The notes under the pieces were generated by a model. It worked only from the letters and a program-made list of their open reading frames with translations, did no database searches and was not told the DNA's origin. Below, in pieces: positions 1 through 64,000 of a stretch of DNA of 64,000 nucleotides (the stretch's first letter is position 1; each line of letters starts with the position of its first letter). The translations under genes were made by a program, and so were the position numbers. The DNA comes from Notolepis coatsorum (lineage: Eukaryota; Chordata; Actinopteri; Aulopiformes; Paralepididae), in NCBI GenBank assembly GCA_963971535.1, contig OZ020585.1, positions 25,070,985 through 25,134,984 on the forward strand, in the 5' to 3' direction.

Positions 1-122
1 AAATACATATTCATAGCATCACATTAGTATTTAGATAAGCCACAGAAGAAGTCACGTTATAAAAATAAGCAGTTTCTAAGAAAAAACGATTTGTTGTGTA
101 CATTTCTGAAGCATTTAGCATT
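1..122. other. Unassigned sequence left of the palindrome
   Basis: AT-rich sequence with no recognisable gene or repeat. It ends where the long inverted repeat begins. Confidence 0.5.
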
Positions 123-197
123 ATGGGCGCGGCCATTTTGTTGCTGACGTCATACCGTGGCTTGGGTGTATACACTCTGGTTAGCTGCCTATATTGA

Positions 198-524
198 ATG
201 GGTCGGTCAGCAAATAAAATGTTGCCTACAAAACAACGGGACCGCGGTGGTTCTGTTTGTATTGCTCCTGGCTGTTCAAACTAATTTTACCATGTGAGAG
301 AGAGGAAAGTTGGTTAATTTTCACAAACTACCAGTGAAAAAAACAGTGTTGTTGACATGTTGGCTCGGGCTGCCTGCACCCAGACGGCGCGACCAGCCTG
401 TTGTACAGGGAAGGAGGATCTGCAGCGAACACTTCATTGCCTCGGATTATGTTGTTGGGGTGGGATGTTTGTCCAGAAGACCACTAATCAGCTGAAGCCG
501 GACGCGGTTCCCTCGGTCTTCGAC
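198..524 (+). pseudogene. Decayed THAP zinc-finger domain, left arm
   Basis: From ATG 198 the frame gives a basic N-terminus and then CIAPGCSN, the usual first half of the THAP C2CH finger, before a stop at 282. In another frame from about 310 it resumes with NFHKLPV and then RICSEHF at about 418-438, the second zinc pair C-x2-H. A further frame gives LKPDAVPSVF at about 492-521, the typical THAP C-terminal AVPxxF box. All THAP landmarks occur in order over roughly 90 codons, but spread over three frames, so no intact domain is encoded. Known THAP domains bind DNA in P-element transposases and in cellular THAP proteins. No catalytic region follows. Confidence 0.75.
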
Positions 525-610
525 AGACAGACCGGCGTTAGCTCTCGGGAGCTAGTTGGCACCAGCCGGGGCCAGGCGTTAGCTCTCGCTAGCTAGCGTT
601 AGCAACCGGA

Positions 611-706
611 GCGTCGCGGAGCATTCAGCCTGCTGGCTACCTAGACCCACTTCAACCAGCGTCGCGGAGCATTCAGCCTGCTGGCTACCTAGACCCACTT
701 CAACCA
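611..706. repeat. 48-bp direct repeat, two copies, at the palindrome centre
   Basis: Two tandem 48-bp copies start at 611 and 659 (GCGTCGCGGAGCATTCAGCC...). The opposite arm matches either copy, so the hairpin could pair in two registers. Confidence 0.85.
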
Positions 707-825
707 GCGTCGCCAGCGTCGCCAAGCTGTGTAGCCAGCAGGCTGAATGCTCCGCGACGCTCCGGTTGCTAACGCTAGCTAGCGAGAGCTAACGCCGGGC
801 CCCGAGAGCTAACGCCGGTCTGTCT

Positions 826-1152
826 GTCGAAGACCGAGGGAACCGCGTCCGGCTTCAGCTGATTAGTGGTCTTCTGGACAAACATCCCACCCCAACAACA
901 TAATCCGAGGCAATGAAGTGTTCGCTGCAGATCCTCCTTCCCTGTACAACAGGCTGGTCGCGCCGTCTGGGTGCAGGCAGCCCGAGCCAACATGTCAACA
1001 ACACTGTTTTTTTCACTGGTAGTTTGTGAAAATTAACCAACTTTCCTCTCTCTCACATGGTAAAATTAGTTTGAACAGCCAGGAGCAATACAAACAGAAC
1101 CACCGCGGTCCCGTTGTTTTGTAGGCAACATTTTATTTGCTGACCGACCCAT
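826..1152 (-). pseudogene. Decayed THAP zinc-finger domain, right arm
   Basis: This is the mirror copy of the left-arm THAP fragment, with the same stop after the CIAPGC segment and the same frame changes before HKLP and before AVPSVF. Shared lesions mean the inverted duplication formed after the frame was already broken, or that the arms have been homogenised since. Confidence 0.75.
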
Positions 1153-1351
1153 TCAATATAGGCAGCTAACCAGAGTGTATACACCCAAGCCACGGTATGA
1201 CGTCAGCAACAAAATGGCGGCGCCCATGTTGAAAACAGGGATATTATATTATATTTTTCAGACAAATAAGATAGATTTCACATTTGATTATAGAACCCTG
1301 TCTTACACAAGGTACACAACAAACAAACTAGGATCACATTGCTCACTGCTT

Positions 1352-1503
1352 CATCTCCACTTTAAGATACTTAAGTACATTCAATAGCAAGTACTTCTCT
1401 ACTTTTAAGTCAAATTTGAATCGAGGACTTTTTTGAAAAGAGTAGGCTACTCATTTATCTGGGTATTTCTAAGTAAAGGAACTGAGTACTTATTCCACCA
1501 CTG
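1352..1503 (-). mobile_element. Terminal fragment of a teleost hAT-type nonautonomous element
   Basis: The segment is dense in ACTT/AAGTA words and ends in AAGTAAAGGAACTGAGTACTTATTCCACCACTG (in pieces: CTGAGTACTT, then TTCCACCACTG at 1493-1503). This matches a very common fish hAT MITE that begins CAGTGGTGGAA. Only one terminus is present. Family assignment is from memory of the consensus. Confidence 0.65.
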
Positions 1504-2365
1504 TCAAAATTCCATGAAACATATGATGGCTCTACATCTACATGCCTCTCTCTTCCTCAATGCGAGACTGCGTTTCCCTGGGTGATCTAGTAATAACTTT
1601 TCAATAATATGTTTGCGGGGGTTTGAACAAAATGCATCTACCAGACACAAGGCTTTCTTCTGCCTAACTATTAAAGCCTCCTGCCTCAATGTGAGTCAGT
1701 GAGGATAGCCGACTACACTGGTGTCTCAGCCCCACCGCCTGCTACTACAGAGACCAGGTCCATGGAATCTAGCCAATAACTTTCCAATAATGTGTACTAA
1801 ATGAAATGTAGTGGAAATATAGAGGCAATCAACATATCCAGCTAAAAATGACTACACCGGGTTCTACGCCTCATTTTGATGTATACGTTGTTGTAGAGGT
1901 TTGAAAGAAATGCACCCATGCACACAGACACCAGGGTTTTGTCTGCATGTGAATACAGCACAGCAGGGAGGGGCATAGCATGATGAGTATGACTGGAGCT
2001 GCCTAGGCGGAGCGTGCTGCGTCAATGGAGCGCATAACATAAAAATGTATGATGATGATGATAACGAACAATATTCAATTGTAAAGAAAAGATGAGATGT
2101 CCATCTCATTATCCGTGCTTTCCTGAATTCATATTAGAATTTGGGTTCATCCCTAGTTATTACACTCTAAATGCAAAGGGCTACCTAGCACCATTAAGGG
2201 TCCTGCCGTTTATCCCTTATGGGGAAACGTTTAAGGGGAAGCCTATTCCTGTGCCTCAGCATAGCTCAGTCACTTTTTGTGAACAGGTATCACTCTTTGC
2301 TAAAGCTAGGGAGTTCTTGAACATTGAGGTTTAAATTCTCTCTCAGGCCTGCTAGCGGTACTATA
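1504..2365. repeat. Unassigned sequence with internal diverged repeats
   Basis: No gene is recognised. The string around 1584-1612 (GATCTAGTAATAACTTTTCA...) recurs diverged at 1765-1795. The following GTTTGAACAAAATGCA block near 1630 recurs near 1898 as GTTTGAAAGAAATGCA. This suggests an old internally repeated element. An 80-codon open frame at 2092-2334 has no recognised domain. Confidence 0.4.
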
Positions 2366-3138
2366 GTCAAATTTCAGATTCATGAGGAACTGTTTAACAT
2401 CCACTGCTGCCATTCTCTATATGAACACAATGATAATTTCCCATCTCATGTACTGTATGACTAGCTGGACCCATGCAAAAAACACAACCATGACACCCAT
2501 TCTCTCTCTGTATAAACAGGCCCTCAAGGTGCTCGACCGAAAACCATATACTTACCACCACTGTCACATCCTCAGCAAGTACAGAATCCTCAGCTGGGAA
2601 AACCTCACAAAATACACTGATGCCTGCCTTCTATTCAAGATCTTAAATGGCAAGGCCCCCCACCCCTCAGTACTTTTATCAAACAAAAAACATCTTATAA
2701 TAGGTCCACAAGATCTACCCAGAGAGGGGACTGTACTGTGCCGTTTAGGTCCAGCTCCTTCAGTCACTCCTGTTTTGTAGTCAGAGCCACTCAGTTCCGG
2801 AACACCCTACCAACTGAAATAAGACACTGTGCTATCTACCACACCTTTACACAAAAACTCAATACCTGGTTAACCAATCAAACATGTAATCACTTTTAAT
2901 CATTTCATTGTGTATTTTATTATTGCTTTTATTATTATGTTGGATTATGTTGTAAATACTGTGTTGTACTTTTAATGTTTCTGTTCTAGGTGTATTGTCG
3001 GTCTCATAACATCTTGCCAAAAGGACTACAGTTGCGAATTAGCCAGCTGGTTAAAACTGACACATTTACAGAAATGTTTATCAATGTGTACTGTCCTTTT
3101 TTTTATTATTATTATTAACTGAAACTGAAACTGAATAT
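2366..3138 (+). mobile_element. LINE 3' end: reverse-transcriptase C-terminus plus tail
   Basis: The frame from about 2366 reads through the C-terminal part of a fish L2/Rex-like ORF2. Landmarks are YMNTMIISHLMYC, LYKQALKVLDRKP, YHHCHIL, LSWENL and LLFKILNGKAPHP. A stop at 2778 interrupts it, and the same frame then continues with RATQFRNTLPTEI to the ending CNHF near 2900. The noncoding tail ends in tandem CTGAAA units near 3120-3138, like the short 3' repeats of L2/CR1-type LINEs. The element is 5' truncated and lacks the catalytic RT core. The family name is uncertain. Confidence 0.8.
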
Positions 3139-3159
3139 TCAATGCCACTCTGACAGGGA

Positions 3160-3240
3160 TGGATGCGAGGGCTGTTCCAGTGATCGAACCTGTCACCTCC
3201 CGGTTACAGGCCGGGCTCTCTAACTGTCAGGCCATCCCGA
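3160..3240 (-). mobile_element. tRNA-like SINE head
   Basis: On the minus strand an A-box-like TGGCCTGACAGTTAGAGA (near 3217-3234) is followed by a perfect B box GGTTCGATCAC (about 3180-3190). The acceptor ends do not pair, so this is a SINE head rather than a tRNA gene. No clear body or tail is attached. Confidence 0.6.
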
Positions 3241-3804
3241 CATCCCATTACGTCATTGATTACATTGTCATGAGACTAATTGTGGCACTTTTTGTTTGTT
3301 CCACAGTGGCTATTAGTACTGAAAGTGTTTTTATGGGAATATTGGCATCTTTTATATTCATTGTCGTGTTAGCACTACAATGAAATTAAGCTCATTTGGA
3401 TGTGAATGTTCCAGCACTGTATGACTCCACAAAGGAGGAATCTCAGAAATTGAATTTATAGAAAGAGCCGTTCTAAAGGCTGAAATGACAACAAACAAAA
3501 TTATTTAGTTTAATTAAAAAAAAATTTAATTTATTTATTTGTTTGTTATGTTGCATATTTGAAATAAACTTAAATCAAATCAAAGGCTGATTTATGCTAG
3601 GGCCCTCAACACTATTGACAACTGACAAGAAAATGAAGAAGATTCAGTCAAACAGTTGCTAATGCAGGGGGGCTTGTAATCATCAATTAAATTGTCCATA
3701 AGTTAGTGCCAAACAAATTTGAATGTGTGTTGAAGATCATTCCAAGAAGCTGGGGCATTACACCAAAATGCTTACTTTACATGTTCAGCCCATGCTCGGG
3801 GGAC
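3241..3804. other. AT-rich stretch without a gene
   Basis: There is an A/T-rich run near 3500-3580 and no supported gene. A GAAATAAACTTAAATCAAATCAAA segment near 3559 resembles a LINE or SINE tail but cannot be assigned. Confidence 0.4.
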
Positions 3805-4036
3805 CTTAAAGGAACACGTCAATGTTTTGGGAAATTAGCTTACCCTCTTCTCCAGAGAGAGAGACAAGAAGATAGATACCAGTTTCCTCTCTCTGCGTTC
3901 AGTAGAAACCTATTTGGCTGCACATTAGCCTAGCTTATCACAATGAATGGAAGCAGAGAGTGATGGGTAGCCTAGGCATTGTCCAACTAACACCTGTCCC
4001 GAAGGCTACCCGTCAGTGGCCGCTTCCATTCATTGT
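3805..4036. mobile_element. Teleost interspersed repeat with an embedded inverted repeat
   Basis: Phrases such as TGTTTTGGGAAATTAGCTTA, AAGATAGATACCAG and TTAGCCTAGCTTATCAC, in this order, match a very common fish repeat (GTTTTGGGAAATACGCTTAT-like). A 14-bp inverted pair, CAATGAATGGAAGC (3941-3954) and GCTTCCATTCATTG (4022-4035), closes the segment. Diverged and nonautonomous. Confidence 0.6.
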
Positions 4037-4043
4037 ACGTCAA

Positions 4044-4974
4044 GTACATGATCTTGATTGATTGATTGATTGAAAAGTTTATTAACAGATTGCAGAATGG
4101 GTACAGTACAGTACATCTCAATACATACAATTGTTAAGGGGATGCAGACCAGAGAAAGACTTTCGTCTTGTTTACACCAGGGTCCCCCATTTTCAATTCA
4201 TCATAACATATATGACATACATGACATACAGATAGACAGTACTGCTACATCTATACATTTATGACATATCAGATTTGCAAATACAGTACTGTTTGTGATA
4301 CAAAAGTGTCCAGAAAAGGAGTGTATATACATTTGGCGTAGAAACTGTACATTGGAGGAGGTTGGTGGGGTGGGGTTGGGTGGGTTGGGTGAGGGCTGTA
4401 CATTGGAGGTGGGGGGGGGGGGGGGGGGGGGGGGGGGTTGGGTAGGGGACACACACACATTTTACACTGTACATTGGAATATTGACAAAGCCTTACTTGG
4501 TCATTTACTGTACAACTAGGTTAGGACATTTGTAGGGGCCAGTTTCGAATTGCAGTCTCACGTAGGTGTTTTTTGAGAGTGTTTTTGAAGGTGGGTAGTG
4601 ATTCACATTCCTTTACAGCTTTAGGCAGGGCGTTCCACATTGATGTGGCATAATTGCGAAACGTGTTTAGTCCCTTGTTTGAGCCGAATCTGGGTTTTAC
4701 ATGATTTGTGGAGCTCCCTCTGGTGTTGTGATCGTGGTATTCACTGACCTTTGGGAAGTATTTTGACATGTACATGGGTACCTTGGTCGCGTAGTGTATC
4801 TTGTAGACCAGGCCCATTGCAAGTTGCTGTACTCTGTCGTCTACTCTAAGCCATCCTAGGTTGTCAAAGTGGGCAGGGGTGAGGTGGGTTCTAGGAGTCA
4901 GGTCAAGTAGTAGTCTGACTAGCTTGTTTTGAGATGTTTGTAATTTGTTTTTTAGTGCCTTTGAGGTGCTACAC
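4044..4974 (-). mobile_element. LINE 3' end, family 1, with RT C-terminal frame
   Basis: On the minus strand a continuous frame from about 4974 to 4521 contains NKLVRLLLDL, HFDNLGWL, GLVYKIHYATKVP, YHDHNTRGSS, FGSNKGLNTF, MWNALPKAVKE and LPTFKNTLKKHL. This is the conserved C-terminal tail of Jockey/CR1-superfamily LINE ORF2 proteins. The 3' untranslated part runs left, includes a 27-base G run (4411-4437) and ends in GATTGATTGATTGA units at 4054-4072. Related 3' ends lie at about 21315-21400, 35165-35412 and 62680-63010. The element is 5' truncated. Confidence 0.8.
4411..4437. repeat. 27-base G run
   Basis: A homopolymer of G inside the LINE 3' end, flanked by repeated CTGTACATTGGA motifs (4344, 4396 and 4468). 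Confidence 0.9.
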
Positions 4975-5299
4975 TAAATATAGGACTATAAATTGTAGGT
5001 AGGAAATTATGGAATAGATTTACCAACGAAAAAGGTGTTTAGCCTGCTCATACCTTAAAAAACGTGGGGCAGCACAAATTCCTTGGCTCTGTTAATAACG
5101 TGTAGCTTCCATTCAAACGGGCGAGAACAAACGTGTACTTAACTGAAGTCTCACTAAAGTATCACACGACTCCCTTTACAACTCTGGCAATACCTGGCCA
5201 GGGAACTCCTGGGTCCTAGTGTCCCCCAGGCAGTGGCGGACTGGCCATCGGGACGTTCGGGACGAATCCCGATGGGCCGGGACCAAAGTGGGCTGGTCC

Positions 5300-5369
5300 A
5301 AAAAAAAAAAAAAAAAAAATATATACTTTTTTTTTTTTTTTTTTTTTTACTTTTTTACTTTTTTTTTTT
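5300..5369. repeat. Facing A and T homopolymers
   Basis: An A run (about 5300-5319) is followed by T runs (about 5329-5348 and 5360-5368), giving a short A/T inverted repeat just inside the hAT left end. Confidence 0.85.
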
Positions 5370-6098
5370 GGGCCAGTGTGTGGGCCAGTGTGTGGGCCAC
5401 TAATGTGGGCCGATGTGTGGGCCAGTGTGTGGGCCAGTGTGTGGGCCAGTGTGTGAGTCGGTGTGTGGGCCACTAATGTGGGCCAGTGTGTGGGCCGGTG
5501 TGTGGGCCAGTGTGTGAGTCGGTGTGTGGGCCACTAATGTGGGCCAGTGTGTGGGCCAGTGTGTGGGCCACTAATGTGGGCCGATGTGTGGGCCAGTGTG
5601 TGGGCCAGTGTGTGGGCCAGTGTGTGAGTCGGTGTGTGGGCCACTAATGTGGGCCAGTGTGTGGGCCAGTGTGTGGGCCGGTGTGTGGGCCAGTATGTGG
5701 GCCAGTGTGTGGGCCGGTGTGTGGGCCAGTATGTGGGCCAGTCTGTGGGCCGGTGTGTGGGCCAGTGTGTGAGTCGGTATGTGGGCCACTAATGTGGGCC
5801 AGTGTGTGGGCCGGTGTGTGGGCCAGTATGTGGGCCGGTGTGTGGGCCAGTGTGTGAGTCGGTATGTGGGCCACTAATGTGGGCCAGTGTGTGGGCCGGT
5901 GTGTGGGCCAGTATGTGGGCCGGTGTGTGGGCCGGTGTGTGGGCCAGTATGTGGGCCAGTGTGTGGGCCGGTGTGTGGGCCAGTGTGTGGGCCAGTGTGT
6001 GGGCCACTAATGTGAGCCGGTGTAGTGTGTGGGCCAGTGTGTGGGCCATATGTGGGCCGGTGTGTGGGCCATTATGTGGGCCGGTGTGTGGGCCGGCA
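5370..6098. repeat. 12-bp minisatellite (GTGTGTGGGCCA)n inside the hAT left end
   Basis: About 60 units of GTGTGTGGGCC(A/G) with variants GAGTCGGT and CACTAATGTGGGCC recurring in a higher-order pattern. Open frames on both strands (His/Thr/Ala-rich or Cys/Gly/Pro/Val-rich) follow from a period divisible by three and are not genes. The same unit occurs a few times at 9929-9990 near the right end, so the array probably grew from the element's own subterminal sequence. Confidence 0.9.
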
Positions 6099-6935
6099 AT
6101 AAAACAATAAACAAGTTGCATAAACTAAATCAGATTAAAAATGATCACAGTTCTGGTTTGCCTTAAGATGCAGTTTAAGATGGGTCTTGAACATGGAGTA
6201 TGTAGGGCACTCTATAATCACAACTGGAAGGCTATTCCAGTAGTTACCACTTTTAACAGAGAACACAGTTTTTGCAATGGTAGTATACCGAAAAGGCACC
6301 TTACAGTCCCCTCTACTGATGGCCCTGGTGGTAATGCCAGTGTCTGCTTTCTGTTGGATGAACTCATTCAATGGGGGAGGGGCAAGTCCATGCAGAACCT
6401 TGTACATGAAGCAAGTATATTTGAAAACTTGGAAATTCTCGAAACTTAGCATGTTATGTTTTTCTAAAACATTACAGTGATGAAATTAAATTGGTTTCCT
6501 ATCAAATACTTTTATGGCTTTTTTGTAGAGTAATTATATTGGTGTAAGAGTAGTGACATATAAAAGAGACCAGTTGATAAAACAGTAGGCCTACTCGATG
6601 TGTGATAAAATCATTGAATGCAGAAACATCCTTGCAGCATTAACTGGCAGGCAGGGCCTGATCTGCCTGAAGTTTTCGATGTTAAACTTGACTGTTTGTC
6701 ACTTTCTTCACATGACTTTTTGAAGGTCAATGTAGAGTCCAATGTGACCCCAAGATACTTGAATTAATGTACAATGTCCAGCTCCGCCTCTCCCAGAAAC
6801 ACATTAGAGTGAGTGACCTCTACTGGTGACTTTGTGAACATCATACACACTGTTTTCTTGGTGTTAAGTGAAAGACATGCTTTTGTTAGCCAGTCTTGAA
6901 TGAGACATGAGACATCAGTGAATGAGATTCACGTT
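6099..6935 (-). mobile_element. LINE fragment: RT C-terminal half and 3' end
   Basis: Read on the minus strand from about 6935, the frame gives IQDWLTKACLSLN and then FKYLGVTLDSTLTF, typical of the RT thumb region of L2/Rex-type LINEs. After frame breaks it continues with FKYTCFMYKVLHGLAPPPL, ISRGDCKVPFR and YWNSLPVVI, ending CDHF near 6138. The 3' end abuts the minisatellite with an ATAAAACAATAAACAA tail. The catalytic FxDD region is absent. It is inserted in the hAT element and related to the 2366-3138 copy. Confidence 0.8.
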
Positions 6936-6970
6936 TCCTCCCAACCGCGAGTAGGCCTAGAAGCGCAGAA

Positions 6971-7095
6971 ATGGAGAATGCAAAAAAAGAAAGGGTGGAG
7001 CTGAAAAAGCTAGAATTAAAAAACTAAAATTGCTAGTAAAAGACGCAGAACAATGTTCTAAAATTACAGACATGTTTACCCGCTGCTGCTGCTAA
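6971..7095 (+). pseudogene. hAT transposase N-terminal remnant
   Basis: An ATG at 6971 opens MENAKK. One base after the A run the other frame reads RKGGAEKARIKK and then CSKITDMFTR. The GGAEK...KITDMF layout is the conserved basic N-terminus of a common fish hAT protein group (ZMYM/TTF-type). A single-base change in the seven-base A run explains the break. Zinc-finger, catalytic and dimerisation regions are not found. Its place inside the CAGTGGCGGACTGG element fits that family. Confidence 0.65.
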
Positions 7096-8071
7096 TGATG
7101 ATGAAGTTCAAGTGGAAGGAACCAACAGTAACATGACAGGTGCATGCAGTAGCCTAGTGCATATTCTACTGTTGGTGTCTGCCGGTTCATGAGGGCTAGC
7201 TAGCCTATACTAGCTCTTGCAGTGATTTCAGTCATTCTATTACAAGACAATGTGCTTTCCGTATTCCTGATTCCTTACAGCACGTGGACGTAAATAGTTG
7301 TGACTCGTGACGTTTTTTCTCTGACTAAAAGTTTAGTTAGCAATGTTAGGACTAGTGCCCACCACAGCATCAGAAGCTAAAGTGCTAACCTAGAGAGCCA
7401 ATCAGAACCTAGGACGGGCTGCAAATTAATCGGCTACTAATATTATAATAGTAAATACTAAAATAAAATACTATTATGTTCCCTTCCAAATTTTCATGTT
7501 GATATAATATTGGTAATCTAATTGATTGAATTGATTAGTTGCCATTTTACATGCTTAAATAAGATGTACCTTAGAATTCCCAACTGTTAGCCATGTTCTC
7601 GATCTGTATATGATTAGTCTCATCTACATGTTTGTAAATAACCACAGCTAACTAGCTTAAGCTAACAACTAGGTCAACTACTACCCCGTAGTTAAACATA
7701 TGTGATTGCATATAACAGCTAACTGCTACAGCTAAGTTGGTAGTTAGCCTATTCCATTAATGTTGAATGTATTTATGAAGGTTGTTGATGGTGGTTGGCG
7801 CTGATTAGCAGACATGATTCCGTCAGTCTGCCACAGGGCAGCTGTGTTTGCTGATGCTGCTCACAACCACCAGTAGTGTATGACTGTGTGAGTGTGAATG
7901 CTTGATGGTTTCTGTGAAGCGCTTTGTGGAACAATGCTGATATACAGTTAAGAATGAGTAATTCGCTTTTGGTTTTTAAGAAAAATTTGTAAAGCTATTT
8001 TTGAAAACTACAGGGGTGAATAATACTGTTTTCTTTTGCTATTTTCTTTTAGAATACTGTTTTGGAGTCTT
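7096..8071. other. Interior of the hAT element without recognisable genes
   Basis: Nearly 1 kb of mainly AT-rich sequence. The words GTGTGAGTGTGAATGCTTGATGG and GAAGCGCTTTG near 7885-7930 resemble a fish SINE tail. No coding signal is seen. Confidence 0.4.
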
Positions 8072-8088
8072 AATTTTTTTAATTTTTG

Positions 8089-8543
8089 TTTTTTTTTATC
8101 CACTTTTTCTCCCATTTTCTACATTTTCTCCCATCCCAATTTCGTATCATCCAATTCAACCCTCCCCTGTCACGAACGCTGTTTCTTGCCTCCCACAAGC
8201 CGGCTGCAATGTGGACTAAGTCATACATAGCACAAGTCCCCTCCGGTACTTGAGGTAACAGCAGTCGCATCTTTTCACCTGCGCAGCTCGATCTCTCAGT
8301 GGCGAGGAGTAACGCGTGGGAGGCTCACGCTGCCCCCGACACTTCCTGATTCTACTGCGCAGGCACACCAACCGACATGTAGGAGTCGCTGTCCACAACG
8401 CCCAATCCCCACCCATCAGTTTCCCACCCCCTAATACGGCCAATGTGTATTAGTATGAACGACCAGCTAAACTGAAAGCAATGTGGGCCCAGCGTCTCCA
8501 GTATTTGTGGCGAGCGCCTTGCCCACTACGCCACGTAGCCGCC
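8089..8543 (-). mobile_element. SINE family A, copy 1
   Basis: On the minus strand the copy starts GGCGGCTACGTGGCGTAGTGG and runs to GATGGGAGAAAATG and a T-rich (sense A-rich) tail. Near-identical 17-bp flanks, AATTTTTTTAATTTTTG (8072-8088) and AATTTTTTAAATTTTTG (8544-8560), are the target duplication. Shared family phrases are GAGTCGCTGTCCACAAC, CACCTGACAG-like and GGGAGG...CACAC. Four more copies are in the window. Confidence 0.85.
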
Positions 8544-8560
8544 AATTTTTTAAATTTTTG

Positions 8561-8683
8561 TTAAGAATATAGGACAGGCATATATAAGCATTATGCTTCA
8601 GTCTGTACCTTTTCAGTCACTGTAAAATCAAATATTGTTAAATGATGGGGTATATTGTATTGTGTGAGATGATGACTGAATAA
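8561..8683 (+). mobile_element. LINE 3' tail, family 2
   Basis: The segment TAGGACAGGCAT...GCATTATGCTTCAG...CTGTACC...TTCAGTCACT...TGACTGAATAAA matches the inverse of 18438-18605. Both end in ACT/CTA trinucleotides, so this is a LINE 3' end whose terminal repeat has expanded. Confidence 0.7.

Positions 8684-8770
<87 letters not shown>
8684..8770. repeat. (ACT)n microsatellite
   Basis: About 29 uninterrupted ACT units that directly continue the LINE tail. Confidence 0.95.
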
Positions 8771-8771
<1 letters not shown>

Positions 8772-8846
8772 TGGGTGTTTTTAAAAGGCTGAAAAACGCT
8801 GTATGAATTCAAGCCATTATTATTGATTGCTGATGTTCTTCTTATG

Positions 8847-8963
8847 CAGTTGACTCTGAGGAAAGAGAGAGCGCCCAATCCAGCACAGCTGACCCTGAGG
8901 GGAGAGAGAGCGCCCAGTCCAGCACAGCTGACCCTGAGGGGAGAGAGAGAGCCCAGTCCAGAC
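8847..8963. repeat. 39-bp minisatellite, three copies
   Basis: CAGYTGACYCTGAGG units start at 8847, 8886 and 8925, a 39-bp period. The period keeps a frame open, but the frame runs into (GA)n and is not a gene. Confidence 0.85.
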
Positions 8964-9040
8964 AGACGGACAGACAGACAGACACACAGAGAGAGAGACA
9001 GAGAGAGAGAGACACAGAGAGAGAGACACACAGAGAGAGG

Positions 9041-9128
<88 letters not shown>
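8964..9128. repeat. (GACA)n and (GA)n microsatellite
   Basis: Imperfect GACA/GAGA units pass into a pure GA run (9048-9128). The 215-codon minus-strand and 144-codon plus-strand frames across it are Ser/Leu or Arg/Glu repeats without biological support. Confidence 0.95.
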
Positions 9129-9131
<3 letters not shown>

Positions 9132-9272
9132 CAGGCTCTTGGAATGGGTGTCTGGGAGGAAGTGGGGGGTCTTTCGATGTTGATTAAACGGCAAGCAACT
9201 AATGTCATGAGTGCCAAATTAAAGGACAATAAATCCAATCTAACTGAAATTGTGTAGCACAGACCTTTCTAT

Positions 9273-9646
9273 TAGGGATGCTCGATATTGGCTTTTTTAC
9301 CGATACCGATATACCGATATTGTCCAACTCTTAATTTCCGATACCGATATCAACCGATATCAACCGATACCGATATATGCAGGGTTTCCCGCCCCAAGAA
9401 ATGGAATAATTTCAGGTAATTAACATTACATATCTCTTGTTGTGGAATTAACACAACATTATGCATACTTTTGACAATAAATAAAATCAGAATTGGTTCT
9501 TACTTGCTTGCCTGGGTAAATAAAGGTTATAGAAATGTAAATAAAATATTATTTCTTTAAAACCGATACCGATATTTTTCGATATCACATTTTAATGCCG
9601 ATATCGGCCGATAATATCGGTAGGCCGATAATATCGGACATCCCTA
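9273..9646. mobile_element. 374-bp hAT MITE with perfect 8-bp target duplication
   Basis: It begins TAGGGATGCTCGATATTGG and ends ATAATATCGGACATCCCTA, with imperfect terminal inverted repeats. CTTTCTAT flanks both sides (9265-9272 and 9647-9654). The CCGATACCGATAT-rich interior matches the TAGGGATG(C/T)NCGAT MITEs common in fish. No coding capacity. It is nested in the 4.8-kb hAT element. Confidence 0.92.
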
Positions 9647-9778
9647 CTTTCTATGGATCAAAACCTCAATATTATTATGGTGTAGTTAATACTTCATGTA
9701 TCCTTAATCCCTAGGCTAATGAGGCACTAAGATGTTAGTAAAAAAAAAACATATGCCAATGACGGGAAGTAACGGTAT

Positions 9779-9813
9779 ATGTATGTGTGTGTCTGTGTGT
9801 GTGTGTGTGTGTG
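9779..9813. repeat. Short (GT)n tract
   Basis: TATGTATGTGTGTGTCTGTG followed by pure GT to GTGCACTGTGCATG. Confidence 0.85.
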
Positions 9814-10076
9814 CACTGTGCATGAGTGCACATCTAGGGGCGGTGTGTAGATTTGGTCTCCCTGATGTTGACTCCTTAGCCACAGCCTTGGGTTGTTTAA
9901 TACTGGACAAGTGTTTCATAACGCCCGTTGTGTGGGCCGGTTTCGGGGGCGGTGCGTGGGCCGGTGCGTGGGCCGGTGTGTGGGCTGGCGCGTCTGAATG
10001 TCCCGGGCTGAATTTGTGTCCCAGTCCGCCACTGCCCCCAGGTTACATGTATATGGCTATGTGATCTGATCGATTC

Positions 10077-10540
10077 ATAGATCTTTTAAGAATGTTTTAC
10101 AAATAATTTGTTGAACATGAACAAATAAATGGAGGTGTAATAGTTTTTTCATATCAATTTTTCAAAGCATCTACAAATGTGTTAATACACATTAGATACC
10201 ATTATTAAATATTGCACTAATAATTTACAAATAAGGTTGATCATGTGGAAAAAAGTGACCGACAGATCATTTATGAATGTTAAACTATACATTTACAAAT
10301 TATGTACTAATACAGTTGTAAATGTATATAAATGGTTTGTTCATGATTAATTCATTTTCCACTAACATGTTATAAATAATGTATAACTAATCTGTAAATG
10401 TTATACAAATATAGTTATAAATGATCTAATAATCATTTACGAATGTATATAAATGGTTTGTTCATGATTAGATCATTATCTACAATTACCTTATAAATGT
10501 CTTATAACTGAGTGTTATTATAAAGTGTTACAGAGATGTC
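10077..10540. repeat. Teleost AT-rich interspersed repeat with ~122-bp internal periodicity
   Basis: The phrase AATGTATATAAATGG + TTTGTTCATGATTA occurs near 10322 and again near 10444. The block ends TTATTATAAAGTGTTACA, a phrase shared by many fish interspersed repeats. No coding frame. Confidence 0.6.
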
Positions 10541-12019
10541 TATAAACTCATATTTCACTAATAACAATAAAAATTATTGGTAAACAAACGTAGTGCTGAA
10601 AATATACACTTTGACTGCTGTTTTGACAGGGTTAGGGTCTTTACGCTTGGCTACATTTGAGGGGGAAAAAACGCAACATTACAGTAATTCATACATTCTA
10701 TAGAGATGGATTTATGGCGTGATATCAATCTCGTACCGGTCCCGGACCACTCAGGCTTAAGAGGTTAAAGCTGCTGGTGCCTCTGGGAGTCTATGGACAA
10801 CCGTTGGGCTTGAAACGTTCTATGTATTTCAGCTGGGCAGGTGAAGTCACTCTTGCTGATTTCTCTGAAGTTGCCTACTACAGCTCTAATACTAGGTGAC
10901 CTGAAAGAAAAGACTTGAGTGTGTTGTTTATCCAAGATGTCAGGATCTAACACCAGACCACCTTTGTGTAAAGCAATCACATAGGCCAAACTCTAGGAAA
11001 ACTGCTAGAAACTGCTACAAAGTAAAAATAAAAAGAAATAATGCGTTAATTGCTCTGTGAAAAGATAATTCAATGTATCCTCTCCTTCATGATGCAGTTT
11101 GGCATGATGGTTTCTGACATCTCTATGGTAACAAAACATGCCATGCTCCCAACTCATTGTGTTTATTTGCTCTGCCAATCGTTCCCCTGTCGCCTCCATG
11201 CAGGCGTGTCATGCAAGCCAACACTCTGGGCGGCACAATCAGGCGTGCTGCTACCATATGCACACGTCGGGCACAGCTTTTGGGTGTGCTTTCCTGAGCT
11301 GTCTGGCACTTTACCTCTTAGTCAGCATAGCCGGCCTTAGGGTCCAGGGATTCAACATCGAATAACAGCCAATTACGAGGTTCATGCAATGTATTCTACC
11401 TCGCCCAGAATCACAGGAAGCCAATGAAAATATTATGTTTTTTGTCGAAGTTGTGCATCAAGCAGAAAGCTGGCCACTGTGTCAAACTTGCCACGACACA
11501 GTTAAATTAGATCATGGAGATTCCCATGACTTGGTTTATGTCAGGAACAAGGTTTCTTCTACAAGGTGAAATACTTTGTCAGTGAACATATTTCTGTGTT
11601 GTAGGGCGAAGGCCATTTTTTAGGGTTCAGAAGTTCATTGCTGTTTACGAACGAGGCTCCAAACGTTCAGAAATCAGGATTACCGTAGGCAGCAATGCCA
11701 AAGTTCTGTCATAATGCAATGGCAGCTCCGCTCACTGCTTCTGTGTTAAATTCACCGTTTAACTCTGAAATGTATGATATAAAGCTATTGAATCATTTTA
11801 CAAGTACCCTGTTGATGGGAGACAGGCGACGTCTCTAACCTCTTAACTTATTTCTCTCTCCCTTACTCTCCTTTGCAACTTTGCATACATTCCTTTGCAT
11901 CAATTCATATACAGACTATATCCACAACGCAAATTGATTTAGAGAACATAAATTATAGAGCCACAGATAAAAGGAACCTGCCAAGATGGTAATAGCTGTA
12001 TTTTCAAACACAATGCATC
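10541..12019. other. About 1.5 kb without recognised gene or repeat
   Basis: Mixed-composition sequence. Short frames at 10765-10989, 11050-11365 and 11384-11569 show no domain or repeat. It could be unique intergenic or intronic DNA. Confidence 0.4.
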
Positions 12020-12630
12020 GGAAGCAGCATCAGTACAGATGACACTGTGATGACCTCACATAGCAGTGTCTGCTCCATAGGAAGCAGCATCAGTACAGAT
12101 GACACTGTGATGACCTCACATAGCAGTGTCTGCTCCATAGGAAGCAGCATCAGTACAGATGACACTGTGATGACCTCACATAGCAGTGTCTGCTCCATAG
12201 GAAGCAGTGTGAGTACAGATGAGACTGTGCTGACATCACATAGCAGGGTCTGCTCCATAGGAAGCAGCATCAGTACAGATGACACTGTGATGACCTCACA
12301 TAGCAGTGTCTGCTCCATAGGAAGCCGCACAGTTCAGATGACACTGTGATGACATCACATAGCAGTGTCTGCTCCATAGGAAGCAGTGTGAGTACAGATG
12401 AGACTGTGCTGACATCACATAGCAGTGTCTGCTCCATAGGAAGCAGTGGGAGTACAGATGAGACTGTGCTGACATCACATAGCAGTGTCTGCTCCATAGG
12501 AAGCAGTGGGAGTACAGATGAGACTGTGCTGACATCACATAGCAGGGTCTGCTCCATAGGAAGCAGTCGTACAGATGAGACTGTGCTGACATCACATAGC
12601 AGGGTCTGCTCCATAGGAATCAGCAGAACA
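12020..12630. repeat. 60-bp minisatellite, ten units, open on both strands
   Basis: Units start at 12020, 12080, 12140, 12200, 12260, 12320, 12379, 12439, 12499 and 12559, with a partial at 12616. The core is GGAAGCAGCATCAGTACAGA, then TGACCTCACATAGCAGTGTC. Sixty is divisible by three, so plus-strand (SHSSVCSIGSS) and minus-strand (LLPMEQTLLCEV) frames stay open. One unit of 59 and one of 57 bases shift or shorten the frame. Two variants (CATCAGTACAGATGACAC against GTGAGTACAGATGAGAC) alternate. Confidence 0.95.
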
Positions 12631-12632
12631 AT

Positions 12633-12775
12633 GGGGCGCACAGTGGTGTAGTGGTTAACACTGTCGCCTCACAGAAAGAAGGTCCAGGGTTCAATTCCCG
12701 CTTGGGGACCAGGTTTCCATGTTGCCATGTACCCAGGTGGGGTATCTCCAAGGCTTTTCTGTGTGGAGTTTGCAT
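12633..12775 (+). mobile_element. SINE family D (HE1-like) head, copy 1
   Basis: It begins GGGGCGCACAGTGGTGTAGTGG (A-box region), then GTTAACACTGTCGCCTCACAG, and a B box GGTTCAATTCCC at about 12688. The body phrase TCTGTGTGGAGTTTGCATG follows. This is the head and start of a tRNA-derived fish SINE like zebrafish HE1. The body is cut off by the LINE tail at 12776. Confidence 0.8.
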
Positions 12776-13555
12776 GTTTGTTTGTTTGTTTGTTTATTTG
12801 TTTATTGTTATTTGCACTTACAAACATGCATTCTGGAATAAAATAAGTAAAATAAGAACAGTTCAAATGTGCAGGAAAGGTCAAAAAGCCCAAGGGCTTA
12901 TAAGCGACCTCCCCTCTTAAACATATATATGATAATACACAGAACCCGCCCCCCCCCCCCACATTATGCACAAACACACATGTGCATATCCCTCTCTCAT
13001 ACACACAGATACATACAATACAGAATTATACAACAATTATAATGGTGGGGGAAAAAGACTGCTCACAAATACACATGGATACTACTACTACTACAGGATC
13101 TGTAGTTCTTTTTTAAGCTTGCTTTTAAATGTATTTAAAGTGGAACATGTTTCTGTTAGAATTTGTATATCATTCCACATCACTGCACCTTGATAAACAA
13201 ATGAGAATTTGGCAACAGAGGTCCTACAGAAAGAAATGCGTAAGTATTTATTTCTTCTTGTGAGATGTGCATGATAATGAGAATTAAACTCAAAATAACT
13301 TTGAAAGAAATTAGGCAAAGATAAAGGAAGACCAATCACTTTGTACATAAGAACCCCTGTTTGGTACTTGTTGACCTCATAAATTGTGAGTAGTTGCAGT
13401 TGTTTAAATAATGGTTTGGTTGGGTCTAAATAAGAAGAGTTGGTTGCGTTTCTTCCAAAGGATTTCTGAGCTCTATGGATTGCTTGTAAAAGAAGGGTAA
13501 GTGTTGGCCCAAATTATATTGCAGTAAGAGATGTGAGGATAAATTAAAGGTCACG
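12776..13555 (-). mobile_element. LINE 3' end, family 3, RT C-terminus
   Basis: On the minus strand the frame from about 13555 reads PHISYCNIIWANTYPS. After a frame break it continues AIHRAQKSFGRN, LFKQLQLLTIYEVNKYQTG, MYKVIGLPLSLPNFF, MWNDIQILTE and TFKSKLKKELQIL, ending near 13091. These are the late-RT landmarks of Jockey/I-superfamily LINEs. The 3' untranslated part includes a C-run at 12950-12960 and ends in AAACAAATAAACAAACAAAC units (12776-12810). The element is 5' truncated. Confidence 0.8.
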
Positions 13556-14789
13556 TGTCTTATAAATGGCCTTTTCCAGTGTTAAGCATTGTTTCCTAGC
13601 AATGGGGGATTATATCAATGTGGTCTGTGTCTCTAATTATCCTTTTGACTCATCAGTCTAGTCTTGAGTTCACGAGATCTTCCCTCACTCAACTAAGCCA
13701 TTCTGATTTGACTGTTTTGCTGACGTAAATAAGGCACTGGTTGTAGTCACCGCCCACAATCAACAATTCACTCAACAACAGAGCGAGTGGAATTACTTCC
13801 TCAAACAGAGGGTGCCGACAGACAGCAGAGAACGAGCGAGCGAGAGAGAGGGAGAGAGAGAGAGGGAGAGAGAGAGAGATAGAGAGGGAGAGAGAGAGAG
13901 GGAGAGAGAGATATAGAGGGAGAGAGATAGAGAGGGACACACACAACTTCCCGACCGCGTGGAAGTGTGTGTAAATGTGTGTGCGCGCGGGGATGGAGCT
14001 TCACCCCCGCAGTCGGGAGCACTTGCATATCACTGTCAAATATATAGTTGCGCATGCTCCCACGCGCACGCCCATATTCCGATCCGTGCAATAATATTCA
14101 CAGAAGTATATATTGTCATTTGAAACAAGTTACCAATGCATTGTTCTGTGGGATTATGCCCCCCGTGGCGAAATTAATTAGTATCCCCCTCAATCTTTCT
14201 ATCTCTCACTCTGTGTGACAGTCGCAGACTGTGGGTGACTGTCACTCAAAGTGCTTATGGGCGGAGCCAGGCCAAAACAGCTTGAAATCTTGAAGTGGAA
14301 AAATGTTGCTTTAGAGTACTTGATTAAAAATATAAAACAATTAATTATTTTTTTTTACTTTACAGATGTGTTCCATAGACTCACAGGAATTGTGTAAAGT
14401 TGACCAAATAGTGAAAGGAATAGCAATGCATGTCCCCTTTAAAGGGTTTCCCCCCCCCCAATAAGAGAAACCCAATGGAAAAACATGCACAAAACAGACG
14501 AAGACGGGCAGGAGCACATGGATTGGTCCCCGGGGCGCGGTACCTCGCCGACGCCCTATCTGCTGCCGGCTGCCGTTGGGGGGAAGGACGATGGGATGGG
14601 TCAAGTGGAGAGACTCAATTGCATCGGCAACAAAAAAATAAATAAAAATTGCATGTGTGTGTGTGCCGCCCATCGCATGTGTGTGTCGTTTGCATGCCAA
14701 ATAAAGACTTCTCCAAAGTCCTGCATTATTATAATAAAACATCAGACTGAGCAGCAGTCACCTATTTTCCAAAGCCGCCTTGTTGAAGT
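13556..14789. other. Mixed stretch with GA tract, no supported gene
   Basis: GA-rich microsatellite sequence lies at 13836-13936 (GAGCGAGCGAGAGAG, with GATAGAGAGGGA variants). A short C run is at 14451-14459. Sequence around 14480-14620 is GC-rich, with a 115-codon frame that resembles nothing known to me. Confidence 0.45.
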
Positions 14790-14960
14790 TCAAGTTTATT
14801 TTATTTGTCACATATACGGTACATGTCCATGACAGTGAAATGCTTGGTTCTGTATGAGCCTCCTGAGATTGTGCTTCATACAGTAAAAAAAAGTAAAAAG
14901 AATAAAGATTTTTTTTATTGTATACCCAGCCCAGTAGGGAACCACTGCCTGAACACGCCT
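14790..14960 (-). mobile_element. Probable LINE/SINE 3' tail, family 4
   Basis: TTCAAGTTTATTTTATTTGTCACATATACGG...GACAGTGAAATGCTTGGTTCTGTATGAGCC is a widespread fish tail motif, and its inverse is at 53350-53440. No coding part is attached. Confidence 0.55.
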
Positions 14961-15309
14961 CCTGAATGTGCTCTGCCTTAGGCTTGTCCATGCTGTTTTG
15001 TTCTGATTCCACATTTGTGTGCATGTTCACGGTATCAGAGGTGCTGTTTAATATTTGATGTTGGAGCAGCCTTAGGGGCAGATCAGAGGATCAGATCACA
15101 GTGGCGGGTGTTTATCAGTTAATGAAGTCTGTTTGTACTCCCTGCGTAATCATCATTGTCCTGTAGAAACCGTGTAAATATAATTCAATAAATAAACAAC
15201 AATAAAAAAAATTTCAACATTTCAGGAGTTGACAGGAATTGATTGGTTTTCTCATCGCTACTTCTGGGAGAACTTATAAATAATGAATGGCCTTGCATTG
15301 AATCTCTGT
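14961..15309. other. Unassigned stretch
   Basis: No gene or known repeat is recognised. Confidence 0.35.
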
Positions 15310-15465
15310 GTGGTTCTCTTTCTTCCAACATGGCTGTCTGTACGCATTGGTAACCACTTTTGAAAGAAAATGCATAATTTCTGTGCAAGAGTGGGTAAAA
15401 CATTGGAAAATAATATTACTGTTTCACTGCGACTTGTCAACAATATCCAGTAATAATACACCAAA
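15310..15465 (+). repeat. Dispersed repeat, inverted copy at 48230-48365
   Basis: TTCCAACATGGCTGTCTGTA, then TTGGTAACCACTTTTGAAAG and AATTTCTGTGC recur in the same order on the other strand near 48230-48365. A nonautonomous element is likely, with unknown ends. Confidence 0.65.
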
Positions 15466-16526
15466 TGATAACATCTCTGTTGATTTAATTGATCATATAT
15501 CAACAAATAGCAACCATTGTTTTGCACATAGCATCTATTGGGTCTTCCAACATACATACACACCTATCCAGAGAGTTGGACGACGTTCAGCCCAAAGAGA
15601 AAGTAAACTATGCTTCTTATACTCATATTATTTCCCCTTAACATATTGAATACATAATATTATATGAATTGCCCCGTATTTCTTGCCTACTTTACCAATA
15701 AAAACGCTAAAATGTTTGAAAAAGTTAAATAATGTGCTGTCATGTTTATTGACTGTGATGATGATGGTTATTCACAATGGCAATGAACCAAAAGGATAGT
15801 CTGCACAGAAAAGATCATCACTGCATAACATATGTTTCATATGTTATTTGATACTATGTATACATGCAATTCAAAGTTACACATTTTCTTTCAAACCTTT
15901 TAGAGTGTTTTCATATTGTCAGTGAGGGTTAATGGGGCAGTTCACCCAAAATCGTCTATTTAACTACAATAGTAGTAGAATAGGGGTGTACTTCAGTAGA
16001 ACATAGTTCCTCCATGAAACTGCTCACAGGAAGGTGAGTGGAGTAACCGGGTCATGAAGAGACGTTGCTTTTGAGTTTTTCCAAATGTCCATTGTACTCA
16101 AGTGATGGCAGATCATCTCCACGGCAGATATTTCCAAAACAAGGTGAATCACACCAAAACTATAGATAGATACAGTAGCACTCTATTTAACTAATATACT
16201 ATATAATATATATATTATTTTGTGTCTTTAATTTCAGGGGTTGTTGTTCCATTGCAAACCCATTGAGACTTGTAACTGTGACACAAATAAACATGGACTT
16301 TCTTACATACCTACTTGTGCAGTTAGTCACTGACGAAGGCCAAGAAGGCTGAGAATGTTGTGTGCTGTCCTCCATCCAAGTAACCTGTGATGAACAGTTA
16401 CATTTGACGAAACCAACTGAACACCTTGCATACGTGTTCTTTGAAACCTCAAATGTTGAATATGTGTTCCTCCCAGAAGTTGTTCGTCTCCTAATGTTTT
16501 CTCACAAAGTGCACCATTAGCCTACA
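15466..16526. other. About 1 kb without recognised gene
   Basis: AT-rich sequence. A segment near 15930-16060 (GGGCAGTTCACCCAAAATCG...) resembles fish nonautonomous repeats. An (AT)-rich patch is at 16198-16220. Confidence 0.35.
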
Positions 16527-17215
16527 TTACATAACATTTACATTTTGTCATTTAGCTTTTATCCAAAGCGACTTACAAGTTTTGTACGACAATTCAGTAG
16601 GAAGGGTAGAACTGAGTCAGCTGAGTAACAATGTTCATCAAAGTGTTGAGTGCTACAGTGTATGTTAGTATAATAGGACGAGTGCATGACAATAAGAAGG
16701 TTATTATTATTTTTTTTTCTTTTCTTTTTTTTTAACATTGATTGAAGAAGTGTGTCTTTAGTCAATGGCGAAAGATTGGTCGAGTTTCGGCTGTGGTGGG
16801 AAGTTCGGTCCACTATTGTGGGGCAAGGACAGAGAATATCCCGGAACTCGGACAGGAGTGGCTTTGAGGCGGCCAGAAGATGCAGAGCGTAGGGGTCTTG
16901 TGTATAGTGTGTATAGTGTATAGTTAGAGACCATTGATCGGAGGTAGGCGGGGGCCGTTCCCTTTGCCGCATGATATGCCAGGTTGAGGGCCTTGAAGTG
17001 GATTTGTGCGGCAATGGGGAGCCAGTGCAGGTCCCTAAGAAGTGGGGTGACATGGGCTGACTTCGGTAGGTTTGAGATCAGGCGGGCAGCTGCGTTCTGA
17101 ATGAGTTGAAGAGGCTTGGTGGCAGTCGGAAGGCTAGCAAGCAGTGTGTTGCACTAGTCGAGGCAGGAGATGAGGAGTTGTGTGAGGGCTGTGTGTGTGT
17201 GTGGGTCATGAGCAG
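16527..17215 (-). mobile_element. LINE fragment, family 5: RT C-terminal region
   Basis: Minus-strand translation from about 17180 reads QLLISCLD, a stop, then CNTLLASLPTATKPLQ, NAAARLISNLPKSAHVTP, LLRDLHWLPI, FKALNLAYHAAKGTAP and YLRSM, followed by LRSASSGRL. These are the classic late-RT motifs of fish Jockey/Nimb-like LINEs. The 3' end is the ubiquitous TTATCCAAAGCGACTTACAAG-type tail near 16555-16580. The stop replaces the usual Tyr of LDYCN. Confidence 0.85.
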
Positions 17216-17749
17216 ATAACAGGGACTCTTAAAGTTATCCATGACACGGACAACCACTAGACTGCTTATGCAGATATTTTAGGAGAGGGGAAAAATTAAA
17301 CAACAGAAAACAACCTTTACAGGTGGAAATCTCAAAGTGAGTAATTAAGAAAATAAATCAAGTCGCAAAAAACAGGACTACTCTCAATAAAGAGGTATAG
17401 TATAAAAGTAAATAAGCCACAAGGATACCTCCTAATAAAGGAGTTTATATTTGAAAAAGTAAAACAATAAACCTCCACTAAGGGAGTTTATGTGTAGAAT
17501 CACGTGAGTAGCTTAAAATAAGAATGACTACCATAAAGCTCAATTCTGAATCAGAGATCAGACTACACTTCAATATAATGAGCGTGACCAAAAGGACAAC
17601 CAACACTAGGAAATGAAAAAGCAGTTGACACTGCGATCTCCAAACTTAAATAGACTCCACATGGCCATAGGCACAGCTGGACTGCATCAGGTGCAATCAA
17701 GCCCACACACCTGCCGACCCATGAGGCAATTAACCACAGGAAACAGGGA
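17216..17749. other. Unassigned AT-rich stretch
   Basis: No gene or repeat family is recognised. Phrases such as CTAATAAAGGAG and ACTAAGGGAGTTTATG suggest decayed repeats. Confidence 0.35.
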
Positions 17750-17751
17750 TT

Positions 17752-17833
17752 GACAGCTATCCCTCACAGAGAGGTGAAATAAAGCAAAAATAGACAGCTG
17801 TCCCTCACAGAAAGGTGAAATAAGGCAAAAACC
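17752..17833. repeat. 41-bp direct repeat, two copies
   Basis: GACAGCTATCCCTCACAGAG... (17752) recurs at 17793 with minor changes. It lies in the downstream part of the CxxC-type LINE end. Confidence 0.8.
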
Positions 17834-18460
17834 ATGACAAGTTGGGTGGCTTCTTTTGTCAGGAAGGGGCGGATCCTTAAATAAAGCCCTCCCAGGGGCA
17901 CCCCAGTGGCGAACTACATAGCCGCGACTCGGCTCGGCCGCGACTCGGCCGACCCGGGTTCGACTCCCGAACCCGTTGTTATTTGCCGAATGTCTTCCCC
18001 CCACTCTGTGTCCCATTCCTCCTCTGTTTCTCTCTACTGGACTGCCCAGTAGCAATAAAGCGATAAAACGCCAAAAAATGTATCTTAAAAAAAAAAAAAA
18101 AAGCCCTCCTCAAATCGGTGTAGTAGTACAAAGGGCAATAAAAAACAAAATTATATTCATCTTCCACCACTCCCAGATCACATAGAACACACAACCGCTC
18201 CTCCTCAGGTTTACCTTGGAATCTACCCACTTCCACAGCCAATGGCAGGGTGCCAGACCTCAACTGGGCACACAGAGACCTCTGTCTTCTCTTTAAGTTT
18301 AACATTACATAAGGTTCAGTAAAATATTAATTTTTAATTACAACATATTTTCTAAGTTTAGGTTTTTTCCATATCTCCACCTTCCACTTATCCTGATGGA
18401 TTGTTGATAATTTTGTTTTAATTATGTGAACCTTACACTGCAGATTGTAGTAGTAGTTTT
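17834..18460 (-). mobile_element. LINE C-terminal fragment, family 6 (CxxC...HF/NF...CP type), split by a SINE
   Basis: The minus-strand frame from about 18460 reads WKVEIWKKPKLRKY, one stop, then RSLCAQLRSGTLPLAVEVGR, ERLCVLCDLG and YNFVFYCPLYY. The C-x2-C plus late Cys arrangement is the zinc-knuckle-like end of Tx1/L1-type fish LINE proteins. A family-B SINE (17893-18099) interrupts it. Codons for the sequence after CPLY continue left of the SINE, as shown by the 10-bp duplication AAAGCCCTCC on both sides. Confidence 0.75.
17893..18099 (+). mobile_element. SINE family B, copy 1
   Basis: GGGGCACCCCAGTGGCGAAC head, B-box GGGTTCGACTCCC near 17956, TGCCGAATGTCTTCCCCCCA body, CAATAAAGCGATAAAACGCC end and A tail. 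Target duplication AAAGCCCTCC is at 17883-17892 and 18100-18109. It shares the body with the copy at 59153-59331. Confidence 0.85.
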
Positions 18461-18605
18461 ATTCAGTCATCCCACACAATACAATAATTATAGACAATCA
18501 TTCAACAGTCTTTGATGTTGGTAGTGACTGAATGGGTACAGGCTGAAGCATAATGCTTATACAGTACATGCCTGTCCTAAATTCCTAACAAATTGAGCCT
18601 CAAAA
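18438..18605 (-). mobile_element. LINE 3' tail, family 2, second copy
   Basis: The inverse of 8561-8683: TTTATTCAGTCATCCCACAC...GAAGCATAATGC...CATGCCTGTCCTAAATTC. It ends in AGTAGTAG at the 3' side (18448-18456). Confidence 0.7.
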
Positions 18606-18729
18606 ACGAATTTATTTTTTTATAAATAATAAAATAAGACTTATTCACATTTGTAAACTTCAAAAATACCTATAATACCAAATTATTTTGGAAAATCTAA
18701 ATCAAATGACTCAATCTTAAATGCATATC

Positions 18730-19694
18730 TGTTATGATCGGCCTGGACTCATGAACTTTATGATCAATCCCTCTCCCGCCTCCAGCCGAAGTCCCTTCAT
18801 AGACTATCATGCGCCACTCATCATGGACAGTGCTCCGATCTAGCCGATACTGACTCTGCTGAACTATATCATGCATTTGTGCCTAGTATGGTTTGCAATC
18901 ATTAATGTACTCCCTGTGTTCATCCTGTCTGTAATGTTCCCCTGCCTAGTCTAATGTCCTCCCCTGTCTGGGGTTGTATTATGATCTAGTCCCTTGTTAT
19001 CTAGTCCAGTGTTCTCAGTGTGTGTATTAGTGTCCATCTGTCCGTGTTCCCCCAGCTGTTGCTTGTTGGTAATCAGCGTTTGTTATATCTGCCTGCCTCC
19101 CCCTGTTTCCAGCGCAGCATCATTGTAGCCTTGTTGCGTACACCTGTTTGCTCGTGTCCTGTTTACCCTGCATACTCTGTTTCAGTTTTTCCTGCCTGCG
19201 TTAAGTTTTCGTATTTCGGTTTTGTTTTGTGCCTTGACTGCAGCTCAGTAAAGCCCCGCTCTACGCTGTGCTGTCCTGTATGCTCTGCTCCAGTCTTCCG
19301 TGTACTGCCTTGCCCGTGGAGCTTCCCCTATGGTCTGTGCCCTATTCCTGTTTTGCCCTGTCGTGTTTAGACTCCTGCCGCTCGCGGAATAGTCCTGAGT
19401 ACCTTCTGTTAATAATAGTAAGTGTTATGTTAGTATTCTCGTTTTGATTGCTCTTTTGTTTTCGAGTCTCAGTTCGTTTCTGGCCAGGTTTTGTTTTCTA
19501 GTCTGTGTCGTGTTTTCCCTGAGCCAGTTTGACTGCGCCGCTACCTGTGTTTATCGACGTGCCCCTGTGACGTGCCTGTGTTTTACTACTGCCAGTAAAG
19601 AACCTTGCATGCTACCTTTGCTTCCTGACTCGTTCCTCGCTCACTGTCTGCAATTGGGTTCTACCGCCACCACCACCATTGCCCACCCGTAACA
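18730..19694 (+). mobile_element. Solo LTR 1 (965 bp, TSD ATATC)
   Basis: It starts TGTTATGATC and ends CACCCGTAACA, so termini are TG...CA with imperfect inverted repeats TGTTAYG. The 5-bp word ATATC flanks both sides (18725-18729 and 19695-19699). The pyrimidine-rich body has no coding domain. Near the end it carries CTGCAATTGGGTTC, a motif shared with the other three LTRs. No internal retroelement region adjoins it. Probably Ty3/Gypsy-like, which is inference. Confidence 0.88.
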
Positions 19695-19699
19695 ATATC

Positions 19700-21074
<1,375 letters not shown>

Positions 21075-21591
21075 AGCGGACTTCTCCTGGGCCCTGTTTC
21101 ATGTACGTGGTTCAACTAAGTCGATCAACATGTCCATTATCCAGCTTCAGTTAACCCGATGTTCAAAGCCGGGATTTTCCTGTTTCACAAAGGAGGATTC
21201 AGTCTCGTTAACTCAAGCCAGACTTGAGAGTCAGGCTCAAGTCAGGCTAGATGCGCGCTCCCGTTTTAGGTGGAAAGCCAGCACGTATCGATGGCAGAGA
21301 CCCTGATTCTCAACGGCATTGATTGATTAATTGATTTAAGACTTTATTGACAGATTGCAATAGGCTCAATCGCCTCGCCGACAAGTTAAATGCGTTATCT
21401 ATAGGCTAATTCTAAGTCCCTCATTACCTCAATCAATCAGATTATATTTCTTTAAACTTGCCTGCTGGATTGAATAATCAAATGAGATCTTGCTAGCGAA
21501 AATTATTAGTTAACTGTTATACAGAATTACGATACGGCTCTCTTACCCATTGATTGATGTATAGTCAATCTTTTACTTATCTTCTCTGTGG

Positions 21592-21652
21592 TGTAACGGG
21601 TTCTTCTTTTGACTTTCACACGGACGACCGGGGTTCAAGGCCCTAGTCTTTT
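21592..21652 (+). other. tRNA-like segment inside the Harbinger-like element
   Basis: GTGGTGTAACGGGTTC (A-box-like) is followed 25 bases later by CCGGGGTTCAAGGCCC (B-box-like). Acceptor stems do not pair, so a functional tRNA is unlikely. Confidence 0.45.
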
Positions 21653-21811
21653 CCTTCTTTTTGCAATATAGGAATAATTCAATTTGGTGCACGTTGAGAG
21701 CTATATAAAGAATGACATCCTCAATGCATGTAGATTTATAATATTTTAACTTAAAACCAGGCTACTTTGGCGTATAATCATTAATATTATATTCAAAAAA
21801 ATCATATTGGA

Positions 21812-21885
21812 AACACGGGGATTTGAACCCCGGTCGCTGAATTGGCAGGCATGAGCACTACCGCTGGGCCACTGGGCCAGATGGG
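21812..21885 (-). other. tRNA-like segment, opposite orientation
   Basis: The minus strand reads CCCAGTGGCCCAGCGGTAGTG, an A-box-like D-arm, and then ACCGGGGTTCAAATCCCCG, a perfect T-arm with B box. Length (about 72) and arm spacing fit a tRNA, but the 5' GGCCC does not pair with the 3' TTTCC, so it is probably tRNA-derived. Confidence 0.5.
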
Positions 21886-22925
21886 ATAAATTCATTGTTT
21901 ATACATTAATGAACGAGAGACCCGTGTTTAGAATATCCGTTGTTTTGAATGAAGTTTATCTCTTTATCCTCATTCATTAATGTGACGTCAACGGCTCATT
22001 CAATTTCTCAAATCCGTCAAACAGCGCATCTCATCAGACATCTTAATCCCAGTTACAATTAAAATAACCACATCATGTGTACATCGCACGAGCGAGCGCC
22101 ACCGTCGCCACGGTATATATAACGTGCATTATTTAGGACAAAGTGAATTTAATATCAGCATTTTGGGTCTATTTTACATTTCAAAAGCCCCCTCTGGAAG
22201 AATGGAGCACAAAAACGTAATTCAGAATGGTATAATGCAGATCGTAGACTGTGGGAATAGTTTCAGGAAACGGGCTGTCACTTCTTTGCGGGGGCGTGGC
22301 GATAGTTCAGGCTAACTTGAACTTGAACTCTGCTTTCGACCAGGCTCAAACTTTTGGATATGTTGTCATGGTGATTTGGAAAATCCAGGTACATGAAATC
22401 GGAAAGTCAGGCTAACCCAGTTATCCAGCTAAAGTTATCCGGCTAACTCGGTTATCCCGGTACATGGAACGGGGCCCTGATGTTCTTGTGTTGGGTGAAA
22501 CCTGGCTTAGGGAGAATATAGATAGTGAGATGGTTTCGGTGTGGGTTAGGAGAGGATATCCCAAATGCAGGTAACACGAGCAGAGAGAGAGAAGCTGAGA
22601 CGACGGATGAAAGTGAACACGCTTTTACTAGCAGTTGCAAACAGGATACACGTTAAAACTGTTACAAACAAAAGCGAACTGCAAAATACAATACACAGCA
22701 ATGCTGGAAGAATAAGGACTAAATAGGAACGGACTCACAGGGAATATAAGAGACAAGAGGTGAGTAAGTGACCGAAACCAACTGTCATACAATACACTGA
22801 AACAAGGCAATGGTGCGACAATCAATGAGGGGAACGAGCAGGTCTATATACTACCCTGTGATTACTAACAAGTGCCAGCTGGTAACAGGCCTGCATGGCC
22901 AAGGCTGAGGAACACAGGATATTGT

Positions 22926-22954
22926 GTAACCCTAACCCTAACCCTAACTCTAAC
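22926..22954. repeat. Telomere-like (CCCTAA)n tract
   Basis: About three CCCTAA units followed by the variants CTCTAA and CCCGAA. Too short and diverged to mark a chromosome end; it is inside the LTR. Confidence 0.8.
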
Positions 22955-22965
22955 CCGAACAAGTG

Positions 22966-23318
22966 CAAAGGGAAAGCCTTAAAGGGACACATGTAAAGTA
23001 TTAACACTTAGCAAATACATATGTAAAAGAGTTAACACCAATAAAAACATGTGAAAAGGGATAAGCCTTAAAGGGGCACATGTAGATATTTAACACTTAG
23101 CGAATACATATGTAAAAGAGTTAACACTAATAACATGTGAAAAGGGATAAGCCTTAAAGGGGCACATGTAGATATTTAACACTTAGCGAATACATATGTA
23201 AAATAGTTAACACTAATAACATGTGAAAAGGGATAAGCCTTAAAGGGGCACATGTAAATTATTAACCCTTAGAGAATACATATGAAAAAGAGATGAACCT
23301 TTAAGGAACATGAAACGA
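22966..23318. repeat. 86-bp minisatellite, four copies
   Basis: GCCTTAAAGGGRCACATGTA units recur with starts of the AAGCC core near 22975, 23063, 23149 and 23235, a period of 86-88. Each also carries AATACATATGTAAAA and ACATGTGAAAAGGG. Confidence 0.9.
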
Positions 23319-24704
23319 TACACCTTTTTAAAAACACAAGCTAAAACGCACCACACAACATGAACAGAAAACACAACAAAGCATTAAAGGAGTCCAGCAA
23401 ACCTAGACTCAAATGCCATAGACTAGAGAGTCCAGGATCTGGAGTTGCTGCGTTCAGCCACCAGAGGGCGGCAGAAAACCACTGTTCACATTGTTCGAGC
23501 ATGATCCCGGGCTGGGACCATGACAGATAGTGCTGATGTGGCACTTTCTAATTATAATGTTTATAGAATGGATCGTTCAAGTAGGGGGGGTGGGGTTGGA
23601 ATTTATCTTAAATCTCATCTCTCAGCTTCAATTTTAAAATCAGTTTCTCTTCCCAATTGTTTTGAATTTCTCGCACTTAAAGTTTACCATGGTCCGGACC
23701 CAATAACAGTAGTCGGCATTTACCGCCCTCCTTCAGCTGACTCTCATGCACCGACACTTTGGTGAATCTGCTGTCGAAGTTCTGTGAAGATGAACTTCTC
23801 GTTTTAGGTGACCTAAATCTCAACTGGCTAAGTGATGTTTCTCTGCAGCTTAAAAATCAAACCTGCAGCATCAACTTATCACAACTAATTACTGAACCAA
23901 CCAGACCAAACCCCAAAGATTACTCAAAATCCTCCCCTTTAGATCTAATCTTCACCAACAGGACTAGCAAATATACCAGTGGTGTCTTTGCATTGGGAGT
24001 CAGTGACCACTGTCCCATTGCGAGAAATATAAATGTGAAAAAGACTACATCTCAGCTGGTTTCTAAGAGGAACTTTAAGAGGTTTGTTGCAGAGGAGTTC
24101 ATGGGGGATCTGGATGACTGGGATTGGAGTTGCGTCGGCCAATTCGATGAGATAGAGGACGCTCTTAACTCCTTTATATGTGCATCTAATTGCTTTGTAG
24201 ATAAGCATGCCCCATATAAAATGACTAGGATCAACGATAGGGTGGTGCCATGGGTTACTCATGAGCTGTCTACCCTCCTTAATGATACGAATAATGCCTG
24301 GTCCCGTGCCAGACGCACACATGATACCCAGCACTGGCTGTCATTTAGACAGCTCAGAAATAAATGCACTTCAGCTGTAAGGAAAGCTAAAACGGATTAC
24401 TTTTTAAATCTTGTAACCACCTCCTATTCTAATCCTGCCAAGTTCTGGGGTGCAGTTAATTTGACCAAAAATCTGCCTTCTAGCACTCTGCCCCTTAGTA
24501 TTACGATAAATGACTGCGTGATCTCTGATCCGAATGACATTCGCCTTGCTTTTAATAAACACTTTGTCAAATTGCAATTGTTTTTAGTTTCTTCTATTCT
24601 TTTTTTATATTTTCATTGTGTTGCTCATGTGTGTGTAAACTTGTCGTCATTGTAAATGAGGGAAACCTCAATGTCCTTCGAGTTAAAATAAAGGTTACAA
24701 ACAA

Positions 24705-24965
<261 letters not shown>

Positions 24966-25143
24966 AGCCACTGACAAAGCTTGTTAAAAGACAAATTTGA
25001 TAAATGGAATTTTCATGTCTGGCGTAGTGCTACCCGAGCACCTCAACCTGAGGTCACGGAGCGCCTCTGCTACACATTTGAGCCTGGAAGGACACAGGAC
25101 ATTACACCGTAGGAGTAAGACATAGGACAGCAATGCCATGACT

Positions 25144-25617
25144 TACTTTGACTTAAGCCTTTGCACTCCCTGCGGAGCATAGGCCACTGACGATTTCTTT
25201 CCATGTTGCGCGGTTTTTGGCCTCCCGAACGATGTTGTGCCATCCCAGTCCAGCCTCTTTCATTTCCCCTTCCCAATAACGGCGCCAGGTGTTTCGAGGC
25301 CTGCTGCGTTTTCTCTTTCCAGGTGGGTTCCATCGTAGGGCTTGAAGGGTGATGTTTGTGTCTTCTTTACTCAGGGTATGGCCTATCCACATCCACTTTC
25401 TCTTCTTTATTTCTTCTGGCGGGGGTAGTTGTTTTGTGCGCTCCCACAGGTCCAGATTTGTAATGACATTTGGCCATCTCACTCTTAGAATGCGGCGGAG
25501 GCAGGAATTTATGAAGGACTGTACTTTCTGCTTCAGCCCTACGGTTGTCTTCCAGGTCTCCGAGCCATACAGGAGGACTGATTTAACATTGGAGTTAAAG
25601 ATCCTCAGCTTTGTGTT
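25144..25617 (-). mobile_element. LINE C-terminal fragment, family 7
   Basis: One continuous minus-strand frame reads TKLRIFNSNVKSVLLYGSET, CLRRILRVRWP, NLDLWERTKQ, RKWMWIGHTLSKED, LRWNPPGKRKRSRPRNTWRR and ends GLCSAGSAKA. This is the well-known C-terminal domain of a common animal LINE (LLYGSETW ... IGHTLRK ... GKRKRGRP). It is 5' truncated, with no RT catalytic core. It is unusually well preserved, with no stop over about 155 codons. Confidence 0.85.
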
Positions 25618-25822
25618 GGTTTTTATTTTGATTTTTTTATTTGATCAATGTCAGTTTCTTAGTAGTAGTAGTCCAATAGGAAAATTGTATCTGCTCTTAA
25701 TACAAATTATATCTCTAGCCCTGCTTGTCTTAACTTTTTGAATGGAAAATATGAGGACATTGACTGGAAAATAACCTGGTTGCTTCATAAGGACTTATTT
25801 TTCATTCATAATTGTTACCTGG

Positions 25823-26227
25823 TGTAACGGTTGTACATAGAGCCAGAACCCAAATGCAGACATAAACTGGCAGAAGCGAGGAATCAGAGAAACTCCAACA
25901 GTGGGTATATATATATTCTATGGTGGTAATACGGTAACCAGGTTCTCAGACAGTCCAGGAGGTAAGCGAAAGCGAGTAGAAGGGTAGTTAGACAAGCGGG
26001 GGATCATAGGCTGAGCCGGGTCCTCGGACAGTCCAGGAGGTAAACAAGGAGAAGAGTAGTCAGGCAGACGGAGGTCGTACAAAGAAATCCAGGACACGAG
26101 GACAGGGAGTGGAGCCAGGTAGAGGACTGTGGGCACGGAGGACAAGACTGGGTTAGACATGGCAAAGCGGGTAAGGGTGAATGCTAAAGACTATGACTGA
26201 CTGGTATACAGTACAAAGAAGTTACGA
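25823..26227 (-). mobile_element. Probable solo LTR 3 (405 bp, TSD CCTGG)
   Basis: Plus-strand start TGTAACGGTTG and end AAGTTACGA are imperfect inverted ends, flanked by CCTGG (25818-25822 and 26228-26232). The motif ACCCAAATGCAG (inverse CTGCATTTGGGT) is shared with LTR 2. The expected terminal CA is GA. Internally, CAGTCCAGGAGGTAA occurs twice, about 78 bp apart. Confidence 0.6.
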
Positions 26228-26232
26228 CCTGG

Positions 26233-27490
26233 CAGCATGATGTTTGGAGTGGCTTCACTCTTACTCAAAAAACATGTTGTGGTGCCTCGTCCTTGGACTC
26301 CAATTCCAAGTATGTACCATTTTACATTCATACATCCACCCTTAACACTCACCAAAACCCAAAGGCATCAATATATTTCACCTATTTTGAACCCTTGTTT
26401 TACTTTGTTTTCCCAGCAAGGCAGCAGGTAACCATGGGAACCACTCCCCATTATATGCAAGGCAAAGATACACAGCACACTGAAATTGACAGGATCTGCT
26501 TTTATTTTTCAAAGGTCGTGAGTCTGTAAAGACACATCAAATGCCAAAACAAACATGTATATTTGACTCAGAATTGACAGATTTATTGAAGAGTTTGTTT
26601 ATACTTCACAAGTATGATATTTAGACATGATCCTCAAAATGAATGGAAGTGAATGAGGAGCCTGACACCTGGGAGGAATGGTGGTGTTGACAGCGGACAG
26701 CAGCAGCCACTAGTTGTAGATGACTTTAGATAGGGGTAGGACTGCTGATTTCTACTAAAGTGAGATAACCCTGTAAGCGGGTACCAGTACATAGATAATA
26801 CATTCTACAAGCCTGTCACTGCTGCTCTCAGGGGGGGGCGGGGCTCATCTCTCTCAAAAGGATGCATTTTTACAGCCTCATTTGTAGATTGAAACCCATG
26901 TTTGTTTGTTTTTTTAAACTATTGAGTTTAGAGTCTTGTCTTTAGAGTCATGACACCTTACGTACATAGAATCATTCAGGTGACATGAAAGTCACCTCAA
27001 GAAGCAGATGAGGACCACCCGCACTATAGTGTTTTGTTGGAAGTTAACGGTATGTTAACTGTTTCCAGTGGGATTTACATGGGAACACGATGTATAATGT
27101 AACAGAGTTGGAGAGGTCTGTTAAAGTCACTCCTCAGAAATACTGATGGATTATACTGAAACAACTGATGGATACCATATTTATGCAATAGCTGGTACCA
27201 TGGTAAAATGGAAATAACCATCAAACAACCATGATACTTTTTTTTTTAAGGGATGCCTCGTGCCCCACTTGTCACTTGCATTGCTAACAAAAATGGCTTC
27301 TAGTTCCATAATCTCAGGAACCCATACAGTGATACAAATCGACCGAAATGACTGTCAGTTCATCCGATAGGCCTCCTGAAAACTCTGAGATATCCATTTA
27401 AGTTTCCAAGGTAAAAGGAAACATTCTACATAACATTCCCAATCCTGAAACCGGTGTCTCGTTGAAATCCTGGCCTCTGCCACGTCCTTG
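26233..27490. other. About 1.25 kb without recognised gene
   Basis: Mixed sequence with a G run (26832-26838) and a T run (27240). No domain or known repeat is recognised. It could be unique DNA. Confidence 0.4.
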
Positions 27491-27666
<176 letters not shown>

Positions 27667-28255
27667 CTTTTTGCTCACCACCACCTCACGTTCACGGTCG
27701 GCCTTTCAATATCATTAGCGATCGCGCCGCGAGTCGTAGCCTCTGAATTATTCAAAACGTGACGACGTCGGGGCAAAAAGACAACGCAGATGGAAATAAG
27801 GCAAATGAGATCAAACCCTGTCAAAGGATCACATAGAGTGGCGGCGGCGGCAGGGAGCGCAGAGAAGCAATGGGGGAGCGAGGAGGAGAGGGGAACGGGA
27901 CGCGAGGGTGGTTGGTTGGTTGGTTTCCTTCGGAGGGGGGATGTCGGTGGGGGGGTAGGGGGGTGGACTCAGATGGAAGACAGACATCTAGTTATGGGAG
28001 GGAAAAGCGGAAGGTACAGGCTCAAACTGGCGGGGGGGGGGGGGGATAGAAAGAGATAGAGAGAGACAGAGAGAGACAGAGGAGACGGAACGATAAACGG
28101 CGATCGGTGCCGAGATAATGAAAGAAAATATCGGAGAAGAAGAGTGAATGACATAGAGGTGGAACGAGCAAGACGGAGGCAAGATACGAAGGAAGGGGAG
28201 GAGAAATAGAGAGAGAGAGATAGAGAGGAGAGAGAGAGGAAGGAGGAGGAAAAGT
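27667..28255. other. CpG-containing, then strongly purine-biased tract
   Basis: 27690-27790 has many CpGs (GCGATCGCGCCGCGAG, GTGACGACGTCGG). From about 27840 to 28255 the plus strand is mostly G and A with GAGAGA and GGGGGG runs. This could be a promoter or first-exon region of an unseen gene, or simple expanded repeat. No coding evidence either way. Confidence 0.4.
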
Positions 28256-28736
28256 GATGATAGGAGCTCGGGAAAGGAGTGCCACAGCTCTGTTGACAGT
28301 CAATGATGCTTGTAGGTTAACAGGAAACCATTAGCATGGAAGTCATATTGAGCTCCTGGCGGAACAGTGCATCCCTACCATGATGCATTTTCTTTGGCGT
28401 TGAGCCACTGCCAATGAGGTATTTCTTTCTTTTTTTAGAAAGACTTCAAATACAAAAGCAACAATGACCTTATACTGTACCTCACAGGTACATTCCCGGA
28501 AATTACAATCCGAGTCAAAAGGATGTCTCCTCTTAAGTGATGTCTCAGTATCATATGGCCTCCTGGATAAGAAGTCAGCCAATACAATTGATCTGATGTA
28601 ACCGTAATATGTTTTTTTTTAAAGCAGCAAGGATGTGGGAGGATAGGAGCGGGGTATTGTGATGTCATCTGGGTTACTGGTTGTAGAGAGACGATGTCCC
28701 TCCCTTCTGCTGTACCACCATGGGACCGGACCCGGT
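28256..28736. other. Unassigned stretch
   Basis: No gene or repeat is recognised. Confidence 0.35.
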
Positions 28737-28925
28737 GGGGACAGTGGCTCGGGAGGAAGAGCAGTCGTCTGGGAATCCTGGGAGGTTCCCAGTTAGATTC
28801 TCGCTCCTACCGGGCAGCGTGTCAAAGTGTCCTTAAGCAAGACACTTGACCCCTAACTGCTCCCGATGAGCAGAGTGAATGGGTAAAATCCCTTCTGAAC
28901 AAAGTTCATTGTGTTATGTGTCAAC
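28737..28925 (+). mobile_element. SINE family C, copy 1
   Basis: GGGGACAGTGGCTCGGGAGG head, AGAGCAGTCGTCTGGGAATCC, degenerate B box AGTTAGATTCTC, body GGGCAGCGTGTC...AAGCAAGACACTTGACCCC and AGTGAATGGGT tail. tRNA-derived. Confidence 0.8.
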
Positions 28926-28984
28926 ATAATAAAACAATTTTTTTTAATCTGGCATCATCCAATATTGGTATATATACCCTGGCG

Positions 28985-29145
28985 ACATATGCAAATTAGT
29001 GCATATTTAATTAGGTCATGCCTATTTTGCATATATAAACATAAGATCTCCGAAAACTTGCAATACATTTTTTCTTAGTTGTTATGTACATAACAAACTG
29101 GCAAAGTTTCATAGTGATATCTATTCAAATATTTTGTTTGCCTAT
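28985..29145 (+). repeat. Dispersed repeat, copy 1 (second at 38960-39130)
   Basis: GAAAACTTGCAATA, TTTTTTCTTAGTTGTTATGT, ACATAACAAACTGG and AAGTTTCATAGTG occur in the same order and spacing at 38960-39130. Probably a nonautonomous element; the class is unknown. Confidence 0.7.
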
Positions 29146-29571
29146 TCACCTGGGTAGTCTCGCCATAAATTGACAAACATCAATGTGTGTAATGTGTAAT
29201 TCCTGGAACCATTCAAACGGATCAAAAAGGTATTTGTCTCTCGCCATGGACTACCATATATATATATTATGTATAATTCTTTCCAAAATAAGGTTCACCA
29301 TGGTGTTAGCGGAAGGGGAGGGACTTCGCTTCACTATTGACCACCGCAACACGTCCAGTATTCTGAAATCATAGGGGAGAGAGCAGGGGGGAGAAATGAA
29401 TGAATGTGGATGAGAGCATTGACATTAAGTGGTTGTAGCTACAGCTGTGGGGGTGCTGGAGACACGATCCAATAGTAAATTTATAGTATAATATACGCCT
29501 GAGTCTCCTGAACACGGAGAGACCAATCCCAAGTCGATCGGCACTTCTCGGCCAAGCTATAGTCACTTTTC

Positions 29572-29840
29572 CGCACGGTGGCGCAGTGGTTAGCACTGTT
29601 GCCTCAGAACAAGAAGGTCCTGGGTTAGAATCCGACGGAGGGAACACGCTCTCCCCAAGTTTGCAAGGGTTTCCTCCGGGCTCCGGGTATTCCGGAGGAG
29701 GGAATGGTGTGCTTTCCCCACACTATAAAAAACATAAAAGCATACTCCTGCCATTGTCCCTGACCAAGGCACTAGCATTACAACTGGAGTCAGTCCTCGG
29801 GGCACCTGTCTGTGGCTGCCCACTGCTCTTAAGTGGTTAA
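29572..29840 (+). mobile_element. SINE family D (HE1-like), copy 2
   Basis: CGCACGGTGGCGCAGTGG, GTTAGCACTGTTGCCTCAGA, B box GGGTTAGAATCCG and the downstream GTTTCCTCCGGGCTCCGG body. Related to the head at 12633. Confidence 0.8.
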
Positions 29841-30053
29841 GAATGTCTCAAATGCAGGGGAATAATTTCCCCACGTGGATTCATCAAGTACAACAGGCCC
29901 GACTCTGAACAACAAATAAAAAATGTCGCCCTTGTCAAGTGGTGTTCCCCGGGTCACATGGGAAAACTAACACCACCTGTTGTTCCATGTGTCGAAAAGC
30001 ACACACGCTGTGCAAAACCACCTGCCGAACAGAGGCCGGGAAATCGTTTTTAT

Positions 30054-30177
<124 letters not shown>

Positions 30178-30246
30178 TGAGTGTGTGGAAAACTCGGCGC
30201 CAGGCTTGGGGCGATGCTGGACATGTAAGCTCACTCTGCCCACCTT

Positions 30247-30482
30247 GGGGCGACAGTGGCTCGGGAGGTTGAGCAGTCGTCTGGCAATCCAGAGGTTCCC
30301 GGTTTGATTGCCGCTCCTCCCGGGCAGCGTGTCGATGAGCAAGACACCCCTAATGCTCCCGATTGGCACCTTGCATGGTTGCCTCCGCCGTCGGTGTGTG
30401 AATGTGTGAGTTAATGTGTGAGTGAATGGGTCAAATGTGAGAAACAAATTGTAAAGCGCTTTGGAGTATTGTATTGTATTGT
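30247..30482 (+). mobile_element. SINE family C, copy 2
   Basis: GGGGCGACAGTGGCTCGGGA head, B box GGTTTGATTGCC, body GGGCAGCGTGTCGATGAGCA and end TTGTAAAGCGCTTTGGAGTA followed by TTGTA repeats. Confidence 0.85.
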
Positions 30483-30532
30483 AGTTAATTAGTTACCTAT
30501 GCAGGAGCATAGCACAATGACAGCCTGTGTAA

Positions 30533-30665
30533 GAATAATAACTTTTTATATAGCACCTTTCAGAAGACCCAAGGTCGCTTTACATAACAAAAGTAACAAA
30601 CATAGTGGACAGACACAGGATACAAAGTGAGAAATTAGGGGTTAAAGGCCAAGTTGAAGAGGTTG
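30533..30665 (-). mobile_element. Probable LINE 3' tail
   Basis: TTATATAGCACCTTTCAGAA, CGCTTTACATAACAAAAGTA and AAGTTGAAGAGGTTGGTTTT match a widely dispersed fish LINE-end pattern. Only the tail is present. Confidence 0.5.
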
Positions 30666-30867
30666 GTTTTGAGAATGACTATCTAGATCAGTTCAATATC
30701 ATTATCTCAACAGGCAAAACGCTTATGCGATTGATTTTGTCTGTCTATGAGTATGTGTGTGTGTGAAGCAGGATATCTCGCCGGCTAAAAGGCTGAGGTA
30801 GATTAAACTTGACACATACGCTGACAGCAGATGAATCAGCGCTCTGGCCCCTGTTTACAACATGTGG

Positions 30868-31048
30868 AAATGCCTATGCTTCCTAGCATCCTCCCTATGC
30901 TTCCTATCACACCTCCTGTACTTCCTATGAACCTTCCTTAGCTTCCTAACATGCTTGCTATGCTTCCTGACATCCTTCGTATGCTTCCTAACATTATCCC
31001 TATGCTTCCTAACATGCTTCCTATTACCCTTCCTATGCTTCCCAACAT
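30868..31048. repeat. 21-bp minisatellite (TGCTTCCTAACATCCTTCCTA-like)
   Basis: About eight degenerate units with core GCTTCCTAACAT. A minus-strand frame of seven-residue RKHRK-type repeats results from the 21-bp period. Confidence 0.85.
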
Positions 31049-32541
31049 TCTTCTTGCCCCTGCTGTATGTCACAGATCTGGAAACGGGACAGTGTTTCTG
31101 GAGTCTTTCCGACTGGCACCACATTCACACCAGCAACGGTTGCTCTGGTGATCTCAATAAGGTATACCGTAGGGCGGCTCTTACAGGGGGAAAAAAGTAA
31201 ACATTAAAGATAATAATGAGGACATTAAAACCTGAATGCCATGTCCCTTCACTAATCGGTCGGTAAATGTGTGTTGTGAAAGCGTCTGTGCTGCAGTCAT
31301 TAAAAACCACGTAATCTACTTTAATAACCATTGCTCAACACTCTCAGTATTTAATCAGCGTCAGCATTTATACAAGAAACACTAACACTAAGGAGAATAG
31401 AATCATACAAGGACAATACGGACAGAATTTAGCACTGGCATGACGAATCAACATAATGTTAACCCTTTTACAGTTGCTGTGTACTCACTTAGAATTATAA
31501 AGGCCTATAGCCTTCAGTGGCTAGTAATCATTGTGCCATCATCACTAGAATGATCAGCTCTCAGAATTATAATCACACATGTGTGATCATACACCTGAAA
31601 TGGTTTTAATTATAGTGTGGACAATTATGGAGATGGAAAGCATTCAGTGGGTGTCTGAAAATTCCAAGTATTAGACAGCCAGTGCATCCTAGAAGGCTTG
31701 GTTTCAGCCCTTTGGGGGTCTCGGGTGCATGGCATTGCCAAGCAATTACAAGTATAATGCGATTAGCTTCTGCCGGCATAGCGCCGGCCTTATTAGACCA
31801 GCGCCATAGACATGAGATATAGCGGCGCGACACAGAGGCCATCGCGCCGATGTCTCTCACTGTCAACCTCCTCGTCCTTAATATTTAGCAGATGGCTGCA
31901 GGCGGCTTCAGTTCAGTACATCCACAATGTACATCCTCAATCTTAAAAGGGATCTGAGTTTTGGAACCCTTCCTACTGATTTGTCGATCGGTAGAGTCGG
32001 TAGAGAATACTAGCTCTGGTTAGTTAGCCACAAACTAGTGCAAAGTCAATGGAGTGTAGTGGCTAAAATTCAGAGAGCGCTGAAATAAAAAGTCAAACAC
32101 TGAGGCTGATAGTCGATCAAAAGTTTAAGTATATGTAGCACTTGTGTCACTAACAGTAACAGCTTTTCGCCACGGACCAGTAGATTCGAATGAGGAGAGG
32201 AGTGATATTCCCAGTAAAAGGAGTAGTAGACCAGAGACAATGTTATAACAGTGACCGGTATTTATTCTTAACAGCAGCGCTAGCTAGACAATTGCAATAC
32301 ATACAATGACTAACGTGAGGTAGTGTGAAATATCCCTTTTTAGGTTCTTTCTCTAACCACTCCTTCTTTCAGGAGGGTTAGTTCAATATCTTATAGGTTG
32401 ATTGGATCAACACATTTGGTTCAGTTCAGATGTCTCTGAGGTTATCACTAGCTAAAATCTAGTTTTAAGGTTGGACATTAGATGTATCCCTTTTTCGTGA
32501 GTTAACTCGTTATATTTTCTTCTGCAAATGCAGATCAGTAA
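31049..32541. other. About 1.5 kb without recognised gene
   Basis: The frame around 31056-31160 (VTDLETGQCFWSL) looks protein-like and is followed by a possible splice donor, but I recognise no family. The rest is unassigned. Confidence 0.35.
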
Positions 32542-34588
32542 TGTTATGGTTTGTAACCGACCCCAATCGCACAACACAAGACAGGTATGAGAGTAAGCCA
32601 AGAACTGGGCATTTATTGAAACACAAGGAAAACGGCACTGTCCCTTTAAGGGAGAACACAAAATACTGGATAACAAGAAAGGGAAAAGGCACAGTGCCTT
32701 TAAGAGGCGAGCTGGCTAAGGGGAAGGCTAAGGGAAGGCTAACGGAACAGGGCCGGGGCAAGGGAAGGGGCAGGAAAACAGGGAGGACTAGGAGGACCGG
32801 ACGGGAAGGACTAGGAGGACTAGAGAGGGGAGACAGGGACAGAGGCCCGCGGAGGCGGGCCGGGGACAGGGAGGACTGGAAGGACTAGACAGGGAGGACT
32901 AGGAGGACTAGAGAAAAACAGGGTAAGGCCTTGGAACAGGGCGAGGGCTGGAGCTGCATACTGGGACAGAGAAAACAGGGTAAGGCCTTGGAACACAAGC
33001 ATTAATGAATGTTGCTGCTCTGCAGCTTGTCCCGGGATGGTTAGTCTGGACGTCAGAGCCGCTCTGCAGACTTCTCTCGGCAGATCTCCGAGGTGGGTAA
33101 ACGGGACCGAGAGGGAGAGAGGGAGCGGGATTAGCTCAGAGTACAGTGGGAACAGAGCAGGTGACAGGAGAGGTGACTTGTCCCAAAAACAGAGTAATCC
33201 AAGTGACAGAATCTTCGGTGTATATAAACACTGTGAGCGAAGTCCCAAAATACAAATCCAAGTGAATAATATCCTCGGTGAGTATACACACAGTGAGCGA
33301 TGTTAAGGCCAAAGATTATCCAAATGAACTATCCAAAAAGCTGATGCTGGGTGAGTGACTGTCTGACAAAAAGCAGGATATCTTCAGTGTCAATAAACAC
33401 ACGAAAAACGAATAGGATCAAAGACAGTCATAAAAACTCACCCAGGCGCTGTGCGTAAAGAGAGTTGGATCAAAACGGGGCGAGCGCGTCGCCACGGGGA
33501 AACGGGTTGTCCAAGCGGAGGTCTGAGTGGTGCGCGACTGCTTGGAGTACGCGCCGGTACGAAGGGCGCATCTGGCGCGGAGGTCTGAGTGGTGCGCGAC
33601 TGCTTAGAGTACGCGCCGGTACGGAGGGCGCATCTGGCGCGGAGGTCAGAGTGGTGCGCGTCTGCTTGGAGTACGCGCCGGTACGGAGGACGCATCTGGA
33701 GTGCGTCTGAATGCGCGTCAGGAGTGAAGAGCGCGTCTGCGCGGAAGAGCGCGTCTGCGCGGAAGAACGCGCCGGCTCGGAGAGACGCATCCTCCCGTAG
33801 AGTATTAGGAAGCGATGCGCGTCTGGAGTGAAGAGCGCGTCTGCTGCGCGGAGGTCTGGATGCGCGTCTGCGCGGAAGAGCGCGCCTGGCTCGGAGAGAC
33901 GCATCCTCCCGTAGAGTATTAGGAAGTGATGCGCGTCTGGAGTGAGGAGCGCGTCTGCTGCGCGGAGGTCTGGATGCGCGTCTGGGCGTCTGCTGCGCGG
34001 AGGTCTGAATGCGCGTCTGGGCGTCTGCTGCGCGGAGGTCTGGATGCGCGTCTGGACGTCTGCTGCGCGGAGGTCTGAAGTGGAACACTGGAATACCTCC
34101 CGTGGAAGTCTTAGAGAGCGCAGTCCAGTGTCTCCTTTCAGGCAAACGGAGACAGGAGGCGAAGGCTAGAGTGCATCTCACGCCGGAGATGAAAGCAGCA
34201 TAAACAGACAGAGAACCTCCCGAAGGAGTCTTGGTGATAGGGATATGATACGGAATGATACGGGACGACCCGACAAGGGACAGAGGGGAAGAGCCAGGTA
34301 CTTAAAGCCCACAGGGGAACTAATTAGAATACACATCAGGTGCGGGAGGTAATTGATAATCGAACTAGAAGCGTGTGTTCGGCACCAGACCAATCAACAC
34401 ATAAAGACAGGTAGTCCAAGGGTGTGGTTGCCGAAGAGCAAACGAACGCGAGGGTGGGGGCTAGTGAAGTGAGGAGACAGGGAATTGATTAACAGAAACT
34501 AAAGGAAAGAGCGAGTAGGCTTAAAGGGACAGAGCGAGTAGGCTTAAAGGAACAGAGCGAGTAGGTGAGCAGCGGACAAAACCTCACA
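32542..34588 (-). mobile_element. Solo LTR 4 (2047 bp, TSD AGTAA) with GC-rich tandem arrays
   Basis: Plus-strand start TGTTATGGTTTGTAACC and end ACAAAACCTCACA give TG...CA with imperfect inverted ends. AGTAA flanks it at 32537-32541 and 34589-34593. Near the sense end it has TGCGATTGGGGTC, analogous to the TGCATTTGGG motif in the other LTRs. The middle is a GCGC-rich set of tandem repeats. A 247-codon minus frame at 33438-34181 (Arg/Ala/Ser/Pro-rich) lies in these arrays and is not a recognised protein. Confidence 0.85.
33518..34085. repeat. GC-rich tandem arrays: 62-bp x3, ~123-bp x2 and ~35-bp units
   Basis: GAGGTCTGAGTGGTGCGCG units start at 33518, 33580 and 33642 (62 bp). The block from GGCTCGGAGAGACGCATCCT to CGCGCGGA-type text occurs at about 33772 and 33892. 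CGTCTGCTGCGCGGAGGTC recurs every 34-36 bp at 33950-34075. CpG density is very high. Confidence 0.9.
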
Positions 34589-34591
34589 AGT

Positions 34592-34703
34592 AATCTCTAT
34601 ACCAGTTTATCATTTCAGTAAACTCTATATCAGTTTATCATTTCAGTAAACTCTATATCAGTTTATCATTTCAGTAAACTCTATATCAGTTTATCATTTC
34701 AGT
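34592..34703. repeat. 28-bp minisatellite, four copies
   Basis: Four units of CTCTATATCAGTTTATCATT plus TCAGTAAA, next to the LTR target site. Confidence 0.92.
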
Positions 34704-34814
34704 TCGGTAGGTAAGTATTTAAACATATTAATTTAAACCTTTAAGTGTGCAGTGAATGCAAGTACCTCATTAGGTGCAATGACCCTTTAAACTCTTCCTT
34801 TGCAGGTGTAATAC

Positions 34815-36555
34815 CAGTGGCGGCCGCTGGGTACTTCGCCACTAGGGGCGCTATACCAAATATTTTGCAAACATGTACAGTACAGTACTGTACCACGCAA
34901 GACTCATGGCAAGACGTGAGCGATTCGACTCACGCTCACGGCAATGAATCGGCTCTTATGAACGAGTCGCTCAGCTGTTACTACAACAACACACAACCAG
35001 TCAAATAAAGTATAGTCTAGACTCTAATTCACAACTTGAAACACAATATAAATAGAAAAGTTAGAAACAAAACTCGCCCGTCTCCAAACACAGGCAGATC
35101 TCTCCCTCTCTCCTTCTCTCTCTCACACACAGCGCGACGTGGAATCGATTCGTTACACAATCAGACCTATTATATACCAAGAATAACTTCAGTATGAGTA
35201 CAGGGCTGTACACATATTTTGCATATTGTTAAACGAGCCAAGGCTAGCTATTAAACTATCGATATGAATCGAAAATCTGGGACCCTGATGTAAACAAGAC
35301 AAACGTCTTTCTCTGGTCTGCATCCCCTTAACAATTGTGTGTATTGAGCCGTACTGTATTGTACCCATTCTGCAATCTGTTAATAAAGTTCTCATTCATT
35401 CATTCATTCAAACATAGACAATATTGAACAAGCCATAATCCACGTATTTTCAATCCGAGAGAGCTGCAGTAGTTAAATCAATGAGCCATCGATAAATAAA
35501 CAATCAGCAATGTCTCGCTTCATGAATGGCCAGCAGTAGTACTGCTCCTAAAAAAACTATTTACAACCGTTAACGTTAAGCCAGTTAGCCCGCACCAGCC
35601 TAGTAGTACTACTAACGTTAGCTCCCAGAACGATAGCCAGTTAGCCCGCACCAGCCTAGTAGTACTACTAACGTTAGAGAGAGAGAGAGAGAGAGAGAGA
35701 GACTCACTGTTTAGTTGAAACGTCCAGGGCAGGAAACGTGTATAATCCGCCATATAGCTTGTTAGCCAAGTGTTAGCTCAGCTGAGCTCGTCGACGTTAG
35801 CACAACACTCAACAAGTACATTCCTTTGTCCATTTCCGCTCGAACAGACTGCAAACTACCTGGCGTTCTATCGCCATGCTCTAAGACAAACTCTAACCTT
35901 AACCAACTTTGAAAGAGTGCCTAAGCTTAACAGTCTAAAGAACTTGCAGTCACAGCACGGCACGCTCTAAGACAAACAACAGTCCTAGTACCAGGAACCA
36001 AGCTAGAAGCTAGAATTGGAACATTAGAAATTGGATTCGGCCAATCAGAGATCGTCTCTGTGAAATTCTGCCATAGAAAAAAATACTGGCGTCGGCCAAT
36101 CAGAGAGCGTCTCCGCGAAATGCGGCTATGGAAATTCTCACGGAAGTTCACGCTGCTTTCTAGACCGCTTCAAATCGCGCTCGGATTCCAACATAATAGT
36201 CATATTTCAACGCACAACGCCGTATGCACTGATTGGCTGTGACGGAGACAGCGATCAAACTGTGACGCGCAGTCAGAGCGCTATCGCTTCTTGCCCGGGC
36301 GAGAAATACGAAAAAATAAAAAAAAACGTCACTTCCTGCCCATGAAAACGCTGTTTTTTTTATTTAGATAATAACGTTATATTGTGCATTGGAAATACAA
36401 ACATACTTAAAATGAGTAAATATTATTCATTTTAAACATGTTTATATTATTTATAGGGCTATAAAACAAAAAACAAAAAAGTTTTTTTTTTTTCTTCTTC
36501 TCTCATTTAACAGGTGGGTCGGCGCCCTAGCGCCACCAGTGGCGAGCCGCCACTG
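34815..36555. mobile_element. 1741-bp hAT element with perfect 8-bp target duplication
   Basis: Left end CAGTGGCGGCCGCTGGG and right end inverse CAGTGGCGGCTCGCCAC form the terminal inverted repeats. TGTAATAC flanks both sides (34807-34814 and 36556-36563). Inside are a LINE family-1 tail (35165-35412), a 56-bp direct repeat at 35581 and 35637, and two copies of GGCCAATCAGAGA (CCAAT-like) near 36040 and 36095. No transposase frame is seen; a long MITE or deletion derivative. Confidence 0.92.
35165..35412 (+). mobile_element. LINE family 1, 3' tail
   Basis: AGGGACCCTGATG-like text, GGTCTGCATCCCCTTAACAA, GTACCCATTCTGCAATCTGT and TAATAAAGTT are the inverse of 4070-4190. The terminal repeat here is ATTC rather than ATTG. 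Confidence 0.75.
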
Positions 36556-36900
36556 TGTAATACCAACAAAGTACCAATAGAAATATTCAATGTTATAGGA
36601 ATGCAAGTACCTTATTAGGTGAAATGACCCTTTAAACTATCTTTCTTTACCGGAGAACCATCAGCGATTCAACTATAATCAATGTGTTAACAATGAGATT
36701 CAAGTATCTTATTAATTGGGTGCATTGACCCTTTAACTCTCACTCTATACAGGAGAGGTATCAGTATGCAAGTATCTTATCGGGTGCATTGACCCTTTAA
36801 CTATCCCTCTTTACAGGATAGGTATCAGTATTCAAGTATCTTATCGGGTGCATTGACCCTTTAACGCTCCCTCTATACAGGAGAGGTATCAGTACCCATA

Positions 36901-37607
36901 TATACAATGTGCATCAATCAAATATCAAAATACAATATCAAGTTTCTTTATTAGTTGTAATTTAAAAAAAAGTTGATATCTTATTAAAAAGTTGTAATAA
37001 AATATCAATATCAAAATACAGTAGGTGAAACGGGGTCAAAAGCCCATGGAAGTCCTTGTGTTCAAGTTCAATCAGTTTGTATCATAGAAAAGGATAGTAT
37101 GACCTTCATATCCTTGGAAGTTCTTGTCACTCAAGTTCAATTAGTTCGTTAATTCCTGATCCACTTCCTCAATGGGAGTGAGGAAGGCAATTCACAATCC
37201 TACCCGATTGTTGAGGCAACAGGGGTAACAGATCAGGCTCCTGGGTATAGCCCTGATCTATATCTGAGGTTCTTTGGGTTGGCTCGCCATCGATCTTGTG
37301 TCGGTCCGGCACACTGCCTCGTCCCGCGTGGGCACACGTGATGAGTGGTGGTCGGTCGGGACTCCTTGGAACTCTTCCCGGGGGTGGAAAAACCTGGCCT
37401 GCATAACAGGCATTCAGAAAATAAAAGCTATTTATCATCTTTCATTGCTTTATCATCTTTCATTGCTTTTAGAATGGATAATCAATCAGGCTACTTTTGG
37501 CTATGCTAAGCTAAAGTAGGCTACAATAAAGTGCACTAGCACATGGAAACATTCCTCACATTCCATATTAAACTCTCAAAAGCAACCGAAATGTATATAG
37601 TAGGGCT
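36901..37607. other. Unassigned stretch
   Basis: AT-rich sequence and a more balanced part at 37150-37400. No domain is recognised. A 20-base repeat TTTATCATCTTTCATTGCTT occurs twice at 37431-37470. Confidence 0.35.
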
Positions 37608-37690
37608 GACCCCTATTAGTCGATTAGTCGACTAATTGGTCAAAAGGAGCCGTAGTCGACTAGCCAACCTCTTAGTCGAATAATTTTTTT
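37608..37690 (+). mobile_element. Left end of a hAT MITE (TAGGGCTG...GTCGACTA type)
   Basis: AGTAGGGCTGACCCCTATTAG followed by TCGATTAGTCGACTAATTGG matches a widespread fish hAT terminus rich in TAGTCGAC. I could not find the right end. Confidence 0.6.
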
Positions 37691-38959
37691 TTTTAAAGAT
37701 TATAATAAAAAAACAAAAGAAATTTGTATCATTCTTTCCAAAAGAAAAGAGGACTAGAAGCGTGGGTAATGCTAATGGCACGCATACCAGAGGCGAACTG
37801 CCTATGAAAAAAAATCTTTTATGACTATTTGATAACTATTTCGTGGTGCTACTTCATTCCGGTTCTATCAGCATTCATTATCTGGGTCAGTCTCTGTCAA
37901 TCTATGATCTCCTTCTGCGTAAGGCGAGGTGCAAACTGCTCACCTAACTCACGTTCTGAGGTAACTTAAAGGGGCAGTGAGGCAATTCAAATGATTTGGT
38001 AAAAACGTTGTTAACCTCACATGAATATACATATAACCAAATAACATTAACTGTTTATGTTCTTATTCAATGGCCTTAACTATTTATGTTCTTATAACTA
38101 AATAGTTATGAATCTGAAACCTGGGTTACATAATAGTTTATTAAAAGTGTACTGCAGTAAAGAGCACATCCCTGACACAGAGTACAAGTGTCCAAGGAGA
38201 TGCTGCCCACAAATCAAAATACAAGACGTCGTATACCCTATTTCTCCCACGTATGCCAGGCCTTAGCTGAACAGAATGGCCTTCACCTTTAACAAATGGA
38301 GTGGGATGAAACAAATACCAACGTGGATCAGGATGGTCTAAGCAATGTCATCGTCACCTCACCCAAAACCTTCAGACATGACGGGAATAAGCAATGTCAT
38401 CGTTACTTTACCAATACCTTGCAGAAATGACAGGAAGTGAAGCTGGTATCGTTCAAGGCTGTCTGTTGACTAGGCCTGGAGACTAGAGAATACTGTCATT
38501 TAAGATGATGACTAAGCATAAATTGAAGGAAGGGGTGAGAGAAATGAAATTGGCTATTACAGGGGTCAAGCTGTACTGAAAGACAGAAATAAACCCTGTG
38601 CACTGTGGAGTACATGTCAGTTAGCTTCAGTCAGCTTGTACAGACAGGAGCTCGACACCATCGACAGCATCATTGGTAAATAAGAAATAGGGCAATATGG
38701 GTTCCGAAAATCTGACCTACAGTATGCCTTTAACGTTTGTACACACACAACATAATGTGACACTGAAACTTGTAATAATAACTATAAATCTGCCTGCTTC
38801 TTTATTAATGGGAGACCACCCACCTAAAATACCATTTTCCAGATTTTGGGGACATTTTTAGATTTTTGTATAATGTTGCCCCTTTACATGTCTTCTTTCA
38901 AACTAGTGACAAGAAAACATAAAAAAAAACATTTCGTTTTTTATTTTGCTTCATTTAGC
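37691..38959. other. About 1.3 kb without recognised gene
   Basis: No gene is seen. Words AAATAGTTATGAATCTG and TTAACTATTTATGTTCTTAT occur near each other as short local duplications (38045-38110). The rest is unassigned and may be the interior of the hAT element starting at 37608. Confidence 0.35.
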
Positions 38960-39130
38960 ATGATTACATCCATAAATGTGCATATATTGAATGGGGAAGT
39001 GCCTCATTTGCATTATATAAACATAAAATTCAGAAAACTTGCAATATCTTTTTTCTTAGTTTATATGTACATAACAAACTGGGAAAGTTTCATAGTGGTA
39101 TCTATTCAAAAAAATAATTTGCCTATTAGG
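38960..39130 (+). repeat. Dispersed repeat, copy 2
   Basis: The same ordered phrases as 28985-29145 (AAAACTTGCAATA, ACATAACAAACTGG, AAGTTTCATAGTG). The surrounding 112-codon frame has no recognised domain. Confidence 0.7.
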
Positions 39131-39508
39131 GGGTACAAAATGAGATTTTATGAGTTTGTATTACACATAAAACAAAAAATCTAAATTTCTCTAGTACCTC
39201 CAAACACCAAACTGGCCACGTTTCCTCCTATCCATATACCACAACTTTCTGTTAGAGGATTTCTTGATATATCACTCATCCAGTTTCTTTGAAAATTTTA
39301 TACAAAAAATGTATGCAAAAAATAGATTTTTTATGACTAGGGGGTCATAAAAGGTCATTAATCCCTGTTCGGGTGGCATATAAAAAAATCCTCTAACAAA
39401 AAGTTCTATATATATATATATATATATATATTATTATATGAACAAGCTTATATTGTTACTCTTAGGTAGCTTGTATGTATGACACCCACAAGTGTCTGCA
39501 CCAGTAGC
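39131..39508. other. AT-rich stretch with (TA)n
   Basis: (TA)n at 39409-39431. No gene. Confidence 0.5.
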
Positions 39509-39700
<192 letters not shown>

Positions 39701-39758
39701 TATTTGACATCATACTCTAACATTCTGGATCCCTATCTTCTCATGCGGGCTCCTCACC

Positions 39759-39761
<3 letters not shown>

Positions 39762-39844
<83 letters not shown>
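39762..39844. repeat. (CT)n microsatellite
   Basis: About 41 uninterrupted CT units. Confidence 0.97.
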
Positions 39845-39847
<3 letters not shown>

Positions 39848-40460
39848 GGTTTTCTTTGTCGGGTCTATGTTTTTCACTTTCATCCTCTGTAAAGAACCAT
39901 GCAGTGAAATTGCTTTGGGCAAAGTTCATTTTTCAATTGCAAAAATAAATTAATAAAAATACATTATAACATTTGCTTTGCCGCAGAAATGTGAGACAAC
40001 AACAGAATTATCGGGCGTGACTCAGCTCAGAGTACAATGGCTTTGTATTTGCCCTCAAAGCAACATTCTACTTCTAACGAGTGCAATAAAGAAAAAGGTA
40101 ATAGCCTTTGAGATCCCCCTGCCAAAGACCACATCTGAGTTATCACCTAATGTTTATATCTATATATCTAGATTTGAGCAATGAATCCGGTATCTTGGTC
40201 TCTTGAGTCATTGTTTAATAAATTGGTATATTAGAGAAGTGGTGCTTCAAGTGTTTAATGTCAAGCACCACCCCGACATTAACAGTTAGACCACAGACCC
40301 CCATTACTGTCGTGAGATTTGCTTGTATTTTAGTATATGTAGAAAAGTACATAATATGTAAATGTGAAATATACTTTTAACACACAAAACTAAAATTATT
40401 CCCAAGGTTTGCGCACCTTCATTTATTCCAGGTTAGATGTTGAACATGAAAAGAATCACA
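39845..40460. other. Unassigned AT-rich stretch
   Basis: No gene or known repeat is recognised. Confidence 0.35.
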
Positions 40461-40475
40461 AGAGCACAATGTATT

Positions 40476-40947
40476 AGGCGGCTGGGTGGCGCAGCGGACA
40501 TTGCGCTCGTCACCAACGCAAGAGACACTGGGTTCAACTCCGGCTGTCAGCGTTGCCTCCGGCTTGGGCCAGTCATCATACTAACTCAATTGGCAGAGTT
40601 AGCGGGTGGAAGTCGATGGGTGGTAATCTGGACGTTGTGGACAGCGACTCCTACAGGTCGGTTGGGGACGCCTGCACAGCAGAGACAGGAAATGGCGGGG
40701 GTAGTGTGAGCCTCCCACACGTTACACCTCGCCAATGAGAGTCTGCGCTGGTAGGTGAAAATATGTGACAGGCTGCCTCCTCGTGTATCGGAGGGGACAC
40801 GTGATGCAAGGCTTCTATCCTCCCTACAACCGGCCAGTGGGGGGCATATGCGAGCAACGTTCAAGACAGGGGAGGGGAGAATTGGCACAGCGGGAATATT
40901 GGGATGGGAGAAAAATAGAAAAAGAGGAGAAAAAGTGGATAAAAAAA
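40476..40947 (+). mobile_element. SINE family A, copy 2, with perfect 15-bp target duplication
   Basis: Head AGGCGGCTGGGTGGCGCAGCG, degenerate B box GGGTTCAACTCC, body AATTGGCAGAGTTAGCGGGT, CAGCGACTCCTACAGGTCGG and GTTACACCTCGCC, end TTGGGATGGGAGAAAAATAG and an A-rich tail. AGAGCACAATGTATT flanks it at 40461-40475 and 40948-40962. Target duplication plus tail indicates LINE-machinery retrotransposition. Confidence 0.93.
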
Positions 40948-41170
40948 AGAGCACAATGTATTTTGAATATAGGTAAGATGTCAAACAGCAGTTCTGTATT
41001 ATGCCCTGGAGAAGGTCTGTTGATTAAAACGTCGGTACATTTCCGCATAAAAGAGGAAAGAATACCAGTGTGCTCAAGTCATTATTTTCATGTTCAAGTA
41101 TGGAAATGTATTTTTGTCTGTATTGTAGGTAGAGTGGACAGATTGAAGTCTATTATTAGATAGTCATTCT

Positions 41171-41416
41171 AAATGGCTGCATTATTATCCAAAGCGCTTT
41201 ACAATTTGTTCCTCACATTTTACCTGTTCACTCACACATTCACACACCGACAGCTGAGGCAACCATACAAGGTGCCAACCTGCTCATCGGGAGCAGTTAG
41301 GGGTTAAGTGTCTTGCTCAAGGACACTTCGACACGCTGCCCGGGAGGAGCGGGAATCAAACCGGGAACCTCTGGATTACCAGACGACTGCTCTACCTCCT
41401 GAGCCACTGTCGCCCC
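41171..41416 (-). mobile_element. SINE family C, copy 3
   Basis: On minus: GGGGGCGACAGTGGCTCAGG, GAGCAGTCGTCTGGTAATCC, B box GGTTTGATTCCCG, GGGCAGCGTGTCGAAGTGTC and end TGTAAAGCGCTTTGG. The best preserved family-C head here. Confidence 0.88.
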
Positions 41417-42464
41417 CATTTTGTCATTAATTTATCTGCAGGGACCCCTGGTTTAGAGAATGATTCTGCTGAACCAGGAACAGCAAAGCCATCCAGTATA
41501 CAGCGCAAGTTTATTCCGTTTCAGATAATGTTTTGAATGACATTTAGTAAACCTCCAAACGGCTGAACTGTGAGCAACCCTGCACTTTGACCTCTCTGAA
41601 GAAAATATTTTCATACCGAAACAAGACTCCGAGCCCCTTGCAGTAAATTCAGTCAAATCAAAGTGAGCTGAGCTCAGACTCTCAGACAGGGTGAGGAGGT
41701 GCAGTGTTCAAATACCAGGCCTATAAATAATAAGCAGGCATGACTGTTTCTATCCCCTGGAGAGCTTCTAGATACAATTGAGAGGAGTCAGAATGTCATT
41801 CTCTCTATGCCTCTGTGGCTGCTTTGGAATGATTCACGTGGAGAGCACTCAACGACTTGGATACTTCTGATGGTTAGTGAGTATACACAGCATGTTGTAA
41901 AAAATATTACCATGGAAACAGAACTCACGCAGGCCCCAAAAACGCAACAGTAACCGACTATAAGTGGGATTTTGGCATCAAGTGTTTTTGCATGCCTCAG
42001 TATTTTGGCTAATATTGGCATATCCCAACTGTCATATTCACATTTTCCATAGTCAAGATGTTATATGCGGCAGCTCAAACATGGAATACATAATGTGAAC
42101 CTCAACCCACCCAGTGTGAGAGAGGTGCGAGAGCTTAGACTAGTTCACGTCTTTGTGGTTATTTTTCTGAGTGAAAAAGATATATAACAAGCTGCTGGGC
42201 ACACAACAGAACATTCTCAGAGGATGCCATGTTGAAGCAAGACAGCTCACTCTGCTAAATGTGTGGCAAATGGCACAGTATGTGTCAAAGACATTGCTAT
42301 GGCTAGCTAACACACGCTGTGTCAGTTCTGTTAACACATCTAAACAGTACATGCTCAGCGAGGGACAACAAACCCTGTCATTTAATATATTGTTATGCCT
42401 CTGTGACGGCACACCCGTGGTCGGAGGCATTATGTTTTCGTGTTGTCCATATGGTTGGCCCATT
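41417..42464. other. About 1 kb without recognised gene
   Basis: Short plus and minus frames (42140-42463, 42171-42473) show no domain. The phrase GATTCTGCTGAACCAGGAACAG at 41461 recurs at 48118, a small dispersed repeat. Confidence 0.4.
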
Positions 42465-42690
42465 CTTATGTGAACGCAATATCTCAGAAAAGCCTTGGGG
42501 GAATTTCTTCATATTTGACACAAACGTCCACTTGGACTCACGGATGAACTGATTCAATTTTGATGGTCAAAGGTCAAGGTCACTGTGACCTCACATATCT
42601 GTCCCATTCTCTTGTGAACGTGATATCTCAGGAATGCCTTGAGGGTATTTCTTCAAATTTGGCACAAACATCCACTTGGACTCATAGTTT
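42465..42690. repeat. Teleost tandem-structured interspersed repeat
   Basis: GTGAACGCAATATCTCAG and CACAAACGTCCACTTGGACTC recur about 146 bp later. GGTCAAAGGTCAAGGTCACT + GTGACCTCAC lies between. This ordered pattern is very common in fish genomes. Confidence 0.7.
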
Positions 42691-42908
42691 ACACATATTA
42701 ACATGTTGAACACTAACCCTCTTACTGTCCTCTACTATCATGCACTCTTCCTAATATACTAATATGTCTATACTACTATGCACTCAACACTGCAGCACTC
42801 AAGTTTCAACACTTTGATGAACATTGTTACCCTTCAGCTCTGTTCATTTGATCTATAATTTAATAATTCATACTCCACAATGTCCAGTTCCAACATGATC
42901 ACCTAGAT

Positions 42909-42998
42909 CAGGGGTTCCTAAACTTTTCAGGCCGCGACCCCCAAATAACGGTGTCAGAGAGCCGCAACCCCCACTATTATAGGAGGTAAATTTTTTTC

Positions 42999-43075
<77 letters not shown>

Positions 43076-43889
43076 TATTATTTTTTTTATATTAATGGAA
43101 ATGTATGGTTGAAACATGCAAACGTTCAAACGCACACACACTAATAAGCATTGGAGGCTTTTAACCAGGGCCAGACTGGGGAAATCATTCAGGCCAGGAC
43201 ATATAGTGCGAAATATAGTCCCAGTCAGGCCACTTTTTAAGCGGGGGTCTGGGGGTCCCCACCAGGATTTTTTTTGTTACAAAGACTTAATTTCCTGCAT
43301 TCTGGTACAGGTATTTTTTTATTTGTACCCTTTAAATGCCAGTGTTTGTGATGGAATCACAAATTATTGTTAAAAAACAGGCTAGCATATGTATGATTAG
43401 CAACAACACTGATTTTGATGGATTTTCTGTTTTTTTTTTAATCTCAGATTGAACGAAATACAATATTTTATTCAACTTCAGCCCTGATCATAACACCACA
43501 TATTCATTTTATAATTCTAACCCTTTAAATGCCAGTATGTGTGATGGCATATATTTGCAATATATCAAATGCAAAGTCGATTTTTCTGTGGGGGATTATT
43601 ACAGGTTTTTGTAAGGGTCCCGCCTCCACCAATCACATGCGGCTCCCTTTGTGTGTGTGTGTGTGTGAGCAAGAGAGGGAGAGAGAGAGATAGTTCTCCA
43701 ACTTGTGTGAGTTGCAGTGATCTCCTGGTTGTTCCCCACCTAGGTTATCTAACTATTGCGCTGCTGCAACTAGAAACACTGGCCTGGCCTGCTTCTAAGT
43801 TCAGTGGCCTGACTGCATAAAAAAGAAATTGAATCATCTGGCGACCCCCCCGCGGCGGCTCGCGACGACCCCCACTTTGGGAACCCCTG
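42909..43889. mobile_element. 981-bp hAT element with perfect 8-bp target duplication
   Basis: It starts CAGGGGTTCCTAAACTTTTC and ends CCCACTTTGGGAACCCCTG, with imperfect inverted termini and CCGCGACCCCC motifs at both ends. ACCTAGAT flanks it at 42901-42908 and 43890-43897. The interior has an (AT)n run and a block from CAGGGCCAGACTGG to CAGTGGCCTGACTG that may be a second, nested element. No transposase. Confidence 0.92.
43002..43070. repeat. (AT)n microsatellite
   Basis: About 34 AT units inside the hAT element. Confidence 0.97.
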
Positions 43890-43910
43890 ACCTAGATGGC
43901 CTTCCTGCAT

Positions 43911-44170
43911 GTAAAGCGAGGGCACAGTACCATCCCGGACGGGAAGCCAGGGACGAGGGACTGGGGAACTCAACCACTTTCTGGAGGCATCGATGGGGAC
44001 AATGTCAGGTGAATGTGTGACGTCACCAGACTGGTTGAGAGAACTCACTCTGCAGGTAGTGACAGTGTGGACGTCTTTGAAGCCCTCATCTGAGGAAGAG
44101 GGGGGAGGCTGCTGGTCTCTCAAGGGAACAGAGCCGGTGTGACTTGCCTGAGTGAACATTTTTGGGAGGT
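43911..44170. repeat. DIRS-associated direct repeat, copy 1
   Basis: GAGGGCACAGTACC, TCAACCACTTTCTGG, GACGTCACCAGACTGGTTGA and GACAGTGTGG + ACGTCTTTGAAGCCCTCATC recur in order at 46903-47225. The minus strand encodes SSLNQSGDV, as in the second copy. Possibly a terminal or gag-proximal part of the DIRS-type element. Confidence 0.7.
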
Positions 44171-44262
44171 TTCTATTATGTGTTCATAGTTCTTGTATTT
44201 GGCTCCTTCTCCGGGTACAAACTAAACTATTTAAAAAGTGAGTGTTTCCCAATTAATGCTTC

Positions 44263-44790
<528 letters not shown>

Positions 44791-44859
44791 GTGGATGCAC
44801 TGATGGGTCAGAAGGGATATTTTGTATTCAGTCCAGGTGGTGATGGGGAGCCATACTTC

Positions 44860-45320
44860 ACTCTACACTTCAGCGTTGCCATTACTACAGTCAGATGTAC
44901 CTTTCCACTTATCTCAATCAGGGTTTATATATCTCAGGGTGAACATTGCTCTCTCTCATGGGGCCTCATTTCTCATTTCTGCTTATTTTGCTTCCCTATT
45001 ATCTCAAACCATATAATCTTCAGAGATGGAATAATTTACCGTTGACCCTAACTGGCAGTATCAATACTGTAAAAACGACAATTTTACTGAAATGATTCCC
45101 ACAGTTTCTACCAAAATACCCTTTTTAATCTTTAAAAAAAACTGTTTTCAAAGTGTATTTGGACAGGTAAACATCTACAAATGAGTATCACTGTTTTACA
45201 AGAATGGAAATTAGGTGGAGGCCTTGTTCTTCCAAATGATTCATACTATTATTGAGCAGTTAATGTTCACATATTTCTGTTCCAGTATCATTCAACCAAA
45301 TGCTCCCTGGTTTCAAACCA
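44860..45320 (+). pseudogene. L1/Tx1-clade ORF2 fragment
   Basis: Across shifting frames the plus strand gives GFIYLRVNIALS, then RWNNLPLTLTGSINTVK (the dl.RW..LPLSL.GRIN..KM block), then KCIWTGKHLQMS (the FIWxGKxPRI block) and EWKLGGGLVLPNDSYYY (the GGLGLPNxxxYYxA block). This order is the region after the L1 RT palm. Several stops; a short internal fragment. Confidence 0.75.
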
Positions 45321-45564
45321 GGTAATAAACATCATCTTCTCTATCTGCTCTCTCGTGTTCCTCATACCCTACAGCCATATGCAGATACACGAGAGATCGT
45401 GTTGTTTTAACCTCCCTTCAAATCTGGGATACATTTTGGTGTCATTACAAATTCTCCCCTGTTTCAACTCCAGGTCCCATCACTTCCAGTCACCTGTTTC
45501 CCCTTCCTCTTTAGAGTCTGCCTTTTGCAAAAGGAGATTTGCTTGCTGTTGCAAAGGAGATTTA

Positions 45565-46870
45565 GACTCACATAGACTCACCATAACGCGTGCACTGGAC
45601 ACGGTACATGGAAGTCTTTCTCCCTCTAAAAAGCCTCAGGGCTGGAATAAAAATAACATCTGATGTTCTTTGATGAATGAAGGTGGGGTAAGGTCTTAGC
45701 ATGGCACCACTGCCCTCTCCACTGATGGTCAGACAGCTGGGATGGACTGACAAAGCGGAGGGCTTGCTGACATGCTTGGCAGATGTAGGAGCCAAAAATA
45801 GAGTGGTTTTGATATAAATACATTGTAAGGAGGTCTGGTCCAGTCACCAGTGGTTTGAAAGGTTCCTGGTTTAGGCTCTGTACCGCCATGGCTAAATCAA
45901 TTTGCTGCGATAAAGGCACTGCATAATGGATTTTTTTTCTTCTTGTTCTCTGAAGGAAGATCTTTAAAAGAAGACGGCTGAATAATGGCTCGTCATCGAA
46001 GCCCTTGTGACAAGCAGAGGTGGCCGGAGCATAGACCTTCACTGTAGAGAAGGACATCTTCTCTAGTAGCGACTGGAGATAAGCAAGAACCGTTTCTATA
46101 GCACAAGAAGTTTGGTCAGCGTTTTTTTTCCCCTCTCCACACCATTTCTGTAACTCAAGCATGATTGCAAAGCCTAGCAGAGTCATCTCTCTGGTGTGCT
46201 GTCTGACCCCTTCCTCTGAGTGACCCAAAACGGTCTTCCAGGTAGAAAGGAATCCTTTTTCGCTGGCATAATGGTTCCAATGACATTTCCCTGCACTTGA
46301 AGAATGTACTGCGAGTGTCAGAATGACATTCTCTGGTACTTGTAAGCCATCTGCCGGAAGGCGAAGTGAAGACACCACTTCCTGCGGTGGTGGAAAAATA
46401 GGTAATGTAAGTACAGTAAGCATCTTTCAAGTGTATAGATGTGAACCAATCTCCTGGCCTGACAGGATCCAGCAGCTTCTTGACTGTGAGCATTCTATGA
46501 GTTCCCTCATTGCAATCCGCTGATTGAGCGAGCAGAGGTTCAAGATCTATCTCATCCGTCCCGTTTTCTTTGGAAACAGAGAAATAATGGCAGTATACAC
46601 CCTTCACCCTCTCCTGTAGAGCGACGGAGGCGATGACCTTCTTCTATAACAGCTCCTGTTGTTAGCTGCCTTTGTCTGGTCTGAGTTCTCTGTCTCACTC
46701 CATTGAACAGAGGGTAAGGGCTCTTGAATAGCAATTTGTGACCTATCCACCATGTTCTTTCTAACCATGGTGCTAGTCGGAATAGATCTCGCCATGCTGT
46801 GTAATGTTCTGAAGGCGAACCGCACTATGTTAAATATTGAATAGGCCACCCTGGCCTCTGCCGCCACCTG
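45565..46870 (-). pseudogene. DIRS-type retroelement remnant: reverse transcriptase then tyrosine recombinase
   Basis: Reading right to left on minus: a frame at about 46734-46560 precedes YCHYFSVSKENG, then HRMLTVKKLLDPVRPGDWFT and SIHLKDAY, the RT landmarks shared with DIRS elements. The active-site box that should read Y-x-D-D appears as YLED (about 46230). GHSEEGVRQHT and LGFAIMLE follow in another frame. Next come STVKVYAPATSACHKGFDD and, near 45700, KPSALSVHPSCL, typical of the DIRS tyrosine recombinase. At least four frame breaks. Recombinase catalytic Arg/Tyr positions cannot be confirmed. Not functional. Confidence 0.82.
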
Positions 46871-46902
46871 CCCGGACTGAACTGTTCTGACCCATGGGAG
46901 GC

Positions 46903-47225
46903 CTGCGTGTGCAGAGAGGGCACAGCACCTTCTGGGGCTGGGAGCACTGGGTAACTCAGATCAACCACTTTCTGGGGGCATGTCAGGGGAAGGTGCACGT
47001 CACCAGACTGGTTGAGGGAACTCAACCCTTCTGGCAGTGACAGTGTGGATGTCTTTGAAGCCCTCGTCTCAGGATGCATACTTTCAAGGGAACAGGGCCG
47101 GTGTGACTCTGACTTACCTTCTTTTGATGTTTTTTTTTCATGTGTTCATAGCTCTATATTTCCTGCATGCATCAAGATATTCACATACAGTTATTTACGT
47201 TAGGTAGAGGAATATCCTGACTACC
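46903..47225. repeat. DIRS-associated direct repeat, copy 2
   Basis: Similar to 43911-44170 along its left part. Its right ~195 bp (47030-47225) is repeated almost exactly at 47632-47835. It lies just upstream (minus sense) of the RT frame. Confidence 0.75.
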
Positions 47226-47535
47226 AGCATGTTTTATTTAACCTTTATTTTACCAGGTAGTCACTTGAGATCAAAGATCTCTTTTTCGAGCAAGACCTGG
47301 CCAAAATGGCAGCAAAAACAAAAACAAACATACAAAATACACAAAACACAGACGGAGACATAAAAGGCAAAGTGGGGCAAGGGGATACATTTGAGCTGCA
47401 GCAAACTAGATTAAATGGGATTGGGGGAGATTGGAGGGTAGGGTAAAAATGTAGAAAGAGGATGGAAGGTGAGGCTTTGCAGGAGGTTGCTGGGGAGAGA
47501 AGGTCAGGTTAAAAATATAAAATATAACACCACAT
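47226..47535 (-). mobile_element. LINE/SINE 3' end (TTTATTTAACCTTTATTTTACC type)
   Basis: TTTTATTTAACCTTTATTTT, ACCAGGTAGTCACTTGAGAT, AAGACCTGGCCAAAATGGCA is a ubiquitous fish LINE-tail pattern. It sits between DIRS repeat copies 2 and 3. Confidence 0.65.
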
Positions 47536-47631
47536 TATGCAGTGAAGCAGTGACATTCTCCCATCTCATTCTTTAAAATGCCCTTAATTTGAACTTTAAA
47601 ATCAGATATGGTAGTGAGGGCCTGCACTACC

Positions 47632-47837
47632 AACCCTTCTGGCAGTGACAGTGTGGATGTCTTTGAAGCCCTCATCTCAGGATGCATACTTTCAAGGGAA
47701 CAGGGCCGGTGTGACTCTGACTTACCTTCTTTTGATGTTTTTTTGCATGTGTTCATAGCTCTATATTTCCTGCATGCATCAAGATATTCACATACAGTTA
47801 TTTACGTTAGGTAGAGGAATATCCTGCCTACCAGCAT
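47632..47837. repeat. DIRS-associated direct repeat, copy 3
   Basis: CCTTCTGGCAGTGACAGTGT through AGGTAGAGGAATATCCTG + CCTACCAGCATG matches 47029-47228 with only a few differences. Confidence 0.85.
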
Positions 47838-48229
47838 GTCAAGTTTGAATCCTCTCAGAGCAATATATTATTAATCATATAATTCATGCCTCAACTCCCA
47901 TACGACCAGGCTTTATTTGAGCAATTCTTTTTAGTTTTGGGGTGTATAACAATATAAATGTAACCATTTCTGCAGTAAAATAGTTTTATACAAGAATCGA
48001 TTTCATAGATGGGAGACTATAGAGATGAGGGAAAACTAGTAGTATCTCAAAAACTGAAGCCGTTTGTCACTAGGGTATTGGGGTCCCCTAACCCCACGTT
48101 GAGAACCAGTTAGATAATGATTCTGCTGAACCAGGAACAGGTATACAGCACAGGTTTTAAGAAGCCTATCACCTTCCACAATCAAAGTAATGTATCAAGA
48201 AGAATATAATAGTTGGATGTCGTACTACT
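47838..48229. other. Unassigned stretch
   Basis: No gene is recognised. It contains the GATTCTGCTGAACCAGGAACAG phrase at 48118 shared with 41461. Confidence 0.35.
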
Positions 48230-48365
48230 GGATCTTGTAAACAAGTCACAGTGGAAGAGTAATAGCATGTTTTTCCAATGTGTTACCACTGCACAGAAAT
48301 TAGGCATTTTCTTTTGAAAGTGGTTACCAATGGTTACAGGCAGCCATGTTGGAAAAGATACAGTT
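48230..48365 (-). repeat. Dispersed repeat, inverse of 15310-15465
   Basis: AGCATGTTTTTCCAATGTG, GAAATTAGGCATTTTC, AGTGGTTACCAATGGTTACA and CAGCCATGTTGGAAAA mirror the 15.3-kb copy. Confidence 0.65.
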
Positions 48366-49415
48366 ACACAAACATTCTGAGCAAGGCCTCTATTTCTATT
48401 TAGCACTAGTACATCAATTTATATTTGCTTTGTAAGACTAACCATTTCTGTTTCCAATATTTCAAAACCCAGTGTTTCCTTTTATTTTTTTTTTATCAAA
48501 AGACAACACACAACAAACAAACATTCTAGAACAGACTGCATTTGTTTTCCTGACAGCTATTGTTATCAGCAAACCCATTCAAACGCACTCGGCGAAGCCC
48601 CAGTTTTGCCCAAACTTTATTCCTCACACAACAGCAGCCAAACCCGTCGCCCTACAGTCACCCCTTGCTGAAAGGTGAGCGGGAGGGAGCAGCCTCCCCC
48701 ACTGACAGATAACATTCAAATGTGCCCCCTTTAGTTTGGGGAAGTAGCATTCATTCAGCCGGGGGCCGCTGTCAGGCTTCTGGATCTTATCTGTAGTCTT
48801 CTGGACATATCGGTTGCACGCTTGTTGTGCGGTACACTATTTGACAGTCAAAGTCCATGCAGCTGATCAAGCGATCTCTAAATCTACAATCAAACCCTCT
48901 CTCTCTCTCTCTATCTCTCTCTCTCCCCTCAACCCGTCTGACCCCTCGCAGCCGTTCACAGTGTCATATACTATTGATTTCGTCGTCCTCCGTTCATCCG
49001 TCCCTAAATAAAAGCGGCTTCGGCGCTGGCCGCTCATTGGGAGCGATGATCGAAGCGTGTTGAGGTGTCGAGTTATTTATTTTCTTCTGAGAGGGTGAAA
49101 AATCCAATTACAATGCAAAGCCGTTCCCCCACTCTATAGGTTATATACCTCCTATAGCCACCCACTGGTTTTAGTACGTTCATACGTCCAACGGGGTACT
49201 TGGACTTTTATCGTGATTGAAAACCTTTTGGAGGGTGTGGGCCCTGTCAACATGATGCCATGTAGTTGAAGGAGGAACGGGGCTCGTTATACTATATATA
49301 TATAGAGCCGGCTGGAGAATGCGAGGGAAACTAGAGGGTGGAGGATACTTGTACCCTGACATGCTCTGTAGTTCTGCCGTCGATGTTGCAGTTAAAGCCC
49401 TGACCTGTGATTGTT
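48366..49415. other. About 1 kb without recognised gene
   Basis: Moderate GC, a short CT tract at 48899-48925 and short frames only. No domain. Confidence 0.4.
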
Positions 49416-49431
49416 TTGTTGCTGTTGTATT

Positions 49432-49896
49432 TTGTTTTGTATTGATCTTTTCCCCCCTCCTTTTTCCTAACTTTTTCTCCCATCCCAATGTTAGTCGTTA
49501 TGACAATTCCCTTCCTGGTCGTTGCGCACTTATCCCCTACCGGCGTCGGTCTGGGAGGGTGAAGACTACCACATGCTTCCTCCGACATGTGGAGTCAACC
49601 AACCGCTTCTTTTCACCTGACAGCGAGGACTCTCACTGGGGGAGTGTAACGTGTGGGAGGATCACACTACCTCCCCCAGATCCCTCCCTCGGTGTGCAGG
49701 CGCCCCGACCGACCTGTAGGAGTCGCTGTTTACAACGACCAGGATACACACCCCACCGGCTTCCCACCCGCTGACACTGCCAATTGTGTCAGTATGGACG
49801 ACCGACCAAGCCGGAGGTACCGCTGACAGCTGGATTCGATACCAGTGTCTCTGCGGTGGTAGGCAGACGCTTAGTCCACTGCGCTACCCGGCCGCC
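49432..49896 (-). mobile_element. SINE family A, copy 3, with perfect 16-bp target duplication
   Basis: On minus: GGCGGCCGGGTAGCGCAGTG, GGTATCGAATCCAGCTGTCA (B box), AGCGACTCCTACAGGTCGGT, GTTACACTCCCCC and GGGATGGGAGAAAAAG. TTGTTGCTGTTGTATT flanks it at 49416-49431 and 49897-49912. Confidence 0.93.
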
Positions 49897-49912
49897 TTGT
49901 TGCTGTTGTATT

Positions 49913-50398
49913 AACCATATCGACGTTTCATTTCACTTATATCTCACTGTAGATGATTGAGGTTGACCCTCGTATACGATGATGTTGAGCGATAGCTACT
50001 ATAAGCTCAAATGAGCAAGATGAAAAGAAAGAAAGAATAGACCTGTTCGCTGTTTACAAACATACCGTGTTCGGGCCAATCAGCAATACCAACTGAGTCA
50101 CGTGACTAAGGTGCCCCGGACCTGCGTGAGCTGCTGCGCTAAAAGAATACGACAGGGCTCTATGGAGAAACCATGGCACTCCCTTGACTAAAAGTAGTTT
50201 CAACCTAAAACGGCTGGATGTCATTTTGCCAAATTGGCATGGCTGTGAGTCTTTCACCTTTTACATATCTAGCTTTGGCATGGATTGATTGTTTAGATCG
50301 CTAGCATGGCTAACAAATGCAAATACATTGTAGTCTGCCCCATTGTTCTGACCAGGATTATGCTCCTTTCTGCTCCGGGGATGCGTGCACACACTGAG
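49913..50398. other. Unassigned stretch
   Basis: No gene or repeat is recognised. Confidence 0.35.
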
Positions 50399-51237
50399 GG
50401 GCGAATTCACAAAGAATGGATTGCACAGTGCTAATTGCACCCTTAACTGCGCAAGTTTAGCGTGCGGTATCTGCTCTGTTTTTGCGAGCCATTCACTAAG
50501 GACATTGCGCGGATGAGATACTAGCGCAAACACGCCCATATGTGTGCAGTTTGTTCCTGATTTGCTCCAGCGCAGTTTGTCGCGGAGCAGTTTGCACCTG
50601 ACAGCGCTGTTGGCAGATATCAGGAAGGGGAAAACTAAACACGAAATGAGGCATAGACATAACAGTATTTTTCACCATTAGTATTCTGTTTATTTCATAA
50701 ATGTATTTAGTTTACTTCGTAATGTATAGAGCTTGCTTAATTAGACTTTTCATGACACATTGCATCCTTATTGTTTTTGTTACTATCTTTCGTCATTGCA
50801 TATGTTTTTCATGTCCTATTCCAATTAAAATGTTTACTTATAATTGTACTATTATTCTATTGTGCTATATTTAATTTAGTTTATATCCCATTTTATTTTA
50901 CTCCAACCCCTTTATTGTGATTATAACCAAACCCAGCACCCAACGGAGTGAAGGAGAGGAGTTATTTTTCTTACTTGTCATTTCATTTTTGGTCGCAGGC
51001 CTAATGATGTAGGCCTATTTGTATTTTCAAGACAACTTAATTTTGTTGCAGAGACAGCAAAGCATATCAGGTGAAATAATGTGTGACTATGTTTTGCCTG
51101 ACTGACATGTCTGCCCTCATCTGCTCGCACATGAGGCAGGTGAGCAGGTGGCTCCTGGTCGGAGTCTTCATCTCCGTGCTCCTCAGGATGCAGATCCACA
51201 TCCATGGGCAGACCGGCTCTCATGGCAATGTTGTGTA
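50399..51237 (-). mobile_element. PIF/Harbinger element end with transposase C-terminus
   Basis: GGGGCGAATTCACAAAGAATGG at 50399 is a known type of fish Harbinger terminus. The adjoining GCGCA-rich sequence is its subterminal region. On minus at about 51237-51105 the frame reads LHNIAMRAGLPMDVDLH and then EEHGDEDSDQEPP and RADEGRH. LHNIA plus an acidic tail is the C-terminal signature of HARBI1-like nucleases. The rest of the transposase is cut off by the LINE tail at 51240. Confidence 0.65.
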
Positions 51238-51239
51238 GG

Positions 51240-51560
51240 ATTTGATTTGATTTGATATTTAAAAAAATACAAGATTCCAGAAAAACGTCAATATGCTACA
51301 CAAAAAAGTCAAGACTTATTTCCATTGTGGTCCTTGGTCCCAGACAGACAATACAAAACATGACCACAAATAACAATTTGACAAACTACATAGACATGAC
51401 CATTTTAAATGCAGTACAAACGTAGCCACAGACAACAGCTCCAGAGGGAGCCAGCCCAGCAACTGGAAGTGTTGTTTGCCCACATGTGCTCTGGAGGCTA
51501 GTCCTAGAGTTAATCGGATGAGTTTGTTCTGGGAAACCTGTAACTTATCTTAGGATCATG
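51240..51560 (-). mobile_element. LINE 3' end with (GATTT)n terminal repeat
   Basis: GATTTGATTTGATTTGAT, then a tail that includes TCCAGAGGGAGCCAGCCCAG and TTAATCGGATGAGTTTGTTC. Antisense LINE 3' ends have this form. No coding part is recognised. Confidence 0.6.
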
Positions 51561-52206
51561 CAGCACACCACAATGATCTGGCACACTTTCGGGGGACTAT
51601 ATCGCATTGTCCCAACGCTATACGATCTAAAGTGTGTAATATATTTATTCATTAATATTCCACTGAAGGATTAGATCCTTACATCCAGCTCCCATGATAG
51701 CATCGTCTCCCCCACTCTGGAATGTGCAGGCTGTAGGGTCCAGTGACCAAGCCAGGCCATGCACCCAGAAATACTTTGATCTGATGACCTGTGTGACCTG
51801 ATGACCGGTGCATGCATGGCTGTATCGGGCCTCCGGCCACAGGCCAGTGAGAAGGAGCAGACCTGAACATAATATATCCCCAAACCAGACCATGTATGCT
51901 AGTACCTGTCGGATCATCCATTATTAACCAGTGGCTCCCTATATGGAACTCCCACATAGTATAAACGCCATGGTTGTTTGCCATTCAGGAGGCTCTTAGC
52001 CCTGTGGAGGGCTGGTCTCCAGGACTGTTTCTCTTCTCCGTGTGTTCCAGCTAATAAAAAACACTGATTGAATTCACCTTTCTCTCCTGAATCTCTGTTC
52101 AGCCGGCTCATACATATCAATCAAAATAACTCAGCTTTTGTGTATTGATTGATTGGTAAAGAGATTTGCACTACAACTCATACCTCATTGCACCTTACCC
52201 TAAGTC
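51561..52206. other. Unassigned stretch with a small internal repeat
   Basis: Frames at 51645-51984 contain duplicated AACCAGACCATG / AAGCCAGGCCATGCACC text about 130 bp apart, but no known domain. Confidence 0.35.
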
Positions 52207-52340
52207 AGGGGTCTCAAACTCGTGGCCCGCGGGATGATATTTTACGGCCCCCTACTTGACATCAAAGTTTAGTGTTAATGCGGCCCGTGTGCAACTGTTT
52301 GCAGAGTCGTTGCGCGAGAGTTGGACGTTTTATGGGGCTG
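52207..52340 (+). mobile_element. Left end of a hAT element (CAGGGGTCTCAAACTCG type)
   Basis: CAGGGGTCTCAAACTCGTGG, then CCCGCGGGATGATATTTTACGG and GCGGCCCGTG. This is a widespread fish hAT (Charlie-like) terminus. No right end found. Confidence 0.7.
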
Positions 52341-52624
52341 CGGCACTGCAGATATACCCTACTTTATAACATCAAGCCTTTTTCTTGTCCTCACTGTTCT
52401 ATAGTGTTGTTTTAATTAGTGACTCATGATTTTATCCAAATTCTTTTATTCTACTTTTTCTATCTGGTTTCACTGTTTTTAACTGCTGTTTGTCTATTGT
52501 CATTTATTTCTGATTTTGTTTTTATTGTGTTTTTATATTAACCTGTAGTGTAAAGCACCCTGTGCATTCATGCTGTGAAGGGTGCTATATAAATAAAGGT
52601 CATTCATTCATTCATTCATACTCC
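52341..52624 (+). mobile_element. LINE 3' tail with (CATT)n terminal repeat
   Basis: TGTAAAGCACCCTGTGCATT, GGGTGCTATATAAATAAAGG and CATTCATTCATTCATTCAT is the standard form of a fish LINE 3' end. Confidence 0.7.
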
Positions 52625-53335
52625 AATGATCCACACGGACATTAGACGGTGTTGCACTCGCTACCCAGTCTGTGAGCTAGTAGCAGTCGCAGAGGCTCTG
52701 GCTAGTAGTAACGTTCGAATGTTGTGATTTTCGATGCAAAATAAATATTCAACATTCTCTTTTGAGACTCCGCCTCAGACTCTTATCCTTTGGCACTTGG
52801 AACTTGCTGTACTTTGCTTGCAGGTCTGCAGCCATTATTGCTGGATTATGAATAGCACCAACTTTAGCCACAGTACCGTTGTCAAGCTAAGCTAGCTGAC
52901 CTAGCTCGTCTTCCCCGCAAGGTTTTCGCATTGACATTTAATAACGTTAGTCAGCTAACGCTAGTCAGTAGCTACTTGACTTAAATACGATTCACCGTGG
53001 GTGCATTATTGTTGATAGACGGACAGTGTCAGGTCCTGCAGAAAGGACAGGCCATCATCTGATTTGATGTAACGTTAAAGCGGATGTTGTTCCAACTAGC
53101 TAGCTTTTCAGCTAATGCTATAATAACACCAAGCAAAACACATCCCGTCCGAGCTCCCCTTCACACGCTCTGTCGGGGACAATGGAATTTAAGAAAGTGT
53201 ATCTGCTGTTAAAATGACAAACAGCATCACACTTTAGAAGATCCTTCAGATATCTACCTCATTTTGCATTTAGCATTTTGGTTGCATTTTGTACATTAGT
53301 TTGTACTTTAGTTTGTATTGTATCTTTTGTTTGGC
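52625..53335. other. Unassigned stretch, possibly hAT interior
   Basis: Moderate GC with GCTAGCT/AACGTTA words. It may be the interior of the hAT element starting at 52207, but there is no transposase frame. Confidence 0.35.
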
Positions 53336-53445
53336 CTTTATTCTTTTCACTTTTTACTGCATAAAGCACATCTCAGGGGGCTCATACAGAACCAAGCATT
53401 TCACTGTAATGTACATTTTCTGCGTGTTCTGATGTGAGCCTCACA
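53336..53445 (+). mobile_element. LINE/SINE tail, family 4, inverse copy
   Basis: GGGGGCTCATACAGAACCAA and GCATTTCACTGTAATGTAC mirror 14815-14870. Confidence 0.55.
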
Positions 53446-53720
53446 ACGTTGGCAGGATTACGCACAGGAGTCATAAGCCACGTTTGGATATCCCATCTGC
53501 ACTCACAGAGTGGGATATGAGATGCCAAATGTGTTTCTTGGCTGCAGGTGTCGTGTTCTTGCCATTCAGTTGGGCAAGATGTGTTTGGACCTCGTGTTTA
53601 AGTACTGTGCCAGTGGAGATATTTTATAATTAACGAATATTTTTTGTGATAAAGTTGTATTTAATAATGTTTAGTTAGGATAATATAACCTGCAATATCA
53701 TATACTCCAGAATAAAATGA
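53446..53720. other. Unassigned stretch
   Basis: Nothing is recognised. Confidence 0.35.
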
Positions 53721-53982
53721 TAAATGGTAAATGGCTGCATTTATATAGTGCTTTTATCCAAAGCGCTTTACAATATCTTTCTCACATTTTACCCATTCAC
53801 TCACACATTCACACACTGATGGCGGAGGCAACCATGCAAGGAGCCAACCTGCTCATCGGGAGCAATTAGGGGTTAAGTGCCTTGCTCAAGGACACTTCGA
53901 CACGCTGCCCCGGAGGAGCGGGAATCTAACAGGGACCATCCGGATTACCAGACGACTGCTCTACCTCCCGAGCCACTGTCGC
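53721..53982 (-). mobile_element. SINE family C, copy 4
   Basis: On minus: GCGACAGTGGCTCGGGAGGT, GAGCAGTCGTCTGGTAATCC, degenerate B box TGTTAGATTCCCG, TGTCGAAGTGTCCTTGAGCA and end ATTGTAAAGCGCTTTGGATA. Confidence 0.88.
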
Positions 53983-54174
53983 TTTGGTTGAAGATGGAAT
54001 TGAATGAAAGCAAGTGGAGATCATTGACGTACATAATACAAATGATAGGTATGATGTACAGAGAGATTTGGATAGATAGATAGATATGATTGGGAATGAT
54101 ATAGGGAGTGAAAGCTATGTGTGTATGTGTGTGTGTACAAGTTGAAGGTTATATTTAGAAAGAGAGAAAGTGGG

Positions 54175-54663
54175 CGGTCAGGTGGCGTAGCGGAGATTGC
54201 GTTTGTCACCAACCCCGGAGACGCTGGATTCGCCTGTTCGAATCCAGCTCACAGCTCCGGGGTTGTCACCAGCTTGGCTGGCCGTTCACACTAATACAAT
54301 TGGCAGTATTAGAGGGTGGGAGAAGCTGGCGGGGTGGGTCCGGGTCGTTCTAAACAGCGACTCCTACAGTTCGGTCGGGGTGCCTGCTAAGCGCGGATAG
54401 GATCTAAGGGCGGTAGTGTGATCCTTCCACACGTTACACGCTCTCAGTGAGAGTCCGCGCTGCCAGGTGAAAAGAAGCGGTTGATTGGCTAGACGTGTGT
54501 CGGAGGAAGCACGTGATAGCCTCCACTCTCCCAGACCGACTGTGGGGGGTAAGTGCGCAGCGACCAGGAAGGGGATTGGGAATTGGCATAACGACTAACA
54601 TTGGGATGGGAGAAAATCGGAGGAAAAAGGAGGGGGAAAAAGATCAATAAAAACAAAAAAAAA
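54175..54663 (+). mobile_element. SINE family A, copy 4, with perfect 17-bp target duplication
   Basis: Head GCGGTCAGGTGGCGTAGCGG, B box GTTCGAATCC near 54237, GGCAGTATTAGAGGGTGGGA, AGCGACTCCTACAGTTCGGT, GTTACACGCTCTC, AGGTGAAAAGAAGCGG and end TTGGGATGGGAGAAAATCGG. AGAAAGAGAGAAAGTGG is repeated at 54157-54173 and 54664-54680. The best preserved copy for the internal promoter. Confidence 0.93.
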
Positions 54664-54744
54664 AGAAAGAGAGAAAGTGGGGGGAGTGTGTGTAGATAGT
54701 GAGACAGCTGTGCATGTGTGTTTGTACTTGTGGGATAGTAGGAG

Positions 54745-55728
<984 letters not shown>

Positions 55729-56090
55729 TACTTTATTGATCCCCTTGGGGAAATTCAGTGACATACACATACAGCTCATAGTCTCATTAAACAATAATTT
55801 CACAATCATTACATTTTTACAGTAATAATGGTACAACATAAATTCAAACAGGCATGTACATTTGTTGACACATGTCGACTACAGTATGTCTGAGACAGCG
55901 TATGTGTAGTCTGCTGCCAGCCAGCACCGGCTGCGCTTTGACAGGAGGGAGGGAGGAAAGAGTTAATGTCCTGAAACCACCGTTGCAGCACAGGAAGGGG
56001 CGGAGCATGGCTCTGACTACAATGCTGTCAGCTGGGGGTGGGACTTGGTGACGAGGCAGTCTTTTTGGCTCCCCCCCTCCAGCACGCATA
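55729..56090 (-). mobile_element. LINE 3' end (TACTTTATTGATCCCC type)
   Basis: ATACTTTATTGATCCCCTTG + GGGAAATTCAG is the classic antisense 3' end of a very abundant fish LINE whose terminal repeat is often GATA. Downstream text (GACAGGAGGGAGGGAGG, TTGTAGTCAGAGCC inverse) is consistent with its 3' untranslated region. No coding part is seen. Confidence 0.7.
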
Positions 56091-57000
56091 CTAATGAGCT
56101 GCCGTCACCAACACGTGGGATACGCGCTAGGCATACACGTGGGAGGGGGGATGGGGTATGGGGTGGGGGGTGGTGCGGCTGCATGCCATTCTTATCTCCA
56201 AGAGGGCCTTCGGCTCCAGCAGCTCTTTGGTTCGACCTTGGAGTGGTCCAAGAATTTGTTTTGGCTGACTGACTGGCAACATTTCTCCAGCCACATCGAT
56301 TTAAATTAGATTTTGAATAGAGTGAATTATAACTCTATTGATTTGAGTGGAGTGAGTTTTAACAACTCCGTCCAAATGACTGAGTGCATTAGTCCAAGTG
56401 TCCAAGTGTCTTAATCAGTTCATTTTGGTAGGTCCTGTGCCCGGTAAACAGATCCAAAATCTTCTTATTGCAATCCAAAAGCTTAATCCAATGTCCACGA
56501 CTTCAAGTTGGTAGCCCGATTGAAATGTCCCAAGAGGCAGAGAGGGTTAGCCTTATTCTGCTTCCTTGACGAAAAAATGCAATCCACTGATTAGATCCAT
56601 TTCGAGTTGATTTGAGTATAGTCCGACAACCGGCACGAAGCAAAGAGCACAGCAGCGACAGGCTTCATGGAGGCAGTTGAGGCGGTGGTGGGAACGGCCT
56701 TGAGGAGCCTAGGGAGAGGAGAGAAATGTGACTGGTCTCTGGGAAGGTCTGGGAAGGAGTATAAGGGCCTAAGAGCGGAAGCTTCCCAAGCAATGTGGCA
56801 GATATTCTCATGCATCCTTGAATAGTTTGATCTGCAGGTGGAAAACACTCTTATTTGGAACTTTCTTAAACGCAGTATAGATCACTCCAGTGTTTATAAA
56901 CATTCCCAATGTTAAGTCACCAGGGGCAAAATGGCAGACATTGAAGGGGACGGGAAGCCCTCAGCCAGCAGAAGTGGAGGTTTCAAGTGTCTCAAGTTTC
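56091..57000. other. Unassigned stretch
   Basis: GC-richer at 56095-56260 with short frames only. No gene is recognised. Confidence 0.35.
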
Positions 57001-57120
57001 TTTAATATTTGTCATACAGAAGTACAGAATACTTTTATACAAAATGCTTCTTACTGTTACGCTCCAGAGACTGTGCAAGACAAGATAAGTATGAAATAAA
57101 ATAACATAGTAAAATTAGAA
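57001..57120 (-). mobile_element. Probable LINE/SINE tail
   Basis: TCAAGTTTCTTTAATATTTG followed by CATACAGAAGTACAGAATAC resembles family-4 tails. Confidence 0.4.
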
Positions 57121-58596
57121 GTAAAAAAATGAGGTCACAGTGTTCAGTTTAGACATATGTACAATGTTGGGATGTGGATGTTTTTGCATGAGATGAGCGA
57201 CTCGGCTGTGCTGTTTGACACCCAGGTTGTGCATTGGGGGGGGGGGGGGGTCTGACCTTGGGCACGGGGGAACAAACTTTACAGCCACGGAATACAGACA
57301 ACACTATTAAAAACACATATTTACCTGTTGTCCTTGTTGGGGTGGATATTCGCTCCCTTCTCTGCACGTCCCATGACCTCACAAACAACGGGCAAGGTAA
57401 ACAAACTTTCTACAGCCACAGAATACAGAGAATACTATTAAAAACACATCTTTACCCGCTGTCGAGTGTTAGTCGTTGTATCAAGAGCATGGTTTCTTAC
57501 GTCTTGTTTTGGCGGTGGGGCTTTCTTCACATTTGGATCACTGATTGGGCCTTTTTTCCTCGCCACTGTTCTTCACAGTAATTTGTCAGTGTGTCAGACC
57601 TTCAAAATGATGATGATTGATTTGACGGGGTTGAAAATGACTCCACCGAGCGGTGCTAATCTGGTTTGTCTGAGTCGTTTTCTGTAATCGTTTTAGTTCC
57701 AATTTCCACTGTCAGTTATAATTGACCGCGTTAGTGAAAGTCAGAAAGTGGACCCAGGAACAGTTGTTAGTTGAATGGGGTTTTGCCATAGACATCTAAA
57801 AGAAACGTTTAAGTCAATAAATGTTTCAGCTTCAGGTGTATCATTTGATTTTGTAGAACTGTTTTAGTGCTGCGTCTCTGAGCACAGCCAACTCTCAGTG
57901 TGTTGAGGGGGCGTGACCCTCTGTTCATTCAAAGGAGATGCTAAGTTAGTATCATAATACCTGAAGCTTTCAAATGTAAACAAATTCATGAGCCCAGTGT
58001 GCACCATGGTCAGTTGTTATGAACACAAAAATGATTTGTGGACTAGCTAGCTGATATCCTTTACAGTTACTGACAACTGACAGACTGACGGGCCAATCAG
58101 AGTAACCGAGTAGATTATGCAGCGTTTTTAGGGAAGCGGATTGGATATCTGAAATAGTTTCTCTTGATATCCAGGAGGAGATCAAAGGGCTTTAGTAAAA
58201 ATGTTCACAACAACAATAGTTCTAACGTGTTGGGCAATTTACATACATGTATACCTTCTGTGTGATCAGATTGAAAAACGTGGTTTTCATTGTACTGAAT
58301 CTTTAAATATTTGGCAACACAGTAATTGGCTGGTGACACTGTCTGCACAAGTGGACGATTAACTCTCCCAAATGCATGCAATCTTCCCCTTGACCTCTTC
58401 ACCCACTTGGCTCGAGAATTACAAGACAAAGATGAGTCACTCTTGTGATTTGAAACATTTGACAATTGCTTCTCCTATTATGAGATGGAGCACTGCATTA
58501 GTTTTCAACAGGGAAATCCATATAGGCTAAACACTAAAGATGGCTGCAACAATTAAACTACTTGCTATACAAAACAAACATATTCAGAGAAAATAG
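57121..58596. other. About 1.5 kb unassigned, with one local duplication
   Basis: The block AACAAACTTTACAGCCACGG...AAAAACACATATTTACC (57271-57326) recurs diverged at 57400-57456. A G run is at 57236-57250. No gene is recognised. Confidence 0.45.
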
Positions 58597-58950
58597 GGTG
58601 TGGCTGGGCAGCGCAGAGATTCGGGTTCAATTCAACCTCCGGCTTGGTCAGTCATCCCTACAAACACAATTGGCAGTGTTCACAGGTGGGAAGCCGGTGG
58701 GGTATGAGTCTTGGCTGTTGCAATAGCGACTCCTACTGGTTGGTCGGGGCGCCTGGTCAGCAGGGAAGCGATCTGGGGGAAATAGCATGAACCTCTGAGC
58801 GTGTTACGTTCTCCCAGTGAAACTGCTAGCTGTCAGGTGAAAGAAAGCAGCTGACAACTCATGTATCAGACGAGGCATGCGTCTATACCTTCCCACGTCA
58901 GGAGGGTAGTGCAACAACTAGGAAGGAAATTGGCATAATTTTTGGGGGAT
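58597..58950 (+). mobile_element. SINE family A, copy 5 (degenerate)
   Basis: TGGCTGGGCAGCGCAGAGATTC with B box GGGTTCAATTC, CAATTGGCAGTGTTCACAGG, AGCGACTCCTACTGGTTGGT, GTTACGTTCTCCCAGTG and TGTCAGGTGAAAGAAAGCAG. The head is shortened by an internal deletion, and no target duplication is visible. Confidence 0.82.
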
Positions 58951-59134
58951 ACTAATGGGTACATGGGAGCTGATGTGGTTTTATGTTGAATCATAATTGA
59001 CTGCAACTTGAGATGAAATGTGAGTTTCAAACATGTTTTAAATTAATCACACGAACTCTGCTAAAAAAGCAGTGAGTGGTTGCCATGTTAACTAAGGACA
59101 CAGCTGGTCTAAGGTCTAAGGCATTTTCTATCAC
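58951..59134. other. Unassigned short stretch
   Basis: Nothing is recognised. Confidence 0.35.
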
Positions 59135-59152
59135 AAAATTGTAATTTTTTTA

Positions 59153-59331
59153 AATGATACGTTTTTTGGCATTTTACTGCTTTATTTCGGACAGGCCTGA
59201 CAGAGAGGAAGGTTGGGAGAAGACGTGGGGGGAAGACATGCGGCAAAGGTTGCTGGGTCCGGGAGTCGAACCCGGGACGTCCGCATTGCACTGCAGCGCA
59301 GCTACGTGGTGGGCCACCCTGGTGCCCCTAT
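59153..59331 (-). mobile_element. SINE family B, copy 2, with perfect 18-bp target duplication
   Basis: On minus: GGGGCACCAGGGTGGCCCAC, B box GGGTTCGACTCCCGG, TTTGCCGCATGTCTTCCCCC, AATAAAGCAGTAAAATGCC. AAAATTGTAATTTTTTTA flanks it at 59135-59152 and 59332-59349. Confidence 0.93.
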
Positions 59332-60570
<1,239 letters not shown>

Positions 60571-60683
60571 TAGAGCCCCCAAACCCATGACTAGAGAGAA
60601 TATGTAGAGAATATGTTTCATTCAGTGGGCATTATAAATTCAGGTCAACACAACAAGATCATGATTGTTGATTCAGATCCATG

Positions 60684-60803
<120 letters not shown>

Positions 60804-60998
60804 AGTGCGTGCATGCGTGCGTGCGTGCGTGTGCATTCATCCGAGTCGAGGACGGAGGGACACAGATCAAGAGCATGTGTCTGTTCATCTGTTTGTCTGT
60901 CTGTCAATCACTGGTGTGCAGCCTGAACTCTGCAAGTATACGTTCCACCACTGGTGTGCAGTGGATATAAGAAGGAATGCAACCATGTTTAACATTAT

Positions 60999-61000
<2 letters not shown>

Positions 61001-61082
<82 letters not shown>

Positions 61083-61084
61083 CA
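61001..61084. repeat. (GGCA)n microsatellite
   Basis: About 21 GGCA units. Confidence 0.97.
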
Positions 61085-61129
61085 CAGGGTAAGTAGAGGG
61101 AATCACTAACTGGCTTCACTGTAACAGAC

Positions 61130-61340
61130 CAGATTCAGATTCAGATTCCTTTAATGAGCCATACAGTATGTGTAAACACATTGGTAATTATTTAGGCAAT
61201 TACAGTATATGCATTTTTACATAGATATTTTTTTCACATAACAAACAGCAACAACAGACACAGGACAAAGACAGTGCAGTGAAGGATTAATAATTTGAAT
61301 AAATATATATAATATAAAGTGTATAAAGTGTAAAGTAAAG
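61130..61340 (-). mobile_element. Probable LINE/SINE tail with (CAGATT)n
   Basis: CAGATTCAGATTCAGATTCC, then TTTAATGAGCCATACAGTATG and ACAGTGCAGTGAAGG follow the pattern of fish LINE 3' ends. Confidence 0.5.
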
Positions 61341-61395
61341 TGCAGAGTTCCAGGTCAGACAAACAAATAACTACTATAGGTAGAGGCTAGTAGTG

Positions 61396-61617
61396 GCAGG
61401 AACACAGGCTAATGAACAAGCACTGACTAACTGGGGAACACAGGCTGATGAAACAAGCACTGACTAACTGGGGAACACAGGCTGATGAAACAAGCACTGA
61501 CTAACAGGGGAACACAGACTGATGAAACAAGCACTGACTAACAGGGGAACACAGACTGATGAAACAAGCACTGACTAACAGGGGAACACAGACTGACAAA
61601 GCAAACACTGACTAATA
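61396..61617. repeat. 37-bp minisatellite, about six copies
   Basis: GGGGAACACAGGCTGATGAA units start at 61433 and 61470 and continue with a 37-bp period to about 61617. Later copies carry AGACTG in place of AGGCTG. Confidence 0.9.
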
Positions 61618-61799
61618 GGGTTGGGTATCATTCACATTTGAACCGGTACCTGTGAATCGATACCAGTACCAAACGGTACCTTTTTTCGGTACTTTAGTCT
61701 CAAAATTGTTTATTTACCTACCTCAGCTGTAAAAAATTTGTCCAAACTTCAAATGATTTATTATCATATTTTTATTTAGAACAATTTGTTAATATATAA
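61618..61799 (+). mobile_element. Left end of a hAT MITE (AGGGTTGGGTATC type)
   Basis: TAGGGTTGGGTATCATTCAC, then ACCGGTACC and GATACCAGTACC. The TAGGGTTGGGTATCG terminus is common in fish. The AATCGGTACTCGGTAG at about 62470 may be the remnant of its right side, with the SINE inserted between. Confidence 0.6.
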
Positions 61800-62130
61800 T
61801 TGTACCTTTATTTACCCAGGGTAGGTTCGCTGAGCACGGATGCTCTTTTTCAGCTACGCCCTGCTTCACATTCACACAGTTCCATTGACACCTGGGAGCT
61901 GCCCAGTACAACCACAGTCTGACACAGTTGGCCACTGAGCAACTCCACTGGAGCAGTTGGGGCTTAAGTGTCTTGCTCAAGGGCACTTCAACCTTGGTGT
62001 TAAGGGTATGGGAGAGAGTTATTAATTCACTTGCCCAGCCCAGATTTTTCATGACGGTCTGGAGGATCGAACCGGCGACCTTCCGGTCACAAACCTGCTT
62101 CTCTAACCTTTAGGCCACCGCTGCCCCCAT
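61800..62130 (-). mobile_element. SINE family E
   Basis: On minus: GGGGGCAGCGGTGGCCTAAA, GGTTAGAGAAGCAGGTTTGT, B box GGTTCGATCCTCC, TAAGTGTCTTGCTCAAGGGC inverse in the body and TACCCTGGGTAAATAAAGGT end. A tRNA-derived fish SINE. Confidence 0.8.
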
Positions 62131-62660
62131 ATATATGTAACGGTTGTGACATCGTCACCTTAAACTTCAATGCCCCGAGGGACTCACCCCAGCCACTTCA
62201 CAACATCTGAAGTCCTTCGTGACTGCGCTTCACGATACCATCCGTTACGTATAACATATAATATTGCAGCGACTGTTGTCTGCATCTAGCTTTGTAAAGT
62301 GTAACCACACTTGCGACCGTTTTCGGCTTGCCATTGCCCCGACTGCTTTGTTGTTGAATCAAGTCAAATCCTAGGTAAGCGTGTATTATTGTGCACGTGA
62401 ACGTTGACATGAACGTGCGGCACACTTTTCTTTCAGTACTGCAATTTGGCACCAGTGGATCTCACGTGAATCGGTACTCGGTAGCAGGCATGTGCACACA
62501 TAGAGCCCAAGGGGTGCTTGAGCACCTGCCTTTTTGAGCCTCATAAAAAAAAAAAAAATTCTTTTTTTGCAGTTACGCATAGACGGCCCTTCCAACTGAA
62601 AAATGTCAGGATAGAATAAAAATATTAGGTAAAGAGAGAGAGATACCCAATATTCCATTC
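62131..62660. other. Unassigned stretch
   Basis: No gene is seen. GAGCCCAAGGGGTGCTTGAG with an A run at 62546-62559 looks like the end of a nonautonomous element. Confidence 0.35.
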
Positions 62661-63012
62661 CATTGGGGGGGGGGGGGGTAACTGTACATTGGATTATCGA
62701 CGAAACCTTACTTGGTCCCAAGAAAAGGGTCTTGTGTATTATTGGGTTAGGACATTCACTGTACATTGGAGGGGATTGGGTTAGGACATTTACATTGGCC
62801 AGTTTCGAATTGCAGTCTCCCGTAGGTGCTCTCTTTTGGTTTTGAAAGTGGGTAGTGATTCACATTCCTTTACAGCTGTGGGTAGGGCGTTTAGTCCCTT
62901 GTTTGAGCCGAATCTTGGTTTAACATGGTTTGTGGAGCTCCCTCTGGTATCTACTAGTGGATCTACTATTGGATCTACTTTCTCTGTGGATGGTTTTGTG
63001 AATAAATCTCCA
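62661..63012 (-). mobile_element. LINE family 1, third RT C-terminal copy
   Basis: On minus: DTRGSSTNHVKPRFGSNKGL, then a deletion, then LPTAVKECESLPTFKT and HLRETAIRNW. It matches the 4.5-kb copy but lacks its FRNYATSMWNA segment. CTGTACATTGGA motifs and a G run (62665-62678) are shared with that copy's 3' region. Confidence 0.8.
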
Positions 63013-63099
63013 TTATGCTTCAATTACTGTGTGTTTATTGTATAGCAATAAGGTTGGGTGAATTCGGCCATTGTATAAACGCATTACATCACTTGAAGT

Positions 63100-63192
63100 T
63101 GTGTGTTATACACAAATTAGATCATGCCTAGGGGGGTCTAACGGGGGGTCTAACAACCACCCCTAGGCATGATCTAATTCGTATAACACACA
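63100..63192. repeat. Short hairpin-forming inverted repeat
   Basis: GTGTGTTATACACAAATTAG + ATCATGCCTAGGGG on the left is mirrored by CCCCTAGGCATGATCTAATT + CGTATAACACAC on the right. The loop is about 17 bases and contains a repeated GGGGGGTCTAAC. It could be a tiny foldback element. Confidence 0.85.
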
Positions 63193-64000
63193 CAAAGGGA
63201 AAAAAGGCAACACACGTCCCTCTCACAGAACGGTGTTTACCAGACACAGCGGCATCGGCAGTAAGCCCCGTTGTACGCGGGCTGCAGCCGACTTGAGCTC
63301 GGAGATATTCTCATAATGAAACACCAACCTTGCATCCTCGTGCCGGGTGTTTTCGTCCTGAAAAACGGGGCCAGCGCGGCGGCAGAGGGTATCCGTTTCC
63401 CAGAGATCCGGGGAATTGAATCGCAGACTCGGAATCACGGCCCCAGGAAAACAAAGCTACGACTTCACTGAGGAGGAGCACTGTGTTATCGTGGGGCATC
63501 AAACTAGAACCCCCTCCGTGCCGCTATGAGGGGCAACGAAGGGATTCCAGCCTGGAGCCGACCTTACGCAAGCTGCACAGCTGTCCCCTCACAACTGCAC
63601 ACCTGAGGCCCGCGTCGCAAAAACATCACCCGCCCAGGGAGACCGTCAGCTCTCACACAGCCGACCGCCTCCCGAGGCATAGTATCGAGCTGCAGAGCCA
63701 GAGACAATGCCGGCGGGGATTGCTCAGCGACGCGCGCCCCAATGTGAAGCGCCGGTGGAGGTCAGAATGATCATCATCTTCTAGACTATCTGGTGGTGAA
63801 GACATTATCGCTTTACTTTCTCGAAAAATAGTGAGAGAGAAAACAAAGATACAATGTTAACGCAGCTCCTTTTCTCTTCTTTTCTTTTCCAACAAACTAC
63901 TTTGGCACTAAACTTAAGGTGGTGTATACAGACACTTTCGGTGGTGAAAGTAGGGAAGGAGCTGATTGTGTGGCCACGACCCCGCTTATAGGAGCGGATG
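63193..64000. other. GC-rich, CpG-containing block, unassigned
   Basis: GC content and CpG density rise at 63220-63760. The only long frame (95 codons at 63483, plus) is Arg/Ser/Pro-rich with no known domain. It could be a promoter or first exon, or a degraded element. I see no splice-supported coding exon. Confidence 0.35.

Follow-up and report, generated by a model that had tools for sequence, protein, structure and literature searches.

A palindrome near the start of the stretch of DNA analysed here (64 kb long; the window) holds two broken copies of a THAP domain, and raises the questions of whether it is a mobile element, to which kind it belongs and how its arms came to be alike. Alignment confirmed the foldback palindrome that a sequence-only reading had proposed: arm A (123-640) pairs with arm B (731-1227), with 495 of 497 aligned bases identical, and the ungapped pairing of 427 nt (123-549 versus 801-1227) was the longest ungapped inverted repeat listed in the 64-kb window. 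The two mismatches lie at 131/1219 and 574/797, so that only one base differs over the outer 423 bases; the alignment gaps are of 21 nt and 90 nt. The 21-nt stretch (546-566), bordered by CGGG direct repeats, occurs in the left arm only in the window copy, and was present or absent depending on copy and side in the copies compared. The 90 nt form the centre (641-730), which contains the greater part of unit two of a 48-bp tandem repeat. A transcript of the palindrome, put forward by the sequence-only reading as a possible small-RNA source, was computed to fold almost fully paired (-1085 kcal/mol), and the CpG observed/expected ratio was 0.83 in the arm versus 0.32 in 1228-3000. No further arm copy was found in the 64-kb window, and an Rfam scan of the window at gathering scores gave no match.

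The arm matched the THAP domain of Pfam (PF05485) with an E value of 2.5e-8, scored on a hand-joined read-through composite of the remnant's pieces. Both arms hold the same remnant, as had been reported, but its three pieces occupy two frames and not three. The lesions are indeed identical, with the same in-frame stop and frame changes at equal arm positions in both arms.

The palindrome itself (123-1227) proved too small to be the mobile unit. The best direct repeat at its edge was 3 bp, equalled by 244 of 300 random pairs, and the repeated unit begins 23 bases ahead of the window and ends at position 1361, with the following features:

Just before the window: outer 23 bp of the left end (LE) with the terminal inverted repeat, and beyond them the left TTAA
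1-122, forward strand: inner 122 of the 145 bp of LE, adjoining arm A in 30/30 copies; LE is identical to that of a long partner element (below) at 145/145 bases
123-640, forward strand: palindrome arm A on the LE side, a CpG-rich promoter-like start plus THAP exon, from the inverted-repeat alignment
219-536, forward strand: THAP-domain exon remnant, broken by an in-frame stop and two frame changes
546-566, forward strand: 21 nt that the window copy has in arm A only
610-713, forward strand: 2.2 copies of a 48-bp tandem repeat; read in one frame it gives SVAEHSACWLPRPTST, resembling the 16-aa repeat of an open frame in locus L121
641-730, no strand: unpaired palindrome centre, from the arm alignment
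731-1227, reverse strand: palindrome arm B on the RE side, an inverted copy of arm A, from the arm alignment
814-1131, reverse strand: second broken THAP exon, lesions as in the first, mirror of 219-536
1228-1361, forward strand: right end (RE), 134 bp, finishing in the terminal inverted repeat of 22 bp (1340-1361), with 133/134 bases as in the partner
1362-1365, no strand: target-site duplication TTAA, right copy

Arm A begins with ATGGGCGC beside LE and carries the promoter-like motifs GCCATTTT at 132 and TGACGTCA at 145; the arm start may thus be a promoter.

The host genome (3.42 Gb, the one genome covered; whole-genome counts are lower bounds) was searched with the arm, and 40 of the 737 first-look candidates were scored. 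Each of the 30 copies fetched has the same 145-bp LE and 134-bp RE outside the palindrome, and both arms were present in 30/30; unlinked single arms, which the sequence-only reading had named as evidence against its view, were not the case. The element is 1,384 bp long, and its 22-bp terminal inverted repeats start with AG and are alike at 21/22 bases in the window copy, the left terminus of which was read from locus L044, the same locus as the window. TTAA flanks 28/30 copies on both sides, with outer flanks that vary from copy to copy; the exceptions are L053, in which the right tip is missing, and L069, with CTAA at the left and a shortened RE. The exact RE tip plus TTAA (34 nt) was found at 451 places or more, an inner RE 23-mer had at least 1,045 exact matches and an arm 36-mer at least 423, with none for the reversed-pattern control of each; the RE counts take in long elements as well. 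Among 100 places listed for exact matching and counted by eye, there were 46 opposite-strand pairs and 8 matches without a listed partner, one of these at the end of the places listed, and a lone match does not mean that the other arm is missing. At the 60 loci L041-L100, both arms were found beside LE and RE in 49, some of the stretches being too short for both. Four places, the window's own among them, match window 123-730 at 608/608 bases, which suggests that the window's group spread recently.

Paralogous empty sites, in which the joined flanks of a copy align with uninterrupted sequence, kept one TTAA in 5 of the 8 alignments shown, and belong to copies other than the window's own insertion: L070 versus window 35386-35263 and 4079-4204, L068 versus window 43250-43354, L064 versus L078, and L056 versus L088. 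The TTAA was changed or gapped in the other three (L045, L048 and L067); joined-flank matches were also listed for L043, L050, L058 and L049, outside the eight alignments. The palindrome is the interior of a 1,384-bp non-autonomous DNA transposon with hundreds of copies in the host genome. The mobile foldback with THAP remnants, for which many copies with conserved ends and target duplications had been proposed as the check, is upheld by its dispersed copies, conserved ends, TTAA duplications and empty sites. As in foldback elements, long inverted arms surround a tandem-repeat centre; very long inverted repeats reaching the element ends, another foldback trait, are not present, as 145 and 134 bp separate the arms from the ends and the terminal repeat measures 22 bp. 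In L091 (4765-6732) the centre has grown into a long array of ~51-bp units; both centre unit lengths, 48 and 51, are divisible by three. Outside the host, a phage search found no relatives, 11 pattern stretches from viral contigs gave none confirmed and a second search of viral contigs none, an 18-mer shared with 40 viral contigs matched over at most 25 nt in the best 15 of 40 loci and revealed no relative, and none of 73 pattern stretches from prokaryote genomes was confirmed as a relative.

Two THAP searches of the genome gave 6,337 and 4,181 first-look candidates, with 150 scored from each. Seven of 20 short stretches from the second list carried this THAP family uninterrupted, and the same list led, via L126, to a long partner of ~6.2 kb (L127/L128) with TTAA at both ends and with LE (145/145) and RE (133/134) as in the window element. 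Its order is TTAA, RE, arm start, THAP exon, second exon, short inverted arm start, LE and TTAA. The THAP exon is an ORF at 346-819 (158 aa; PF05485, 4.8e-15), and the second exon an open frame at 1406-3313 (636 aa). The 636-aa frame had 77 genome matches from 69 of 1,136 candidates scored, a lower bound like the other counts; eight of the 77 span residues 1-636 free of stops, of which six reach 100% (rounded), two of those six on small contigs. In Pfam it showed a weak match, below the cut-off, to the RNase-H-like RVT_3 (0.032), and comparison with the PDB found no convincing solved relative. The THAP exon and the 636-aa exon would be joined by splicing, and the protein of the long relatives would be a THAP plus DDE-type transposase that moves the short element in trans by binding to the ends they share.

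Several other THAP families were seen among the 20 stretches read (L101-L120), with near-identical stretches in L107, L109, L113 and L119, and in L117 and L118; these are perhaps further THAP transposons or gene expansions. The region G000:C44:21526153-21650038 holds four open THAP frames on one strand in ~124 kb, one of which (L114/L122) is of the partner type, and may be either a set of local copies or a gene cluster. The window also contains ~60 copies of a 12-bp minisatellite (TGGGCCAGTGTG) at 5369-6096 with like units at 9925-9993, a 60-bp tandem repeat at 12016-12625 (ten copies, 93% matches), and, at 23741-24652 and 25156-25644, sub-threshold endonuclease matches together with a DUF6451 match over its cut-off, probably the remains of a LINE.

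Taking the evidence as a whole, the locus is very probably a non-autonomous Kolobok element, mobilised by its partner, whose palindrome arose by inverted copying of the end that carries the THAP exon. The starting state would have been a long element in which a subterminal inverted repeat of ~32 bp lies beside both ends. In a deletion derivative, the RE-side promoter/THAP-exon end would have been copied in inverted orientation onto the LE side, inward from the repeat, by template switching or hairpin repair after excision, or by gene conversion. Afterwards the arms would have been kept alike by inter-arm conversion or repeated re-formation, the centre altered by tandem repetition and the derivative amplified; the window's group would have the present partner's ends and have spread recently.

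The partner does carry such a repeat: its LE and RE sides match at 31/32 bases, with a weaker block beyond. The sole mismatch falls at base 9, where the LE-side copy has G and the RE-side copy C. The window's two arms differ in the same way (G at 131; C at 1219, read on the strand of the arm), and 30/30 copies of the window's group carry this base-9 mark. Across L041-L100, ATGGGCGCGGCCAT starts 44 of 54 LE-side arms and ATGGGCGCCGCCAT 43 of 55 RE-side arms; other starts occur in 10/54 LE-side arms, some with C at base 9, and in 12/55 RE-side arms, one of them LE-type. The partner's RE-side repeat also has a 12-bp duplication, present in 25/30 RE-side and 0/30 LE-side arms of the window's group, although the window's RE-side arm is one of the five that lack it. 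In L123 the RE side carries the THAP exon, and inverted sequence at the LE side is limited to 40 bp; this locus could instead be a deletion product. The THAP exon is also on the RE side in L124, followed by part of the second exon, and in L122, where LINE-like sequence but no inverted arm was found in the 2.5 kb read. Counting against this origin, an open THAP exon adjoins LE in L125, a stretch without the RE side, and the base-9 mark is not universal outside the window's group.

The arms of the window's group are 75-78% identical to the partner arm, whereas the ends are ~100% identical. Thus the arms do not descend directly from the L127/L128 partner, and an exchange of ends or an unseen parent is needed. 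Median LE/RE identity to the partner was 100/99.3% in the window's group, 92.4/97.0% in L071-L090 (n = 17; ranges 85.5-98.6 and 91.3-100) and 84.3/91.6% in L091-L100 (n = 8), while the better arm matched the partner at 78.1, 76.6 and 76.0%, respectively. An exchange of ends with the active lineage would account for this pattern, to which selection for ends recognised by the transposase may add. In the non-autonomous element, ends that match a seemingly living partner enclose an old interior.

The arms had been thought either young relative to their decay or homogenised. They were compared in three groups that came from separate searches (by arm, THAP protein and open THAP frame) and form a non-random sample. 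Mean divergence between the arms of one copy was 0.4% in the window's group (L041-L070, n = 30), 1.1% in L071-L090 (n = 14) and 3.9% in L091-L100 (n = 5); same-side arms differed by 4.7-4.9% between the first and second groups and by 8.5-9.3% between the first and third. In 45/49 copies, no same-side arm from the other groups came as close as the copy's own two arms were to one another, the remaining 4/49 being exceptions; L095, L096 and L100 have arms 4-7% apart. Arm junctions are common to all groups. Because divergence is 0.4% within copies of the window's group versus 5-9% between these and same-side arms of the other two groups, with the same junctions in all, a single young duplication is rejected; homogenisation stands, beside repeated re-formation. 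An age from arm divergence was set aside, since the arms may be homogenised. Most arms of the window's group cluster by side, so homogenisation would be occasional and not constant, or else palindromes formed repeatedly from the same seed. The family is an example, with divergence measured, of inverted arms that remain similar.

That each palindrome was newly formed per lineage from the 32-bp seed, and not kept by conversion between old arms, is a serious possibility to which we give somewhat less than even weight. Since a seed repeat sets where the junctions fall, palindromes of separate origin would have them in common, and L123 shows an element with just the 40-bp repeat; against this, the climb of within-copy divergence from group to group and the 21-nt variant found on both sides are what occasional conversion would be expected to leave. 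If the proposed order is right, the genome records the stepwise birth of a foldback element, with the forms coexisting in one genome: the 32-bp subterminal repeat, the 40-bp form and derivatives with ~500-bp arms. A wider picture, that of a self-renewing palindromic parasite with conversion-kept arms built from its parent's promoter and THAP exon, ends taken over group after group from the active transposon so that it stays in step with the transposase, and a hairpin or, in some copies, an open THAP frame that could restrain its parent, is unlikely as a whole.

Among 109 sampled arms, including 60 of the window's group, the THAP region showed 102 distinct changes, 32 synonymous and 70 other, versus 28.6 and 73.4 expected; the changes are neutral in this sample. 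Seven intact THAP relatives gave NG86 dN/dS values of 0.38-1.17, a value being obtained for 19/21 pairs; the eight deepest pairs with a value ranged from 0.42 to 0.71, and some other pairs were near 1. This is as expected if selection acts in self-moving lineages. Samples for both codon tests were chosen by similarity to the window arm or PF05485 and lean toward the best-kept copies.

Regulation of the partner by the element, through hairpin RNA or a THAP-only protein that lowers transposase activity, is in our judgement improbable. The inverted THAP exons form a near-perfect predicted hairpin, and L121 (972-3095), a full foldback copy, has an open 332-aa frame in which eleven 16-aa repeats come after THAP, their 48-bp coding units resembling the window's unit, with a convergent 217-aa frame in its opposite arm; domesticated Kolobok proteins have been proposed to suppress transposons through binding-site competition (PMC6004289, in the part available). 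However, only 10 of 498 21-mers of arm A match the partner gene region, and the THAP changes in the sampled arms fit neutrality.

Kolobok hallmarks are a TTAA target duplication, AG/RR ends and THAP (PMC6004289, in the part available). TTAA flanks the copies (28/30) and both partner ends; the termini, RR and usually AG in Kolobok, are AG in copies and partner; and a THAP domain is encoded by the partner's THAP exon, which would belong to the transposase through a putative link to the second exon. We therefore infer a member of the Kolobok superfamily and not of P, because of the TTAA duplication, the AG ends and the THAP domain. The sequence-only reading had called the element P-like, and a P-superfamily foldback resembling Galileo or Izanagi would share the THAP domain; in the available descriptions, the inverted repeats of Galileo are long, and internal sequence has extended some of them (PMC3573991), and Izanagi of medaka is a non-autonomous element with a degenerate THAP domain (PMC2820524). 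The same sources give 7-bp (Galileo) and 8-bp (Izanagi) target duplications and YARNG at P termini. Here the duplication is TTAA instead of 7-8 bp, the ends are AGTGGA-like without YARNG, and the palindrome is internal, beginning 145 and 134 bp inside the element ends. The P-like label is unsupported, and with the TTAA duplications, empty sites and ends we reject the P superfamily as highly improbable.

An ISL2EU (PHIS) element with its termini at the edges of the palindrome (AT|GG...CC|AT) would agree with the edge, which reads AT|GGGCGC, and with the THAP, AT duplication and GG ends of the available published description, but it has next to no chance, as the AT|GG edge is internal and the sequence beyond it is common to 30/30 copies. 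A local inverted duplication or assembly artefact that is not mobile would look alike from the window alone if it were a young single-site palindrome; it is refuted for the family by dispersed copies with differing flanks, TTAA duplications and arms and centre that vary between copies, and its probability is negligible.

A literature search, with most subscription papers and Repbase outside its scope, found no title on a Kolobok foldback. The element is like Kolobok and its MITEs (Xenopus XKol and T2-MITE; PMC6004289) in its TTAA duplication, AG termini, THAP transposase and short non-autonomous relatives, but the available part of that description has no palindrome of an inverted coding exon; the THAP and the second long frame are, unlike there, separate open frames here, probably two exons. 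As far as its available account goes, Izanagi (PMC2820524) is likewise a non-autonomous DNA transposon of a teleost and carries a degenerate THAP domain, but it has 8-bp duplications, a 27-bp TIR starting with CAATG and THAP in three putative exons, and is described without a palindrome. Galileo copies of Drosophila with two extended or recombinant TIRs (PMC3573991, in the part available) have likewise lengthened their inverted repeats by taking in non-TIR sequence in inverted orientation, and share tandem repeats in some TIRs and a THAP transposase; they differ in their 7-bp duplications. The arms of the window element lie 134-145 bp inside its ends and contain a coding exon.
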